Shown here: positions 1 through 64,000 of the stretch, piece by piece
Numbering within the stretch: the first letter of the stretch is position 1
Layout: every line of letters starts with the position of its first letter
Source: a candidate division WOR-3 bacterium
GTDB taxonomy: Bacteria > Hydrothermota > Tepidihabitantia > Tepidihabitantales > Tepidihabitantaceae
NCBI GenBank assembly: GCA_013177935.1
Contig: JABLXZ010000003.1
Coordinates: 124,001-188,000 of the forward strand
Reading direction: 5' to 3'
DNA: 64,000 nt
Translations under genes and position numbers: made by a program
The notes under the pieces: generated by a model
What the model was told of the DNA's origin: nothing
The model's input: only the letters and a program-made list of their open reading frames with translations
Database searches by the model: none

Positions 1-1
1 T

Positions 2-823
2 TTGCCCGATGTCGAGATGGTGGTCGCCCATGGCCGGCTTTCCAGCCGCCAACTGGCAGAGATTTATCTTGACTTCGCCAGCGGCAAGTATCAGATGCTC
101 CTTTCGACCGCAATCATTGAATCGGGATTGGACTTACCCAATGTCAATACCATTATTGTCAACCGTGCCGAGCGGTTTGGGCTTGCCGATTTGCACCAGT
201 TGCGGGGTCGGGTGGGAAGGGCGGATATTCAGGCGTATGCGCTGTTTTTAGTCTCCCGGCGCGAACGGGTAACCGCGGACGCCCGCAAGCGGCTCTCGGC
301 GCTTTTAGCCTACTCCCGCTTGGGTGCTGGTTACCGGCTGGCGCTGCGGGATATGGAGATTCGGGGGGTTGGCAACCTTTTAGGAACCGAGCAGCACGGT
401 CACATTGCCCGGGTTGGCTTTAACCTTTACACCCGGTTACTCAAGGAGGCGATTGCGAAACTGCGGGGCGAGCACGAGCCGGTGGAGCCGAAACTGGACC
501 TGGACCGCACGGTGTTTATACCGCCCGAGTACATCCCGGACCCATTGGGCAGGATTGCGATTTACAAAAGGCTGTTAGGGGTTGAGGCGGAGGAGGAACT
601 GAATGAACTGAAGGCGGAGTTGATTGACCGGTTTGGTAGATATCCACCGGTAGTTGAGGAGCTGTTTACGATTGCCCGCATCCGGCTGTTGTGCCGGAAA
701 CGCGGTGTCCTTGAAGTGAAGTTGAAGGGCGAAAAGGCGACGGTCATCACTGCGGAGAGGACCGTTACCGTTGATGGTGGTGAACCGGGGTTACTTGAGT
801 TCCTCAGTCAGCCCGCGGTCTAA
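2..823 (+). CDS. mfd: Mfd transcription-repair coupling factor, C-terminal part (5' end outside window)
   Basis: Only the last ~273 residues are visible (the family is usually 1,100-1,200), and the frame runs off the left edge, so no start can be assigned. Seen: helicase motif V (STAIIESGLDLPN) and motif VI (QLRGRVGRA) in the first 80 residues, then the TRG-type segment RDMEIRGVGNLLG, then a region matching the C-terminal TRCF domain. Mfd displaces stalled RNA polymerase and recruits UvrA to start transcription-coupled repair. RecG has related motifs, but a complete recG lies at 16.8 kb and the TRCF-type tail here fits Mfd. The 3' end overlaps the convergent tsaE by 33 nt. Confidence 0.93.
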   Translation: MPDVEMVVAHGRLSSRQLAEIYLDFASGKYQMLLSTAIIESGLDLPNVNTIIVNRAERFGLADLHQLRGRVGRADIQAYALFLVSRRERVTADARKRLSALLAYSRLGAGYRLALRDMEIRGVGNLLGTEQHGHIARVGFNLYTRLLKEAIAKLRGEHEPVEPKLDLDRTVFIPPEYIPDPLGRIAIYKRLLGVEAEEELNELKAELIDRFGRYPPVVEELFTIARIRLLCRKRGVLEVKLKGEKATVITAERTVTVDGGEPGLLEFLSQPAV

Positions 824-1237
824 ACCGGTGATTTCGATGCGGCGGCGCTGGTCAAGAATGGAGAGTTTTACCCGGATGGTGGTTTGGGGTAGTAGTTTTT
901 CGGCGCGTTCTGCCCACTCAATTAAACAGACGCCCTCACCGCTGAGATAGGAGTCAAAGCCGGTTTCAACAAGTTCATCGATTGAGCGGATACGATAGAG
1001 GTCGATATGGTACACCGGCATGCGGCCCTGATATTCGGTGATGATAACAAACGATGGACTCTTGACAGTCTCTTTCACGCCGAGGCCCCGGGCAAAACCT
1101 TTAATCATCGTTGTTTTGCCGGCGCCAAGGTCGCCGTAAAACGCCACCACCGCACCGGGTTTTAAAAACAGGGCAAGTCGTTCACCCAGAGCAATAGTGG
1201 CAGCGGTATCGGCGGTCTCATATACAACCGGTTTCAT
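791..1237 (-). CDS. tsaE: TsaE, tRNA threonylcarbamoyladenosine ATPase
   Basis: 148 residues, the normal size. Walker A GDLGAGKTT near residue 40, the family signature SPSFVIITEY, then HIDLYRI and EWAERAEKLLP are all present. TsaE is the ATPase that works with TsaB and TsaD to make t6A37 on ANN-reading tRNAs. The start ATG sits 8 nt after a clear -10 box, suggesting a leaderless message. The gene faces mfd and the 3' ends overlap. tsaB and tsaD are not in this window. Confidence 0.95.
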   Translation of the reverse strand: MKPVVYETADTAATIALGERLALFLKPGAVVAFYGDLGAGKTTMIKGFARGLGVKETVKSPSFVIITEYQGRMPVYHIDLYRIRSIDELVETGFDSYLSGEGVCLIEWAERAEKLLPQTTIRVKLSILDQRRRIEITGLDRGLTEELK

Positions 1238-1245
1238 CTGATAAT

Positions 1246-1273
1246 GTTATACCTTATTTTCCCGCACTGTCAA
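1246..1273 (-). promoter_or_regulatory. tsaE promoter
   Basis: TTGACA, 16-nt spacer, TATAAC. The -10 ends 8 nt before the tsaE ATG, so the transcript would begin at or next to the start codon. Confidence 0.7.
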
Positions 1274-1516
1274 AGGTGGTAGGGGAAACATCCCCATAGT
1301 TTAGAGCCCGAAGTTAGGAAAGATTAACACCGAGAATGAAAATGCGCTATCTAACAGACGAGTTTAGAGATAGTTAGAGAATTCTGAGAAACACAACAGG
1401 GGTCAACTAAGGGTCCGTTACGGGGATGGTATCGGTACCGATGTCCGTTTCTATCCACCCGAGAGATTTATCAACTCTCGGGAGCCGGTTTATCGGGCTA
1501 ACAGGTTCCTTTTTTC
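1274..1516. other. Intergenic region with an 8-bp stem-loop and a 12-bp palindrome
   Basis: No credible gene. A perfect 12-nt palindrome (ATCGGTACCGAT) occupies 1431-1442. An inverted repeat CCCGAGAG / CTCTCGGG (1458-1465 and 1475-1482, 9-nt loop) lies about 35 nt past the thiolase stop. It could end the thiolase transcript, but has no T-run on that strand. Confidence 0.4.
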
Positions 1517-2713
1517 CTAAACCAGTTCGAGGCTCAGCGCCACCGCTTCACCGCCGCCGAGACAGATTGCCGCTAACCCCTTTTTCAGCCCCCGGTCTTT
1601 CAGGGCATAAATCAGGGTCACAAGGATGCGCGCGCCCGAGCAACCAATCGGATGACCCAGGGCGATGGCACCGCCATTGACATTGACCCGGGATTCATCC
1701 CAGCCCAGTTCTTTACCGTCAGCCAGAACCTGAGCGGCGAAGGCTTCGTTGACCTCAATCAGGTCAAAGTAGTTGATGTCAACACCCTGAACTTTGAGCA
1801 GGGTCTGAACCGCTTTAATCGGTGCGTAGAATAGCATCTTTGGTTCGACACTACCGGTGGCATAGGCGACAATGCGGGCGAGCGGCTTGATGCCCCGTTC
1901 TTTAATGAAGTCTTCGCGGGCGATGGCGAGTGCCGCGGCACCGTCGTTGATAGAGGAGGCGTTGCCTGCGGTTACCGTGCCGTCTTTGGTGAACACCGGT
2001 TTGAGGGCGGCAAGTTTTTCAAGGGTGGTGTCGGCGCGGGGACCTTCGTCGGTGTCAAAAACGATTGGTTCGCCTTTTTTCTGGGGGATTTGGACCGGGA
2101 CAATCTCGGCTTTGAATTTGCCTTCTTTGATTGCCCGGACCGCATTCTGGTGGCTGCGAAAAGCCCAGCGGTCCTGTTCTTCGCGGCTGATGTTCGAATT
2201 ACGGGCGGTGAAGTCACCGAGCGCACCCATATGGACATCACCGAAGTAGTCCCAGATGCCGTCGTAAATCATTCCGTCCTGAAGCTGGGCGTCGCCCATT
2301 TTCTGGCCGCCCCGCAATGTTTTCAGATAGTAGGGAACATTGGACATCGACTCCTGACCACCGGCAATCACCAGCCGGGCATCACCGGCTTTGATTTGCT
2401 GGCAGGCAAGGGCAACGGCAATCATTCCGGACCCGCACACCTTGTTGACGGTGAGGGCGGGCACTTCAACCGGCAAGCCCGATTTGACCGCAGCCTGACG
2501 CGCTGGTGCCTGGCCAATCCCGGCGGGACAGACATTGCCCATTATCACGCCGTCCACATCTTCGGGTTTGACGCCGGCACGTTCAACCGCACCTTTGATT
2601 GCGACCGCGCCCAGTTCCGGGGCGCGCAGCGCTGCCAGACCACCCAGAAATCTACCAACTGCGGTGCGGGCGGCACCGATGATAAAGGTGTCTTTTGCTT
2701 TACCAATTGTCAT
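1517..2713 (-). CDS. Acetyl-CoA C-acyltransferase (thiolase)
   Basis: 398 residues, typical thiolase length. The acylated cysteine lies in NKVCGSGM (about residue 92). The C-terminal catalytic His and Cys are in [16 protein letters not shown]. The enzyme condenses two acetyl-CoA or cleaves 3-ketoacyl-CoA; direction cannot be told from sequence. It follows the enoyl-CoA hydratase by 3 nt with Shine-Dalgarno GGAAAGGAG, so the two form an operon for C4 or longer acyl-CoA metabolism. A hydroxyacyl-CoA dehydrogenase is not present nearby. Confidence 0.93.
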
Positions 2714-2716
2714 CTT

Positions 2717-3499
2717 TTACTCCTTTCCTTTTTGCCAGTTCGGTTTTCTTTTTTCGAGGAATGCTCTGGTGCCTTCGGCAGGTTCACCCGAAGCGAAACA
2801 GAGCCCAAACGCCTCAATCTCATAGGCGCAACCGGTGTTGAGGTCGGTGTCCAGACCATGGTTGATGCACTTCTTGGCAAGGCGCACGGCACTCGGACCT
2901 TTTTCCGCAATCTTTTTCGCCAGGGTTTCGACAAAGGGGATGAGTTCCTCGGGTTTGACCACTTTGTTGACCAGGCCGATCCGTAGCGCCTCCTGAGCGT
3001 CAAGGGCGTCACCAGTAAAGATTAACTCCTTGGCGCTGCCCGGTCCAACAAGGCGGGCAAGACGCTGGGTGCCACCAAATCCGGGCAAGAGTCCGAGGTT
3101 GACTTCCGGCTGACCGATTTTTGCCCCTTCGGCGATGATGCGGATGTCACAGGCGAGCGCCAGTTCGCAACCGCCACCCAGGGCAAAGCCGTTGATGGCG
3201 GCGACCACCACCTTTTCAAGACCGGCGATTTTGTTTAATGCCCGGTGGCCATTGCGGGCAAACTCGCGCGCCTGAAATGGCGTGAACTTTGACATCTCGG
3301 CGATGTCGGCACCGGCGATGAACGCCTTGCCTTCGCCGGTGAGGACGACAACCGTAATGTCTTCCCGATTTGCGAGATGGTCAAAAAGTTTTTCAATCTC
3401 AAGGATAAACTCAGTGTTCAGGGCGTTTACCGGTGGACGGTTGAACCGAACCCAGTAGACGCTTTCTTTTTCCTGACATAAGAGATACTTGAAATCCAA
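2717..3499 (-). CDS. Enoyl-CoA hydratase / crotonase
   Basis: 260 residues, standard crotonase size. The oxyanion-hole segment IAGADIAEM and both catalytic glutamates are present (in GGGCELALACD and GQPEVNLGLLPG), so hydration of trans-2-enoyl-CoA is expected. It starts with TTG, preceded by GGAGG with a 4-nt gap and a promoter further upstream. First gene of the operon with thiolase, and divergent from hypD across an 89-bp gap. Confidence 0.93.
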   Translation of the reverse strand: MDFKYLLCQEKESVYWVRFNRPPVNALNTEFILEIEKLFDHLANREDITVVVLTGEGKAFIAGADIAEMSKFTPFQAREFARNGHRALNKIAGLEKVVVAAINGFALGGGCELALACDIRIIAEGAKIGQPEVNLGLLPGFGGTQRLARLVGPGSAKELIFTGDALDAQEALRIGLVNKVVKPEELIPFVETLAKKIAEKGPSAVRLAKKCINHGLDTDLNTGCAYEIEAFGLCFASGEPAEGTRAFLEKRKPNWQKGKE

Positions 3500-3519
3500 T
3501 CTGCCTCCTTTTTTATTCC

Positions 3520-3547
3520 AATATACTCATCTCTGGTTTGTGGTCAA
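3520..3547 (-). promoter_or_regulatory. Promoter of enoyl-CoA hydratase-thiolase operon
   Basis: TTGACC, 16 nt, TATATT, giving a short leader that still contains the GGAGG ribosome site. Its -35 lies only 7 nt from the -35 of the hypD promoter on the other strand. Confidence 0.7.
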
Positions 3548-3554
3548 GAGACAA

Positions 3555-3582
3555 TTGACCCCCATATTAGAGTGAATATAAT
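3555..3582 (+). promoter_or_regulatory. hypD promoter (leaderless type)
   Basis: TTGACC, 16 nt, perfect TATAAT. The -10 ends 6 nt before the hypD ATG, and no Shine-Dalgarno can fit. Confidence 0.8.
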
Positions 3583-3588
3583 CGGAAT

Positions 3589-4668
3589 ATGAAACGAGGA
3601 CAGCCGGAGCGGCTGCTTTTACAGGAAATCAACCGGCAGGTGGCGGAGTTGTGCCGCAAGCGTGATGGGTTGCGGTTGATGGAGGTTTGCGGTACCCATA
3701 CGATGGCAATTTCCAGTGCCGGAATCAGACGGGCGGTTGACCCGAGGCTGAAACTTGTTTCCGGTCCCGGATGTCCGGTGTGCGTAACTGCGGAGCAGGA
3801 CATTGACCGGGCGATTAACTTTGCCCTTTTGCCCGATGTGGTGGTGGTTACTTTCGGCGATATGATGCGCGTACCCGGTACCAACGGCTCTTTAGCCGAT
3901 GCCAGGTCAAGGGGTGCGGATGTGCGGGTTGTGTATTCACCGCTTGACGGGCTGCGAATGGCGGTGCAGGAGCCCAAAAAGGAGTTTGTGTTTTTAGGGG
4001 TTGGGTTTGAGACGACCGCGCCGACTGTGGCAGCAACGGTGCTCGAGGCGGCGAAGTTGAAAGTGAAGAACTTTTCGGTTCTGCCGCTGTTTAAGTTGAT
4101 ACCACCGGCGCTAAAGTTTATCGCTTCCTGTCCCGAGATTGGAGTTGATGGGTTGATTTTACCCGGTCATGTGTCAACGGTAATCGGGTCGCAGCCCTAT
4201 CGGTTTTTAGTGGACCGTTATCGGATGCCCTGCTGTATCACCGGGTTTGAGCCGCGCGATATACTGGAGGGGATTTTCTCCCTCTTACAGCAGATTGTCA
4301 GAGGACCAGAACTGACAATTCAGTACCGGCGGAGTGTTCGTCCTGAAGGGAACCCTCAGGCGCAGGCGATGATGCAAACAGTTTTTAAGCCGGTTGCGGC
4401 GGATTGGCGGGGCATCGGTAAAATCGCCCTTTCCGGTCTGGGGTTTAAGAAGCGGTTTGCCCGGTTTGACGCCGGAGAGCGTTTTGGGGTGGTTGCGAGC
4501 AAAAAAAGAAAGAGAACCGGCTGTGCCTGTGGTGATGTTATGTTGGGGGTGAAGATACCGCCGGAGTGCCGGTTGTTTGCCCGGGTGTGTACTCCGGAAA
4601 GTCCGGTTGGTCCGTGTATGGTTTCTTCGGAGGGTGCCTGTGCGGCATACTACCGTTATGAAAGATAA
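3589..4668 (+). CDS. hypD: HypD, [NiFe]-hydrogenase Fe(CN)2CO maturation scaffold
   Basis: 359 residues, normal length. Conserved motifs: MEVCGTHTMA near residue 37 and SGPGCPVC near residue 60 (scaffold cysteines), plus the C-terminal cluster cysteines in TGCACGDVMLG. HypD with HypC assembles the Fe(CN)2CO unit, and HypE/HypF supply cyanide. The start is fixed by the promoter geometry (ATG 6 nt after the -10). It overlaps hypE by 11 nt. hypA, hypB, hypC, hypF and hydrogenase subunits are not in the window. Confidence 0.96.
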   Translation: MKRGQPERLLLQEINRQVAELCRKRDGLRLMEVCGTHTMAISSAGIRRAVDPRLKLVSGPGCPVCVTAEQDIDRAINFALLPDVVVVTFGDMMRVPGTNGSLADARSRGADVRVVYSPLDGLRMAVQEPKKEFVFLGVGFETTAPTVAATVLEAAKLKVKNFSVLPLFKLIPPALKFIASCPEIGVDGLILPGHVSTVIGSQPYRFLVDRYRMPCCITGFEPRDILEGIFSLLQQIVRGPELTIQYRRSVRPEGNPQAQAMMQTVFKPVAADWRGIGKIALSGLGFKKRFARFDAGERFGVVASKKRKRTGCACGDVMLGVKIPPECRLFARVCTPESPVGPCMVSSEGACAAYYRYER

Positions 4669-5722
4669 GAAAATTTTGGCGGATAAAGGTTTGCCACCGG
4701 CGTTTAAGTTACCACCCGGTGCGGAGCGGATTGGACTCGGGCACGGTGCCGGAGGCAGGAAGATGCATCGGCTGATTGAAGAGATGTTTCTGCGCTATTT
4801 TGGCAATCCTGCGCTCAACCGGCTGGAGGACAGTGCGGTGGTGAAATTGCCCAAAGGCGAGTTGTGTTTTACCACCGACTCTTATGTTGTCAAGCCGCTG
4901 TTTTTCCCGGGTGGTGACATCGGAAAACTGGCGGTGTGCGGTACAGTAAATGACCTAACGGTGCTGGGCGCAAAGCCGCTCTATCTCGCAGTGAGTTTTG
5001 TCCTGCGCGAGGGGTTAGCACTGAACACGCTGGAGCGGGTTTGCCGGTCAATGGCGGCGACAGCAAAAAGTGCCGGGGTGATGGTGGTTACCGGTGACAC
5101 CAAGGTGATTGAAGGCGCGAGTGCTGGTGAAGAGATGTTCATTACCACGAGCGGCATCGGGGTGCGGCACAAAGGGGTGCGGTTGGGTGGTGAGTTTGTG
5201 CAGAGTGGTGACCGTTTGGTTCTGAGTGGCGGTCTGGGCGAGCACGAGGCAGCGGTGGCGATTGCGCGCGGTGGTTATCACTTTCGTGCAAAACTGGTGA
5301 GCGACTGTGCGCCCCTGAACCGGATGATTCTTGCTGTGCTCAAGAGCGGGAGTGTTAAACTGATGCGCGACCCAACAAGGGGCGGTCTGGCAACAACTTT
5401 GAATGAGTTTGCCCAAGAGTGCAAATTTGGATTTCTAATTGTGGAGGAATTGGTGCCGGTAAAACGGGCGGTAAAAGGGGTGGCGGATTTGTTAGGTCTT
5501 GACCCGCTTTATATGGCAAATGAAGGCAAGGTGGTAATGGTGGTGGCAAAGGAGCAGGCGGATAAGGTGGTAAGAACGCTGCGCCGCTTTCCCTCAGGAA
5601 AAGGGGCAAGGGTGATTGGTGAGGTGGTGAAAGAGCCGCGCGGTGTCTGGGTAAAAACAAAGTTAGGCGCGTTGCGGCGGGTTTTGATGCTCGAGGGTGA
5701 GCAGTTACCAAGAATCTGCTGA
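4658..5722 (+). CDS. hypE: HypE, carbamoyl dehydratase for hydrogenase maturation
   Basis: 354 residues from the ATG at 4658. An upstream in-frame start at 4577 would lie deep inside hypD and adds non-homologous residues. Seen: glycine-rich GHGAGGRKMHRL, the ATP-binding region around EDSAVVKLP and FTTDSYVV, and a C-terminal PRIC in which the final cysteine is the one carbamoylated by HypF and dehydrated to thiocyanate. The intact terminal Cys argues for an active enzyme. Translationally coupled to hypD. Confidence 0.95.
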   Translation: MKDKKILADKGLPPAFKLPPGAERIGLGHGAGGRKMHRLIEEMFLRYFGNPALNRLEDSAVVKLPKGELCFTTDSYVVKPLFFPGGDIGKLAVCGTVNDLTVLGAKPLYLAVSFVLREGLALNTLERVCRSMAATAKSAGVMVVTGDTKVIEGASAGEEMFITTSGIGVRHKGVRLGGEFVQSGDRLVLSGGLGEHEAAVAIARGGYHFRAKLVSDCAPLNRMILAVLKSGSVKLMRDPTRGGLATTLNEFAQECKFGFLIVEELVPVKRAVKGVADLLGLDPLYMANEGKVVMVVAKEQADKVVRTLRRFPSGKGARVIGEVVKEPRGVWVKTKLGALRRVLMLEGEQLPRIC

Positions 5723-5743
5723 GGTTTTTTTGCGGTCAAAGAT

Positions 5744-6820
5744 ATGAGTATGTCGGATGAAAATGCGGCGGTAAGCGAAGGTCCGGTTGATATCAATCGG
5801 GTACAGCGTTATATGGCGGTAGCAGCGGTTGAGGGCAACAGAATCCTGGGCAAAATTTATGAGCCGGTGGCAGAGAACCTTGCCCAGTTAAAAAAGGTTT
5901 TTGAAGAACACGGCGCGGTTGCTTACTTTGAGAAGATGGGTGATGGGCATATTGTAACCTATGGTTATGCCCCCCCGCGAAAACCGGTGCGGCTCTGGGT
6001 CAACATCCTTTTATTACTGGCAACGATTGGAACAACGCTTTTTGTCGGAACTTTGCACGCCGGTAAGGACCCGTTTCAGAATCCTTATAATCTATTGAGT
6101 GGCATACCGTTTTCCCTGGGGTTGATTTTAATCCTCGGGACGCACGAACTGGCGCACTATCTCACCGCGCGGCGCTTAGGGGTTGATGCCACACCGCCTT
6201 ATTTTCTACCGGTGCCGCATCCGATGACCGGAACAATGGGCGCATTTATCAAGATTCGTTCGCCGGTGCCGAGCCGGAGTGCACTGGTACGGGTTGGGGT
6301 TGCTGGACCTCTTGCCGGATTTCTGGTGGCGATTCCGGTGTCAATCATCGGTATTGCGCTGTCAACGGTACGGGAAGTTCCTGCCGGTGCACCGCTTTTG
6401 CGGCTGGGCACACCGCTGATATTTGAGTTCATCTCCCGAATTTTTCACGGCACATTACCAGCCGGGACCGATGTTGTTCTGCACCCACTGGCGTTTGCTG
6501 GATGGCTTGGAATGTTCGTTACCGCGCTCAATCTTTTGCCGGTGGGACAACTGGATGGCGGCCATATCGCCTATGCGCTATTGGGTAAAAAATACCGGCT
6601 TTTCAGTTATTTTATCATCGGCGGTCTGTTGCTGATGGGATTTTTCTGGCTGGGCTGGCCCTTCTGGGCGTTTCTGGCAACGGCACTGGGTTTGAAGCAT
6701 CCGCCACCGTTAGACGACATCACACCCCTGAACCGAACCGATATTGTGCTGGCGATTGCTGCCCTGGTGATAATGGTGCTTTCGTTTACGCCGGCACCAT
6801 TCCCGGCCGCTGGGTTTTGA
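5744..6820 (+). CDS. Site-2-type intramembrane zinc metalloprotease (M50)
   Basis: 358 residues. An N-terminal soluble region (about 80 residues) is followed by several membrane helices. The zinc motif HELAH is near residue 133 (ILGTHELAHYLTARRLGV), and the third ligand lies in LPVGQLDGGH near residue 268. This matches plant-EGY/cyanobacterial-type S2P proteases lacking a PDZ insert. The substrate is unknown; such enzymes often release anti-sigma factors or process signal peptides. It begins 21 nt after hypE with no visible ribosome site, so it is probably co-transcribed; a second ATG at 5750 is equally possible. Confidence 0.88.
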   Translation: MSMSDENAAVSEGPVDINRVQRYMAVAAVEGNRILGKIYEPVAENLAQLKKVFEEHGAVAYFEKMGDGHIVTYGYAPPRKPVRLWVNILLLLATIGTTLFVGTLHAGKDPFQNPYNLLSGIPFSLGLILILGTHELAHYLTARRLGVDATPPYFLPVPHPMTGTMGAFIKIRSPVPSRSALVRVGVAGPLAGFLVAIPVSIIGIALSTVREVPAGAPLLRLGTPLIFEFISRIFHGTLPAGTDVVLHPLAFAGWLGMFVTALNLLPVGQLDGGHIAYALLGKKYRLFSYFIIGGLLLMGFFWLGWPFWAFLATALGLKHPPPLDDITPLNRTDIVLAIAALVIMVLSFTPAPFPAAGF

Positions 6821-6833
6821 CCATTATAATTCA

Positions 6834-6861
6834 TTGACAATTGGGAATCTGGCAATATAAT
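6834..6861 (+). promoter_or_regulatory. Promoter of the first giant secreted protein gene
   Basis: TTGACA, 16 nt, TATAAT, both boxes perfect. Predicted leader of about 80 nt ending in AAAGGAGG, unlike the leaderless promoters of housekeeping genes here. Confidence 0.85.
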
Positions 6862-6949
6862 TAAATTGAAGTTACGGGCGTGGCGTTTTTCCACAGATTG
6901 CAAAAGGGTTACACTCCGGCAGTAAAGTTTGAAAACAAAGGAGGCAAAG

Positions 6950-9859
6950 GTGCAAAGTGTCTTTTTCCTTTCCCAAAAATTAAACCGTTTGGCGCTGATA
7001 TTGTTTTTTGTTTTGATTGGCGCCGTATCAGGTCAAGTTGAGGTCTGGACCGCACGGTATGATGGCGGTATTGATGGCTGGGATGAAGGCAGGGCAATGG
7101 CACTGACTCCGGATGGCAATGTGGTGATGACCGGTTTTATCGCCAGTACCGATGGTTTCCGCGATATCGGAACGGTGAAGTTTTCGACCACAGATGGTGA
7201 TACCATCTGGACCCGGCGCTGGCGGTTTGGAACCGGGTCAAGAGATGAGGCGGTGGCGATTGGCGTTGACAGTATGGGTAATGTGTTTGTTGCCGGCTGG
7301 ACCAGGACCACAGGTTCGGACACCAACTGGGTGGTAATAAAGTACCTGACGGACGGAACCGAGGCGTGGTATGCAACCTACGATTCAATGGGTGGTCCGG
7401 ATAAGGCGATGGCGCTGGTTCCGGACGAGATAGGCGGTGTTTATGTGACCGGGTATTCGTTCAACGGGACGAATCGGGACATTGTGACGATTCACTATTT
7501 ATCGAGCGGCGTTATTGATTGGGTGGCGCGCTACAATGGAGGCGCAAACGGAAACGACCTGCCAACAAAAATTGCTCGCGACCCGCAGGGCGCAGTAATT
7601 GTAGCCGGATACACCTGGACTGGAACGCCTTCCCGGTTTGATTATCTGACGATAAAGTATGCGCCAACCGGTGAGACGCTCTGGACCAGAAGGTACGATG
7701 GCACCGCAACCGACAGTATTATTAAGAACGATTACGCTCAGGCATTAACGGTGGACGATTCAGGAAATGTTTATGTAAGCGGCCGAGCCGGTGAGAGTGG
7801 CACCTGGTACGATGCGACAACGATTAAGTATTCGCCTAATGGCGAGACAAGATGGGTAACTCGTTTTGACTGGGGCGAAAATGCCCTTGATGGTGCGGGT
7901 GAGATTCAGGTTGGTCCAGGCGGCACGGTTTATTGTGCCGGCTATACCGAAACGAATATCGGTTATTTTGATATGCTGCTTTTTAAACTCACCCCGACCG
8001 GTGAAGTTGACTGGCAGCGGATTTACAACTATGTGAGCGATGATGACAGTGTTACCGCGATGTGCCTTGACCGGTTTGGTAATGTGTACATAACAGGCTA
8101 CTCTTATACGGTTGAAGGCGACCTGGACTGGGTTACTTTGAAGTACAATGTTGAAGGTGCTCAGGTCTGGATGGCACGGCACGCAACCTGGGATGAAGAT
8201 GACCAGGCTTACGGGATTGTGGTCAATGCGCTGGGTGATGTTTTTGTTGGTGGTTACGACTATCTTGAAGGCAGCGAGGATTATGCTCTGGTAAAGTATT
8301 CGGCACCAGATGTCGGAGTGTCGCTCATCATTCAACCTCAGGACACATTTCGGCTTGATGCGACGGTAATTCCCCGAGTGCGGGTGAAGAATTACAGCGC
8401 GCTACCGTTCACTTTCCCGGTGCGAATTGAGATTGGTAATTTCTACTTTGATATTCAACAGGTGCCTTCGTTAGGTCCTTACGATTCGGCAGAGGTTAGT
8501 TTTTATCACTGGTTGGTACGCGACCTCGGCGAGCACACGGTGCGGTGTTATACGATGCTCAACGGCGATAAAGAGCCAGGAAACGATACCGCATTTGGTA
8601 CTGTGACCGCGGTTTCTGCCTGGGAGCAACTGGCAAACCTGCCACCGGGTCCGCGTGGTAAAGGGGTGAAAGACGGTGGGGCGCTGGCATTTGCTCCAGA
8701 CAGTTTAATTTTCGCCTTCAAGGGGAACAATACTACCGAGTTTTACGCATTTAACACCGCCCGTCAAATGTGGCAGGCGCGGGAAACGATACCGGCAATT
8801 GGACGGAGTGGTAGCAAGAAACGGGTGAAGAAAGGAGCATCCCTTGCCGCCGATACTACGGGAATGGTCTATGCGGTGAAAGGGAACAACACATTTGATT
8901 TCTGGCGCTACTCTATTGCCAGCAATCGCTGGGAACAAATCACCGATTTTCCTTCCGGTACTCGGGGAGTAAAGGATGGCGCCAGGCTGGTTTATGTGCC
9001 TGGACGGCATCTGATTTACGCTTTAAGGGGTGGAAATACGAGCGACTTTTACAGTTATAATATTGCCCGCGACTCCTGGGCGGCAAAAAGAAGTGTACCG
9101 CCGGGCGAAAGAAACAAGCGGATTAAGGATGGAACAGCTCTGACCACCGATGGTGATTCAACCATTTTCCTTTTGAAAGGCGGAACTTATGAGTTTTGGG
9201 TGTACCGGATAGACCGTGATACCTGGGTGCGTAAGACCGATATTCCAGATAGCCGGGTGAGTTCCAAAAGGCGCAAGATGAAAAAAGGTGGTTCGATGGC
9301 TTATGACCCGGAGTTTGGCAGGGTTTATGCGATGAAGGGTGGCAAGACTACTGAGTTCTGGTTCTATGATGTGCGCGGTGACTCCTGGTTCGAGACGGCT
9401 GATACTTTCCCCAGGGGGCAGGAGAACAAGGCACCTTATGCGGGCGGGGCTTTTGTCTATGGTGCGGGTAAAATCTATGCACTGAAGGGCAACAAGACCC
9501 TTGAATTCTGGCGCTACAATGCGAACTTCCCGCTCAACCCGCCTCTGGGTAATCTGTCCGGACCTCAGGCTGAGGTTTATCAACGACCAATTATCCAACT
9601 GGCGATTGTGCCCAATCCGGTGGTTAACAATGCAATTGTCCGGTACACATTACCAAATGCAGGTCGGGTACGGCTGGTAATTTACGATATTACGGGTCGG
9701 GAGCAAACTCGGCTGGTGAATGAGGAGCAAACTGCTGGGGAACAGCGGGTGCGGCTTAATCTGGCGTCACTCGTACCTGGGGTTTATTTTGCCCGGCTTG
9801 AGATTTCGAACGGTAGCAAGAAAATTGATGTCACCCAGAAAATTCTGGTGGCAAGATAG
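6950..9859 (+). CDS. Secreted protein: SBBP propeller, CARDB-like domain, six Kelch-like KGNNT repeats, T9SS sorting domain
   Basis: 969 residues from GTG 6950, chosen because AAAGGAGG ends 6 nt upstream; an earlier TTG at 6929 would precede the ribosome site. A signal peptide covers residues 1 to ~30. Then come roughly 430 residues of seven-bladed-propeller (SBBP) repeats of the form TGDVYVTGY...KYSPTGE..W. A CARDB-type beta-sandwich follows (VSLIIQPQDTFRLDATVIP). Next are six ~50-residue Kelch-like blades centred on YALKGNNTxEFWRY. The last ~80 residues (VPNPVVNNAIVRY ... GVYFARL ... KILVAR) form a type IX secretion sorting domain. Likely a cell-surface or released protein; ligand unknown. 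The paralogue at 9879 follows directly. Confidence 0.85.
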   Translation: MQSVFFLSQKLNRLALILFFVLIGAVSGQVEVWTARYDGGIDGWDEGRAMALTPDGNVVMTGFIASTDGFRDIGTVKFSTTDGDTIWTRRWRFGTGSRDEAVAIGVDSMGNVFVAGWTRTTGSDTNWVVIKYLTDGTEAWYATYDSMGGPDKAMALVPDEIGGVYVTGYSFNGTNRDIVTIHYLSSGVIDWVARYNGGANGNDLPTKIARDPQGAVIVAGYTWTGTPSRFDYLTIKYAPTGETLWTRRYDGTATDSIIKNDYAQALTVDDSGNVYVSGRAGESGTWYDATTIKYSPNGETRWVTRFDWGENALDGAGEIQVGPGGTVYCAGYTETNIGYFDMLLFKLTPTGEVDWQRIYNYVSDDDSVTAMCLDRFGNVYITGYSYTVEGDLDWVTLKYNVEGAQVWMARHATWDEDDQAYGIVVNALGDVFVGGYDYLEGSEDYALVKYSAPDVGVSLIIQPQDTFRLDATVIPRVRVKNYSALPFTFPVRIEIGNFYFDIQQVPSLGPYDSAEVSFYHWLVRDLGEHTVRCYTMLNGDKEPGNDTAFGTVTAVSAWEQLANLPPGPRGKGVKDGGALAFAPDSLIFAFKGNNTTEFYAFNTARQMWQARETIPAIGRSGSKKRVKKGASLAADTTGMVYAVKGNNTFDFWRYSIASNRWEQITDFPSGTRGVKDGARLVYVPGRHLIYALRGGNTSDFYSYNIARDSWAAKRSVPPGERNKRIKDGTALTTDGDSTIFLLKGGTYEFWVYRIDRDTWVRKTDIPDSRVSSKRRKMKKGGSMAYDPEFGRVYAMKGGKTTEFWFYDVRGDSWFETADTFPRGQENKAPYAGGAFVYGAGKIYALKGNKTLEFWRYNANFPLNPPLGNLSGPQAEVYQRPIIQLAIVPNPVVNNAIVRYTLPNAGRVRLVIYDITGREQTRLVNEEQTAGEQRVRLNLASLVPGVYFARLEISNGSKKIDVTQKILVAR

Positions 9860-9878
9860 CGAATGGCAGGGGGAGGAA

Positions 9879-12800
9879 ATGAAAAGCGTTTTTTTCGTAG
9901 TACTGGTGTTGCTTGTGCCGGTTTTCGTCCAGGCCGGCGTGGTTGATACGATGTGGCTGCGGACCTATTTTGGTTCGGATTCTGTCAGTCCGAGCTGGAA
10001 TAAGGCAGCCGATATTGAAGCGGACCGGCAGGGAAATATCTATGTTTGCGGTGTCGGTGAGAAGGCGGTCCCCGGAAACAACGATATGCTTATTGCCAAG
10101 TACAACCAGTGGGGCGAAACGCTCTGGGTGCGTTCTTACGGCGGGGGAACCAGTGGTGCCGATGATGACATTGCGCAGGCGCTGGCGATTGATTCGGTGG
10201 GCAATGTTTTTGTAGTTGGAGCGACCGAATATGCCGCCCCAACTGATATTGACATTACCTGGCTGAAATACGACCCCAATGGCAATCTGCTCTGGGCACG
10301 GCGCAGTATGTTTCCGGATGACGATATCGCTTACGATGTTGTCATCGGCAAGCAGGGTGATGTTTATCTGTGTGGCACCACGACCAACACCCACTTTTTC
10401 CTTTCGACATTTTTTGTGGCGCGGATAAATCCAGCAACCGGTGATACAATCTGGACCCGAACCTACATCCTCGATACACTGGCGTTCAATATTCGGCGCG
10501 ACCGGCACCCGGATTTTGTGATGATTGACTGGGACAATTGGGACAACTGCGCAACCGCGCTGGCGATATCGCCCGATTCCGGGCACATCATAGCAACCGG
10601 GTTTGGTTATAGCGACGCCCGGAGTTATCAAATCTGGACGATGAAGTTTCTGCCGAATGGCACACGAAGGTGGGCGCACGAGTACTGGCGGATTTCGGAC
10701 TATGATGATGTTGGGTTTGATGTGGCGGTGGCAAACAACGGCTACATATTTGTCGCCGGGTTCGATGAAAATGATTACAACTACTACGATGCCCTGCTGC
10801 TGCGTTATGCACCGACCGGTGGTACGCCATTGACAAGACGAATCAACGACCCGATGGATGACGAAGACTACTTTTTTGCTGTGACGCTGGATGACTCCAA
10901 TCCGCAAAATGTGTATGCAACCGGCGCCTATTATCAGAGTACGACGAGCCGGTTTGACATCATTACTTATAAAGCAAACATCGGTTTGACCGCACGCTGG
11001 GGAAATGCCGGGGCAATCTTTGCGACCAATCAGGACGATTACGGGTTTGATATCGCTTATAGCCAGGGACGGGTTTATGTTGCCGGGCAAAGGGGTAATG
11101 ACCTGGTATTGCTTGCTTATGACGCTTCTAATACAATACCGCATGATACAATCTGGTGTTTTACCTATAATTCACCTTACAATCAGGAGGATTTCGGGGC
11201 TGCGGTTTGTGCGCTTGATTCGGATAATGTGTATATCGCTGGTCAGGTAGCGCGAACCAGCGTCGTTGGTGCACCGTGTGACTTAGTGACCGCGCGGCTG
11301 TTTTACCCATTTCCGGATTTGGCGGTAACGAGAATTGAGGCGCCAGCAGAAACCGTGGATTATCACGACACCATCACCCCGCAGGTCTGGTTTGTTAACA
11401 CTGGCAATACCCTTGCCCGTTTTACGGCACGGTTGCGCATTGGCAGCAGTTACGACAATACCGTCAACCGGAATACACCTTTGAGTCCGGGAGACTCCTG
11501 TTTGCTCGATTTTGCTCCATGGATTGCAGAACCGTTAGGAGAAGTGGCAATTGCCTGTACCGTTGCTCTTGCGGGTGACCGTGAGCCGTTGAATAACATC
11601 CTGTCGGGGTCGGTTTTGGTAGCACAGCGTGATGTGGGATGTTTAAGGATTTTGGCACCGGTTGATACAGTGGATTCGGGTGCGGTGGTTCAGCCTCAGG
11701 CGTGGGTGCGGAACTTTGGAACGGTTAGCAGCAGTTTCTCGGTTCAGATGAAGATTGGCAGCTGGTATCAGGAGTTGGTTAGCGCAACTGTTGCACCGGG
11801 AGATAGCGCTTTAATCCAGTTCCCGAACTGGCGGGCGCAACGGGCTGGCAGCTGGGCGGTGCGCTGTTCAACGATAATGGCGCACGATGGTAATCCGATG
11901 AACAATTATCGCGACGGAATCGTTGTAGTTCGGCCCGGTGAAATTACCTGGCCTGCGGGATGGCAGGAGGTGGGTTCGGTACCGCTTACTCCGACGCCGA
12001 AACCGGTGCGCGAAGGTGGCTGGCTGGCGGTTGATGAAGACAACGGGTTGGTGTATGCCGCCAAGGGGTATAAGACGGGCGATTTTTACTGTTACAATCC
12101 GCTTGCCAACAGCTGGGCTACCTTGAATCCATGGCTTGAGGGACGGGAAGGAAAACTTGCCTATAAAGGCAGTGCCGGTTGTTTTGGCGATGGGTATGTG
12201 TATGCGGTCAAGGGTAACAATACGCAGGGGTTCTGGCGCTATGCGACCGGGACCGGAGAGTGGGAGCAACTTAGTGATGTACCGCTGGGCGCGAGCGGCA
12301 AGAAGGTCAAAGGCGGTGGTGATATGGTTTATGTTTCCGAAGATGGAATTGGCTATGTGTATCTGCTGAAAGGGTACAAACAGGACTTTATGCGTTACAA
12401 TACTCTGAGCCGGAGCTGGGAAAATATGCCCGATGCGCCAGCCGGAGTCAACCCTAAATGGGACCGCGGTTCCTGGCTGGTTTACGATGGCATGCAAACG
12501 ATTTACGCCCACAAGGCAAAGTATCACGAACTGTGGCAGTTTGACCTTAACACACATCAATGGGGTGCGAAATTGACCGGGATGCCTTTCCAGAGTGGTA
12601 GGACCGGAAAGAGTAAAAAGTCCAAGGACGGCGGCGCAGCCTGTTGGTTTGATGGTGCCATCTATGCCTTGAAAGGCAACAACACCTGTGAATTCTGGAT
12701 GTATGACCCGGGGTCGCAGGTCTGGACTGAACTGGACCCGATGCCGGAGGTTGGCTCGACCGGCCGGAGAAAAAGGGTCAAGGGTGGTGGTGACATTGTG

Positions 12801-13184
12801 CCGATTATGGGCGCGCTCTGGGCGCTTAAAGGAAATAAGACTGTGGAGTTCTGGCGTTATGGCTTCGGAAGTGCGAGCCGTGGTTACGGACCGCCTTCCG
12901 GGGTAATGGGTGAAGAGGTATCTGCCAACAGGGCGGCAGGTTTGTTTCTTAATTCAGGGGCAGTCTCTTATACAATTTCCCGTTCCGGAGTGGTGCGGCT
13001 GACAATTTTTGACCAGGGAGGAAGAAGGCGTTGGGAGTTGTTGCCCGGTTATCAGCCAGCGGGTAGCCATCAGGTTAACATCGGTGAAATTGGTCTGGCA
13101 GCCGGGGTTTACTTTGTGCGGCTTGAAGTTGTTGGTTCCGGACCGGCGGAAGTTTTTACCGGAAAACTGCTTTTGATGGAATAG
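9879..13184 (+). CDS. Secreted protein: SBBP propeller, two CARDB-like domains, six Kelch-like repeats, T9SS sorting domain
   Basis: 1,101 residues from ATG 9879 with GGGAGGAA just upstream; an upstream frame extension to 9720 overlaps the preceding gene and is not used. Signal peptide: MKSVFFVVLVLLVPVFVQA. Order: propeller repeats (residues ~30-450), a CARDB-like domain (LAVTRIEAPAETVDY), a second one (CLRILAPVDTVDSG), six Kelch-like blades containing variants of YALKGNNTCEFW, then a degenerate sorting domain ending GVYFVRLEV ... KLLLME. Same architecture as the preceding gene plus one extra CARDB unit, consistent with tandem duplication. Only 19 nt separate them, so they are likely one transcript. 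Confidence 0.85.
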   Translation: MKSVFFVVLVLLVPVFVQAGVVDTMWLRTYFGSDSVSPSWNKAADIEADRQGNIYVCGVGEKAVPGNNDMLIAKYNQWGETLWVRSYGGGTSGADDDIAQALAIDSVGNVFVVGATEYAAPTDIDITWLKYDPNGNLLWARRSMFPDDDIAYDVVIGKQGDVYLCGTTTNTHFFLSTFFVARINPATGDTIWTRTYILDTLAFNIRRDRHPDFVMIDWDNWDNCATALAISPDSGHIIATGFGYSDARSYQIWTMKFLPNGTRRWAHEYWRISDYDDVGFDVAVANNGYIFVAGFDENDYNYYDALLLRYAPTGGTPLTRRINDPMDDEDYFFAVTLDDSNPQNVYATGAYYQSTTSRFDIITYKANIGLTARWGNAGAIFATNQDDYGFDIAYSQGRVYVAGQRGNDLVLLAYDASNTIPHDTIWCFTYNSPYNQEDFGAAVCALDSDNVYIAGQVARTSVVGAPCDLVTARLFYPFPDLAVTRIEAPAETVDYHDTITPQVWFVNTGNTLARFTARLRIGSSYDNTVNRNTPLSPGDSCLLDFAPWIAEPLGEVAIACTVALAGDREPLNNILSGSVLVAQRDVGCLRILAPVDTVDSGAVVQPQAWVRNFGTVSSSFSVQMKIGSWYQELVSATVAPGDSALIQFPNWRAQRAGSWAVRCSTIMAHDGNPMNNYRDGIVVVRPGEITWPAGWQEVGSVPLTPTPKPVREGGWLAVDEDNGLVYAAKGYKTGDFYCYNPLANSWATLNPWLEGREGKLAYKGSAGCFGDGYVYAVKGNNTQGFWRYATGTGEWEQLSDVPLGASGKKVKGGGDMVYVSEDGIGYVYLLKGYKQDFMRYNTLSRSWENMPDAPAGVNPKWDRGSWLVYDGMQTIYAHKAKYHELWQFDLNTHQWGAKLTGMPFQSGRTGKSKKSKDGGAACWFDGAIYALKGNNTCEFWMYDPGSQVWTELDPMPEVGSTGRRKRVKGGGDIVPIMGALWALKGNKTVEFWRYGFGSASRGYGPPSGVMGEEVSANRAAGLFLNSGAVSYTISRSGVVRLTIFDQGGRRRWELLPGYQPAGSHQVNIGEIGLAAGVYFVRLEVVGSGPAEVFTGKLLLME

Positions 13185-13231
13185 CAGGCAAACTTTTAGG
13201 ACGGTGAAGCGTTACGGTGACTGGTATGTTA

Positions 13232-14719
13232 TCAGCGCACAATTACGATGGGCTGAAGCGTTACCTTGGTGCGTAAAAAATAGACCCCGAGTGGAAGTTG
13301 ACGCAGGTCATTGGGTCCGCGTCTGAGTCTGGCAACAGTTCTGCCCGATGGGTCAAGAAGCATACCCGCGGGTTCGGTGAGAGTTAGGGTGCGGGTAAGC
13401 ATCGTCGCACAAGATGGATTTAACCGCTGGAGCGTGTGGTTGATTTCGGCGAGCGAAACCAGATGTCTTGGCTTTAAAAGCCCGTCGCCAATAAGGGTCA
13501 TTCCGTAAAACCAGGAGATTTCCCCGGGCTCAAAACCATCCGCGGCTTGGGCAGCAAACCACTGGCGGAATGCTTCAGCAAGGGTTGTGCCGTTGCCCAG
13601 TGGGGCATAGAAATCCCCAAATTCGAGCATTGAGCCGGTTTTGGTTGAGCCAATTGCTCCTAAGCCGGAGGCGCTCTGGAACACATAGCGCCCACCGCAG
13701 TATCCCGGTTCGGTAAATCGGGCGTTAGAGCAGGCAAAAAGGTTGTAAAAACATATTTCTGGATTCAACCGAGGGATTGATTCAGCGTAGAACCAGTCCC
13801 AGCTTTGGCCGTGGTTGTATTTCATTGCATGCCCGCCGGGCCAGGAGTGGGCACAGAGTTGCAGCCATTGATAGGCAGCGGTGTCGATGCGCGGGCGGTA
13901 GTCACGAATTCGGGTCTGTTCCGAGTCGGCAATAAAAACCCGGCTCGGGTAGAGAAAGCCCACCTGTTCACTCCATTCATTTGCCCACTCTGTCCAGTCA
14001 TCGTCAATATACACCAGAGCGCGGTCAACGACCCTGAGGTTGCCGGTGCGATAGGCATGGCAACGAGAGAGATAAGCGGCAATCAGTGGAACCGGGTTAC
14101 CGATGGTTGAGGCGTAAATGCGGGAAACGCCGATTTCGGGCGCGATGTCGCCGTAATGGTTGTCGTAAATGGAGTCGCAACCAGGGATAAGAGAGTCAAA
14201 TGTGTCGTAGCGCACCATATTGTCCTCCCAGACGCCGTTAAGGTCCATAAAGTAGAGGTCGCAGGGAAACTCTTCGTAGCCTTCGTCCGGGTCGCGGCGG
14301 CGATTACTGTTCCAGTCGTCAATCAGTTGAAACCAGGCGATGGGCAGGTTGCCGATAAGAATAGTGGAGGTTAATCTTTGCTCTTGATACTCCTGATAGA
14401 GAAATGAGCGCAGCGATTCACAGCTCGTACCCTGAATCTGATAGGTGGCGACAGTGTAACCTTCATTGTTCAAATCGGCGGTCAGGGTTTCGAGGTGGGC
14501 GTAAAGCGGGGCAACCAGTGTACTTTCGACAAGGATGTCAATACGCTCTTGAAAGGCACCCGGACGATAGTTCAACAACTGGCTGCGCCAGAGCGGCGTT
14601 GCGGGGAGGGTCGTGCGCCATTCATGGAATCCGGTGGGTTCGGAGCTGTCCGGGCTGGTATAGCGTAGAATCTGGACATCGGGCACAAGGGCGATTAACA
14701 AAGCGGCAAATATCAACAT
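13232..14719 (-). CDS. Secreted C25 (gingipain-like) cysteine peptidase with T9SS tail
   Basis: 495 residues with a short signal peptide (MLIFAALLIALVPDVQ). The body resembles peptidase family C25: DLYFMDLNGVW near residue 155, a candidate catalytic His in QLCAHSWPGG (about 291) and a candidate nucleophilic Cys in NLFACSNARF (about 330). The C-terminus (LLDPSGRTVARL ... GVYFLR ... IVIVR) is a short sorting-type domain. C25 enzymes are outer-membrane or secreted proteases; some act as T9SS sortases (PorU), but this one is much shorter than PorU. Substrate unknown. Divergent from ligA with an 82-bp gap. Confidence 0.75.
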   Translation of the reverse strand: MLIFAALLIALVPDVQILRYTSPDSSEPTGFHEWRTTLPATPLWRSQLLNYRPGAFQERIDILVESTLVAPLYAHLETLTADLNNEGYTVATYQIQGTSCESLRSFLYQEYQEQRLTSTILIGNLPIAWFQLIDDWNSNRRRDPDEGYEEFPCDLYFMDLNGVWEDNMVRYDTFDSLIPGCDSIYDNHYGDIAPEIGVSRIYASTIGNPVPLIAAYLSRCHAYRTGNLRVVDRALVYIDDDWTEWANEWSEQVGFLYPSRVFIADSEQTRIRDYRPRIDTAAYQWLQLCAHSWPGGHAMKYNHGQSWDWFYAESIPRLNPEICFYNLFACSNARFTEPGYCGGRYVFQSASGLGAIGSTKTGSMLEFGDFYAPLGNGTTLAEAFRQWFAAQAADGFEPGEISWFYGMTLIGDGLLKPRHLVSLAEINHTLQRLNPSCATMLTRTLTLTEPAGMLLDPSGRTVARLRRGPNDLRQLPLGVYFLRTKVTLQPIVIVR

Positions 14720-14725
14720 AAGATG

Positions 14726-14753
14726 ATTGTAAGGGGAGGGAGGTGTTTGTCAA
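14726..14753 (-). promoter_or_regulatory. Promoter of C25-like peptidase gene (leaderless type)
   Basis: TTGACA, 16 nt, TACAAT; the -10 ends 6 nt before the ATG. Confidence 0.75.
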
Positions 14754-14769
14754 ATAGCGATGTAAGGGA

Positions 14770-16817
<2,048 letters not shown>

Positions 16818-16820
16818 GAT

Positions 16821-18917
16821 TTGGATAAACCGACGAAGTTAGCTGGTACTACTGCCGGGTTAACAACGCCAATTCAGTACCTTAAAGGTATTGGGCCAAA
16901 GCGGGCAGAGCAGTTTGCCCGTATCGGAGTAAAAACAGTAGGTGATTTGCTCTTTCTTGTGCCCCGCCGCTATCTTGACCGGTCACAAATTTTACCGATA
17001 AGCCGGTTGCGAGTTGGCGATGAGGCAACGGTAATCGGCCGGATTTTAGGAGCGACAGCACGCCGGACACGGCAAGGTAAAGACCTGGTGCAGATTCTGG
17101 TGCGGGATGGTTCTGATGTAATTGAGGCTCTCTGGTTTAATCGTCCGGACTTAAAAGAGAGGTTCAAAGCCGGTCAGCAAATTCTTATTTCAGGACGGGT
17201 AAGTGCGTTTCGCCACCTTCAGTTCGTCAATCCCAGTTTTGAGTTACTTGAAGGTAAGACCGACTTTTCGTACTCCAGTACCATCATTCCGGTTTACCCC
17301 TTGACCGAAGGGTTGTCCATCTGGGTAATTCGACGGGCAGTGGCAACGGCGTTAGAGAAGTATGGGCAATTTCTCGAGGAAACTCTGTCGCCGGAGATTC
17401 GGGAACATTACCGGTTTCCGGATATTCGTACCGCGGTCAAAGCGGTGCATTTCCCGCGCAGTCTGGCGGTTGCCGAAAAAGCCCGGGAACGGCTGATTTA
17501 TGATGAACTGTTTTTCTTTCAGTTACTTTTGGCACTGCGGCGCCTGAAAAGTAAGGGTGTGCGGAAACCCCAGCCTTTAGTTGACCGGGAGCGGTTGACA
17601 AAAAGGTTTATTGCCCAGCTCGGTTTTTCCCTTACTCGAGCGCAAAAGAAGGTAATTGAAGAGATTAAAGCCGATATGGCTCAGGAACGGTGTATGAATC
17701 GGCTTCTGCAGGGTGATGTTGGTTCGGGTAAGACGGTGGTAGCACTGTATGCGATGCTGATTGCCTGTGATAACGGTTTTCAGACGGCACTGATGGCACC
17801 AACCGAGATTCTCGCAGAACAGCATTACGGCAATTGGGCAGAAAGGTTAAGAAAACTCGGGGTTCGGGTCGGACTACTTACCGGATCGATCAAACCGGCG
17901 GAGCGTAAAGAGGTGCTGAGCGGTCTGGAGACCGGTGCGGTTGATATGGTTTTTGGAACGCATGCGCTGATTGAGGAGGGTGTGAAATTCTGCCGTCTGG
18001 GTCTGGTGGTGGTGGATGAGCAGCACCGGTTCGGTGTGATGCAGCGGGCGGCACTTTTGAACAAGGGTGTTAATCCCGATTTTCTGGTAATGACCGCAAC
18101 CCCGATTCCAAGGACTTTGACCCTGACGATTTATGGTGACCTTGATGTTTCGATAATTGATGAGAAACCACCGGGCCGGATACCGGTGGTAACAAAACTA
18201 TTTACGGAGCAGGAACGAGAGCGGGTTTATGCGGGAATCAGGCGCCGACTGGAGCAGGGTGAGCAGATATTTGTTGTTTGTCCATTGATTGAGGAGAGCG
18301 AAAAACTGGAGGTGGCATCGGCGGTCGCAACATTTGAGCGGACCAGAGCCGCTTTTCCCGAATACCGGGTTGGACTGGTACACGGGCGTATTAAATCGGA
18401 GGAACGCCAGGCGATTATGGAAAGTTTTCGGCGCCACGAACTGGACATTTTAGTTGCCACGCCGGTGATTGAAGTTGGGGTTGATATTCCTAATGCGACG
18501 GTGATGGTCATTGAGCATCCAGAACGGTTTGGTCTGGCACAATTGCACCAGTTGCGCGGCCGAATCGGACGCGGGGAGCGCCGTTCGTTTTGCATTCTGA
18601 TGGTAGGTGATGAAGAACTGGCGGAGTCGAGCGAGCGGCTGCGCTACTTTGTGGCGACAACCGATGGGTTTAAACTGGCAGAAAAGGATTTAGAGTTGCG
18701 GGGACCGGGAGAGGTGTTGGGTACAAGACAGCACGGTTTACCCGATTTGCGGGTGGCAGATATTTTTCGGGACCGGGAGATTTTGCTGCGGGCAAGGAGA
18801 GATGCGTTTCGGCTGGTAGAGCTTGACCCACAGTTGCGTGCGCCCCAGAATGAGATTGTGCGCCGGACGCTCCTTGCTCGGTATAAAGGACGAACTGAGT
18901 TATTGAGGGTTGGATAA
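16821..18917 (+). CDS. recG: ATP-dependent DNA helicase RecG
   Basis: 698 residues, full length. Wedge/OB domain at residues ~70-170. Walker [12 protein letters not shown] near residue 295, motif [10 protein letters not shown], motif [11 protein letters not shown], motif [12 protein letters not shown], and the RecG TRG-type segment [14 protein letters not shown]. It remodels stalled forks and branched DNA. TTG start 3 nt after the ligA stop, without a clear ribosome site, so translational coupling to ligA is likely. Confidence 0.96.
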
Positions 18918-18926
18918 GGAGGTGTT

Positions 18927-19913
18927 ATGAAAAGGCAGCGGTTGAATGGTTGGGTTGTTATCTTAATCGGAATTTTGAGTTGCACCAGTCGGGTGCCACG
19001 GTCTCTGGGTCCGTTGCGCGAGATAACGGTTATAACCGATTACTGGCCCGTCGTAGAAAAAAAGGTAGAGGAGATACTCGCTCAGGAGATTCCTACCCCC
19101 CAGCCTGAACCTGAGTTCCAGTTGCGGGTTGGTGGTTTTGACCGCTTTGCCGCCCTTTCCCGCTTGCGGCTGGTTTTTCTTATTGGTACAACACAAGACA
19201 CTGTTTTGCGCCGGATAATGGGGAAAAAACTGGACTCTTTACCGGACGGTAATTTTGGGCTTTTTAAATTTCCCAATGCGTGGGTTGACAATCAATGGGT
19301 GTTGGTCTTTGTTGCTTCAGATACCGCGCAACTTATTTCTGGTTTAAACCTGTACGCGGCGCGGATTCGTCAAACGGTAACGGAGATGGTTCTTGACCAG
19401 ATGGCACGGGCGACCTATTTGCGGGGAGCGGAAAAGGAGCTAACGAAGAGACTGGGCGAGCAGTTCTTCTGGACAATTGATGTGCCGCGGGGCTGGCAGT
19501 TGCAGGCGAAAGACAGTGCTGAGCGGTTTGTTTACATATTCAACCATTACCCCGACCGATCGATATTTGTTCACTGGAGCGATAGCACGGTAGTGCTCAA
19601 TCCGGATTCGGTGTTGAATTTAAGAGACCGGTTAACGGGCCGTTTCTATGAGGGTGATTCGGCTGACCGCAAACTCGTACTGGTAGATACAATTCAATTC
19701 CTCGGTGTACCGGCGCTCAGGTTACGCGGTGTCTGGCAGAATCGTAAAGCGATTATCGGCGGTCCGTTTGTGTCTTATGCCTTTAACTATCAGAGTCGGT
19801 TTTTTATGGTCGATGGCATAGTTTTTAATCCCGGAGAAAAAAAGCTTTCCAATTTATTTCAAGTTGAGGCGATTATCCGGACATTTTTGCCTACCGGGAT
19901 GCTAAAGGGGTAA
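18927..19913 (+). CDS. Lipoprotein resembling DUF4837 family
   Basis: 328 residues with a lipoprotein signal: MKRQRLNGWVVILIGILSC, cleavage before Cys 19. Size, lipobox and the central pattern (FFWTIDVPRGWQLQ ... YIFNHYPDRSIFVHW) resemble the DUF4837 lipoproteins found mostly in Bacteroidetes; function unknown. GGAGG lies 5 nt before the ATG. Third gene of the ligA-recG operon. The 3' end overlaps the convergent GNAT gene by 12 nt. Confidence 0.7.
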   Translation: MKRQRLNGWVVILIGILSCTSRVPRSLGPLREITVITDYWPVVEKKVEEILAQEIPTPQPEPEFQLRVGGFDRFAALSRLRLVFLIGTTQDTVLRRIMGKKLDSLPDGNFGLFKFPNAWVDNQWVLVFVASDTAQLISGLNLYAARIRQTVTEMVLDQMARATYLRGAEKELTKRLGEQFFWTIDVPRGWQLQAKDSAERFVYIFNHYPDRSIFVHWSDSTVVLNPDSVLNLRDRLTGRFYEGDSADRKLVLVDTIQFLGVPALRLRGVWQNRKAIIGGPFVSYAFNYQSRFFMVDGIVFNPGEKKLSNLFQVEAIIRTFLPTGMLKG

Positions 19914-21020
19914 CTGATAAACCCGATAGGTGCGGTATGGTTTTCCGCCCCAGACAACAATCGGTCGGATGATGGCGATGTTGTCTTCGAGAATCCAGGA
20001 GACTTCACCTTCGGTGTAGCCCAGTTTTTGGGCGCCAATGAACGACTCGTAATAGAGCAGGGCGTCAAAGCCCAGGTTGTGGAACTTACGCTTGACACCC
20101 AGCGCCCAGAGTCGTGCCCGGGTGATGCGGTTGCGAAAGCGGAGAAATTTTAGCCAGCCGAATGGAAAGAGCCTGCCGTTGATGTATTTGAGCACCTGAT
20201 TGTAATCGGGCAGGGCGATACACATTCCGGCGGCTTCACCCTGATAGAACACCATCGGACAGATTTCCGGTTTGATAATTGAAACTAACTGGCGAGCAAG
20301 GTCGTCAATCTCTTCATCGGTCATCGGTGCAAAGTCCCAGTTTTGTGACCAGGCATCGTTATAGACCTCTTTGATGTACTTCAGGTCGGTTTTTAAATTC
20401 CGTAAGTCAACCGGTCGTACAACTAATCCGGGTTTATGCTTTAAGGCTTCGATTACCCGGCGGACCTTTTCCGGGACCGGTTGGTTGAGCGGCACTGAAT
20501 AGGCGTAAAGGTCTTTGACTTTGGTTAATCCGCACTGTTCAAAGAGACGGGAGTAAAACGGTGGATTGTAACTCATTTTGATATAGGGCATTCCATCAAA
20601 CGGTTCGATTAAGAGTCCGGCTTCATCATTCAGACTGGGGTTGGCAGGACCGTAAAGGAACTTCATACCTTTGGCACGGGCGAACTGGGCTGCGGCATTA
20701 AACAGGGCACGGCAGGTTTCCGGGTCGTTTTCGCATTCAAAGAAGCCGAAGAAGCCGATGGCAGACTGGTGGTATTGATTATAGTTATGGTCCACCGTGG
20801 CACAGATTCTTCCGACCACCTTGCCGTTCCGTTCCGCAAGCAACAGTTCCCTTTCCGCATGGTTCCAGAACGGGTTTTTACCCGGTGTCAGGATTTTTTT
20901 GCAATCGCTAATCAAGGGTGGTACCCAATAAGGGTCGTTTTTGTACAGGTCAAAAGGCAGGGAGACGAATTGGTCAAGTTCAGCATTGGTTTTTACCGGG
21001 CGGATGTTTATCGTGCTCAA
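19902..21020 (-). CDS. GNAT-family acyltransferase, candidate bacterial ceramide synthase
   Basis: 372 residues. Opening YKNDPYWVPPLISD and GKNPFWNHAERELLLAE, then KVVGRICATVD, GFFGFFECENDP and YGPANPSLNDEAGLL define a large GNAT subfamily common in Bacteroidetes. The start codon overlaps the stop of the upstream serine-palmitoyltransferase-like gene by 4 nt. Bacterial ceramide synthases (bCerS) are GNAT-type enzymes that N-acylate the sphingoid base, so the pairing suggests this job. That is inference from context; a general N-acyltransferase is the alternative. Confidence 0.65.
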   Translation of the reverse strand: MSTINIRPVKTNAELDQFVSLPFDLYKNDPYWVPPLISDCKKILTPGKNPFWNHAERELLLAERNGKVVGRICATVDHNYNQYHQSAIGFFGFFECENDPETCRALFNAAAQFARAKGMKFLYGPANPSLNDEAGLLIEPFDGMPYIKMSYNPPFYSRLFEQCGLTKVKDLYAYSVPLNQPVPEKVRRVIEALKHKPGLVVRPVDLRNLKTDLKYIKEVYNDAWSQNWDFAPMTDEEIDDLARQLVSIIKPEICPMVFYQGEAAGMCIALPDYNQVLKYINGRLFPFGWLKFLRFRNRITRARLWALGVKRKFHNLGFDALLYYESFIGAQKLGYTEGEVSWILEDNIAIIRPIVVWGGKPYRTYRVYQLPL

Positions 21021-22204
21021 GGTATCAAGCCGCTCTTTTTCCCAACCTTTTCAAAAATCTCCAGTGCCTGGTCAATGTCTTCGTCGGTGTGGGTTGCCAT
21101 ATAACTGGTGCGGATAAGGGAACGGTTGGGTGGAACGGCAGGTGGCAGAACCGGGTTAGCAAAAATCCCGGCATCGAACAGGGTGCGCCAGAAGTTAAGG
21201 GTTTTCATATCGTCTCCGATATGAATGGGTACGATCGGGGTTGCGGTTGTGCCGAGGTTATAACCCATCGCCCGTAAACCTTCAATTGCCCGATGGGCAT
21301 TGCGCCAGAGCTGTTTTCGTCGTTCAGGCTCGGACTTGATAATTTTCAGGGCAGCAAGCACGGTTGCGGCGGCAGTGGGTGGTATTGCCGCCGAGAAGAT
21401 TAAGGGGCGTGCCTGGTGGCGGATAAAGGTAATTACTTTGTGTGCCCCAACCACATAACCACCAATGGTGGCAAACGATTTGGAGAATGTTCCCATAATC
21501 AGGTCAACTTCATCCTCGACCCCAAAGTATTCGGCAGTGCCCCGGCCAGTTTCACCGAGAACTCCAACGGCATGGGCATCATCAACCATCAGTCGGCAAT
21601 GGTACTTTTTCACCAGAGGTACAATTTTATCCAGCGGTGCAATGTCCCCTTCCATTGAAAAGATGCCGTCAACGATTACCAGTTTGCCCGCATCCTTTGG
21701 ACAACTCTTCACCACCAGTTCCAGCGATTCCGGGTCATTGTGGGCAAATCTTTTGACTGAGCCGTAAGACATTTGACAGCCGTCAACGATTGAAGCGTGG
21801 TCAAGTTTGTCGGTGATGGCGATGTCACCGCGGCGCACCAGCGCTGAAACAACACCGAGGTTGGTCTGGTAACCGGTTGAAAAAACGATACAGTCCTCTT
21901 TTTTGTAAAAGTCTGCCAGTTCCGCTTCCAGTTGTACATGGAGGTCGAGGGTGCCATTTAAGAAGCGGGAGCCGGTGCAACCGGTGCCGTATTTTTTTAT
22001 GGCTTCAATTGCCGCTTCTTTAACCCTGGGGTCGGTAGTAAGGCCAAGATAGTTGTTGGAACCGAGCATTATCAACTCTTTGCCATCGATTACTACCCGG
22101 CGGTCAGGTTCTGAGTTCAGAGGAATAAAGTAGGGGTAATAACCCGCTCGTTTTGCACGGTCAACGATGGGGTAATATTCCTGACATTTTGCAAATAAGT
22201 CCAT
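21017..22204 (-). CDS. Serine palmitoyltransferase-like alpha-oxoamine synthase (PLP)
   Basis: 395 residues from ATG 22204. A TTG at 22240 is in frame but coincides with the -35 box TTGACT, so it is not used. Motifs: GSNNYLGL, GTGCTGSRFLNGTLDLH, CIVFSTGYQTNLG, DDAHAVGVLG and the PLP lysine in GTFSKSFATIGG. The family includes SPT, Kbl, BioF and HemA. GTGCTGSRFLNGTLDLHVQL and VDGIFSMEGD are very like bacterial SPT, which condenses serine with an acyl-CoA or acyl-ACP to make 3-ketodihydrosphingosine. Kbl (threonine catabolism) cannot be excluded, but no tdh lies nearby. Confidence 0.75.
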   Translation of the reverse strand: MDLFAKCQEYYPIVDRAKRAGYYPYFIPLNSEPDRRVVIDGKELIMLGSNNYLGLTTDPRVKEAAIEAIKKYGTGCTGSRFLNGTLDLHVQLEAELADFYKKEDCIVFSTGYQTNLGVVSALVRRGDIAITDKLDHASIVDGCQMSYGSVKRFAHNDPESLELVVKSCPKDAGKLVIVDGIFSMEGDIAPLDKIVPLVKKYHCRLMVDDAHAVGVLGETGRGTAEYFGVEDEVDLIMGTFSKSFATIGGYVVGAHKVITFIRHQARPLIFSAAIPPTAAATVLAALKIIKSEPERRKQLWRNAHRAIEGLRAMGYNLGTTATPIVPIHIGDDMKTLNFWRTLFDAGIFANPVLPPAVPPNRSLIRTSYMATHTDEDIDQALEIFEKVGKKSGLIP

Positions 22205-22212
22205 TGGGTTTG

Positions 22213-22240
22213 ATTGTAGATGAGCAGATGTTAAAGTCAA
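22213..22240 (-). promoter_or_regulatory. Promoter of SPT-like/GNAT operon (leaderless type)
   Basis: TTGACT, 16 nt, TACAAT; the -10 ends 8 nt before ATG 22204. Confidence 0.75.
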
Positions 22241-22253
22241 GTAAGCACCACAC

Positions 22254-22282
22254 TTGCCTTATTGGCAAAAGATGGATATATT
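22254..22282 (+). promoter_or_regulatory. Promoter of 5'-nucleotidase-like gene
   Basis: TTGCCT, 17 nt, TATATT. Transcription would start about 6 nt before ATG 22296; the in-frame ATG at 22272 lies inside the promoter. Confidence 0.65.
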
Positions 22283-22295
22283 GGATAACAGGAAG

Positions 22296-23975
22296 ATGAA
22301 TTGTTTTCTTCTGACACTGCTTCTACCCCTTCTTTCAGGGCGGACTAACCCATCAGAATTTCAGGTTATTCGGATTATCTGGACTTCGGACCTGCATTGC
22401 CAGATTTTGCCAACGCCCGATTTCGCTTCGGCTGGTTTACCAAGAAGGCAACTGGGCGGCTGGAACGCGTTGGTCAGGTTAATCAAGGATGAGACGCGGC
22501 CCGGAACCTTGCTGTTGGACAATGGCGATTTTGGATTCGGTTCACCCGAAGGCGACAGTTCGCTTGGTAGGTTGACAATCTGGATGATGAACCGATTGGA
22601 TTACGATGGCGCGGTATTAGGGGCGCGGGATTTTACGGGCGGGATGAACAATCTCGAAATTCTTGCCCGTTATGCGGCTTTTCCAATTCTCGGCGACCCG
22701 ATGCTGGACGTTTTACTTGCGCGCAGCACCCCGCTTTTTCGTCCCTACCTGATAAAAGAGGTTAATGGTGTAAAGGTTGGTATAATCGGCATTACCGACC
22801 CGGAAATTACAGTTTACAACCGCAAAGCCGATATCAACGGTTTGGTGATTGATGAACCGCGTAAGCAGGTTGAACGGTATCTGCCCGCAGTTAAGGCGGA
22901 GTCGGTGGAACTGGTAATTGTCCTGGGGCATATCAGTACGACCATCGCCCGCCAGATTGTCGAATCAATTCCGGGAATTGACTTGATTATTTGCCGTGGC
23001 GAAACGGATAAGGTTGAAAGTCAGATACCGAATAACAGCCGGGGCGTGGTGGTTGTAAGTGGAGTTTACGGGCAAAGGATTGGCGTGGTTGACATACTGT
23101 TTCACAAAGCCGAGCGCCGGGTTTATGCAATAGAGGCACAGGTGATGAATGTTCAACCCGATTTACCCCTTGATTCAATTTTCGGGCAGGTTGTTCTGTC
23201 CGGAATGGATACCGTTGTTGCTGAGAGCGAAGAGGAGTTTTTCCCGGATGAATCAGGCAAGGCAAAACTCGGGCAACTGGTTGCCGAAGCGGTACGTCAG
23301 GTTACCGAGGCGGACCTGGTTGTTCTGCCTTACTGGGTGATAGAACAGGGTCTGGAAAAAGGGGGTTTGAGCCGGCGTCAGCTTTACAATGTTGTGCCTT
23401 ACCAGGAGCGGTTGCGGGTGGTAACTCTACCGGAAAGTGTACTGGCGATGGTTCTTACCCCGGCAGAGATGGATACAAACCTGCCTGCGCCTTTTGTTGC
23501 TGGTGCGGACCTGTTTGTGCGGGGCGATACGCTAAAAGTAAACCGCATTGCCGATGTTGCCCAATTCCGGCTCCGGGACCGGCGCAAAGGAGTCTATAAA
23601 GTTGTTACCACCGAAACCTGGCTGGAACGAACGGGTGTAAAGGAGAAGGGAAAGATTTTTTCCGAAAACCTTACCACAGTCTGGCTCAAATTTGTTGAAC
23701 AGAAGGGGCGATTAAGTTCGGTGCCGGGACCAAGGTTTTATCCGGCAACAGCGAAACAGACAGTTAGGGTCAGCAGAACCGGTTTAATTGACATCAACAG
23801 CGCCAGTGTGGAGGAGTTGTGCGAACTGCCCGGGATTGGTCCGAAAACCGCGCAACGGATAGTTGAGTATCGGGAGCGGTACGGCAAGTTTAAGTCGGTG
23901 GAAGAGATAATGAATGTCCGGGGTATCGGTCCTAAGAAGTACGAACAGATTAAAGGTTTGATTACCGTCCGCTAA
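22296..23975 (+). CDS. Secreted 5'-nucleotidase/UshA-like protein with degenerate metal site, fused to ComEA-type HhH domain
   Basis: 559 residues from ATG 22296, which opens a good signal peptide (MNCFLLTLLLPLLSG) and fits the promoter; in-frame starts at 22254 and 22272 lie in the promoter. The N-terminal metallophosphoesterase domain keeps motif I (TSDLHCQ) and motif II (LDNGDFGFGS). The usual GNHE is GARDF, and the usual GHxH is RGET. The central 5'-nucleotidase C-terminal domain includes ADLVVLPYWVIEQGL and YNVVPYQERLRVV. The last ~63 residues form two helix-hairpin-helix motifs (LPGIGPKTAQRI, VRGIGPKKYEQI) as in ComEA. Exported; catalytic activity doubtful, DNA binding plausible. Confidence 0.8.
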   Translation: MNCFLLTLLLPLLSGRTNPSEFQVIRIIWTSDLHCQILPTPDFASAGLPRRQLGGWNALVRLIKDETRPGTLLLDNGDFGFGSPEGDSSLGRLTIWMMNRLDYDGAVLGARDFTGGMNNLEILARYAAFPILGDPMLDVLLARSTPLFRPYLIKEVNGVKVGIIGITDPEITVYNRKADINGLVIDEPRKQVERYLPAVKAESVELVIVLGHISTTIARQIVESIPGIDLIICRGETDKVESQIPNNSRGVVVVSGVYGQRIGVVDILFHKAERRVYAIEAQVMNVQPDLPLDSIFGQVVLSGMDTVVAESEEEFFPDESGKAKLGQLVAEAVRQVTEADLVVLPYWVIEQGLEKGGLSRRQLYNVVPYQERLRVVTLPESVLAMVLTPAEMDTNLPAPFVAGADLFVRGDTLKVNRIADVAQFRLRDRRKGVYKVVTTETWLERTGVKEKGKIFSENLTTVWLKFVEQKGRLSSVPGPRFYPATAKQTVRVSRTGLIDINSASVEELCELPGIGPKTAQRIVEYRERYGKFKSVEEIMNVRGIGPKKYEQIKGLITVR

Positions 23976-25411
23976 TAGGTGCGGGCGTAATAAATCAAGG
24001 TTTTCGTTTCCTTGCCGCAAACGATGCAGCGACCCGGGCTGTTCTGTTCATTTAGGGGCATATTTCGGGGGGTCGTCTTTGTTTCGTCAATGATGCGGTT
24101 TTCGCACTCCTGAGACCCGCACCAGTGAACCTTGACATAACCGGGCTTCTGGGCAAGGTTGGTTTTGAACTGTTCAAGGGTTTCGGCGGTACTGGTAACA
24201 CTTGCCACCCACTCCCGGGCACGCTCGAGCATCCCCTTTTGAATCTGCTCCAGGCTTTCTTTTACCGCACGGTCAATCTGTTCAACCGGCACGACCGTTT
24301 TTTCTTTTCCATCCCGGGGCACAAGCACCGCCTGACCCGCTTTTACATCCCTTGGTCCCACTTCGATTCGCAATGGCACCCCGCGCATTTCGTACTCGTT
24401 GAACTTCCAGCCCGGAGTGAACTGGATTCTATCGTCCAGTTTCACTCGAAATCCGGTAAGCCGGTCGCGAATCGTCGAGCAAACCTTTATAACCGCTTCG
24501 TCGTCTTTGCCATAAAGAATTGGAACGATAACCACCTGATAAGGTGCAACTCTGGGCGGCAGAAACAGCCCCCGGTCATCACCATGGGTCATAATCACCG
24601 CGCCAATCAGCCGGCTGGAAACTCCCCAGGAGGTACCCCACGGGTGCTTCTCGGTGTTGTCTTCGTCCAGATAGCGGATGTCAAAGGCGCGGGTGAAGTT
24701 CTGGCCAAGGTTATGAGATGTGCCTGCCTGCAGCGCCTGGCCATCGGGCATCAGCGCCTCGATTGAATAGGTGGCGATGGCACCGGGAAACTTCTCGCTT
24801 TCCGGTTTCATTCCGGCAATCACCGGTACCGCGAGGTCGTTTTCCACAAAGTCAACATAGATGTTTAAAATCCGTAGCGTCTCCTCCTGAGCCTCTTCCG
24901 GGGTGCGATGCAGTGTGTGGCCCTCCTGCCAGAGAAACTCAAGGGTACGCAAAAATAGTCGGGTGGTCTTTTCCCAGCGGAAGATGTTGCACCACTGGTT
25001 AATCAAAACCGGCAGGTCGCGGTAACTCTTCACCCAGCGGGCATACATCCAGTTGATAATCGCCTCGCTCGTAGGACGAAGGGCAAGCGGTTCGGTTAAA
25101 TCGGAGTCACCGCCCTTTGTCACCCAGGCAACCTGGGGCGAAAACCCCTTCACATGCTCCGCCTCTTTTTTTAAGAAACTTTCCGGAATCAGCGTTGGAA
25201 AATAGGCGTTCATATGGCCCGTTGCCTTAAACCGGGCATCAAGCAGGGCTTGCATATTCTCCCAGAGCGCATAGCCATAAGGTCTGATAACCATACAGCC
25301 CCGCACCGGCGCGTAATCTGCCAGTTCTGCCCGCAACACAACCGCGGTGTACCACTCAGAAAAGTTACCCGACTTGGGCGGGATTTCCTTTACAATGCCT
25401 TCTTCTTTCAT
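23972..25411 (-). CDS. proS: Prolyl-tRNA synthetase, type 3 (archaeal/eukaryotic-like)
   Basis: 479 residues, lacking the editing insertion of E. coli-type ProRS. Class II motifs: RPTSEAIINWMYARW, RWEKTTRLFLRTLEFLWQEGHT (read in two parts), and GTSWGVSSRLIGAVIM. The C-terminus has a zinc-binding-like CGSQECENRI ... CIVCGK region and ends in YYARTY, as in this subtype. It charges tRNA-Pro. Promoter geometry indicates a leaderless ATG. The 3' end overlaps the convergent nucleotidase-like gene by 4 nt. Confidence 0.96.
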   Translation of the reverse strand: MKEEGIVKEIPPKSGNFSEWYTAVVLRAELADYAPVRGCMVIRPYGYALWENMQALLDARFKATGHMNAYFPTLIPESFLKKEAEHVKGFSPQVAWVTKGGDSDLTEPLALRPTSEAIINWMYARWVKSYRDLPVLINQWCNIFRWEKTTRLFLRTLEFLWQEGHTLHRTPEEAQEETLRILNIYVDFVENDLAVPVIAGMKPESEKFPGAIATYSIEALMPDGQALQAGTSHNLGQNFTRAFDIRYLDEDNTEKHPWGTSWGVSSRLIGAVIMTHGDDRGLFLPPRVAPYQVVIVPILYGKDDEAVIKVCSTIRDRLTGFRVKLDDRIQFTPGWKFNEYEMRGVPLRIEVGPRDVKAGQAVLVPRDGKEKTVVPVEQIDRAVKESLEQIQKGMLERAREWVASVTSTAETLEQFKTNLAQKPGYVKVHWCGSQECENRIIDETKTTPRNMPLNEQNSPGRCIVCGKETKTLIYYARTY

Positions 25412-25419
25412 AACGGCTT

Positions 25420-25447
25420 ATGGTAGCGAGCCGAAAAAAAGAGTCAA
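25420..25447 (-). promoter_or_regulatory. proS promoter (leaderless type)
   Basis: TTGACT, 16 nt, TACCAT; the -10 ends 8 nt before the ATG. Confidence 0.6.
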
Positions 25448-25468
25448 GAAAGGTTGTGGTGCGCTAAG

Positions 25469-25660
25469 TCAATGTGTCAGTGCCCTGCCCAGATAGTAGG
25501 GCCAGATAATCAAAGCGAGGACACCTTTCCAGAAAAACGGTAAATGGAGATAGCCAATGGTAAATAGCCAGCCAATAAACCAGAGCGTACCGGCTAAAGA
25601 CTCTCCATGCCATTTGTGGACTATTTTCACCTTTTCCTCCTGCCCTGTGGTTTCAGACAT
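25469..25660 (-). CDS. Small membrane protein, unknown function
   Basis: 63 residues. A charged N-terminus (~20 residues) is followed by two closely spaced hydrophobic stretches (TLWFIGWLFTIGYL and FWKGVLALIIWPYYLG), consistent with a two-pass inner-membrane protein. GGAGAGG lies about 8 nt before the ATG. It begins 46 nt downstream of the initiator tRNA on the same strand and could be read from the tRNA promoter. No family recognised. Confidence 0.6.
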   Translation of the reverse strand: MSETTGQEEKVKIVHKWHGESLAGTLWFIGWLFTIGYLHLPFFWKGVLALIIWPYYLGRALTH

Positions 25661-25706
25661 TGCCCATCCTCTCCGAGTTGTTCGGAAGTAACTGATTTGA
25701 AAGAAG

Positions 25707-25780
25707 TAGCGGGGGCTGGATTCGAACCAGCGACCTTGAGGTTATGAGCCTCACGAGCTACCAGGCTGCTCCACCCCGCA
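25707..25780 (-). tRNA. Initiator tRNA-fMet (CAT)
   Basis: 74 nt without encoded CCA. Acceptor 5' TGCGGGG, D-arm GAGC/GCTC, anticodon loop CTCATAA, T-arm GCTGG-TTCGAAT-CCAGC, acceptor 3' CCCCGCT, discriminator A. Positions 1 and 72 are T and T, so the first pair is not Watson-Crick, and 11:24 is A:U; both are initiator marks, and the D-arm matches E. coli fMet. The anticodon stem is TGAGG/CCTCA, so pair 29:41 is A:U rather than the usual third G:C. Confidence 0.93.
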
Positions 25781-25788
25781 GTTACTTA

Positions 25789-25818
25789 ATTATAATACTG
25801 AACTATAACAAATGTCAA
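25789..25818 (-). promoter_or_regulatory. Initiator tRNA promoter
   Basis: TTGACA, 18 nt, TATAAT; the -10 ends 8 nt before the mature 5' end. Confidence 0.75.
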
Positions 25819-25997
25819 CAATTAACCAGTTAGAGTCAGGATACAAAACCGGTAATGGTTTATGGGATTCGGGTTTCAATATGGCTTTATAATCTTAAAC
25901 TGGCAGCAAAACTGTTAATACAGATGGCGGCAAAGATGTCAGGAGTGTTAGGAGATGGAGGGATTACTCTTCAAGGTGGGATGACTGATTGAGTTTT

Positions 25998-26185
25998 GGG
26001 TATAAGTTTATAGATTATCAATAAGATAGAACCGAATGGTGCTATTCCAGCCTATGTGCAAATAGACCTCAGCGCTACCACGGTATGTATTAGAAAAGGG
26101 GTGATAAAGGCTATCCCGGGAACTGTATGGGGGCTAGGGAGGGGCAGGTTTTTGGCACTTTTTCTCGGTTTTCCGTATTTATAAA
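25998..26185. repeat. Dispersed ~188-bp repeat, copy R1
   Basis: Aligns nearly without gaps to 62471-62658, with about two-thirds identity by eye and strong blocks such as gggtataa, ttatcaa, gatagaa, atggtg, gctacc, ggggtg and ctatccc. It lies just beyond the 3' end of the NACHT gene. On the minus strand the two copies give related conceptual peptides (PGI..TPF..H..VAL), but R1 has a stop where R2 has Glu. Nature unknown. The rest of 25819-26266 shows no gene. Confidence 0.6.
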
Positions 26186-26223
26186 ATATGATAGTTGCTT
26201 GGTATTTTGTTTGTAGCCAAAAG

Positions 26224-26267
26224 ATTGTTACCGGTAATAAAGGAATATGGGATGTGTCCAGCAAAAT
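26224..26267. repeat. Left imperfect direct repeat flanking NACHT gene
   Basis: Resembles 28856-28904: shared attgt, aaagga and a core atatgggatg.gtcc.g followed by aaaat, with a 3-nt indel. The two copies bracket the NACHT-HEAT gene exactly. Confidence 0.45.
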
Positions 26268-28756
26268 CAGCCATGGTTAATTGTCTTCTGTGCCCGTAAA
26301 GCCCGGTCAACATTTTCAATCACCTGAATAAGTAAAGCCCGGGCATTCTTAAAATCTGGATTATTCAGTGCCTCGACAACAAGGTTTAATGTCCTTTCAG
26401 TTTTAATCTTACCTAACGCCTCTACCGCAGCCTTGCGTACATACTTACGCGTGTCCTTGAGCATAGCAATCAGGGGTTCTATCGCAGTCTCAGAGCCAAT
26501 CTTACCTAACTCCTCTACCGCAGCCCAGCGTACATACTTATGCGTGTCCTTGAGCATAGCAATCAGGGGTTCTATCGCAGTCTCAGAGCCAATCTTACCT
26601 AACGCTCTTACCGCAGCCCCGCGCACAAACTCATTCGTGTCCTTGAGCATAGCAATCAGGGGTTCTATCGCAGTCTCAGAGCCAATTTCGCCTAACGCCT
26701 CTACCGCAGCCTCGCGTACATCCTCATCCGTGTCTTTGAGCATAGCAATCAGGGGTTCTATCGCAGTCTCAGAGCCAATCTTACCTAACGCTCTTACCGC
26801 AGCCCCGCGCACATCCCAATTCCAACTTTCGAGCAGAGCAATCAACCTTTTTTCTGCCTCATCTTTGCCCCAGGCGATAAGAATGTCAATTGCTTTGACA
26901 TAATTTGTGTTGAAAAGATTATCAATCTTCCAAAGGAGTTCCTGTTTAACTTCTGGAACATCAATCTTTGCCTCTTTTAGACATAGTGCGGCAAGTTTAA
27001 AATGCTCGTAATAAAGAACAAACAATGGTTTGCCTTTCGGATTAAGGATTGCGTTAAGGAGCGCTTTAAGCCTCGGCACATCATCAATGAGACCGGCAAG
27101 GAATTTGATTGATTCGGTCCAGTTCGGATGGAAGAGAAATTCTCTTAGTTTGACCACATCATCAGGACGGGAAAAAATTTCAAGTAGTTTTTCTGCGGCA
27201 AGAAACTCCTGAAAGGAGCGGTGGCGGAATACCAAAGTTTCATCCCCGGTCTCAATGAACCGCAAAACCCAGTTTAACCGCTCAAGTTCTTGAAGTTTAT
27301 CGCCAATTAAAGATACACCAACACTTCTTGGAAACTGACCAAGGTGGTTTTTCTTTAAAGTCTCAAACGCCAGTGTTCGCAGGTTGTCAATGGCATATTC
27401 CGGTTTTTTGTCAATAATACGGTTGTCTTCCTCACGCTGGCTGAACCGGCGGATAAAGTGGCGATATATATCAGAACGGTTGGCAATCCTGCCCAATCTA
27501 CCGTCTTTCTGTTGTAGAAGTTCAATGACCATCCTGGCGATAATCGGAATGGCGAGCAGTTTCTTATCCAGTTCTTTTATCTCCGGCGCCTTTAAAAAAT
27601 TGCCGTAATAACTTTCAAGCCCTTTTTTATCAAACTCCACGAGCCGGATAGGTAAAAAATCACTTAGCGAACTTCGATAAGCCTGCCAGGTTTCCGGCCT
27701 GGTGGTCAAAATTATCCGGTTTCTGCCTAATGATACCGATTGGAGACAGCCAATCAGCCCTTCCCGTCTACTTACCTGGTCAAGGGCATCAAAGAGTAAA
27801 AGGAGTTGCCCATCTCTCTTTAATTCACCGATAAGCCGGGACAATTGATTTTGCCGGATGTGGTTTTTATCTTTATCCGCCAGAAACCGTTTAAGGATGA
27901 TTTGGTCAATTGTCGCCTCATTGCAACAGGCACCCTGCTCCGGAGTAAAGAAAACCGGTACCGGTTTACCATCCTGCCAGTTCCGGCAGGCACGGATGAA
28001 TAACTCCTGCAAAAATGTGGTCTTGCCCATTCCGGAGTCAGCAACAACCGCAACCTTTGACTCCTTCCCGAAAAGGATATCGGCATTTATGTCAACCGAC
28101 TGATAATGTTCTAACTCTTTTATTTCATCGCCGGGCTGCAATCTCCTGAATTCTCCCTCAGATTCGGGTTTCTTTCGCAATCGCTGGAGGATTGGCTCAA
28201 CATATTGCCTGCCTTCACCCATCAGTTCCTGTTGTCGTTTGGCAATATTATTTTCGGTGAGTTTGAGATATTGTCTGATGACATATGAGCGTTTATGGGG
28301 CGAAATATAATCGTCCAGCCGGCGCAACACTTTAGTTTGGAGATGGGTGGCAAAATCACGGAAATGCCACAGTACCTCGTCGTAAAGGACATCAACAAAG
28401 AACTTTATCCCTTCTTGTTGTTTTTTCTTAATCTCTGGAGAAAAACCCTTTTGGTTTGCCCATATTTGGTCGAGTACTTGGAAAAGTCTGTCAAAATTAA
28501 CCTCATCTGCATTTGGGTTAACAAGTTTCTCCCATAACTCCTGTTTGACCGTTTTATTCAAAAGAAAACTTTCATCAATTGCGCCAGGTCCCTCTATAGC
28601 AAATTCGGAGGCTTCAAGTGCTTCAAGCGCCCTCTCAAGTGCCTTGGTGAAACTTTTCCGGTTTTGCTGGTCCCTGAGAAATTCACCAATAAAGGTGTCG
28701 ACGCCCAGAGCGGATAACTCTTGAACTATGGTCGAAGCTATAGGTGTCAACAACAC
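26267..28756 (-). CDS. NACHT (STAND) NTPase with C-terminal HEAT repeats, bacterial NLR-like
   Basis: 829 residues. The helical N-terminal region (~1-230) is of unknown function. The NACHT NTPase has Walker A ADSGMGKTT (about 240) and Walker B LLLLFDALDQ (about 320). A winged-helix-like region follows (HRSFQEFLAAEKLL near 535). Then come HEAT repeats (IGSETAIEPLIAMLKDT, 31-residue unit) from ~650 to the end. The family includes bacterial NLR-like antiphage proteins, where the repeats sense a trigger and the N-terminus acts. Here the effector role is inference. The start is GTG 28756 or one of the next two TTGs: the -10 ends 2 nt before GTG, favouring the TTGs. AT-richer than its neighbours and without partners, so probably acquired. 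Confidence 0.85.
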   Translation of the reverse strand: MLLTPIASTIVQELSALGVDTFIGEFLRDQQNRKSFTKALERALEALEASEFAIEGPGAIDESFLLNKTVKQELWEKLVNPNADEVNFDRLFQVLDQIWANQKGFSPEIKKKQQEGIKFFVDVLYDEVLWHFRDFATHLQTKVLRRLDDYISPHKRSYVIRQYLKLTENNIAKRQQELMGEGRQYVEPILQRLRKKPESEGEFRRLQPGDEIKELEHYQSVDINADILFGKESKVAVVADSGMGKTTFLQELFIRACRNWQDGKPVPVFFTPEQGACCNEATIDQIILKRFLADKDKNHIRQNQLSRLIGELKRDGQLLLLFDALDQVSRREGLIGCLQSVSLGRNRIILTTRPETWQAYRSSLSDFLPIRLVEFDKKGLESYYGNFLKAPEIKELDKKLLAIPIIARMVIELLQQKDGRLGRIANRSDIYRHFIRRFSQREEDNRIIDKKPEYAIDNLRTLAFETLKKNHLGQFPRSVGVSLIGDKLQELERLNWVLRFIETGDETLVFRHRSFQEFLAAEKLLEIFSRPDDVVKLREFLFHPNWTESIKFLAGLIDDVPRLKALLNAILNPKGKPLFVLYYEHFKLAALCLKEAKIDVPEVKQELLWKIDNLFNTNYVKAIDILIAWGKDEAEKRLIALLESWNWDVRGAAVRALGKIGSETAIEPLIAMLKDTDEDVREAAVEALGEIGSETAIEPLIAMLKDTNEFVRGAAVRALGKIGSETAIEPLIAMLKDTHKYVRWAAVEELGKIGSETAIEPLIAMLKDTRKYVRKAAVEALGKIKTERTLNLVVEALNNPDFKNARALLIQVIENVDRALRAQKTINHG
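26412..26820 (-). repeat. Tandem 93-bp repeats encoding HEAT units
   Basis: Units begin at 26412, 26505, 26598, 26691 and 26784, an exact 93-nt (31-codon) period. The middle of each unit, around tagcaatcaggggttctat, is identical in four units. Silent sites match too, indicating recent duplication or gene conversion. Differences cluster at the tacatacttacgcgtg positions, which encode the first helix. Confidence 0.85.
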
Positions 28757-28758
28757 GG

Positions 28759-28787
28759 ATTATAGAAAACAGTTTTATACAGGTCAA
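28759..28787 (-). promoter_or_regulatory. Promoter of NACHT-HEAT gene
   Basis: TTGACC, 17 nt, TATAAT. Transcription should begin within codons 2-3 of the frame, so the second or third codon (TTG) may be the true leaderless start. Confidence 0.75.
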
Positions 28788-29606
28788 AAAAAGTAAAGCA
28801 GAGGTAGTGAATAATGTTCCACCCTTATCTCGAATAAGACCAGGTGCTAAACATAATTGTAGCAGGGTATCAAAAAGGAAGAATATGGGATGGGTCCGGA
28901 AAATACACCAAAGGTTTGACAATCCATTCTGCCTGCCCTAAGATAGATGTGTAAGATAGGTAGTGAGTAGATTCGGGCGGTTGGTTTATGAGTGAGGTAA
29001 ATCGGCTGTTAAATACAAGGTGGTTGTGTGGTCTATGCGAGTTTTGCCATATGTAATGCCATCGTTGGACTTATGGGCATTGGCTTCTAATTTCTCCAGC
29101 GCCGCCATAATCGTTTTGCATTCTGGCTGATGATGAGTTCAGGCATATTACTCACAATTCCCCTTATACATTACCTGATAGGTTTGTTGTTGTATAAGAT
29201 GGGTCATCCATTATGGAGTAGTGGGCGATGAATGTGACAGCTGTGTTGGCGCAGTTCTTCAGATTTGCACAATGGGTAGCATATTTGTTGCTTGTTTCTT
29301 GTATGCTGGATTTGGTGTTCAAAGAGCGCTCCCAGCGCGGGCAGGAGACGGCCATTTTCCAACCGCATGGCGTTTATTATGGCAGAAGTGCCTTTGACAC
29401 ACCACCGGAGAAGGGCAATTTGTTCGAAGAGGCTAAAAACGGGAGGGAAAATTGAGATGTGTTGGCTTCAACTGGAACTTCAACAACTACCGAACCGTCC
29501 GCCGCCCTTCCGACATTGAGCAGGAACTGCAACGGGAGGGTTCTGAGTAACAGGTTTTCAGGTTCGGGCAAGAAAAAGTTTATTAAATGCTGAGCAGTTT
29601 GGGCTA
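28788..29606. other. About 820-bp gene-poor region with possible coding remnants
   Basis: No recognised gene. Two stretches look once-coding. On the minus strand, 28986-29132 reads as a ~45-codon open frame ending LYLTADLPHS and containing TIMAALEKLEANAHKSNDG, with a stop right upstream. On the plus strand, 29228-29455 is a 75-codon frame with a hydrophobic segment (QWVAYLLLVSCMLDLVF). Neither has a convincing promoter or a family match I recognise. Best read as decayed accessory DNA next to the NACHT gene. Confidence 0.4.
28856..28904. repeat. Right imperfect direct repeat flanking NACHT gene
   Basis: Partner of 26224-26267 (core atatgggatgggtccgg). It lies 100 nt upstream of the NACHT start, outside its promoter. 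Confidence 0.45.
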
Positions 29607-29635
29607 TTGACAATTTCGTATTTTGGTGTTATACT
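29607..29635 (+). promoter_or_regulatory. Promoter of secreted propeller protein gene
   Basis: TTGACA, 17 nt, TATACT. The predicted leader of about 85 nt ends in GAGGAGG before the ATG at 29727. Confidence 0.75.
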
Positions 29636-29726
29636 GGCTCAGATGGGGAGGTAGCAGGAAAAGGGAAGGACGGCTTATTGTAGAATAGAGGGGGAGTGCT
29701 TCAAATCAGAGCGAAGAGGAGGTTCT

Positions 29727-31388
29727 ATGAAGCAGGGTTCTGTGGTCCTCGTTGCCGGTGTAGTGTTTGCCAGTCTGGTCGTCTCGCAACCGTTACCGGT
29801 TCGGATATACGGCGATAGTCTGGATGAAAGGGCGACAGCGCTGGTTCAGGCGGTTGAACCTGATGGTTTCTGTCTTGCGGGCTGGACAAAGAGTTATGGT
29901 CCGGGCTGTCCAGTTTTTTCCAATGTCTTGCTGTTGAAAACCGACCAGGATGGTACACCGGTCTGGGCGCGGATTTCGATCGGACGGAGTGATGATGAAG
30001 CCTATTCAATGGTAAGAACACACGATAACAGTTATGCGTTGTGCGGTTTCACCCTGAGTTATGGGATAGGTGCGCCTAATGCTAACATCTTTGTTGCCAA
30101 ATTCAGTTCCAATGGCAATATGTTGTGGGGTCGAGTATTCGGTGGTTGGGATGATGATATCCCTTATTCAATTATTGAGACCGCTGACCATGGTTTTGCC
30201 CTTTGCGGTTTGACGCACAGTTTTGGTCCGGCGCCATACCCGAATATGTTTCTGTTGCGCCTTGATTCGCTGGGCAGAGTAAGCTGGTTCAGGGTTTACT
30301 GGATGAGGCCTAACCATATGGAGGATGAAAGTTACTCAATTGTTCAAACCCGGGACAGTGGTTTTGCAATCTGTGGTCGAGCCAAGGCAACGCAACCGAA
30401 TCAGTTTGACGCCTTGCTAATGAAAACCGATGGTTCAGGCAATCCCCAATGGCTCTGGATTGCACCGGGTGAAACAATTGATGAGGCGTATTCGGTGGCG
30501 ATTGATTTTAACGGCGATATACTTACCGCTGGCTGGACTAAAAGCTTTGTTACTCAGCCTGTTGACCCGGCAAATCTGTTTGTTACCAAATTTAATCCGG
30601 CAGGAGGTTTCATCTGGTCGTTCAGTTACGGCTGGACAAACGGAGCAGAAAAGGTTCTTGACGACCGTTCACTGGTGCCAACACCCGATAGCGGTTGTGT
30701 TGTGTGCGGACCCACGACCAGTGTTGGTCCGGGTGTCCCGAACGCAAATTTCCTTCTTATGAAACTGGGTTTTAATGGCAACATTGTCTGGGCGCGGTCC
30801 CATCCCAGCCCCTATGACCCTGGTTTGAATGATGATGTGCCTTTGCCAATGGTTCGGCTCAACTGGGGCGGTTATGCGATTGCCGGATACTCAAACAGTT
30901 ACCAGCATCTCATCACCGGGGAAAATTTTATACTTTCTACATTTGACCAGAATGGGATGCGACCGATTTGTGTTGAGACGCAAGAGCCAGAATTTATGCC
31001 GGTAGCCTGGATTCAATGGGAAGTTTCCGACTCCTTATATCGTCCGGAAGAAGATTCGATTCTCTTTACTGCGGTGGATGTCAGGTATGATTCGGTCTGT
31101 TATGATACCAGCGGCGTGGGTCTGAAACAGGGCAATTTGCCCGTACCGACTCCGACTGCGGAACTGAAGATTATGGGAAGAGCGCTGATATTAAAACTTG
31201 GGCAGACGATGCCGGTTGATATTCAACTTTATACTTCAGATGGCAGGTGGTTTAATGAACTGGTACGAGGCGAATTTTCACCGGGCTCGTATCGGCTGGC
31301 TCTACCCAATAAAGGTGCGGCAGGCGTTTACATTGTGCGAGCGGCGCTTGGCAATGAACGGCGGACCGGAAAGGTTGTGCGGTATTGA
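29727..31388 (+). CDS. Secreted beta-propeller protein with T9SS sorting domain
   Basis: 553 residues. Signal peptide: MKQGSVVLVAGVVFASLVVS. GAGGAGG lies 5 nt before the ATG. Seven or so ~55-residue blades of the type GFALCGLTHSFG...NMFLLRLDSLGRVSW fill residues 25-400, a delayed-propeller pattern similar to SBBP repeats. A short linker leads to a C-terminal ~75-residue sorting-type domain (QLYTSDGRWFNEL ... GVYIVRAAL ... GKVVRY). No enzymatic motif seen. Probably exported through the type IX pathway, with no CARDB or Kelch-like part, unlike the genes at 6950 and 9879. Confidence 0.8.
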   Translation: MKQGSVVLVAGVVFASLVVSQPLPVRIYGDSLDERATALVQAVEPDGFCLAGWTKSYGPGCPVFSNVLLLKTDQDGTPVWARISIGRSDDEAYSMVRTHDNSYALCGFTLSYGIGAPNANIFVAKFSSNGNMLWGRVFGGWDDDIPYSIIETADHGFALCGLTHSFGPAPYPNMFLLRLDSLGRVSWFRVYWMRPNHMEDESYSIVQTRDSGFAICGRAKATQPNQFDALLMKTDGSGNPQWLWIAPGETIDEAYSVAIDFNGDILTAGWTKSFVTQPVDPANLFVTKFNPAGGFIWSFSYGWTNGAEKVLDDRSLVPTPDSGCVVCGPTTSVGPGVPNANFLLMKLGFNGNIVWARSHPSPYDPGLNDDVPLPMVRLNWGGYAIAGYSNSYQHLITGENFILSTFDQNGMRPICVETQEPEFMPVAWIQWEVSDSLYRPEEDSILFTAVDVRYDSVCYDTSGVGLKQGNLPVPTPTAELKIMGRALILKLGQTMPVDIQLYTSDGRWFNELVRGEFSPGSYRLALPNKGAAGVYIVRAALGNERRTGKVVRY

Positions 31389-31467
31389 TTGGGCAAAACA
31401 CCGGGATGCGCGGCATCAAACGCTAATTTACTTCCATAACTTTTCAGTTTAGGAGGCAAATTTAGGG

Positions 31468-31495
31468 TTGACCACTTCATAATATCGATTATAAT
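31468..31495 (+). promoter_or_regulatory. Promoter of gene at 31518
   Basis: TTGACC, 16 nt, TATAAT; short leader with AAAAGGAGG. Confidence 0.8.
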
Positions 31496-31517
31496 ACAGA
31501 CACAAAAGGAGGTGTTT

Positions 31518-32855
31518 GTGAAGGCGTTATGGGTTTGCCTGTTTGGGGTGCTTGTCACCCCGGTGTTTGCTCAGTATGAGTTCGGTTGCATCTGTTCAAC
31601 CGATGTGCCTTATGCGACCGGACCAAATAACAGCCATAAACTCGCCTTCCGCTCCGAGTTGCTCAACCCGGAAAGCGACACCGTTACTCTGATTTTCCAA
31701 TCGGCAGAAAGTATTTACATCGCAACCTCCGGTAATGGCAGTTCACCCTGGTCAAGACCGCAGGCGCTTTATCCCGGACAGAATCCCGGAGTAACCTGGG
31801 GAAGAAGTGGTCACCGGCATCTGGTCTGGGAGATGGTGGATACTGCATCAGGTGTGCGGAACATATTTTACCGAAACCTTGAGTACCGGATGACACCTTT
31901 AAATGTCAGCCAGAGTTCAGTTGCCTGTTCTCATCCCGATGTTTACGGCGATTCTACAGGTGTGGCGCATATTGTATGGGAAGAAGGTGGAGAAATCTGG
32001 TATCGTCGGGCAAATCAGAATGGTGTCATTGGCGACCGATTCTGTGTATCCGGGAATGCAGGCGATGTTTGTGACCTGCCCGCGATTGAGGAGTTCAGCG
32101 ATGGATTAGCTGTGGTATGGGAGAAGTTTGATGCGCAAAGGGGCCGGTACCGGATCATGCAACGCCGGCAGGTTAATGGTGTGTGGCAGCCAGAACAGTT
32201 TTTAATGGAGGCTTATTGGCCGCTACACCATCCTTCGGTTGATTTTAGTGTCGGTGGTGAGTCGTTTTCTGCGGGCTGGGATATGGATGCCGGCGGTAAT
32301 CTTGAAGTCCATTTTCACGATGGTAACGGTGGTGGTTATTCGACCCCGGGCAGTTCAACCGCACCGGTGCTTTCAACTGTCGGGACGGTGTGGTCCTATC
32401 TTTTCTGGGAGGAGGATTCAGCGGGCAGAAAGGATATTTTCACCCATTTTTACTACTTTATGAGCGGCTGGACCAGAAATTCGGTGCGTCGTATTTTTTC
32501 TATTGCGGAGCCGATATTTTCACCTAACTGTTTGGGTGCGCTTCTGGTCTGGACTCAGGGCGATGCTCCGCCTTACAAGGTGATGTGGGGATTTTTCGGG
32601 TATCCGATTGGGGTTGAAGAGCGAACGACAACAAACACCAGACCGGTATTGCAGACTCCAACAGTTGTCCGAAATGTGATTTTCCTTCCGGCGGCGAATT
32701 CCGGACAGGTGCTGGGCGGTTTGTTTGACCGCAGCGGTAAAAAGGTTATGGACCTTAAAGCGGGTGCTAATGATGTTGCTCATTTGAGTCCGGGCGTGTA
32801 TTTTGTGCATCCGGCATTGGGGCAGGAAGCGGGCAAGGTAATTATCACAAAGTAG
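31518..32855 (+). CDS. Secreted protein with BNR/propeller-like body and T9SS sorting domain
   Basis: 445 residues from GTG 31518. A GTG at 31512 is in frame but falls on the AAAAGGAGG ribosome site, so the later one is chosen. Signal peptide: KALWVCLFGVLVTPVFAQ. The body has sialidase-like (BNR-type) blades such as HRHLVWEMVDTASGVRNIFY and GVAHIVWEEGGEIWYRR, without catalytic residues I can identify. The tail GGLFDRSGKKVMDL ... SPGVYFVHP ... GKVIITK is a type IX sorting domain. Own promoter; not in operon with 29727. Confidence 0.75.
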   Translation: MKALWVCLFGVLVTPVFAQYEFGCICSTDVPYATGPNNSHKLAFRSELLNPESDTVTLIFQSAESIYIATSGNGSSPWSRPQALYPGQNPGVTWGRSGHRHLVWEMVDTASGVRNIFYRNLEYRMTPLNVSQSSVACSHPDVYGDSTGVAHIVWEEGGEIWYRRANQNGVIGDRFCVSGNAGDVCDLPAIEEFSDGLAVVWEKFDAQRGRYRIMQRRQVNGVWQPEQFLMEAYWPLHHPSVDFSVGGESFSAGWDMDAGGNLEVHFHDGNGGGYSTPGSSTAPVLSTVGTVWSYLFWEEDSAGRKDIFTHFYYFMSGWTRNSVRRIFSIAEPIFSPNCLGALLVWTQGDAPPYKVMWGFFGYPIGVEERTTTNTRPVLQTPTVVRNVIFLPAANSGQVLGGLFDRSGKKVMDLKAGANDVAHLSPGVYFVHPALGQEAGKVIITK

Positions 32856-32898
32856 ATAGAGAAGCGTAAAGGTAGATAATTAGCTACTGTTTTGTTTC

Positions 32899-33963
32899 TT
32901 ATTGACGGCGGTTAATCCCGGCGCGTAAAAGTTCGGCAATTTTCTGAGCGCCATTGATGGGGTATTTACCCCACCCGTTTTGTGCCATTTGCCGAAGTTT
33001 ACCCTGAGCGCGTAGGGTTAGCAGATAAGAGCCGAACTTTTCCGGGTGTTCAAGAGGCAGGCAGACACCCTGGTTTTTGGCAAATTCAAAGTTCAACGGG
33101 GCGAATGGTCCAATGTGGGGCAAAATTGCAAACATCGGTATGCCCAAGCCTAATGCCCAGTTGGTCCGTTCGTGGGTTGCGGCAACAAACAGGTCAATTT
33201 GAGGTAGAATGCGGGCGGTGGCGGTTGTCTCTTCGGAATAAGAGGAAAAGGCATAGACCGGACAGTTGAGTTTTCCTTTGAGCCAGTTGGCGGTTTGGTA
33301 ATCAACACCGCAGAAAATAAAGGGGTGAAGTCCGGAGTTAAGAACCGAACGGGCAGCGATGAGGATGGTGTGGATATGGGGTTTTGGTGAGGCGCCGGAG
33401 AGGAAAAAACCCATGTTAAGAGGTTCGTTTGAGGCGATACGCTGGAGGCGCGATTGAAAATCGGCATTGGCATCTTTTAAGAGTTCGGGTTCAATTACCA
33501 GCCCGGTGACGCGCAGAACATCGGGACTAACACCACAGGTGATGAGTTGTTCTGCGGTTTCTTGCAGAGGGACAAAAATTGACCGGGCAGCAGGAATGGC
33601 ACAGACCGGTGGCGCAGCAATCTCGCCGTGCAGGTAGGCAACAGGGCAGAATGGCGCGAGGATGTGGCAAATAAGCGGATGGTCGGCGAGGACAACTTTT
33701 CCCTCTTTTTTCAGCCGGTTTAATACGGGTGATTCGAGAAGACGCAGGATGAACCGGTTCGGTTTTTTCTCGCCCCGCAAGCGGTTGTAAAGAGTGGTCC
33801 AGATGCCGCCGCGACCGCCAAGCCGATATAACGAGCGGGCAATTTGCCATCCTATGCCTGAAACCTGAACAAGAGGAACATCGGGCAGATAGGAAAGTAC
33901 CGAGTTGAGGTACTGGGAATGGCCCCGACCAATGCCAGCGGTTACGGCAACGAGTTGAGTCAT
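32899..33963 (-). CDS. Putative GT-B glycosyltransferase
   Basis: 354 residues. The N-terminal AGIGRGHSQYL resembles the G-x-G-H-x loop of GT28/MurG/MGDG-synthase-type enzymes. The C-terminal half has MGFFLSGASPKPH and a donor-site-like region (FVAATHERTNWALGLGIPMFAI ... PLNFEFAKNQGV). No signal peptide, so cytoplasmic or membrane-peripheral. Acceptor and donor unknown. A leaderless promoter precedes the ATG, and the gene is divergent from the ABC exporter with an 82-bp gap. Confidence 0.6.
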   Translation of the reverse strand: MTQLVAVTAGIGRGHSQYLNSVLSYLPDVPLVQVSGIGWQIARSLYRLGGRGGIWTTLYNRLRGEKKPNRFILRLLESPVLNRLKKEGKVVLADHPLICHILAPFCPVAYLHGEIAAPPVCAIPAARSIFVPLQETAEQLITCGVSPDVLRVTGLVIEPELLKDANADFQSRLQRIASNEPLNMGFFLSGASPKPHIHTILIAARSVLNSGLHPFIFCGVDYQTANWLKGKLNCPVYAFSSYSEETTATARILPQIDLFVAATHERTNWALGLGIPMFAILPHIGPFAPLNFEFAKNQGVCLPLEHPEKFGSYLLTLRAQGKLRQMAQNGWGKYPINGAQKIAELLRAGINRRQ

Positions 33964-33969
33964 AGAAAC

Positions 33970-33998
33970 AGGATATTGAAAAGTTTATATATGGTCAA
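33970..33998 (-). promoter_or_regulatory. Glycosyltransferase promoter (leaderless type)
   Basis: TTGACC, 17 nt, TATCCT; the -10 ends 6 nt before the ATG. Confidence 0.6.
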
Positions 33999-34007
33999 AG
34001 TGTTATA

Positions 34008-34036
34008 TGGACAGGTAGGTTTTTTTCAGTAATAAT
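34008..34036 (+). promoter_or_regulatory. ABC exporter promoter (leaderless type)
   Basis: TGGACA, 17 nt, AATAAT; the -10 ends 9 nt before the ATG. Confidence 0.55.
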
Positions 34037-34045
34037 AGCGGTCTA

Positions 34046-35824
34046 ATGTGGTTTGGTGATTTTGACCTGTCCGACGAGGAAGCAAAACCCCGAGGCCGTG
34101 CGGTAGAGTATCTGCGCCGGCTCTGGCCCTTTTTCTCTCCTTATCGGGGTCGGATAATCGGTTCCGGAATTTTGCTATTGGTTGCCAGTGGACTGGGGCT
34201 AATTGGCCCGATTCTGTTCAGGCGAGCAATTGATGTCAATCTGAGTCAGGGTGATTTTAAGGGACTGGCACTGACTTCGGTTTTATATCTTGTAACACAG
34301 GTGGCGATACTTTTTGCCACCTATTTTCAAATGGTGTGGCTTGCGTATGTTGGAGAAAGAGGTGCGGCTAATTTAAAGGAAAGGCTTTTTGAGCACATCC
34401 TTAAATTACCGATGCGGTTTTTTGACCGGATGCCGAGCGGTAAGTTGATTTCCCGGGTGGAGAGCGATACTGAGGCGCTGAAGATGCTTTTTACCAGAAC
34501 TTCAGTAATGATGGTGCAGAGCTTCTTGATGGTGTTGGGGATGAGTGTGGTGATGGCGGTGATTGATTGGCGTTTGTTTCTTTTGATTGCGGCACTGTTA
34601 CCTCCTTTTGTCATTGCGTTCTGGTTGTTTCAAAAGAAGGTAAGACCGGTTTATATCAGTGTGCGCCGGACGGTCGCCGATATCAACAATTTAGTTCTTG
34701 AGACTTTAAAGGGGTTGCCGGTGGTTCAGGTTTTCGGTCAGGAGCGGCGGTTTGCCCAAAAGATGGACGATTTAAATCGGCTTAAATTCCGCCAGGAGTT
34801 ACGGGCGCAGTGGCTCTGGTATCTGGTGTGGTTTCTGGTTGATTTTGGCGAGGTGGCGGGGATTGTGCTGGTGTTAAGTGTCGGGGGGATTTGGGCGCTC
34901 AAAGGTGGATTGACGCTCGGGACGCTGGTGCTTTTTGTTTCTTACATCAGCCGGTTGTTTGCCCCTTTGCGTTCGATATCGGACCAGATTAATTTGATGC
35001 AAAGGGCATTTGCTTCTGCGGAACGGACAATTGAAGTTCTTGACCAGGAACTGGAACCGAAAGGAAAGGTCCAGGATGTTTTGCATTTAAGAGAAGGGGT
35101 AGTTTTTGAGCGGGTGAGTTTTGCCTATGATGAGGAGCCGGTGTTGAAGGATATCAACCTGAAGATTCGGAAAGGGGAGAAGGTGGCACTGGTTGGTGAA
35201 ACGGGTGGCGGTAAAACATCGATTGTCAACCTGCTCTTAAAGTTTTATGTGCCGCAAACGGGCCGAATAACCTTTGACGGAGTTGACCTGAATGAGATTG
35301 ACAATTGGACACTACGCCGCTCGATAGGGTTTGTGCCGCAGGAGGTGATAGTGTTTCCGGGTACAGTGCTGGACAATCTGCGGATGTTTGACGAAACGAT
35401 ACCGGCGGAGCAGGTTAAAAAGGCGGCGGCACGGGTACGCATCGATGAGGTTATTAAGCGGTTTCCCAATGGTTACGATACGGTGCTTGCCGAAGGCGGG
35501 ATAAACTTTTCGCTGGGTGAAAGACAGCTTTTAGCATTTGCGCGGGCACTGGTGCGGGACCCAGAACTTTTGATTCTCGATGAGGCGACATCGTCGGTTG
35601 ACCCGCAAACCGAAGCGTTGATTCAGGAGGGGTTGCGGGAACTGCTCGCGGGCCGGACCGCGATTATTGTTGCACACCGGTTGGTAACGGTGCAGATGGC
35701 GGACCGTATCGTCGTTGTTCACCGGGGGCAAATTGCGGAGGAGGGCAAGCATGAGGAGCTACTGGCGCGGGGCGGGGTTTATTCCCGGCTTTACCGGTTG
35801 CAGTTCATTGTTGAGGAGGGTTAG
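34046..35824 (+). CDS. ABC exporter subunit 1 (catalytic-Glu half of a heterodimer)
   Basis: 592 residues: six-helix ABC-exporter membrane domain (~30-330) fused to an ATPase domain. Walker A GETGGGKTS (about 390), signature altered to FSLGERQ, Walker B LLILDEATSSVD with the catalytic Glu, and H-loop IVAHRL. The next gene has the complementary pattern, so the pair should form a heterodimer with one working and one degenerate ATP site. Substrate (lipid, peptide or drug) cannot be told. The stop is 3 nt before subunit 2. Confidence 0.9.
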   Translation: MWFGDFDLSDEEAKPRGRAVEYLRRLWPFFSPYRGRIIGSGILLLVASGLGLIGPILFRRAIDVNLSQGDFKGLALTSVLYLVTQVAILFATYFQMVWLAYVGERGAANLKERLFEHILKLPMRFFDRMPSGKLISRVESDTEALKMLFTRTSVMMVQSFLMVLGMSVVMAVIDWRLFLLIAALLPPFVIAFWLFQKKVRPVYISVRRTVADINNLVLETLKGLPVVQVFGQERRFAQKMDDLNRLKFRQELRAQWLWYLVWFLVDFGEVAGIVLVLSVGGIWALKGGLTLGTLVLFVSYISRLFAPLRSISDQINLMQRAFASAERTIEVLDQELEPKGKVQDVLHLREGVVFERVSFAYDEEPVLKDINLKIRKGEKVALVGETGGGKTSIVNLLLKFYVPQTGRITFDGVDLNEIDNWTLRRSIGFVPQEVIVFPGTVLDNLRMFDETIPAEQVKKAAARVRIDEVIKRFPNGYDTVLAEGGINFSLGERQLLAFARALVRDPELLILDEATSSVDPQTEALIQEGLRELLAGRTAIIVAHRLVTVQMADRIVVVHRGQIAEEGKHEELLARGGVYSRLYRLQFIVEEG

Positions 35825-35827
35825 AGG

Positions 35828-37570
35828 ATGGCGCAGCGGCCCAAAAGCGGATTAAGGGTGGTGTTTGACTTCTGGCGCCGGCACAAACTGCTGATACTGG
35901 CGCTGGTTTTTACCACCGTACTGGGTGCAGCGGCTGGCGTGGCATTTCCCTACATACTGCGTTTGATCATTGACGGGATTAAACAGGAGATTACGAGTGG
36001 GAAACTGCTTCATTACTGTGTGCTGTTGGTTTCGTTCGGTGTGTTGCGTGCGGCACTTGACGGGTTCTTACCGTTTCTCCGGGGTAGAACCAATGAACTG
36101 TTTGCCTGGGAGTTTCGCAGCCGGGTATTTCGGGAAATCATTGCCCGGGGCTATCGATTCACCAGCCGGTTTCCTTCGGGGGATGTAATGGAACGGCTGG
36201 ACCACGACATGCAGGAACTTTCCTGGTTTGCCTGCTCGGGGATATTTCGATTCCTCGCCGCATTCCTTTTGGCGCTGTTTACGGTCGTGATGATGATAAA
36301 GATGAATTTACTGTTGACGGTTTTAACGGTAATGCCGGCGAGTCTTGCGGTTATCGGCTGGATGAAGATGGGACCCCAAATATACACCTGGTTTATGAAG
36401 TGGCGCGAGAAGATTGCGGAGATAAACAATCAATTACAGGCGGCGTTTTCCGGTATCCGTCTCGTCAAGGCGTTTGTAATAGAGAAACAGCTGGGTAAAA
36501 AGTTTAATCAAGCGCTGGCAGAAAGGGTCGGGGTTGCGGTCCAGGAGGCAAAGGCAGAGGCAAGGGTTCAGGCGGCTTATATGGCGATTGCCGAAATTGC
36601 GCTGTTGATGGTGCTGTGGGCAGGCGGTATTTTTGTAATTCGTCAGCGGATAACCTTAGGAGAGTTTGTTGCTTTTAATGCCTACCTCTTGATGCTGCTG
36701 GGTCCGATGTTTGATATCGGCAATCTATTTGTGTCCGGGCGAAGGGCAGCGGGTGCGGGTGAGCGAATCGTTGGTCTGATTGAAGCGGAGCCCGAGGTGG
36801 CGATGCGTTCAGGAGTTAAGATGCCGGAACCGGGCGAGTTGAAACTGGAGCGGGTCAGTTTCAATTATGACAACAAGCCGGTGCTCAAAGATGTGACGAT
36901 GGTGTTTCCGCCCGGTAAGAAACTGGGAATTGCCGGCACGGTTGGTTCGGGCAAAAGCACGGTGCTGTATTTATTGATGCGGCTGATTGACCCTACCCGG
37001 GGCAGTGTCCTTTTGAATGGCAAGGATATTAGGGAGTACAATTTTGAGGAGTATCGAAGGCTTTTCGGTTATGCCCCTCAGGAACCGACCCTTTTTTCCG
37101 ACACATTGAAGAACAACATTCGGTTCGGGCGTGAGGTCAGTGATGAGGAGTTGCGTCAGGTGGTGGCGATGGCACAGTTGACCGATGTTGTGGCGGAGTT
37201 GCCCCGGGGTATTGATGAAATGCTGGGTGAGAGAGGCAGCGGTCTTTCCGGCGGACAGAAGGCGCGGGTTGCCATTGCCCGGGCGCTGGTCAATATGCCG
37301 CCAATTCTGGTACTGGACGATGTTACGGCAGCGCTGGATGCTGACACCGAGCGGGAGTTGCTCCAGCGGCTGTTTGAAGCGGTTAAGGACCGGACTTTGA
37401 TTGTTGTATCGCATCGGCTGGCGGTGCTTGCGGCTTGCGATTACATCTATATGCTGGACCAGGGTGAGGTGAAAGAGGCGGGCAAGCACGATGAACTGCT
37501 GATGCGCAGAGGGCTTTACTGGCGGATTTATCAGCGTCAGTTGATTACCGAGGAACTGGAAAAAATTTAA
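35828..37570 (+). CDS. ABC exporter subunit 2 (degenerate Walker B half)
   Basis: 580 residues, same fold as subunit 1. Walker A GTVGSGKST (about 375), intact signature LSGGQKARVAIARAL, but Walker B ILVLDDVTAALD carries Asp in place of the catalytic Glu; H-loop VVSHRL. Paired with subunit 1 (Glu present, signature SLGER), this gives one consensus site (subunit 1 Walker motifs with subunit 2 LSGGQ) and one non-hydrolysing site, the TM287/288 arrangement. Ends 2 nt before the convergent DHS-like gene. Confidence 0.9.
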   Translation: MAQRPKSGLRVVFDFWRRHKLLILALVFTTVLGAAAGVAFPYILRLIIDGIKQEITSGKLLHYCVLLVSFGVLRAALDGFLPFLRGRTNELFAWEFRSRVFREIIARGYRFTSRFPSGDVMERLDHDMQELSWFACSGIFRFLAAFLLALFTVVMMIKMNLLLTVLTVMPASLAVIGWMKMGPQIYTWFMKWREKIAEINNQLQAAFSGIRLVKAFVIEKQLGKKFNQALAERVGVAVQEAKAEARVQAAYMAIAEIALLMVLWAGGIFVIRQRITLGEFVAFNAYLLMLLGPMFDIGNLFVSGRRAAGAGERIVGLIEAEPEVAMRSGVKMPEPGELKLERVSFNYDNKPVLKDVTMVFPPGKKLGIAGTVGSGKSTVLYLLMRLIDPTRGSVLLNGKDIREYNFEEYRRLFGYAPQEPTLFSDTLKNNIRFGREVSDEELRQVVAMAQLTDVVAELPRGIDEMLGERGSGLSGGQKARVAIARALVNMPPILVLDDVTAALDADTERELLQRLFEAVKDRTLIVVSHRLAVLAACDYIYMLDQGEVKEAGKHDELLMRRGLYWRIYQRQLITEELEKI

Positions 37571-37572
37571 GT

Positions 37573-38739
37573 TTAAATCCGGGAGTGGCTGAAAAACTCT
37601 TTTTTCAACCTTTCCATCAATTCCGGTCTCCGGTCGTAGAGGCGACGGAGTTTGCGCGGTTTGTGTTTGGCAAGGGCGTAGGCGGTTAAAAGCGGCAGGG
37701 CAACCGTACTATCAAGGTAGCAGACAACCGCATCCGGTAACCGGTTCGGGTCAACCTTTCCCCAGGATACCGCTTCGTGGGGTGTGGCGCCGGAAAGTCC
37801 GCCGGTGTCAGGCCGAGCATCGGTGAACTGGATAAAGTAGTCCTGACCGACATCGCGTAGCATCAGAATCTCCTGAATCTGGGGTTCGGTTTGAAGCATA
37901 AAGTTCTTGGGCGAGCCCCCTCCAATTAAAAGGACACCGGATTCACCGCCCGAGCGTTTGGCGTAAAGTACATAAGAGGTGGTTTCATTGACATCGATTG
38001 AAGGGTTGATGCGCAACTTTAAACCTTTCAGTTCCAGACCGGCGATGTTCATTCCGATTGTAGAGTCACCGGGCGAACTGGTGTGGATGGGCACACCACA
38101 GCGGTAAGCCGCAGCAAGGACACTGACATCCTTGTTGCCGGTCTTTTCCTCCCATTCGGCGGCGTATCTCCCCAGAAGGTAGTAGAACTCAGCGGTACCC
38201 ATCTCCTTTTGAAATTCGGGCTGAACCAGAATCCCGCGCAGAATTTCATCGGTGGCGCACAAACAGTCGGTGTACCCTAAGAAGATGTCGTAAATTCTCA
38301 CCACATCGTTTTTTCGCAAATCGGCGTCGTTGACCGCAGGTGAACCGACATAAAGCGGAAAGTTGAAGGCGAAATGGAGGTCGTGATACATATTGGCGCC
38401 GGTGGCAACAATCCAGTCAACAAAACCGGCTTTAATCAATGGTATGATGCAGGATGGTCCTAAACCGGCAGGGGTCAGGGCACCAGCAAGCGACATTCCG
38501 ACAATGGTTTTCGGACCAAGCATCTTTTTGGTAAAAAGTTCGCAAGCCTGCCGTAATCGGGCCGAGTTGTAGGCAAGGAAAGTCTCGTCAATCAGGTCGG
38601 TCAGTTTCTCTTTGCCGGTGATGGCAGGGGGAAGGATGCGTTTGCCCGAAAGATAGAGCTTTTTGTGGGGGCAGCGCCTTTTGCGCAGCCAGTCGGGCAA
38701 TTCACTCAGGTTTTCCCGAAACCGGTAATTTTTCTTCAT
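37573..38739 (-). CDS. Deoxyhypusine synthase-like enzyme (possible homospermidine synthase)
   Basis: 388 residues. NAD-binding [12 protein letters not shown] near residue 80, [13 protein letters not shown], the catalytic region [13 protein letters not shown], and the reactive lysine in [14 protein letters not shown] near residue 285. In archaea and eukaryotes this family moves an aminobutyl group from spermidine to eIF5A. Bacterial members lack that target and several make homospermidine or related polyamines. It lies 9 nt downstream of ornithine decarboxylase with GGAGG before the ATG, so polyamine synthesis from putrescine is the likeliest role. Confidence 0.85.
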
Positions 38740-38748
38740 ACTACCTCC

Positions 38749-39894
38749 TCAGGGTACAACGACAGTCTTTGCCGGCGGAATGCCGTTGAAACTGGTGGCG
38801 TGGGTTATTGAGTAGGCGCCGATATTGCGGGCGAATACCAGATCACCCAGTTCCAGTTCGGGTAGTTCTTCTGCCGGCGAGATGATGTCAAGGGAGTCGC
38901 AAGTTGGTCCGGCGAGTGTGGTCAGCTGGGTCGGTCCTTTCTTCAGGGCTTCAAACTGGTATTTGCAGTGGTCAAAAATTGTTCCGGAGAGAGCACCGTA
39001 AACCCCGTCGTCAAGATAGTACCAGTGTTTGTTGTTGCGAATCGACTTGCCAATAACCGACATCACGAGAATGCCCGCCGGTCCGATGAGCACCCGTCCT
39101 GGTTCAGCGATGATGCGGATTTCCGGGTCAAACAGTCGCGCCAGTTCCATATTAAGCGCCGGAGCCATTTCAGCAAACCAGTCTTCATCGGAGTCAAAAT
39201 GACGGATGGGGAAGCCGCCGCCGATGTCAATGATTGTTAATTTGAGCCCCTTTTTGTCGGCTTCGCTGAGAATCATTTTAGCAAGTTCCAGGGCTTCAAG
39301 GTAGTTGTTACCGTAGGTGCACTGGGAACCGACATGGAAGGCGATGCCCACCGGTTCCAGTCCCAGTTTGCGCGCCTTGAGCAGATAGGGAACGGCATCG
39401 GTAATCTCAGCCCCGAACTTGAGCGACAGTTCCACAACCGAGCCGACATTAGGGACCTTGATGCGGACAAGGACCCGGGCACGCGGCGCATAGCGGGCGA
39501 TTTTGGCGAGTTCGTATTCGGAGTCGAAGGTCATCAGATTTACCCCGCGGCGCCGGGCGAACTGAATTGCTTCGGTGCGTTTTATCGTGTTGGCGAAAAT
39601 CAGTTTTTCCGGTTTCACGCCCGCGGCAAGGACGAGTTCAATTTCAGGTTCGGATGCGACATCAAAGCCACAGCCGTGCTGGGCAAGGAGTTTTATCACT
39701 TCGGGGGTGGGGTTTGCTTTTACCGCATAAAACGGTTCAACTCGGGGCAGGAGTTTGCGGAAACGATTGAGCTGGGCAAGGAGCAGGGTGCGACTGATGA
39801 TGAAGAGCGGTGTGCCATGTTTTTTTGCAAGTCCGGGCAGGGCGGTCCGGAGTTTCTTGATGTAGGTTTTGGTGTTGTTACTGAATTTATTCAC
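38749..39894 (-). CDS. Ornithine decarboxylase, PLP fold III
   Basis: 381 residues. PLP lysine in FYAVKANP near residue 57, HVGSQ, glycine-rich IDIGGGFP, PGR, and the substrate-side cysteine in GPTCDSLD. GPTCDSLD and the length fit ornithine (or ornithine/lysine) decarboxylase rather than diaminopimelate decarboxylase. The product, putrescine, would feed the DHS-like enzyme encoded 9 nt downstream. The start is GTG, placed 6 nt after a -10 box (leaderless), with the promoter at the very end of the preceding alcohol dehydrogenase gene. Confidence 0.85.
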   Translation of the reverse strand: MNKFSNNTKTYIKKLRTALPGLAKKHGTPLFIISRTLLLAQLNRFRKLLPRVEPFYAVKANPTPEVIKLLAQHGCGFDVASEPEIELVLAAGVKPEKLIFANTIKRTEAIQFARRRGVNLMTFDSEYELAKIARYAPRARVLVRIKVPNVGSVVELSLKFGAEITDAVPYLLKARKLGLEPVGIAFHVGSQCTYGNNYLEALELAKMILSEADKKGLKLTIIDIGGGFPIRHFDSDEDWFAEMAPALNMELARLFDPEIRIIAEPGRVLIGPAGILVMSVIGKSIRNNKHWYYLDDGVYGALSGTIFDHCKYQFEALKKGPTQLTTLAGPTCDSLDIISPAEELPELELGDLVFARNIGAYSITHATSFNGIPPAKTVVVP

Positions 39895-39900
39895 GCCACA

Positions 39901-39928
39901 ATTATTGTTGATTCATTTCCTCAGTCAA
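39901..39928 (-). promoter_or_regulatory. Promoter of polyamine operon (leaderless GTG)
   Basis: TTGACT, 16 nt, AATAAT; 6 nt to GTG. The -35 overlaps the stop codon of the alcohol dehydrogenase gene. Confidence 0.7.
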
Positions 39929-40974
39929 GAATGGTCATTTTCGAGTGTTAATACCGCGGCACCGGGTAACAGGCTTTTTTTAACCGCAATCAGCGCTTCG
40001 TTTGCCTGATGCAGGGAAAAGGTGGTGACCGTTGTTTTTAACGGAACTTCGGCAGCGAGGCGGAGCAGGTCAATGACATCTTGACGGGTGCTGTTGGCAA
40101 CAGAGCGAATGGTGCGTTCGTGATAGAGGAGTGCGTAGTCAAAGGATGGAATCGGGCTCATATGGATGCCGGCAAGGGTGAGAGTGCCACCTGGTTTGAG
40201 ATGGGTCAGGGCGATGGGGACAAGTTCACCCGCCGGGGCAAAGATGATATCGGCATCAACTTTAAAGGGCGGTGCTTCCTGCGCGGTGCCGACCCAGTCC
40301 GCGCCTAACTGCCGGGCGTGTTCTTGATGAAGCGGGGCGCGGGTGAAGACCGCCGTGGTGCAACCCCAGTATTTGAGAATTTGCAGGCAGATGTGCGCCG
40401 AGGCACCAAATCCGTAAAGGGCGAGGGCAAGATGGTTAAGTGAGTTCGGCTCAGGATAGGCGCCGGGCAAAATGTTAAATTGCAGGGCAAGGCGTAAGGC
40501 GCGATAGCCAATCACACCGGCACAGAGAAGAGGGGCAGCGGTAACCGGGTTGAGGTTTTCGGGCAGGGGATAGCAGTAGCCCGAACGGACCAGAGTGTAT
40601 TCGGCATAGCCACCATCGTTGTGAAAGCCGGTGAAGCGGATTTTTTCGCAAAGGTTTTCCCTGCCCTGCCGGCAGTAAGAACATTCACCGCAGGTTGAGG
40701 CAAGCCAGGGGATACCAACGGTTGTGCCAATGGGCGGAGAATTAACACCCGGACCGAGTTTGTCAACGATACCGACAATCTCGTGGCCCACGGTTAAAGG
40801 GAGTCGGGGTAGTTTCAGGTCACCTTCGATTTCATGGAGGTCGGTGTGGCAGACGCCGCAGGACAAAACACGAACCCGGATTTGACCGGGGTCTGGTTCC
40901 GGAATGGGGATGTCAAGCAGTTGCAAAGGCCTGGTTTCAACCGGTGCCTGATGCACGAGCCGCATTGCCCGCAT
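39925..40974 (-). CDS. Zinc-dependent alcohol dehydrogenase (MDR family)
   Basis: 349 residues. Catalytic-zinc motifs SCGVCHTD and TVGHEIVG; structural-zinc cysteines in CGECSYCRQGRENLC; Rossmann region ALYGFGASAHICLQIL. It oxidises alcohols or reduces aldehydes with NAD(P); substrate not predictable. Two ATGs lie near the N-terminus (MRAMRL); the first fits the promoter. Divergent from the DsrE gene with an 82-bp gap. Confidence 0.88.
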   Translation of the reverse strand: MRAMRLVHQAPVETRPLQLLDIPIPEPDPGQIRVRVLSCGVCHTDLHEIEGDLKLPRLPLTVGHEIVGIVDKLGPGVNSPPIGTTVGIPWLASTCGECSYCRQGRENLCEKIRFTGFHNDGGYAEYTLVRSGYCYPLPENLNPVTAAPLLCAGVIGYRALRLALQFNILPGAYPEPNSLNHLALALYGFGASAHICLQILKYWGCTTAVFTRAPLHQEHARQLGADWVGTAQEAPPFKVDADIIFAPAGELVPIALTHLKPGGTLTLAGIHMSPIPSFDYALLYHERTIRSVANSTRQDVIDLLRLAAEVPLKTTVTTFSLHQANEALIAVKKSLLPGAAVLTLENDHS

Positions 40975-40981
40975 AGAAATT

Positions 40982-41009
40982 ATTAAACTGGAAAATCTGG
41001 CGTTGGCAA
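40982..41009 (-). promoter_or_regulatory. Alcohol dehydrogenase promoter (leaderless type)
   Basis: TTGCCA, 16 nt, TTTAAT; the -10 ends 7 nt before the ATG. Confidence 0.55.
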
Positions 41010-41021
41010 GGTTTGTTCTAA

Positions 41022-41050
41022 TTGACGGAGCAAGAGAATTAAAATAGATT
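41022..41050 (+). promoter_or_regulatory. DsrE gene promoter (leaderless type)
   Basis: TTGACG, 17 nt, TAGATT; the -10 ends 6 nt before the ATG. Confidence 0.55.
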
Positions 41051-41056
41051 TATTAT

Positions 41057-41410
41057 ATGGAGAAAAAAAGTGTGGTTCTGTTTGCCATCAGTTCGGACCC
41101 GGTGGTGTTTGCCCATACATTGCTGAATGCGCTTGATATGAAGGAACGGGGCTGGGAGGTGAAGGTGGTGATTGAGGGTGATGCGACCAAGCAGGTTTCG
41201 CTTTTGCGCAATGAGACCAAGCCTTTTGCTAATATCTGGCTGCAGGCAAAGAAGGCGCAGTTGATTGAGGGCGTGTGCCGGGCGTGTGCCCAGAAGAATA
41301 CGGTGGTGCCAGCGGTTGTGGAATAGGGGCTGAAACTCCTTGACGATATGAACGGTCATCCTGCGATTGCCCGATATATTGAAGCCGGGTGCACGGTACT
41401 GGTTTTCTGA
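41057..41410 (+). pseudogene. DsrE-family protein gene interrupted by in-frame amber codon
   Basis: The first 89 codons (FAISSDPVVFAHTLLNALDM, CRACAQKN) match small DsrE/DsrF-like proteins of about 115-120 residues. A TAG at 41324-41326 stops the frame. The same frame then continues for 27 codons with the family's normal C-terminus (GLKLLDDMNGHPAIARYIEA, ending TVLVF and TGA). The family usually has Gln or Glu there, so one base change (CAG to TAG) explains it. Possibilities: a nonsense mutation, an assembly error, suppression, or a functional 89-residue form. The methyltransferase start lies 1 nt after the distal stop. Confidence 0.8.
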
Positions 41411-41411
41411 A

Positions 41412-42059
41412 ATGGCGCAAACTCTGTTTGATGACCAGGCGGAAAAGTATGACGCCTGGTACGATACCAAAGGAAAACTGGCATTTGAAATTGAACTGGC
41501 GGCACTAAAACCTTTACTTGCCGATTTGCCCAAACCCTGGCTTGAGATTGGCGTGGGTAGCGGCAGATTTGCGGAACGGCTGGGAATTGAGACCGGGGTT
41601 GACCCTTCAGAAAAATTGCTGGAGTTTGCCCGAAGGCGCGGGGTACAGGTGTTCTGTGCTTACGGGGAAAACTTGCCGTTTGCAGACGGTACGCTGGGCA
41701 CGGTGTTTCTCTTGACCACCTGGGAGTTTCTTGCCCAACCGCTGGCGGTGTTGAAGGAGATTTATCGGGTGCTGAAGCCGGAAGGCAGACTGGTCAACGG
41801 TTATCTTGACCGAAATGGAAAGTGGGGAATGAGTTATATTGAGAAGGCACGGCAGGGGCACCGGTTGTTTAGACATGCCTGGTTCGATGACTATCAAACG
41901 GTTGTTGGGTTAACCCGGCAGGCGGGTTTTGAGGTCCTGCGTACCGTTTCTACCCTGTTTCAGGGTCCAGGAGAAACGGTCATTATGGAAGAGCCGCAGG
42001 AAGGTTATGTACCCGGAGCCAGTTTTGTTGTGATTGTTGCCCGAAAATTGGCAACTTGA
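41412..42059 (+). CDS. SAM-dependent methyltransferase (type 11)
   Basis: 215 residues from ATG 41412; in-frame codons further upstream overlap the DsrE tail and are not homologous. Motif I LEIGVGSGRFAERL, acidic GVDPSEKLLEFA, motif II-like GENLPFADGTLGTV, and EIYRVLKPEGRLV identify a class I methyltransferase of the UbiE/type 11 group. Substrate unknown. Probably translated by coupling with the DsrE frame. Confidence 0.85.
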   Translation: MAQTLFDDQAEKYDAWYDTKGKLAFEIELAALKPLLADLPKPWLEIGVGSGRFAERLGIETGVDPSEKLLEFARRRGVQVFCAYGENLPFADGTLGTVFLLTTWEFLAQPLAVLKEIYRVLKPEGRLVNGYLDRNGKWGMSYIEKARQGHRLFRHAWFDDYQTVVGLTRQAGFEVLRTVSTLFQGPGETVIMEEPQEGYVPGASFVVIVARKLAT

Positions 42060-42369
42060 GTTGCGCCGGTTGGGCACAGGGTAACTTACAATATTGTAAA
42101 AACTTAATGGATAACCAGAGAAGAGGTTAACGCCAAATGCGCCATGAAGTTTACAGTTTAAGATAGGGGGTTGGTAGAAAGAGTCCCCGGAACGGCCCAG
42201 GGGGTTGTATCTTATTGCTAAATAATTGATTTTTTGTTTGTTATACGAGCGTGAATTTTCTTTCAGGCCCGGCTCTAATATTATATGGGTGATGAAATGC
42301 GCTTTAGTAGTATCAGAATTCGTGCCCGTTTACTATTTTAGAGTCTTGTCAGCACCATTTTCTCTCTGA
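42060..42369. other. 310-bp intergenic region, no gene seen
   Basis: AT-rich spacer between convergent genes. I see only very short open frames and no strong stem-loop, promoter or RNA signature. Confidence 0.5.
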
Positions 42370-44094
42370 TTATTTCCGGCTCAGGTCCAGTTCAGCAGCG
42401 AATTCAGCCTCTTTGAATTCGAACTCACCCCGGATGCCTTTGTTTTTCAGTTCCTGGTCGTATGCCTTTAAATCTTTGCGCATCACCTTGGCGCTGATGG
42501 TTTTGGGAAATTCGCGCATAAATTCGATGGTGCGGGGCCGTTTGTAAGGTGCCATACGCTCGTGGATGAACCGGAAGATTTCGACCGCCATAGCGCGACC
42601 CGGCTCAAATCCCGGTTTCAGAACGATGAACGCCTTGGGCACAATGCGCTGGCGCTCGTCAATAGTGGGCACGACCGCGACTTCAAGGACCGCAGGATGC
42701 TCCATCAGTTCGCTTTCAACTTCGAATGGACTGATGCGATAGTCAAGGCTCTTAAACACATCGTCGGTTCGGCCAATGAACTGGAAATAACCATCCTGGT
42801 CAACGGTTGCCGTGTCACCGGTCAGGTAGTAACCGCCTTTAAACACCTCGGCGTTTTTTGCAGGGTCGCTTAACGCAAAAAGCAGCCCTAACGGTTTGAC
42901 CGGATATATCTCAACCGCCAGTTGACCGTCTTCGCCCGGTTTTACCGGTTCCAGCAGGTCGTTAACCGGTACGATGTTGTAGCCTGGTGCCACTTTACCA
43001 AGCGAACCTTCGCGGATTGGTTCGCCGATGAAGTTCCCAATCATCAGGGTGCTTTCGGTCTGGCCATAGCCTTCGCGTAAATCCAAGCCGAGTTTTTCTT
43101 TTACCTGACGCAGGATTTCCGGGTTAAGCGGTTCACCGGCGCTGACCAGCTGGCGGAAAGAGAAGCGAAATGAGGACAGGTCTTCAACCAGAAACAGTTT
43201 CCAGACACTCAGGGGCGCGCACAGGGTTGTGACCCGATACTTTTCCATCATTGACAGGACATCTCGGGCGACAAACCGTTTGTAGCGGTAAACGAAGATG
43301 GTGGCTTCGGCATTCCAGGGGGCAAAGAAACTGCTCCAGGTGTACTTTGCCCAGCCCGGGGCGCTGATGTTGTAATGGATATCGCCCTTTTTGCACCCAA
43401 TCCAGTAGGTTGTGGTAAGATGACCTACCGGGTAGTTGTGGGTGTGGACAACAAGTTTGGGTCGGGCGGTGGTGCCGGAGGTGAAAAAGGAGCAGAGTTC
43501 GTCGGTGGAATAGGTGATAAAAGGCGGATTAAACTCGGTGCCGAATTTACTAACGGTGGCGAAGTCAATCCAGGAGTCCGGCTGACTGGCGGATGGCGTG
43601 CCGACAGAAATTTTAGCGGTGAGCGATGTTACCTTTGCAAACTTGTCCAGATACTCGCGGTGGGCAAAAGCGAACTTAATCCCGGCGCCGGTAACACGGT
43701 CAAGGACATCATCGGGCGAGAGGAGTGTGGAAACCGGTATTATTACCCCGCCCGCTTTCATAATTCCGAGAAAAATCTGATGCAGTTCCACCGCATGGTC
43801 CATCATCACCAGTACCCGGTCACCCTTTTTCAGTCCGAGGTCAATGAGGAAATTGGCGACCTGATTGCTTCTCTGTCGCATCTCTTCAAAGGAGGCCCGT
43901 TTTTCGTTACCGGCTTCGTCGGCATAAATCAGCGCCGTGTTCGGGTTGTCCCGGGCGATGTGGTCAAAGTAGTCCAGCGCCCAGTTGAATTTTACCAGCC
44001 TGGGCCAGTAAAACTGCTGCCGGCAGGTGGTATAATCAGGACCGCTTAAAACGAAATCGCGCAACTTTAAAAACTCAATTAGTTCGTTTTTCAT
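42370..44094 (-). CDS. Acyl-CoA synthetase (AMP-forming, ACSM-like)
   Basis: 574 residues, ANL superfamily. P-loop FTSGTTARPKLVVHTH near residue 220, GYGQTESTLMIGNF, LTGDTATVDQDGYFQFIGR, hinge DDVFKSLDYRISPFEVE, and the C-terminal lysine in PKTISAKVMRKDL (the usual PKTxSGK has Ala for Gly here). Overall closest to medium-chain acyl-/benzoate-CoA ligases. It activates a carboxylic acid to acyl-CoA; chain length unknown. AGGAG precedes the ATG in a normal leader. Confidence 0.88.
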   Translation of the reverse strand: MKNELIEFLKLRDFVLSGPDYTTCRQQFYWPRLVKFNWALDYFDHIARDNPNTALIYADEAGNEKRASFEEMRQRSNQVANFLIDLGLKKGDRVLVMMDHAVELHQIFLGIMKAGGVIIPVSTLLSPDDVLDRVTGAGIKFAFAHREYLDKFAKVTSLTAKISVGTPSASQPDSWIDFATVSKFGTEFNPPFITYSTDELCSFFTSGTTARPKLVVHTHNYPVGHLTTTYWIGCKKGDIHYNISAPGWAKYTWSSFFAPWNAEATIFVYRYKRFVARDVLSMMEKYRVTTLCAPLSVWKLFLVEDLSSFRFSFRQLVSAGEPLNPEILRQVKEKLGLDLREGYGQTESTLMIGNFIGEPIREGSLGKVAPGYNIVPVNDLLEPVKPGEDGQLAVEIYPVKPLGLLFALSDPAKNAEVFKGGYYLTGDTATVDQDGYFQFIGRTDDVFKSLDYRISPFEVESELMEHPAVLEVAVVPTIDERQRIVPKAFIVLKPGFEPGRAMAVEIFRFIHERMAPYKRPRTIEFMREFPKTISAKVMRKDLKAYDQELKNKGIRGEFEFKEAEFAAELDLSRK

Positions 44095-44124
44095 TTTATC
44101 TCCTTTTTGTGAGTTAAATCAAAT

Positions 44125-44152
44125 ATGATAAAAGATATAAATTAGCGGTCAA
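44125..44152 (-). promoter_or_regulatory. Acyl-CoA synthetase promoter
   Basis: TTGACC, 16 nt, TATCAT; about 25-nt leader with AGGAG. Confidence 0.65.
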
Positions 44153-44171
44153 TCTTTTTCTATCAGAAGGC

Positions 44172-45149
44172 TCAGCGGTTGACTTTGCGTACCGCCGATT
44201 CGTGCTCCTGGGGGGTTTTTGAGAAGATGTGGGTGCCATCACCCCGGGAGACAAAGAAGAGGTAGTTGTGCTGAGCAGGAGCGAGGGCGGCTTTCAGTGC
44301 CAGTTTTCCCGGGTTACAGATGGGACCGGGTGGTAAGCCTTTATGGAGGTAGGTGTTGTAAGGTGAAGGGGTTTTTAAGTCGTCGAGGCTCAAACGTTCT
44401 TTGGGTTTGGGCAGGGTGAATTCAACGGTAGCGCAGGACTGCAGGGGCAGGTTGCGGCGGAGGCGGTTATAGAACACGCCGGCGATTATCGGGAACTCTT
44501 CAGGTATTTTTGCCTCTTTTTCGACAATTGATGCGAGGATAATAACCTGAGGTTCTTTTAAGTTAACCCGGGCTTGTTTTTTGAGGTCGGTTAGAACAAG
44601 CCGGCACTGACGCACCAGACGGCGAACAATGGAGCGAGGGTCAGAGCCGGTCTGAAATTCGTAAGTTTCAGGGAAGAGATAACCTTCAGCCGAATTGAAG
44701 GGAATGTCAAGGGAACGAAGCAGGACGGTGTCGGTGCAGGCGGCAAGAAAACTGTCTGCCGGGCAGATACCATTCTGGGCGAGGAGTTGGGCAATCTTGC
44801 TTGATGTGTAGCCTTCGGGAATGGTTACCATTAAGAGGGCAGGGACATCACGAGCCAATGTTTTTAATACGAGTTGAGGGTCGGTGTTGGGAGCAAAACG
44901 ATACCGTCCGGGCTGGATGCGGGTTTCATAGTTGTTCAGCCAGGCGAGGAAGCGAAAGATGAGAACCGAGTTGATAACCTGCTGTTGCCGCAGACTTTCG
45001 GCAATGGCGGTGATGGACATCCCGGGTGTGATAGTAATTTCCTTTTTGGGACCGGTGAAGGCGGGAGGAAGCGTTTCGGTGCAGGTTATTACAAGAAGGA
45101 TGAGCAGGAGATAAAAAGATGGTGTCGGGAACTTAAATTTACGGCGCAT
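44172..45149 (-). CDS. mltG: MltG endolytic murein transglycosylase
   Basis: 325 residues. The N-terminal hydrophobic segment (FYLLLILLVITC) could be a membrane anchor or lipobox. A LysM-like region holds ITPGMSITAIAESLRQQQVI. The catalytic glutamate is in ILASIVEKEAKIPEEFPIIA near residue 215; then FYNRLRRNLPLQSCATVEF and YNTYLHKGLPPGPICNPG, all family hallmarks. It cuts nascent glycan strands at the inner membrane. Second gene after ruvX, 3 nt downstream. Confidence 0.95.
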   Translation of the reverse strand: MRRKFKFPTPSFYLLLILLVITCTETLPPAFTGPKKEITITPGMSITAIAESLRQQQVINSVLIFRFLAWLNNYETRIQPGRYRFAPNTDPQLVLKTLARDVPALLMVTIPEGYTSSKIAQLLAQNGICPADSFLAACTDTVLLRSLDIPFNSAEGYLFPETYEFQTGSDPRSIVRRLVRQCRLVLTDLKKQARVNLKEPQVIILASIVEKEAKIPEEFPIIAGVFYNRLRRNLPLQSCATVEFTLPKPKERLSLDDLKTPSPYNTYLHKGLPPGPICNPGKLALKAALAPAQHNYLFFVSRGDGTHIFSKTPQEHESAVRKVNR

Positions 45150-45152
45150 CGT

Positions 45153-45605
45153 TTACCTTTCGGTTTGATGACCGGTCTGCGCAAGGTAGTTTTCAAGAAT
45201 AATCGTGGCGGCAATCCGGTCAATAGGAGATGTTGTCTGCCGGCGCCGGGTGGCAGGGGAGCGAAAACGCCGACCCGTTACTTCGGTATAGATTTCCTGC
45301 GCGCGATTGGTGGAGAAGCGTTCGTCAAACAGTTCCACCGGCAGGGAAAGGTCTTTACTCAATCTATGGGCAAACTGGCGGATTTTCTCTGAGCGGGTAC
45401 TGGGTTTACCGGAAAGGCTTAAGGGCAAACCGATGACAATGCGTCCCACATTATTATCAGCGCAGATGCGCTGAAGCGCGCTGATAAGTTGTTCTGGGCT
45501 TTTGTGGGAGATGGTTGTCAGGCTCTGGGCGATTGTGCGGGTTTCGTCGGAAATCGCCACGCCGGTGCGGCGTTCACCGAGGTCCAGACAGAGAATACGG
45601 AACAT
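45153..45605 (-). CDS. ruvX: RuvX/YqgF Holliday-junction resolvase-like RNase H fold protein
   Basis: 150 residues, normal size. Motifs LCLDLGERRTGVAISDE, GRIVIGLPLSLSGKPS and ELFDERFSTNRAQE, with the acidic catalytic residues present, then a C-terminal Asp (SPIDRIAATIILENYL). The family acts in 16S rRNA 5' processing and junction resolution. First gene of ruvX-mltG, a widespread pairing. Leaderless promoter; divergent from lysS with an 85-bp gap. Confidence 0.93.
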   Translation of the reverse strand: MFRILCLDLGERRTGVAISDETRTIAQSLTTISHKSPEQLISALQRICADNNVGRIVIGLPLSLSGKPSTRSEKIRQFAHRLSKDLSLPVELFDERFSTNRAQEIYTEVTGRRFRSPATRRRQTTSPIDRIAATIILENYLAQTGHQTER

Positions 45606-45613
45606 TCTATAAA

Positions 45614-45642
45614 ATTTTATAAATGTTATAAGTTGATGTCCA
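45614..45642 (-). promoter_or_regulatory. ruvX-mltG promoter (leaderless type)
   Basis: TGGACA, 17 nt, TAAAAT; the -10 ends 8 nt before the ATG. Confidence 0.6.
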
Positions 45643-45655
45643 GTGGCGGACTGAG

Positions 45656-45683
45656 TTGACTTTGAAGGGGTGCTGGATATAGT
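45656..45683 (+). promoter_or_regulatory. Promoter of the lysS-comF operon (leaderless type)
   Basis: TTGACT, 16 nt, TATAGT; the -10 ends 7 nt before ATG 45691. The alternative GTG at 45670 lies inside the promoter. Confidence 0.75.
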
Positions 45684-45690
45684 TTTGCCG

Positions 45691-47154
45691 ATGAGTGGTA
45701 ATGAGTTTCAACCTTCAACGCCGATAGGTTATGAAGTTCGGATGCAAAAACTTTCCCAGTTGCGGGAAAAGGGTATTTTGCCTTATGCTTACCGGTTTGA
45801 GCGAACTCACCTTGCCGCTGAGGTGCTGGAAAATTTTGAGACGCTTCAGGGTAAAGTGGTGAGTGTTGCCGGTCGGCTCTTAACCCGGCGCCGGCACGGT
45901 AAAACGCAGTTTGGTCATATCCAGGACCGGAGTGGCAAACTGCAGATTTACCTGCGGCAGGATACACTGGGGCAGGAGGTTTATGAGCAACTGGAACTTC
46001 TTGACATCGGGGATGTGCTCGGGCTGCGGGGCGAGGTTTTCAAGACCAAAACCGGTGAAGTGACGGTTCATGTTCAGGAGTGGCAACTGCTTGCCAAGTC
46101 ACTGCAGCCATTGCCGGAGAAGTTTCATGGGTTACGCGATGTTGAGATACGCTATCGGCAACGGTATCTCGACCTTTTAGTGAACCAGGATTCACGCCGG
46201 GTGTTTGAAATCCGGGCAAAGATAATCCACCTTATCCGGCAGTTTCTTGACGAACGGGGCTTCATTGAAGTAGAGACGCCGGTTTTACAGCCAATCTACG
46301 GTGGTGCGGCGGCAAGGCCATTTCAAACTTATTACAATGTGCTGGAACAGGAGATGTTTTTAAGAATCTCGGATGAGTTGTATCTGAAACGGTTGGTCGT
46401 CGGCGGTTTGGAGCGGGTGTACGAAATCGGCAAGGATTTTCGAAATGAGGGACTGGACCGGTTTCACAATCCGGAATTTACCCAGATGGAACTTTATCAG
46501 GCGTACGCCGACTATTACGATATGATGGCACTGGTCGAAGAGCTTTTTAAGTTTTTGGCGCAGGAGTTGTACGGCAGGACCGAGATTGAGTTTGGCGGGC
46601 ACAAAATTGACTTTGGTAAACCTTGGCGCCGGTTGCGGTTTGTTGAGGCGCTGCAGGAGAAGATTGATGCCAATCCGCTAGAGTTGAGTGATGGGCTATT
46701 GACAAAGGTGGCGGCGCGTTTTGGAATTGAAGTTAAACCCGGGACATCACGGGCAAAGTTACTTGATAAGTTGTTCAGTGAGTTGATTCAGGACAGTATT
46801 ATTGAGCCCACTTTTGTGATGGACCATCCCAAGGAGACAACACCGCTGGCAAAGCCGCATCGGGATGATGGGCGATTGGTGGAGCGGTTTGAACCGGTGG
46901 TGTGTGGCATGGAGGTCGGTAACGCCTTCAGTGAATTGAACGACCCGCTGGAACAGCGGCAGCGATTTGAGGAGGCGGTACAGAGGAATGAGGAGTTCGC
47001 GACCGTTGACGACGACTACTGTCGTGCCCTCGAATATGGAATGCCGCCGACCGGCGGTTTGGGGATTGGCATTGACCGGCTGGTGATGCTTTTTACCAAC
47101 CAGGATTCAATTCGCGATGTGATTCTCTTTCCGCAGTTGAAGAAGGAAAAATAA
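45691..47154 (+). CDS. lysS: Lysyl-tRNA synthetase, class II
   Basis: 487 residues from ATG 45691 (start fixed by the promoter). N-terminal OB anticodon-binding domain (VSVAGRLLTRRRHGKTQF), motif 1 around FIEVETPVLQPIYGGAAARP, motif 2 FRNEGLDRFHNPEFTQMELY, motif 3 GLGIGIDRLVMLFTN. It charges tRNA-Lys. First gene of an eight-gene, almost gap-free operon; lolC begins 4 nt after the stop. Confidence 0.97.
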   Translation: MSGNEFQPSTPIGYEVRMQKLSQLREKGILPYAYRFERTHLAAEVLENFETLQGKVVSVAGRLLTRRRHGKTQFGHIQDRSGKLQIYLRQDTLGQEVYEQLELLDIGDVLGLRGEVFKTKTGEVTVHVQEWQLLAKSLQPLPEKFHGLRDVEIRYRQRYLDLLVNQDSRRVFEIRAKIIHLIRQFLDERGFIEVETPVLQPIYGGAAARPFQTYYNVLEQEMFLRISDELYLKRLVVGGLERVYEIGKDFRNEGLDRFHNPEFTQMELYQAYADYYDMMALVEELFKFLAQELYGRTEIEFGGHKIDFGKPWRRLRFVEALQEKIDANPLELSDGLLTKVAARFGIEVKPGTSRAKLLDKLFSELIQDSIIEPTFVMDHPKETTPLAKPHRDDGRLVERFEPVVCGMEVGNAFSELNDPLEQRQRFEEAVQRNEEFATVDDDYCRALEYGMPPTGGLGIGIDRLVMLFTNQDSIRDVILFPQLKKEK

Positions 47155-47157
47155 CTG

Positions 47158-48423
47158 ATGGGTCAGGACAGTCCGCTTTCGGAAAGTTCTTTCAGACGCC
47201 GGCTGGCGTTTGAGTTTTTCATTGCCCGGCGTTATCTAAAAGGACGGGGAAAGAGGTTTTTTTCTGGCAACGCAACAATAGCGATGGGCGGAGTTTTTGT
47301 TGGCGTGGCGGCGATTATCATCGTGCTTTCGGTCCAAAATGGGTTTCATAAGGAGTTGCGGGACAGGATTCTTGGTTCATCACCCCATATCGTGGTTTCT
47401 CAGTACGGGTACAAACCGATTGATTACACCGGACCGGGCGATACGATAGTAGAGAAAATCAGAAGTGTGCCCGGAGTAACCGAGGTAGCACCGTTTCTCT
47501 ATTCAAAAATTTTAATGAAGGCGGGTCCGCTCGTCGAAGGTGGTGTGGTGCGCGGGGTAGAACCGGAACTGGAAGGCAGGTTGACCGATATCGCCCAAAG
47601 CGTTGTTGAGGGTTCATTTTCATTTGACTCTTCCGGTGTTGTCATCGGTGTGGAACTGGCAAGGTCATTGGGGGTGTTTGTCGGTGACCGGATCGTACTT
47701 GCCTCGCCGTTTTCCGGTACGGGTACGCCTCTGGGTTATCTGCCCCGGACAAAGTCGTTCCGGGTCAACGGTGTTTTCGATGCCGGGATGTATGAGTACA
47801 ACGCCAGTTTCGTGTTTGTTGATTTAGGTGACCTGCAGGAGTTTTTAGGGCTGCCCGGTAAGGTAAACGGTTATGAAGTACGGGTGGTTGATGTTGACAA
47901 TGCGGGACGGGTAGCGCGGCGGATTGCAATGAAACTGGATATGCCGTTTCGAGCAATTGACTGGATAACGCAGAACAAAAATCTTTTTACCGCGCTGCGA
48001 CTGGAAAAAACAGTAACCTTTATTGTGCTGGTGCTTATTGTACTGGTGGCGGCATTTAACATCATCGGGATGCTGACGATGATGGTCATCAGAAAAACCC
48101 GGGAGATTGGGATTTTGAAGACGATTGGCACCAAATCACCCAGTATCACCCGGATATTTATGCTTGTGGGTGCGTTAATTGGCGTGATTGGAACCGGATT
48201 GGGAGCGGTGTTCGGGTTTGTTGTGTCCTGGCTTTTGAACCGTTACCGTTTTGTTAATTTACCGGGCGATGTGTATTTTATTAAAAATCTACCGGTGCAG
48301 ATGCAGTGGCAGGATTTTGTTGTCGTCTGTTTGTCGGCGCTGGTTATAACATTTGCTGCCACCATTTATCCTGCTTACCGGGCAGCAAAGCTGCAACCGG
48401 TGGAGGCGATCCGTTATGAATGA
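47158..48423 (+). CDS. LolC/LolE-type lipoprotein-releasing ABC permease
   Basis: 421 residues. N-terminal FFIARRYLKGRGKRFFS, first helix with VFVGVAAIIIVLSVQNGF, a large periplasmic (MacB-type) domain (~60-270), then three C-terminal helices (FIVLVLIVLVAAFNIIGM ... RKTREIGILKTIG). With LolD it extracts outer-membrane lipoproteins from the inner membrane, so the organism should have an outer membrane. Only one permease gene is seen, so a LolC/E homodimer (LolF-like) is likely. It overlaps lolD by 8 nt. Confidence 0.9.
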   Translation: MGQDSPLSESSFRRRLAFEFFIARRYLKGRGKRFFSGNATIAMGGVFVGVAAIIIVLSVQNGFHKELRDRILGSSPHIVVSQYGYKPIDYTGPGDTIVEKIRSVPGVTEVAPFLYSKILMKAGPLVEGGVVRGVEPELEGRLTDIAQSVVEGSFSFDSSGVVIGVELARSLGVFVGDRIVLASPFSGTGTPLGYLPRTKSFRVNGVFDAGMYEYNASFVFVDLGDLQEFLGLPGKVNGYEVRVVDVDNAGRVARRIAMKLDMPFRAIDWITQNKNLFTALRLEKTVTFIVLVLIVLVAAFNIIGMLTMMVIRKTREIGILKTIGTKSPSITRIFMLVGALIGVIGTGLGAVFGFVVSWLLNRYRFVNLPGDVYFIKNLPVQMQWQDFVVVCLSALVITFAATIYPAYRAAKLQPVEAIRYE

Positions 48424-49102
48424 GCCGGTGTTGATTGCGGAAGGGCTGTGGCGCAGTTTTAAGACCGGGCCCGAAAAACTGGATGTACTGAAAGGCGTCC
48501 AATTTGAAGTGCACCGGGGTGAACTGGTGGCGATTGTTGGTCCATCCGGGTCCGGTAAATCAACACTTTTGCACATTCTCGGCGGGCTGGACCGGCCCGA
48601 TAAAGGCAGGGTTATCCTTGATTCCATTGATATTTTCAAGTATCCTGAATCAAGGTTGCCGGAGTTACGCAACCAGAAGGTCGGTTTTGTGTTTCAGTTT
48701 CATCACCTTTTGGCTGAGTTTACCGTGCTGGAAAATGTTGCGATGCCTTTGCTCATTGCCGGTGTTGAACGACAAGCAGCGTTGACCAAAGCAGAACAGG
48801 TGCTGGAGGAGGTGGGTTTTACCACACGATTACAGCATCGTCCGGGCGAACTTTCGGGCGGGGAACGGGCGCTGGTTGCGGTGGCGCGGGCGCTGGCAAA
48901 TACGCCGGCGGTGGTGTTTGCTGATGAACCGACCGGAAATCTGGACACGAGGTCGGCGACGGCTCTGATGGATTTACTCGTGAAGTTAACCGAGGAGAAA
49001 GGGAGAACGATTCTGGTTGTTACCCATAATGAGACACTGGCGGCTCGGGCGCGAAGAAGATTAAGGTTATGTGATGGGAGGCTGAAAGATGAAACTTTGT
49101 GA
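48416..49102 (+). CDS. lolD: LolD-type ABC ATPase
   Basis: 228 residues from ATG 48416, inside the 3' end of the permease gene. Walker A VGPSGSGKST near residue 41, Q-loop FVFQFHHLLAEFT, signature LSGGERALVAVARAL, Walker B VVFADEPTGNLD, H-loop VVTHN. FADEPTGNLD and FQFHHLL are typical of the LolD/MacB/FtsE group; the adjacent LolC-type permease decides for LolD. It overlaps mcsA by 14 nt. Confidence 0.92.
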   Translation: MNEPVLIAEGLWRSFKTGPEKLDVLKGVQFEVHRGELVAIVGPSGSGKSTLLHILGGLDRPDKGRVILDSIDIFKYPESRLPELRNQKVGFVFQFHHLLAEFTVLENVAMPLLIAGVERQAALTKAEQVLEEVGFTTRLQHRPGELSGGERALVAVARALANTPAVVFADEPTGNLDTRSATALMDLLVKLTEEKGRTILVVTHNETLAARARRRLRLCDGRLKDETL

Positions 49103-49586
49103 CATCTGCGGGAAGAAAGAGGCGACGCTGGTGGTGCGACAGCTTGATAAGGATGGTAAGGCAACCGATTTGAATGTTTGCGCCGAATGTGCTAAGAAAA
49201 GAGGCTTGACCGGAGTTGAGGAGTCTCCGCCCGAAAGCGGTGCAGTTATTACCGAATTAAAATCGAAGGTGGATGACAGTGATGCCAAGGTTGTCTGTAT
49301 GCGTTGCGGGATGAGTTTTGCTGAATTTAAAAGGGTAGGAAAACTGGGGTGCGCTGATTGTTATCAGACGTTTGCCGAGAAGTTGCGACCGATAATCCGG
49401 CGCTTGCACGGTTCAGTACAGCATATCGGCAAAACGGCAAATCAGGGAAGGAAACGTGCCCAGGAACGTCTTGAGATTCAGCGGTTGCGTGCCGAACTGG
49501 AAAAGGCGATAAAGCAAGAGGACTATGAAAAGGCAGCGGCGCTGCGGGACCGTCTGAAGCGGAGAGAAGATGAAACTGGCTCCTGA
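49089..49586 (+). CDS. mcsA: McsA, activator of protein arginine kinase (UVR domain)
   Basis: 165 residues. Paired CxxC motifs (LCDICGKKEA, VCAECAKKRG, VCMRCGMSF, GCADCYQTF) for zinc or heavy-metal binding, then a C-terminal UvrB/UvrC motif (AELEKAIKQEDYEKAAALRD). McsA stimulates McsB, which marks proteins by arginine phosphorylation for ClpCP. Overlaps lolD (14 nt) and mcsB (17 nt). ctsR and clpC, usual Firmicutes partners, are not adjacent. Confidence 0.92.
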   Translation: MKLCDICGKKEATLVVRQLDKDGKATDLNVCAECAKKRGLTGVEESPPESGAVITELKSKVDDSDAKVVCMRCGMSFAEFKRVGKLGCADCYQTFAEKLRPIIRRLHGSVQHIGKTANQGRKRAQERLEIQRLRAELEKAIKQEDYEKAAALRDRLKRREDETGS

Positions 49587-50613
49587 GAAGATTGGCGCCT
49601 GGTTGTCCGGTAGCGGACCGGATTCTGATGTGGTTATTTCAACCCGGGTACGTTTTGCTCGTAATCTGGTCGATGTTCCGTTTGTTGTGAGAATGAAGCA
49701 ATTTGAGCAAGAGCTGGTTTTAGAGACGGTACGCTGGGCGCTTGCCGACACTGGTTACTTAAAACAGGGACAGTTTTTCGAGGAGGAGATGCTGGTTGAA
49801 CCGGATGGGCTGTATTTTGTCGAGCGGCATCTGGCATCACCCGATTTGATAACCTGTAAAAACCGAAAAGGGCTTTTTGTATCTGAGGACGAGACGGTGA
49901 GTTTGATGGTCAATGAAGAGGACCATATCCGGTTTCAGGTTCTGGCATCGGGTTTTGACTTCGCCACGGCTTTTGGCAAAGCGGCTGAGCTGGATGAAAA
50001 ACTTGAAGGGCAACTGGCTTATGCCTTTTCGCCTGAGTTTGGGTTCCTGACCGCCTGCCCGACCAATGTTGGTACGGCACTGCGGGTTTCGGTGTTTCTT
50101 CATTTACCCGGGCTTGTTTTGACCCGGGAGATTGAGAAGGTTTTGCGCGGGGCATACGCGCTTGGTTTGCTCGTGCGGGGTGTATATGGCGAGGGTAGTG
50201 AAACCCGGGGGAATTTATTTCAGGTCTCAAATCGCCAAACACTCGGGCAGTCAGAAGCCGAAATTGTGGAAGTGGTCAGTGGCGTTTGTCGGCAGATTAT
50301 TGATTATGAGCACAAGGCAAGGCAGTTTTTGATGCACAACCTGAGGGTTGAGGTTGAAGACAAGGTGTTTCGTTCACTGGGACTTTTGCGCGGGGCGCGT
50401 ATCATCTCCACGGAAGAGGCGACCAACTTGCTGGCAACGGTGCGGTTTGGGGTGGCGCTGGGGATTATCAATGAACTGAAACTCGCCGAGGTTTCCCAAT
50501 TGTTAATTTTAATTCGTCCGGCTAATTTACAGGTAATTTTAGGAGAAAAACTGACCGGTGCCGAACAGGAGGAGCGCCGGGCAACATTTATTCGGGAAAA
50601 ACTGGTACGGTGA
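49570..50613 (+). CDS. mcsB: McsB protein arginine kinase
   Basis: 347 residues, guanido-phosphotransferase fold. SDVVISTRVRFARNLVDVPF near residue 20, VNEEDHIRFQVLASGFD, CPTNVGTALRVSVFLHLPGL, and VRGVYGEGSETRGNLFQVSN are the expected nucleotide and substrate regions. It phosphorylates arginines on damaged proteins, making degrons for ClpC. Sits 3 nt before selA. Its presence implies a ClpC-type unfoldase elsewhere in the genome. Confidence 0.95.
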   Translation: MKLAPEKIGAWLSGSGPDSDVVISTRVRFARNLVDVPFVVRMKQFEQELVLETVRWALADTGYLKQGQFFEEEMLVEPDGLYFVERHLASPDLITCKNRKGLFVSEDETVSLMVNEEDHIRFQVLASGFDFATAFGKAAELDEKLEGQLAYAFSPEFGFLTACPTNVGTALRVSVFLHLPGLVLTREIEKVLRGAYALGLLVRGVYGEGSETRGNLFQVSNRQTLGQSEAEIVEVVSGVCRQIIDYEHKARQFLMHNLRVEVEDKVFRSLGLLRGARIISTEEATNLLATVRFGVALGIINELKLAEVSQLLILIRPANLQVILGEKLTGAEQEERRATFIREKLVR

Positions 50614-50616
50614 GCT

Positions 50617-52053
50617 ATGGGATTGAGTGAAGAGGAAAAAAAGGAGCGGTTGCGCCAGTTGCCGGCGGTGGACAGGGTTCTGGGCGATGATAGGTTGTCC
50701 CCGGTTGTGAGCCGTTTGCATCCCCGATTGGCGAAATGGGTGGTCAGGCGGTATCTTGAGGAGGTGCGTGCCAAGATTCTCAACGGGGAAGATTTTGAGT
50801 TTGATGTTGAAGAGTTGCGGATGCGGTTGGCGCAGAACCGTAAACCCAGTCTGGTCCGGGCAATAAACGGGTTAGGTGTGGTTTTACACACCGGGTTGGG
50901 TCGCGCACCTCTTGCCCGGGTGGCACAGCAGGCGTTGATTGAGGTCAGTGAAAATTTTTGTACTCTGGAGATTAACCTTACCGATGGGAGAAGGGGAAGC
51001 CGGTATCGTCATATCGAGCCGCTACTTTGTGAGTTGACCGGAGCAGAAGCGGCGATGGTCGTGAACAACAACTGTGCCGCCACCCTGCTTATTCTCTCCA
51101 CGATTGCAAAGAATAAAGAGGTGATTGTCTCACGGGGGCAGTTGATTGAGATTGGTGGTTCGTTCCGGATTCCGGATGTGATGCGGCAGAGTGGGTGCAA
51201 GATGGTGGAGGTGGGAACTACCAATCGCACCCATCTACGGGATTACGAGGGCGCCATTACACCGGAAACTGGAGCGATTTTACGGGTGCACACCTCTAAC
51301 TACCGTATTGTTGGCTTTACCAAGGAAGTAGGGTTGGAGGAACTGGTGGCGCTGGGGCGGAAGCATCAGATTCCGGTGATAGATGATTTAGGCTCGGGCG
51401 CCTTGATTGACCTTGCGAAGTATGGCTTGCCCAAAGAGCCGGTAGTTGCCGAGTCAATTGCCCAAGGGGCGGATGTTGTTTGTTTCTCCGGTGATAAACT
51501 TATTGGTGCCGGACAGGCAGGGATTATTGTCGGCAAGAAGGTGCTGATTGACCGGATGAAAAAGAACCCGCTGACCCGCGCGTTGCGCTGTGACAAACTG
51601 ACCTATGCGGTTCTCGAAAGAACCTTAGAACTTTTTCTGGATGAAGAACGAGCAATACGAGAACACGCTCTGTTTCAGGTTGTTTTAAAGCCACTTGCGC
51701 AGATGCAGGAGGAGGCGCAAACGCTGTTACGGTTGGTCGGTGAACAGTTAAAGGATAAAGCAGATTTCGCCATTAAACCGACAAAAGCAGAGGTCGGCGG
51801 CGGTTCTCTCGCGACCGAGACGCTGGATTCAATTGCTTTGTCGGTAAAACCGAAGGAAATCTCGGTTGACGAACTGGCAAAAAGGCTCCGGTTTTACTCA
51901 ATACCGGTTTTTGCCCGGGTGGCAAACGATGAACTGCTACTTGACTTCCGCACTATCCGGAGTGACGAGGTTTCAATTGTGGGCGATGCCCTGATCTGGG
52001 CACTGACGAAAGGAGATGTGTTAGATGTTTCCGGTACTTTTAAGGGTGGGTAA
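50617..52053 (+). CDS. selA: SelA, L-seryl-tRNA(Sec) selenium transferase
   Basis: 478 residues, full length. N-terminal helical domain with LPAVDRVLGD; INGLGVVLHTGLGRAPL; PLP lysine in CFSGDKLIGAGQAGIIVG near residue 295; PLTRALRCDKLTYAVLE; C-terminal GGGSLATETLDS. It converts Ser-tRNA(Sec) to Sec-tRNA(Sec), so the organism probably encodes selenoproteins. selB, selC and selD were not found in the window. It overlaps lgt by 29 nt. Confidence 0.95.
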   Translation: MGLSEEEKKERLRQLPAVDRVLGDDRLSPVVSRLHPRLAKWVVRRYLEEVRAKILNGEDFEFDVEELRMRLAQNRKPSLVRAINGLGVVLHTGLGRAPLARVAQQALIEVSENFCTLEINLTDGRRGSRYRHIEPLLCELTGAEAAMVVNNNCAATLLILSTIAKNKEVIVSRGQLIEIGGSFRIPDVMRQSGCKMVEVGTTNRTHLRDYEGAITPETGAILRVHTSNYRIVGFTKEVGLEELVALGRKHQIPVIDDLGSGALIDLAKYGLPKEPVVAESIAQGADVVCFSGDKLIGAGQAGIIVGKKVLIDRMKKNPLTRALRCDKLTYAVLERTLELFLDEERAIREHALFQVVLKPLAQMQEEAQTLLRLVGEQLKDKADFAIKPTKAEVGGGSLATETLDSIALSVKPKEISVDELAKRLRFYSIPVFARVANDELLLDFRTIRSDEVSIVGDALIWALTKGDVLDVSGTFKGG

Positions 52054-52792
52054 CTTTCAACTTTACTCTTATGGTGTTATGCTCTTTATTTCGTTTATCC
52101 TGGGCATTGCCTTTGTCGAAAGCCGGGCAAAGCGGTTTGGCGTTGACCCCAGGAAGATAACCGACCTTGCGTTGTGGGTGCTTCTGGCGGTTGTATTTGG
52201 AGCGCGTTTTTTCTATGTAGCATTCCACTGGGAGGAGTTTCAACACAACCTGATTGATACGATTAAGTTCTGGGGCAACCCGCCTGGGCTTTCTGGTTTG
52301 ATGTTCTACGGTGGGTTTCTCGGCGGATTTGTTGCCGGGTTGCTGTATGTCTGGCTCAACCGCCTGCCGGTGGTGAAACTGCTTGATGCGGTGGCGCCCG
52401 CGGTAGTACTGGGTGAAGGGTTTACAAGGATTGGCTGTTTTCTCAATGGGTGTTGCTTTGGCAAGCCTACAGATTCGTTCCTCGGGGTGATATTTCCTCC
52501 CAACTCAGCAGCGGGTGCCCAGTTTCCCGGGCAACCGATTTATCCCACCCAGCTGTTTTCCTCTTTTGCCGGATTTGTTCTGTTTGGAATCGCCCTGCTG
52601 CTGGAACGCAGAAAACTCAAGCCCGGTGTGTTGTTTGCAATCATTTTAATTCTCTATTCGCTTTTCCGGTTTGGCATTGATTTTGTTCGTTTTTACGAGA
52701 ACGAGGCAAACTTCTGGGGCAATCAGATTGTCGCATTGGGTTTGACATTGATTGGTGTGGTACTCCTCGCCATCTTTCAGCGCCGTAAATGA
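52025..52792 (+). CDS. lgt: Lgt, prolipoprotein diacylglyceryl transferase
   Basis: 255 residues, about seven membrane helices. The start MFPVLLRVGNFQLYSYGVML is typical of Lgt; FYGGFLGGFVAGLLY and the signature GEGFTRIGCFLNGCCFGKP follow, with PTQLFSSFAGFVLFG near the C-terminus. It transfers diacylglycerol to the lipobox cysteine, the first step of lipoprotein maturation, which fits its place in an operon with the LolC/LolD exporter. Overlaps comF by 4 nt. Confidence 0.95.
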   Translation: MFPVLLRVGNFQLYSYGVMLFISFILGIAFVESRAKRFGVDPRKITDLALWVLLAVVFGARFFYVAFHWEEFQHNLIDTIKFWGNPPGLSGLMFYGGFLGGFVAGLLYVWLNRLPVVKLLDAVAPAVVLGEGFTRIGCFLNGCCFGKPTDSFLGVIFPPNSAAGAQFPGQPIYPTQLFSSFAGFVLFGIALLLERRKLKPGVLFAIILILYSLFRFGIDFVRFYENEANFWGNQIVALGLTLIGVVLLAIFQRRK

Positions 52793-53526
52793 GTTTTTTC
52801 AGGGCGGTTTTTGCCCGGGCAAAACGATTATTTCAGCCTTTTGTCGATTTTCTTTTCCCGCCGATTTGCTATGGTTGTGATGAAGAGATTGAACAGGGGT
52901 TGATATGCGACTCCTGCCGGCTTTTGCTTTTTACCAGCGAACTGGATGTTTGCGAGCGATGTGGCAGACCCTGTTTGCCGGATGCGGGCAGATGCGGTTG
53001 TTGTGACCCGCCCCTGGCGTTAAGCCGGATTCGTGCGGTCGGGGTTTATGGAAAGCCTTTTTTAGGTTTAATTCAGGCGTTGAAGTACCAGGAGAAAACG
53101 GCGCTGGTGCCGATTTTAGGCGGGGCGTTGGCACTTTTGGTGGAGCAGGATAGTGGCTTAAAACAGGCGGATAGAATTTGCCCGGTGCCACTGCATCCGG
53201 CAAGGTTGCGGGAAAGGGGTTACAATCAGGCGTTGCTTCTGGCTAAGGAGGTGGCGCGGATAACCCATATTCCATTTGCTGACCTTCTGGTGCGTAAAAA
53301 GAACACACCCAGTCAGACAAAACAAATAAGCAATGAGAGTCGATTTAAAAATGTAAGAGGGGCATTTGGAATGAAGAACGGCGAGCGGTTGGACGGGATG
53401 CGATTAATACTTATTGATGATGTGATGACAACCGGTGCAACCCTTTCGGCTGCGGCTGAAGAGTTGCGCAAGGCGGGTGCGGCAGAGGTTATGGGATTGG
53501 TTGTTGCGGCAGCGGTTGGTTCATAA
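52789..53526 (+). CDS. comF: ComF-family phosphoribosyltransferase-like protein
   Basis: 245 residues. N-terminal zinc-finger cysteines (CYGCDEEIEQGLICDSC, CERCGRPC, CGCC), the middle VPLHPARLRERGYNQA, and the PRPP-loop LILIDDVMTTGATLSAA. The family is linked to DNA uptake (ComFC), although many members have unknown roles. Last gene of the operon. The 3' end overlaps the convergent M23 gene by 38 nt. Confidence 0.92.
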   Translation: MSFFRAVFARAKRLFQPFVDFLFPPICYGCDEEIEQGLICDSCRLLLFTSELDVCERCGRPCLPDAGRCGCCDPPLALSRIRAVGVYGKPFLGLIQALKYQEKTALVPILGGALALLVEQDSGLKQADRICPVPLHPARLRERGYNQALLLAKEVARITHIPFADLLVRKKNTPSQTKQISNESRFKNVRGAFGMKNGERLDGMRLILIDDVMTTGATLSAAAEELRKAGAAEVMGLVVAAAVGS

Positions 53527-54754
53527 TTGCAAGCAGACTGTCGCGATAGGCACGAAAAGCCGGCAGGTAAGCAAGTTTAAGCGCCGCCGCCCGTGGTGGG
53601 TTCAGCCGCAAAGGATTGACCGGACGGCCAAATTTGCGTACCTCATAGTGCAGGTGGGGACCAGTAGAGAGTCCGGTTGAGCCAACATAGCCGATAATCT
53701 GTCCCTGAGTTACCGGGGCACCGGTTTTGACACCTTTGCCAAAGCCACTGAGATGGCCATAACGGGTTTCGTAACCGTCACGGTGGCCAACCCGCACCAG
53801 GCGACCATAACCGCCCGACCAACCAGCAGAGATGACACGACCGTCCGCAACGCAGGAGACCGGTGTACCGATGGGTGCAGCATAGTCAATGCCTTGATGG
53901 AGCGCACGCAAACGGCGGATAGGGTGGTAACGGTTGCCAAAGAAGGAAGAGATACGCGAGAAGCGCAAGGGTGATTTCAGAAAGAGTTTGCGCATCGACA
54001 ACCCGTCCGGATTGTAGTAGTCGGTGTTTCCTTCTGGGTCGGTAAAATGGAAGGCGGTGAATTCACCGACCGCACCTTTGTAACGGGCAGCGATAATTTG
54101 CCCATAGCCCACTATCACCGAGTCAATGTATTTTCGGGGAACCAATATTACAAATGAGTCACCGGGTTGGGTTTCGGAGAAGAAGTCAATTTCCCAATCA
54201 AAGATTTCGGTATAAGCGGCAACGAGACTTGGTTTTTCTCCTAAGTTTATTATCGACTGATACAGTGAACCGGTGATGGTGCCTTTAATGACAGTGGGAA
54301 CTATGTCGATGGGAAGGGAAGTTAAGGTAACAGTAGGTGGTCCGGAGTCGATATCAATTCGGTAGATTGAGTCGTAGTTGCGCCAGTAGAGAATCTGAAC
54401 AAGCGAGTCACGACGATAAAGCAGGATAACGCTGTCACCGGGTCTGATTCGGCGGAAGTTGAAACCGAACTCTTTTAAGGCACCAATAACCTGGTCTACA
54501 ACATGGTTGGGAACTTCGGCACGGTTGAAAACAAAGGGCAGAATTTCTCCGGGCTGAACGGCAAAGCTTTTCGCAATTAGTGGCAGAGGTGGCGATGGGG
54601 TAGAAGAAGTTGCCATTCGCTGCCGCCGCGGTCGCAAGAGCGAAAAGATGATGGTACTAAGGATAATCACGCCTAAAACGATGAGTAAGCGAACGGTACT
54701 GCTTTTGCGGGGTCTAACCTTTGCCGATTCAAGAAGAGGGCGGGGTTTCAGCAT
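53489..54754 (-). CDS. M23-family zinc metallopeptidase with membrane anchor
   Basis: 421 residues. A membrane helix at ~22-42 (TVRLLIVLGVIILSTIIFSL) anchors the protein. The middle part (LPFVFNRAEVPNHVVDQVIG and following) resembles the OapA/LysM-like region of NlpD/MepM-type proteins. The catalytic domain has HQGIDYAAPIGTPV (His and Asp ligands) and PHLHYEVRKFGRPVNPL (HxH), both intact, so it should cut peptidoglycan cross-links or bridges. Short-leader promoter; divergent from apbE with an 85-bp gap. Confidence 0.92.
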   Translation of the reverse strand: MLKPRPLLESAKVRPRKSSTVRLLIVLGVIILSTIIFSLLRPRRQRMATSSTPSPPLPLIAKSFAVQPGEILPFVFNRAEVPNHVVDQVIGALKEFGFNFRRIRPGDSVILLYRRDSLVQILYWRNYDSIYRIDIDSGPPTVTLTSLPIDIVPTVIKGTITGSLYQSIINLGEKPSLVAAYTEIFDWEIDFFSETQPGDSFVILVPRKYIDSVIVGYGQIIAARYKGAVGEFTAFHFTDPEGNTDYYNPDGLSMRKLFLKSPLRFSRISSFFGNRYHPIRRLRALHQGIDYAAPIGTPVSCVADGRVISAGWSGGYGRLVRVGHRDGYETRYGHLSGFGKGVKTGAPVTQGQIIGYVGSTGLSTGPHLHYEVRKFGRPVNPLRLNPPRAAALKLAYLPAFRAYRDSLLAIMNQPLPQQPIP

Positions 54755-54764
54755 AGCAGATATT

Positions 54765-54792
54765 ATGATACCTCAGATTTAGTGGTGTGCAA
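54765..54792 (-). promoter_or_regulatory. M23 peptidase promoter
   Basis: TTGCAC, 16 nt, TATCAT; the -10 ends 10 nt before the ATG, giving a leader of a few nt at most. Confidence 0.5.
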
Positions 54793-54804
54793 TAAATTTG
54801 TGGC

Positions 54805-54833
54805 TTGACCTTGAAGAGTCGCAGGTTTATCAT
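54805..54833 (+). promoter_or_regulatory. apbE operon promoter (leaderless GTG)
   Basis: TTGACC, 17 nt, TATCAT; 6 nt to GTG 54840. An in-frame TTG at 54798 lies upstream of the -35 and is excluded. Confidence 0.75.
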
Positions 54834-54839
54834 TGTGCG

Positions 54840-55820
54840 GTGAAGTGGTTGCTTGTTGCAGCATCAGGTTTAATCTTTTTTAGCGGCTGTTCACAGCCCG
54901 GTTATGTGGTTGACGAGACCGAGATGGGGTTTGGAAGTTATATCCGGATTTGTGCCCGGGGGAAAACAAAGGAGGAGACCGATAAGGCGGTGCATAGGGC
55001 TTTTGCCGAGATGCAACGGCTGGATACTTTATGGTCTATCTTTTTTGATAAGAGTGAGGTGGCACAGCTGAACCGTTTGCGCAAGATGCTGGTTTCAAAA
55101 GAGACCCGCGATTTGATTGTTAAAGGGATAGCAATGGGTGAAGAGACAAACGGCGCCTTTGACATTACGGTTGAACCGCTGATGCGGTTATGGGGATTTT
55201 ATGACGGAAATTACCGGGTGCCGGAAAGTACCGATATAGTTGAGACAAAAAAACATGTTGACTATCGCCAGATCGTAGTTGATGGTGATAGTGTAATACT
55301 TGGTGAAGGTGTTAATCTTGATTTGGGTGGCATTGCGGTTGGTTATGCGGTTGACCGGGCGGTGGCAATTATGGAGTCTCTGGGTTTGATTGAAGGTTTG
55401 GTAGATGCCGGGGGTGATATCAGGGTTTTTGGGGAAAAAGTGTGGCGGATTGGTGTACAGAATCCGCGAGGCGAAGGTGTGGTAAGGGTACTCAAGTTGA
55501 AAAATCAAGCGGTTTCAACTTCAGGCGATTATGAGAATTTCTTCGAAGTTAACAACAAACGCTACTGCCATATAGTCAATCCGAAAACCGGTTATCCAGC
55601 GACGCGCTGGGTTGCGGTTGCGGTTGTGGCACCAAGCGCTCTGGAAGCGGATGTTTACTCGACAACCCTTTTTGCTTGCGGTGATGATGGGGCAAAGATT
55701 TTCCGAAAAAAGCAGGTTTACTTGCCGGGCGAAATGGAATATACAGGGTATGCGGCACTTCTCTTTGAGATGCAGGGTGATTCAGTGGTTGTAAAGAAGG
55801 TGGGGAGGATAAATGAATAA
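54840..55820 (+). CDS. apbE: ApbE, FAD:protein FMN transferase (lipoprotein)
   Basis: 326 residues from GTG 54840, fixed by the promoter and a lipoprotein signal (KWLLVAASGLIFFSGC, Cys ~17). Motifs: MGFGSYIRIC, RLDTLWSIFFDKSEVAQLN, GAFDITVEPLMRLWGF, LDLGGIAVGYAVD, DAGGDIRVFG, SGDYENFF and HIVNPKTGYPA. It attaches FMN to Thr/Ser of exported flavoproteins (Rnf/Nqr-type or FMN-binding domains). It overlaps the next gene by 8 nt and heads a redox-protein cassette. Confidence 0.94.
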   Translation: MKWLLVAASGLIFFSGCSQPGYVVDETEMGFGSYIRICARGKTKEETDKAVHRAFAEMQRLDTLWSIFFDKSEVAQLNRLRKMLVSKETRDLIVKGIAMGEETNGAFDITVEPLMRLWGFYDGNYRVPESTDIVETKKHVDYRQIVVDGDSVILGEGVNLDLGGIAVGYAVDRAVAIMESLGLIEGLVDAGGDIRVFGEKVWRIGVQNPRGEGVVRVLKLKNQAVSTSGDYENFFEVNNKRYCHIVNPKTGYPATRWVAVAVVAPSALEADVYSTTLFACGDDGAKIFRKKQVYLPGEMEYTGYAALLFEMQGDSVVVKKVGRINE

Positions 55821-56799
55821 AGAGGCGAGGTACTATGCAACGGAAGATGGAAGGGTGCGTTGTTTTTTGTGTCCGAATCGGTGTTTGATTGCACCGGGAA
55901 AGTTGGGGCGGTGTCTGGGCAGGAAAAACATCAACGGCAAACTTTTTGCCACAAATTATGGTGAAGTGGTATCGATGGCGGTTGACCCGATTGAAAAGAA
56001 GCCGCTTTACCACTTTTATCCCGGGGTGGAGATTTTTTCGGTCGCAACTTACGGTTGTAATCTACGGTGTCCTTTCTGTCAGAACTGGGAAATTTCCCAG
56101 GAGGTGGCACCCAGTCGTTATGTTGAGCCTGATGAACTATTGAAACTGGTTGTGCAGTCGGGGTGCCGGTTTATCGCCTGGACCTATTCCGAACCGGTAA
56201 TCTGGTTTGAGTATTTACTGGATGCCGGCAGTTTGATGCATAAGGCGGGAATTAAGAATGTACTGGTTACGAATGGGATGATTAACCCCGAGCCGCTAAG
56301 GGAGCTTTTACCAATAGTTGATGCGATGAACATCGATTTGAAATCTATTAGAAAGGAGTTTTATCAGGATTATATCCACGGCGACCTTGAGACCGTTTTA
56401 AATACAATAAAGACGGCACGAACGAGATGTCTTGTGGAATTGACAACACTGTTGATTCCCGGGAAAAACGATTCAGAGGCAGAGATTGCTGAATTGACCG
56501 ATTTTGTTGCCGGTCTGGGCCGGGAAACGGTGTTGCACTTATCCCGTTTTTTCCCCCGATACCGGGTAGATGAACCGCCCACAGCGCTGGATACGCTAAT
56601 TCGAGCCGCAGAGATTGCGGCAAAGAAACTGGACTATGTGTATTTAGGTAATGTTGCGATTGGCGAGAGGTTTCGGGACACATTCTGTCCAGGATGTAAG
56701 GCAAAATTGGTTGACCGTAGTGAGTACCGGGGCAGGGTTGTTGGGGTGAAAGATGGTCACTGTCAGCGTTGTGGCAGGAAGGTTGATATAGTTTTGTGA
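55813..56799 (+). CDS. AmmeMemoRadiSam-system radical SAM enzyme (AmrS-like)
   Basis: 328 residues. N-terminal zinc-like cysteines (CFLCPNRCLI, GRCLGRKN), the radical SAM CxxxCxxC in TYGCNLRCPFCQNW near residue 80, IAWTYSEPVIWFEYLLDA, MNIDLKSIRKEFYQ, and C-terminal cysteine pairs (CPGCKAKLV, CQRCGRK). Related to pyruvate-formate-lyase activators; AmmeMemoRadiSam enzymes have no settled function. The usual Memo and AMMECR1 partners are absent here. Overlaps the NusG-II gene by 4 nt. Confidence 0.88.
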   Translation: MNKEARYYATEDGRVRCFLCPNRCLIAPGKLGRCLGRKNINGKLFATNYGEVVSMAVDPIEKKPLYHFYPGVEIFSVATYGCNLRCPFCQNWEISQEVAPSRYVEPDELLKLVVQSGCRFIAWTYSEPVIWFEYLLDAGSLMHKAGIKNVLVTNGMINPEPLRELLPIVDAMNIDLKSIRKEFYQDYIHGDLETVLNTIKTARTRCLVELTTLLIPGKNDSEAEIAELTDFVAGLGRETVLHLSRFFPRYRVDEPPTALDTLIRAAEIAAKKLDYVYLGNVAIGERFRDTFCPGCKAKLVDRSEYRGRVVGVKDGHCQRCGRKVDIVL

Positions 56800-57158
56800 A
56801 GATATTTAAGGCTGGTGATATTATCTTGATTGCGTTTTTTCTTGTCCTGGGAGCAGGCGGTGCTGTTTTAATCTGGAACAGGGCGGGGTCAGGTGATGTT
56901 TGTGTGATTAAATCGGTTGAAGGGGTTCAGACGATTGCCCTGCCGGCCGATACAGTTGTCACCCTTAATGGACCGGTGGGAAGAACGGTTGTTGAGGTGC
57001 GAGGTAAACAGGTTAGGGTACGGGATTCGGATTGCCGGAATAAAATATGTGTCAGGACCGGCTGGATTCAAAGTTCAGGACAGCTGAGCGTGTGTGCGCC
57101 CAATCGGGTGATGGTTCAGGTTAAAAGTGGTGATGGTGTTGATGGGATTACCAGATAA
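56796..57158 (+). CDS. NusG domain II-containing membrane-anchored protein
   Basis: 120 residues, GTG start overlapping the previous stop by 4 nt. One N-terminal membrane helix (DIILIAFFLVLGAGGAVLIW), then a small beta domain with the typical cysteines DCRNKICVRTGWI and LSVCAPNRVMV. Despite the name, such proteins are exported and co-occur with ApbE, FMN-binding proteins and Gx transporters. Role in extracytosolic flavoprotein systems is inferred from context. Confidence 0.88.
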   Translation: MKIFKAGDIILIAFFLVLGAGGAVLIWNRAGSGDVCVIKSVEGVQTIALPADTVVTLNGPVGRTVVEVRGKQVRVRDSDCRNKICVRTGWIQSSGQLSVCAPNRVMVQVKSGDGVDGITR

Positions 57159-57645
57159 AAGAAGCCGGATAGCGATTTATGGGGCTCTTGCCCTTGGGCT
57201 ATACACCGTGGAGAACTTCCTGCCCACACCTTTGCCGTGGTTGCGGGTCGGAATTGCGAATGTAGCGGTGGTTCTGGCGCTCGATGAGTTAGGGGTCATT
57301 GGTGCGGTTGTTGTCTTTTGCATAAAGTTGATTCTTGGTTCGATTATCACCGGAAGATTCCTTACGCCTTTTTTCTTTTTCGGTGCGGTCGGAGGTGTTA
57401 TTTCGCTGGCAGCGATGATTCTGGTCCGGGTTTTGGGTCGCAGGATGTTCAGTGTTGTGGGAATAAGTGTTGCGGGTGGTGTATTTCACAATATTGGCCA
57501 GCTTCTTGTTGCCCGGTTTGTATTAATTCAGAGTTCGGCGCTGTGGCGGTTTTTCCCGGTGCTCGTTCTGTTCGGTGTGGGCACTGGTATATTTATCGGC
57601 ATTCTTGCCCGATTAGTTCAGTCACGGGTAAAAGAATATGCTTGA
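57127..57645 (+). CDS. Gx transporter family / heptaprenyl diphosphate synthase component I-like membrane protein
   Basis: About 170 residues, five hydrophobic segments. ALALGLYTVENFLPTPLPWL, VGIANVAVVLALDELG and VAGGVFHNIGQLLVARFVL match the ECF-S-like family annotated as Gx transporter or HepS1. It probably imports a small molecule for the neighbouring flavin system, or serves quinone side-chain synthesis. The start is uncertain: GTG 57127, ATG 57133 and ATG 57142 are all in frame; the earliest overlaps the previous gene by 32 nt. Confidence 0.83.
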   Translation: MVMVLMGLPDKRSRIAIYGALALGLYTVENFLPTPLPWLRVGIANVAVVLALDELGVIGAVVVFCIKLILGSIITGRFLTPFFFFGAVGGVISLAAMILVRVLGRRMFSVVGISVAGGVFHNIGQLLVARFVLIQSSALWRFFPVLVLFGVGTGIFIGILARLVQSRVKEYA

Positions 57646-57669
57646 TTAAAAGTATCAGGTTGTTATATT
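57642..57669 (+). promoter_or_regulatory. Promoter of DUF4321 gene
   Basis: TTGATT, 16 nt, TATATT, lying at the 3' end of the Gx gene; short leader with AAAGGAG. Confidence 0.6.
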
Positions 57670-57689
57670 AGCGGTAAAGGAGTTAAACT

Positions 57690-57971
57690 ATGAAAAGTCG
57701 AGGAGTGCGTTCGGGTGGCAGGTCAATTGGGCTTTTAATTCTGGCGGTAATTGTGGCGGGAATTGCCGGCAGCATACTCTCTTATTTTCTTTCCGGACTA
57801 TTTCCGCCTGGTCCGGTACGCGATTTCTTTTTCAAGTCGATGCAGATTGGTGTACCAACTTTTACACTGAATCTTGGGTTTGCGACATTAACATTCGGGA
57901 TTTCATTTGCCTTAACTACTTTTGCTGTCCTTTTGTTGATTCTGGCAATCTATCTCTGGTATCGGTTTTAG
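57690..57971 (+). CDS. DUF4321-family small membrane protein
   Basis: 93 residues: basic N-terminus, membrane helix (IGLLILAVIVAGIAGSIL), a short extracytoplasmic loop, and a second helix (FALTTFAVLLLILAIYLWY). The two-helix layout with LNLGFATLTFGISF before helix 2 fits DUF4321. Function unknown. AAAGGAG lies 7 nt before the ATG, and it has its own promoter. Confidence 0.75.
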   Translation: MKSRGVRSGGRSIGLLILAVIVAGIAGSILSYFLSGLFPPGPVRDFFFKSMQIGVPTFTLNLGFATLTFGISFALTTFAVLLLILAIYLWYRF

Positions 57972-58015
57972 TTATACATTAAATTCGGCTGATAGATTTA
58001 GCAATTTTTAAAAAT

Positions 58016-58037
58016 GGGGGCGGTATTTACCGCCCCC
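58016..58037 (-). terminator. Terminator of the 58-62 kb secreted-protein gene
   Basis: Perfect 10-bp inverted repeat (GGGGGCGGTA / TACCGCCCCC) with a tiny loop between convergent genes. On the minus strand it is followed by CATTTTTAAAAATT, a usable T-tract. On the plus strand there is no T-run after it, so it may stop DUF4321 read-through only weakly. Confidence 0.75.
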
Positions 58038-58056
58038 GTATCAGTTTAACCCGTTT

Positions 58057-61000
58057 TCAACGCTGGACTATCAGTTTCCGAGAGTATACTTTGTTACCCG
58101 CTTCCAGTTTTAAGAAATAGACACCAGGTGGTGCAAGGGTTCCTTTATCGGTTATAAGGTTCCAGGTGAATTTGTGTCTACCAGCCGGCAGGGTGGTGTT
58201 GAGTATGTTTTTGGTCTGGGCGCCGGTCGCATCATAGATGGTAAGACGAATGTGTTGGGATGTCGGGATGTTGCACAATATTGTCAGGTTGTTTTTGCCA
58301 ATTGGGTTGGGGAAAAGAGCCAATTCCGTCGCGAATGGAAGCGGCGTGTTTTCCGCCATTACCCCTTGACGCTCAGGCGCTGAAGAAAAAAATAGCGTGT
58401 TCCCGAGCGAGTCGGTCTCCGGACGATACTCCCAGAATTCATAAACATAGGAGCCTTTGAGGCAGAAGATGGCATTGCCGGCAGCGGCAAGTGCCGCACC
58501 ACGCTTAACCTTAGTGCGTTTACCGGTGAGAGCAATCGGGATGTCAGAACGCTGGACCCAGGAGTCTCGAACGCCGATGGGATAGGACCAGAACTCCTGG
58601 GTATTGCCACCTTTGAGCACAAAGAGGTTTGAGTTGAGATAAGTTATCGCACCACCCGCTTTAACCCGGCGATTCCGATTGCCAATCAAACTGACCTGGT
58701 CAAGTGGTGTGAGGTACCAGGAGTCAAACGCGGGGTAGTATTTCCAGACTTCGGTGGTGTTGTTACCTTTGAGCAGGTAGATGATACTGTCGCCATCGTA
58801 GACCATATCGGTGCCGTAGCGACAGGTGCGTCGGCGAAGCGGGATGAACGGTACATCCGGGCAGCGCGCCCAGGTGTCGGCTCCGATATCGTAGCGGACA
58901 AAGGTTAAAGAGTTGTTGCCGGTTGCGCAATAAACCGCCCCTTCAGGACCATGGGTTGGAACATAGGCAAGACAGGCGCCGATTTTAGGCCAGCGGAAGG
59001 TTTGGCCACGGACACCTACCGACCGCCTGATTTGCCAGGTTCGGGTGGCGATGTCAAATGAGTAGAAGTCGGGAACTCCACCACCCTTTATTGCCCAGAT
59101 GGTACCCTGGGTACCGGTGAACTGGTCATAAGTAAGGTCACAGCCCTCTTTTGCCTTTTTGCCGGACGGGTCTGAAGGCATACTTGGTAGCGACTCCCAG
59201 GTACCGGTCGCGATGTCATAAGAGTAAAATTCGTTTGTGTTTCCACCTTTCAGCGCATACAGTTTATTGGTTGCCGGGACATAGACGAGTGAGGCGTTTT
59301 TCACCTTGCGGCGGGAAGGTCCAATCGGGATATTTTCGCGCTGCACCCAGGAAGATGAGATAAAGACTTTACTGAAGATATCGTTAGCCGAGTTGATATC
59401 ACCAGCCATTGCGGTGGAACATACTGCCGAGAAAGTGCCCCGACCATACCAGGTGCTGGGCATCGTTACAGTTGTTTCGGCACCGGGTGCCAGTCCAGTT
59501 ACAAGGACGGAGTCAAAGTAGTCCCCGGGCATAATCCTCAGATAAGCCCAGATAGAATCGCCCACGGTGCCGTAGTTCTGGATTTTGACCTGAGGATAAA
59601 GCGTCTCCGGGAATGTATAGGTGGCGGGCGTTACTATGTCAAGCGCCGCCGCATCCCGGAACTCACGGTACAGTTTTATCGCGCGTCCGGATGTGAGTCG
59701 GTTCTGAGGGTCGTTGGTTGCGGATGAGAGCGGGGGCAAAGAGTAAAGGTAGTTAACACCACCATTACCTTCTTTGTTTTCGATGCCGATAGAGGTGTTT
59801 TTGCCATAGTCGTAGTTCAAGTCACCGGTGGTTACATCCTGATACTGGAACACAACGGTGCCGTTTTCATTGAGGATAACTTCAAAGGTTACGAGGTCGG
59901 TGGTGTCGGTGTATTTAATGTTAACATTCTGCCAGATGACGACGAACTGTCTATTAGGTGATTGTCCGATTGTTTTGTAATAGACCTTTCCTGCGGAACG
60001 GAGTTCAAGGTCAGCCCACCAGGGTGCAATAAGTGCATTGGGCAGGTTACTGTTCGGGATGGGTTGCGGATTGGGTGCAAATTCGTGGGGGTCATAACCG
60101 AGCGATAGCCATCCGTTGGTGCAGACATAGCAGTTGTTGTAGGTGGTGTCGGAGTAAGGGAAGTCAAAACCGATAGGTACAAAGATTCGGTATTCATCTT
60201 CGCGCTGGATGGCGATGTTAGCGCCACTCGTGTCGATCCAGGAGTAAACCGGACCGCCGGTAGTGTCAGAGTCAATCCAGGCATAGCCGGCGGTGACCCT
60301 GCCCGTATAAGCGCCTTTGACAAGGTCAAAACCAAACCGTTTGTCGTCGTTCTGCGGTACCTGGTCCACAATCGGCGAACCGCTCCAGTCAAAATAGACA
60401 ATGACCGAACAGGGCTGGGATGCAGTTGTTGGAACCCAGCCGTTGAAATCGACCGCAATCTCGTCCCCGGGTCCAAGTGCGGCGATGGTTGCCGAGCCGG
60501 TGAAAAGGGGATTGCGGCTTAAGTCGATAACCGAGCAGCGAACCGGGATGTTGTATAAACTGTCGGTGCCAAAGTTTTCAATGTGGGCGCGAATCGGGCA
60601 GGGAGCATCAAAGGGCCGCTGTATGAACTCATAGAGCGGCTGTTCAATGAATGTCACACGGGCGTCTTGATTTGCCGGGGTAAGCGGATTGTGATTGACA
60701 ATGACCCGAAGCATTAAGTCACCGGGTGGTGTTTCCGGCAGCATTGTACCGTCTCGATAGTAGGTCCAGTAATTGTTGGGGTTATTGAGATTGCCGTCGT
60801 TGGCGAGTTGCGGACATTCTGGTGGTTCACCAACCTGGAGGTAGAAAACATAGAAGTCACCGGCCACTGGAATCTGTTCGCCGGTGTCGGCGACAAACAC
60901 CGAGTTCCAGCCCGCACCCGGTGCGGCGTAAAGGACCGGTGTTTTAAATATGAATGGTCCAGGCATTCCGGTACCAAGGTCAGGAGCGATAGCAAGTTGA

Positions 61001-62064
61001 TACCGGGAATGTGCCGGATTAGCGGGCGAGTTAAGATAAACCTTGAGCGATTCAATATGAACCGGAGAAGATACGGAAAATTTAGCACCCCACCCATAAT
61101 GGCCCACAGGCCAGGTGCGATAACCGGCAGGTGTACCGTTGTCATTGGCAATCTCTTCAAGGGTCGATACAACAAAGTTACGGGTCAGCGTGTCGTTAGC
61201 ACGGTTGTAGTCGGAGTCGGCAGCGCACCAGAACTTAATTGAGTAGTCACCACCGGGCAGCGGGAACGATGTGGAGTCAAAAAACGACACCTTTTCTCCG
61301 GTAAGGGCAAGAAGCGTATCAATCGTATCCTGCCACAGGTAGAGCGAGTTGCCAAGGCTATCAAAAAGTTCACAGAAGACCGGAATGTTATACTGGTCCT
61401 GTAAACCGATGTTACGAAAGCGTGCCTGGGGGTAAAGGTTGCCCGGAAGTTCAAAGTAGTCCGGTTTTAAGATTCGCTGGCAGCGGATATCGTAAGGGAG
61501 AATTGAGTCTCCAGTAACGACGACATCGTCAAACATCCACCAGTTGATGTTGAACAAATCACCCTGAAAAATCCAGGCGATGACAACACTATCGCGCCTT
61601 GCTGCCGAGGTCAACTCAAAAGATTCGAGAACCCCGGGACCGACATTCTGCTCGTAATAGTCTTGCAGGACATAGGGGAATGTTTGACCACCATCAATGG
61701 AGTAGCGAATCTGGGCGGTGTAGGGGTTAGATATCCGGTGCGAAAAGTAGGTACTGCAGGTGAGCACAATGTTACGATAGGTAGCGCAGTTAATGACCGG
61801 AGAGATAAGCATATCCGGGGTCTGATTCTGGTTCAGTTGCCAGAAGATTGCCGGATATGGAGAAGGATGGTCGGTCCAGGGTGCGGCGTTTGCCGGTTCC
61901 CGGTGCCAATCGGCATAATTCTGGGGATTTAAAGTGTCGTAAATCACGGTCCAGCCCGGAGGTGGACTTTGGGGTGTCCAGGGTATATCAAAGTTTTCAA
62001 CAAGAAGGGTGTCGGCAAACCCCAGTGTCAAGAGCACAATTAAACCGACAGCCAGGTTTCTCAT
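58057..62064 (-). CDS. Giant secreted protein: choice-of-anchor-J-like, CARDB-like and nidogen-like regions, six Kelch-like repeats, T9SS sorting domain
   Basis: 1,335 residues, signal peptide RNLAVGLIVLLTLGFA. GGAGG lies 5 nt before the ATG. Order: an N-terminal jelly-roll like choice-of-anchor J (LLVENFDIPW ... WWMFDDVVVTGD); CARDB-like stretches; a region with FDFPYSDTTYNNCYVCTNGW and LIAPWWADLEL resembling nidogen-type domains (~630-830); another CARDB-like part; six Kelch-like blades (LYALKGGNTNEFYSY, IYLLKGNNTTEVWKYY); and a sorting domain (LFPNPIGKNNLTI ... GVYFLKLEAGN ... LIVQR). The Kelch-like block matches those of the genes at 6950 and 9879. Likely surface-exposed; ligand unknown. 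Confidence 0.85.
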   Translation of the reverse strand: MRNLAVGLIVLLTLGFADTLLVENFDIPWTPQSPPPGWTVIYDTLNPQNYADWHREPANAAPWTDHPSPYPAIFWQLNQNQTPDMLISPVINCATYRNIVLTCSTYFSHRISNPYTAQIRYSIDGGQTFPYVLQDYYEQNVGPGVLESFELTSAARRDSVVIAWIFQGDLFNINWWMFDDVVVTGDSILPYDIRCQRILKPDYFELPGNLYPQARFRNIGLQDQYNIPVFCELFDSLGNSLYLWQDTIDTLLALTGEKVSFFDSTSFPLPGGDYSIKFWCAADSDYNRANDTLTRNFVVSTLEEIANDNGTPAGYRTWPVGHYGWGAKFSVSSPVHIESLKVYLNSPANPAHSRYQLAIAPDLGTGMPGPFIFKTPVLYAAPGAGWNSVFVADTGEQIPVAGDFYVFYLQVGEPPECPQLANDGNLNNPNNYWTYYRDGTMLPETPPGDLMLRVIVNHNPLTPANQDARVTFIEQPLYEFIQRPFDAPCPIRAHIENFGTDSLYNIPVRCSVIDLSRNPLFTGSATIAALGPGDEIAVDFNGWVPTTASQPCSVIVYFDWSGSPIVDQVPQNDDKRFGFDLVKGAYTGRVTAGYAWIDSDTTGGPVYSWIDTSGANIAIQREDEYRIFVPIGFDFPYSDTTYNNCYVCTNGWLSLGYDPHEFAPNPQPIPNSNLPNALIAPWWADLELRSAGKVYYKTIGQSPNRQFVVIWQNVNIKYTDTTDLVTFEVILNENGTVVFQYQDVTTGDLNYDYGKNTSIGIENKEGNGGVNYLYSLPPLSSATNDPQNRLTSGRAIKLYREFRDAAALDIVTPATYTFPETLYPQVKIQNYGTVGDSIWAYLRIMPGDYFDSVLVTGLAPGAETTVTMPSTWYGRGTFSAVCSTAMAGDINSANDIFSKVFISSSWVQRENIPIGPSRRKVKNASLVYVPATNKLYALKGGNTNEFYSYDIATGTWESLPSMPSDPSGKKAKEGCDLTYDQFTGTQGTIWAIKGGGVPDFYSFDIATRTWQIRRSVGVRGQTFRWPKIGACLAYVPTHGPEGAVYCATGNNSLTFVRYDIGADTWARCPDVPFIPLRRRTCRYGTDMVYDGDSIIYLLKGNNTTEVWKYYPAFDSWYLTPLDQVSLIGNRNRRVKAGGAITYLNSNLFVLKGGNTQEFWSYPIGVRDSWVQRSDIPIALTGKRTKVKRGAALAAAGNAIFCLKGSYVYEFWEYRPETDSLGNTLFFSSAPERQGVMAENTPLPFATELALFPNPIGKNNLTILCNIPTSQHIRLTIYDATGAQTKNILNTTLPAGRHKFTWNLITDKGTLAPPGVYFLKLEAGNKVYSRKLIVQR

Positions 62065-62165
62065 TATAGCCTCCTTTTAATTGCCTGCGTTTGGTTTCAT
62101 CAATTAAAAATGTAACCCGGGGTTGAGTGTTAATCTCAGCCCAGCCGCTACCCGCAGCCACTTTG

Positions 62166-62194
62166 ATTATAGAACGATAACCGTTTTGTGTCAA
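62166..62194 (-). promoter_or_regulatory. Promoter of the 58-62 kb secreted-protein gene
   Basis: TTGACA, 17 nt, TATAAT, both perfect; leader about 95 nt with GGAGG. Confidence 0.85.
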
Positions 62195-62470
62195 GTTAAA
62201 TATGTTTAATAATCACATAGTTTTAACACAGAGACCAGAGAATGGGTTAAGTTGACGACAGGTTCAATTTATTTTAAACCGGGAATCGGCGAACAGGTTA
62301 CAGAATAGGCATATTCAAATGGTCGCACTCAGGGTATTGACCGGGTTCTAAAAAACCAGCCTGAAGGCAAACTTTAAGGCAGAAGTGGAGATGGACCGGT
62401 AAAGGGTAGCAAAGAAAGGGCAGGATGTAAGCGGGTTTATTTAGCCGAGAGTAGTAAGTGGCGGGGTGTT
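62195..62470. other. Intergenic, no gene seen
   Basis: AT-rich spacer between the giant secreted gene's promoter and repeat R2. No open frame, RNA or motif that I can support. Confidence 0.45.
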
Positions 62471-62658
62471 GGGTATAACCCTATTTGTTATCAAAGAGAT
62501 AGAAGCGGATGGTGTTAATCCGGCTTCGGCTCTATCAGGCTTCAGTGCTACCGCACTATGTGCGATGAAAGGGGTGTATGAGACTATCCCAGGAATTACC
62601 CCCGGACTGTGCCGGGGACGGTTTTTTGTCACTTTTTGGTGATTTTTCGTATATAATA
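62471..62658. repeat. Dispersed ~188-bp repeat, copy R2
   Basis: Partner of 25998-26185 (see there). On the minus strand it reads as an uninterrupted frame (SPGVIPGI, YTPFIAHSAVALKP). It lies 42 nt upstream of the promoter of the frameshifted secreted-protein gene. Confidence 0.6.
62600..62627 (+). terminator. Terminator-like hairpin within repeat R2
   Basis: CCCCGG-actgtg-CCGGGG followed by ACGG and six T. The GC-rich stem is not preserved in copy R1. Confidence 0.5.
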
Positions 62659-62699
62659 TAAGTAAACGCAGGGCCAGGATTTAATTCTGTGCGTTTTTG

Positions 62700-62727
62700 T
62701 TGACATAAGGTTATTTTGTTCTAACAT
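62700..62727 (+). promoter_or_regulatory. Promoter of frameshifted secreted-protein gene
   Basis: TTGACA, 16 nt, TAACAT; leader of ~12 nt with AAGGTGGGAAGG before ATG 62746. Confidence 0.6.
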
Positions 62728-62745
62728 TCAAAAGGTGGGAAGGTT

Positions 62746-64000
62746 ATGGGTTTGAGAGCATTTTGGCTTTTGCGATTTATTTTGCGGTTTGGGTGTCCTT
62801 CAACCCTGTTTTCTCAACCGGTATCAAAAACGGACAGCAGGACCTAATCAACCATTATGATGGTTTTGCAAAAACATCGCTTGGACAGCCTCCGGGCGGG
62901 ATTCTTGGCTACCAAATAAGAGCCACAAAAATTCCACCAGACATAACAAGAACAACATTACCAAACACGGGCGGACTTTATAGTATTGCTGCTTCTGAAA
63001 TAGGGCTATTTAATGTCGGAGATACAATCAGAGTTCATTTGGATAATTATTACAGACCACAAGATAGCTCAAACATGGTTCATGTTGTTACACCAGAAGA
63101 CACATCCAGGCCATGGCAATATCTTCCAGAACTTTGTTGTGACAGTTCTCTTGTTCAAAATAGGGCACACACAATTTGTGTAAGAAATGTTTATTCTCCA
63201 GATTCTGGAGAAATCTTTTTAGAATACTATTTAAGCAAAGACCCTTCACATAGAGATACAGTTCCTCACACCCGCGGCATAAATAGTGCAGATGCATTTT
63301 TCTTTAATTTAGAGCATTTACCTCAGCCAGCAAACGATGGCGATACGGTTTATATGCACATCGGTCTTTTTAATATAGTTGGTAATGACACCATATTCAA
63401 TGACACCATTTACCTTGACACCTTTGCGTGGTCAAAAGATGGATAGGCAGATTTCCCAATGATGCAGACCGGCCGATTGACACCGCCTGGCTCCGGGTGC
63501 ACATTCCGCACGATGTCGGCACCCTGCGGATTGTTGCTCCGGTCGGGGTTATTGACTCGGGTACGGCTGTTACTCCGCAAGTCTGGATAAAGAACTATGG
63601 TCATCGGAGCGAGACCTTTTCTGCCCGGTTTCGGATTGGTGCGGTATATGACCGCCGGGTTACGGGCTCAACCTTGCGGCCCGGGAGTCTGTAATGGTCA
63701 CCTTTCCGGACTGGCGGGCAGATTTTCGTGGTGGTATTGCGGTCCGGTGCTCAACAGAACTTGCCGGTGATGCCAATCCGGGCAATGACCGCAGGCAGGA
63801 CACGGTGCTGGTGCGGGTGCGGGATGTGGTGGCAGAGCGGATTGTTGCCCCGCGTGGTGTGGTGCGGCTGGACAGTGTGGTTGTGCCGGCAGCGGTGGTC
63901 AGAAATTCGGGCACAGAGCCGGTGCAGTTCTGGGCGATAATGCGGATTGGTACTGACTACATTCAGGGTGTGCCGGATTCGCTGGCTGCGGGTGCGGTTG
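62746..64000 (+). pseudogene. Secreted CARDB-type protein gene with at least three frame breaks, running off the window
   Basis: ATG 62746 has a good ribosome site, but its frame soon ends after a basic, leucine-rich start. A +/-1 shift near 62757-62775 (T-rich) restores a signal peptide (IYFAVWVSFNPVFS) and a 220-residue AT-rich region I do not recognise, ending at TAG 63444-63446. A second shift near 63440 leads into GRFPNDADRPIDTAW and a CARDB-like domain (TLRIVAPVGVIDSG, like one in the gene at 9879). A third at cccgggag (~63684, one G short of a smooth PGESVMVTF reading) leads into another CARDB-like domain that is still open at 64000. Either a decayed gene or uncorrected sequence errors. 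Confidence 0.6.

Follow-up and report, generated by a model that had tools for sequence, protein, structure and literature searches.

The closest described systems are the DsrE/DsrF-like proteins (PF02635; structures 3mc3, YchN 1jx7, 2pd2, 2fb6 and DsrEFH 2hy5), amber recoding by pyrrolysine or suppressor-tRNA systems, and recent bacterial nonsense pseudogenes. The gene analyzed here resembles the DsrE/DsrF-like family in its predicted fold, and members of its own family match the DsrE/DsrF profile; this member differs in that it is interrupted and scores below the profile cut-off when taken alone, and it belongs to a WOR-3 subfamily with motifs of its own (RNETKP, CxxC and GHP). With amber recoding it has in common a TAG inside a conserved frame. 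Unlike genomes that recode, this one has no CTA tRNA and no pylS, carries RF1, and the TAG is not conserved among relatives. Recent bacterial nonsense pseudogenes offer the nearest likeness: a single in-frame stop, an otherwise intact frame, no decay and loss of the gene elsewhere in the family. No feature was found that distinguishes the present case from them.

The interrupted frame and its probable operon

The window is the 64,000-nucleotide stretch G000:C3:124001-188000 of an assembly related to candidate division WOR-3 (1.96 Mb, 5 contigs, 98.6% complete, 0.21% contaminated). The frame of interest spans 41057–41410 on the plus strand, starts with an ATG at 41057 and comprises 117 codons, including a TAG, followed by a TGA. 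The first-pass annotation had described a DsrE-like gene split by an in-frame TAG at 41324–41326, and this was confirmed: 89 codons precede the amber codon (truncated frame, 41057–41326, plus strand; 93% identity to residues 1–89 of the intact orthologue), and beyond it the frame stays open to the TGA at 41408. The stranded 3′ part (41327–41410, plus strand) consists of 27 codons and the original TGA (41408–41410) and encodes the last helix and the last strand of the predicted fold. Its proposed identity as the family C-terminus also held, since the final 27 residues of the intact same-genus orthologue and of other relatives match it, and the residues first reported for it are correct. The TAG is also present in the genome assembly at G000:C3, and its T is known from one consensus sequence of one strain. 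Automatic annotation would yield an 89-residue gene at this position, unlike the normal form of the family.

The assignment to DsrE stood for the family and the predicted fold, and not for the window protein alone, which scored 15.6 bits against the Pfam DsrE model (PF02635), under the cut-off of 22.7. All 11 family members match PF02635 at E values up to 1 (best 1.6e-7), and a profile of the family matched 2fb6 in the PDB (E 4e-4). When the Pfam DsrE model was run against the genome that contains the window, it gave one match, at G000:C3:173122, which is a different gene and is itself sub-cut-off (14.6 bits).

The readthrough sequence was modeled with AlphaFold2 from three sequences (mean pLDDT 69.5, medium confidence); helix 102–109 and strand 113–116 of the model lie past the stop. 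Foldseek found no match in the PDB at E 0.001 or better, the best being 2fb6 (E 1.7e-3). Support for the fold comes from VIA-align, a re-ranking of Foldseek's own matches, in which the top nine rows have Z scores of 8.1–9.9 and the next row 6.8. Five of the nine are titled DsrE or YchN, and we take the remaining four (2pd2, 8uja, 2fb6 and 1l1s) to belong to the same fold family. The best row is 3mc3 (Z 9.9, rmsd 2.9, 101 residues aligned), and the matches to DsrE-family chains extend to the last residue. On this model, the readthrough protein is predicted to have the DsrE/YchN fold. Modeled by itself, the 89-residue form gave a mean pLDDT of 69.0 with residues 75–89 under 50, a model that is uninformative on folding. 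The conserved CxxC (C74, C77) is present, and a sulfur-carrier or sulfurtransferase activity is putative.

Upstream of the frame, a promoter-like site, TTGACG-17 nt-TAGATT (41022–41050, plus strand; 9 of 12 matches), ends six bases 5′ of the ATG. The scan of the region that recovered it gave 3 sites of such quality against 1.4 expected; the hexamers and the spacing are identical in the sister species. Judged from this placement, transcription would start at or beside the ATG, making the DsrE-like gene leaderless, and the promoter-like site looks intact, as originally described.

Downstream lies an intact SAM-dependent methyltransferase gene (41412–42059, plus strand; Pfam Methyltransf_11, 64.8 bits), 86% identical to its orthologue in the same genus, with a dN/dS of 0.13–0.22. 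It adjoins the DsrE-like frame: its ATG at 41412 is one base past the TGA, an arrangement kept in the sister species. The mechanical ORF list places its start at a TTG at 41367 instead. The two genes probably form an operon in which the DsrE-like gene comes first. A further in-frame ATG lies at 41348, inside the stranded 3′ part, and reinitiation there is a plausible way for the methyltransferase to remain coupled.

Codon 90 and loss of the gene among relatives

A homologue is present in two of the three genomes of the genus, the window genome, with the TAG, and G001, where the gene is intact and 89% identical. It is found in 11 of the 18 genomes of the family and in 16 of the 147 genomes of the phylum, and the internal stop occurs in the window genome alone. 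In an alignment of 11 sequences, which covers the 11 family genomes and leaves the 5 more distant phylum matches outside, the column of codon 90 is glutamine in all 10 relatives. The WOR-3 subfamily has the invariant motifs RNETKP, CxxC and GHP (residues 100–102), and every invariant residue other than Q90 is intact in the window frame. Termination at the TAG removes the invariant Q90, the GHP motif, Y107, G111 and the last strand.

The first-pass annotation had noted that intact, TAG-terminated orthologues of 89 residues would make the short form normal. None of the 15 other homologues carries such a stop, and the orthologues run to full length and have glutamine at codon 90. Thus, an 89-residue protein is not what the family normally encodes, and a one-base change in a glutamine codon, the origin proposed from the outset, is the simplest one.

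The methyltransferase is more widespread within the family than its small partner (15 of 18 genomes vs 11 of 18; these counts of absence include incomplete genomes). Four genomes, G009, G011, G014 and G017, have the methyltransferase without the DsrE-like gene. In G011, approximately 24 N-terminal codons survive ahead of the methyltransferase gene (E values down to 3e-6 by tblastn; L092, reverse complement, ~1385–1475) and are followed, within a few bases and in another frame, by letters resembling the last residues of the family; as read, this remnant is an apparent internal deletion. In G014, 32 bases matching the L090 DNA upstream of the gene (93.75%) stand directly before the methyltransferase start (L088, reverse complement, ~1421–1475), and here the gene looks as if it had been cleanly deleted. 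No remnant was detected in G009 or G017, whether with the family profile across the 3.6-kb loci or with tblastn across the 620 bases preceding the methyltransferase. G002, of the same genus as the window genome, lacks both genes, which may reflect incompleteness.

Comparison of these loci indicates that the family has lost the DsrE-like gene more than once and kept the partner methyltransferase. Since the methyltransferase was retained in these members, loss of the small gene is tolerated, and the TAG in the window fits as another, younger loss. The pattern suggests that the small protein is accessory to the methyltransferase and not essential to it. Taken by itself the case is ordinary, and what it adds is this family-wide pattern of loss. 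In G003, G004 and G017, the position before the methyltransferase is taken by a gene for a conserved, cysteine-rich protein of ~200 residues (L098, ~837–1436; L099, ~822–1427; L089, reverse complement, ~737–1330).

Decoding of the amber codon

Amber suppression had been offered as one of three explanations of the TAG, along with recent inactivation and an assembly error, and a CTA-anticodon tRNA and pylS had been named as the things to look for in the genome. Neither was found. The whole genome contains 48 matches to RF00005, 47 of them over the cut-off, and ARAGORN, run at all 48, gave 47 distinct tRNA sequences, of which none has the anticodon CTA; an odd tRNA recognized by neither RF00005 nor ARAGORN would escape this search. 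The best match to PylS in the genome scored 19.9 bits, where the cut-off is 178.15. RF1 (prfA) is present (453 bits, cut-off 423). On the strength of the tRNA set, the lack of pylS and the presence of RF1, decoding by pyrrolysine or by a suppressor tRNA was rejected, and no support was found for a dedicated tRNA that suppresses the codon. Three other TAG-ending ORFs in the block syntenic with G001 stop where their G001 counterparts stop, within one codon. A recoding RNA structure at the TAG is likewise unsupported, as the surrounding RNA is no more structured than its shuffles (z 0.41; a single sequence, with no covariation test).

Beyond dedicated systems, near-cognate tRNAs can insert glutamine at UAG, and tRNA-Gln(ctg) is present in the genome. 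A tRNA such as tRNA-Gln(CUG) might thus read through the TAG to useful effect, with the normal protein made from a weakened gene, a reading that draws some appeal from the fact that the lost residue is the invariant glutamine and that the conserved positions of the 27 C-terminal codons have not decayed. Against it stand RF1, the lack of a dedicated suppressor tRNA or pylS, the unremarkable RNA structure and the restriction of the TAG to one species; youth of the stop would alone account for the intact C-terminus. We regard such readthrough as very unlikely. Its stronger form is more doubtful still: low-level near-cognate decoding by tRNA-Gln would restore the exact glutamine, and the TAG would dim the operon's first gene, like a dimmer switch, instead of knocking it out.

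Selenocysteine machinery is present in this WOR-3-type bacterium: a tRNA-Sec(tca) at G000:C1:457478-457567 and SelA (PF03841, 491.5 bits) in the window at 50617–52053 (plus strand).

Age of the stop and competing readings

The window aligns with G001 over a block of 32.6 kb (29607–62201) at 83.2% nucleotide identity. ORFs were compared both ways within this block, 28 G001 ORFs against the window and 28 window ORFs against G001, and the DsrE-like gene was the only ORF clearly cut inside. Stops were otherwise present in the alignments of 5 of the 28 ORFs in one direction and of 1 of the 28 in the other; judged from lengths, these involve length differences of 3 to 12 codons or one ORF of 56% identity on the strand opposite a longer ORF. 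The window ORF at 48416–49102 is intact.

Relative to G001, codons 1–89 have a dN/dS of 0.083; in codons 91–117, dS is saturated and dN is 0.160. With three outgroup sequences, 2 nonsynonymous and 7 synonymous changes were assigned to the window branch before the stop, and 3 and 7 after it; of the remaining differences, 11 fell on G001's side and 17 were ambiguous. The share of nonsynonymous changes on the window's own branch, 5 of 19, compares with ~77% under neutrality (P about 4e-6) and with an expectation of 50% (P 0.03). Because these changes are mostly synonymous, most of the branch passed under selection for protein function. Such a branch would be expected if the stop is young, if the protein is still made or if the stop is an error, among which the test does not separate. 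No relaxation of constraint since the stop arose was seen on the own branch, as would also be the case for a young stop. A Poisson model limiting how old the stop can be rests on an assumed dS and dN/dS, and we take from it no more than 'young'.

Compared with the sister species, 24 of the 81 bases past the TAG are different, vs 23 of the 267 before it (Fisher P 8e-6). Among 22 gene pairs of the block, with coordinates set by hand, 3.0% of the 81-base windows reach 24 differences. Over the terminal 27 codons, the differences range from 6 to 25 per gene, and the DsrE-like tail is the second most divergent. Given that share of windows and that range among gene tails, this is a divergent tail and not a clear foreign tract. 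Import of the TAG with foreign DNA by recombination was considered on these data and set aside, with no clear evidence for it. The divergence at 41327–41407 is unusual at synonymous sites (15.2 of 19.8 relative to the sister species), and the own-derived synonymous changes number 7 in the 27 codons past the stop and 7 in the 89 before it.

The TAG is probably a recent nonsense mutation that inactivated a dispensable gene of the DsrE/YchN fold. This explanation, one of the three originally offered, is favored because the gene has been lost repeatedly in the family. One in-frame TAG would have replaced an otherwise invariant glutamine codon; ribosomes would stop there and release an 89-residue product lacking the last helix and strand and probably non-working, and the operon promoter and the methyltransferase would remain in use. 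Some observations pull the other way. The intact invariant residues would be expected equally of a readthrough protein still in use or of a sequencing error, and the intact gene in the sister species, with the low dN/dS over codons 1–89, suggests that the gene was useful for most of the history of the two lineages.

The main rival to recent inactivation is that the T is an error of the consensus or of the assembly, or that the assembly captured a minority allele from a mixed population, with the gene intact in the living organism. A single substitution suffices for it, and the intactness of the other invariant residues and the apparently normal selection on the own branch are what it would predict. 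The assembly looks clean, however, at 5 contigs with the completeness and contamination given above, the 32.6-kb block has no other clear internal stop, and other members of the family have lost the gene; we consider an error or minority allele unlikely. Least probable of all is a shortened protein of 89 residues that still works. It would keep the CxxC and most invariant residues, and codons 1–89 are highly conserved, but the stop has no parallel among the other homologues, and the short form would be missing Q90, GHP, Y107, G111 and the last strand of a fold whose structural matches run to the last residue. Recent inactivation thus stays the preferred reading. A full-text literature search on WOR-3 stop codons and on DsrE/methyltransferase pseudogenes gave, by its listings alone, no account of the gene.

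Elsewhere in the window, at 37573–39894 on the minus strand, a gene for a deoxyhypusine synthase family protein (PF01916) adjoins one for an Orn/Arg/DAP decarboxylase family protein, a pair that is possibly polyamine related.
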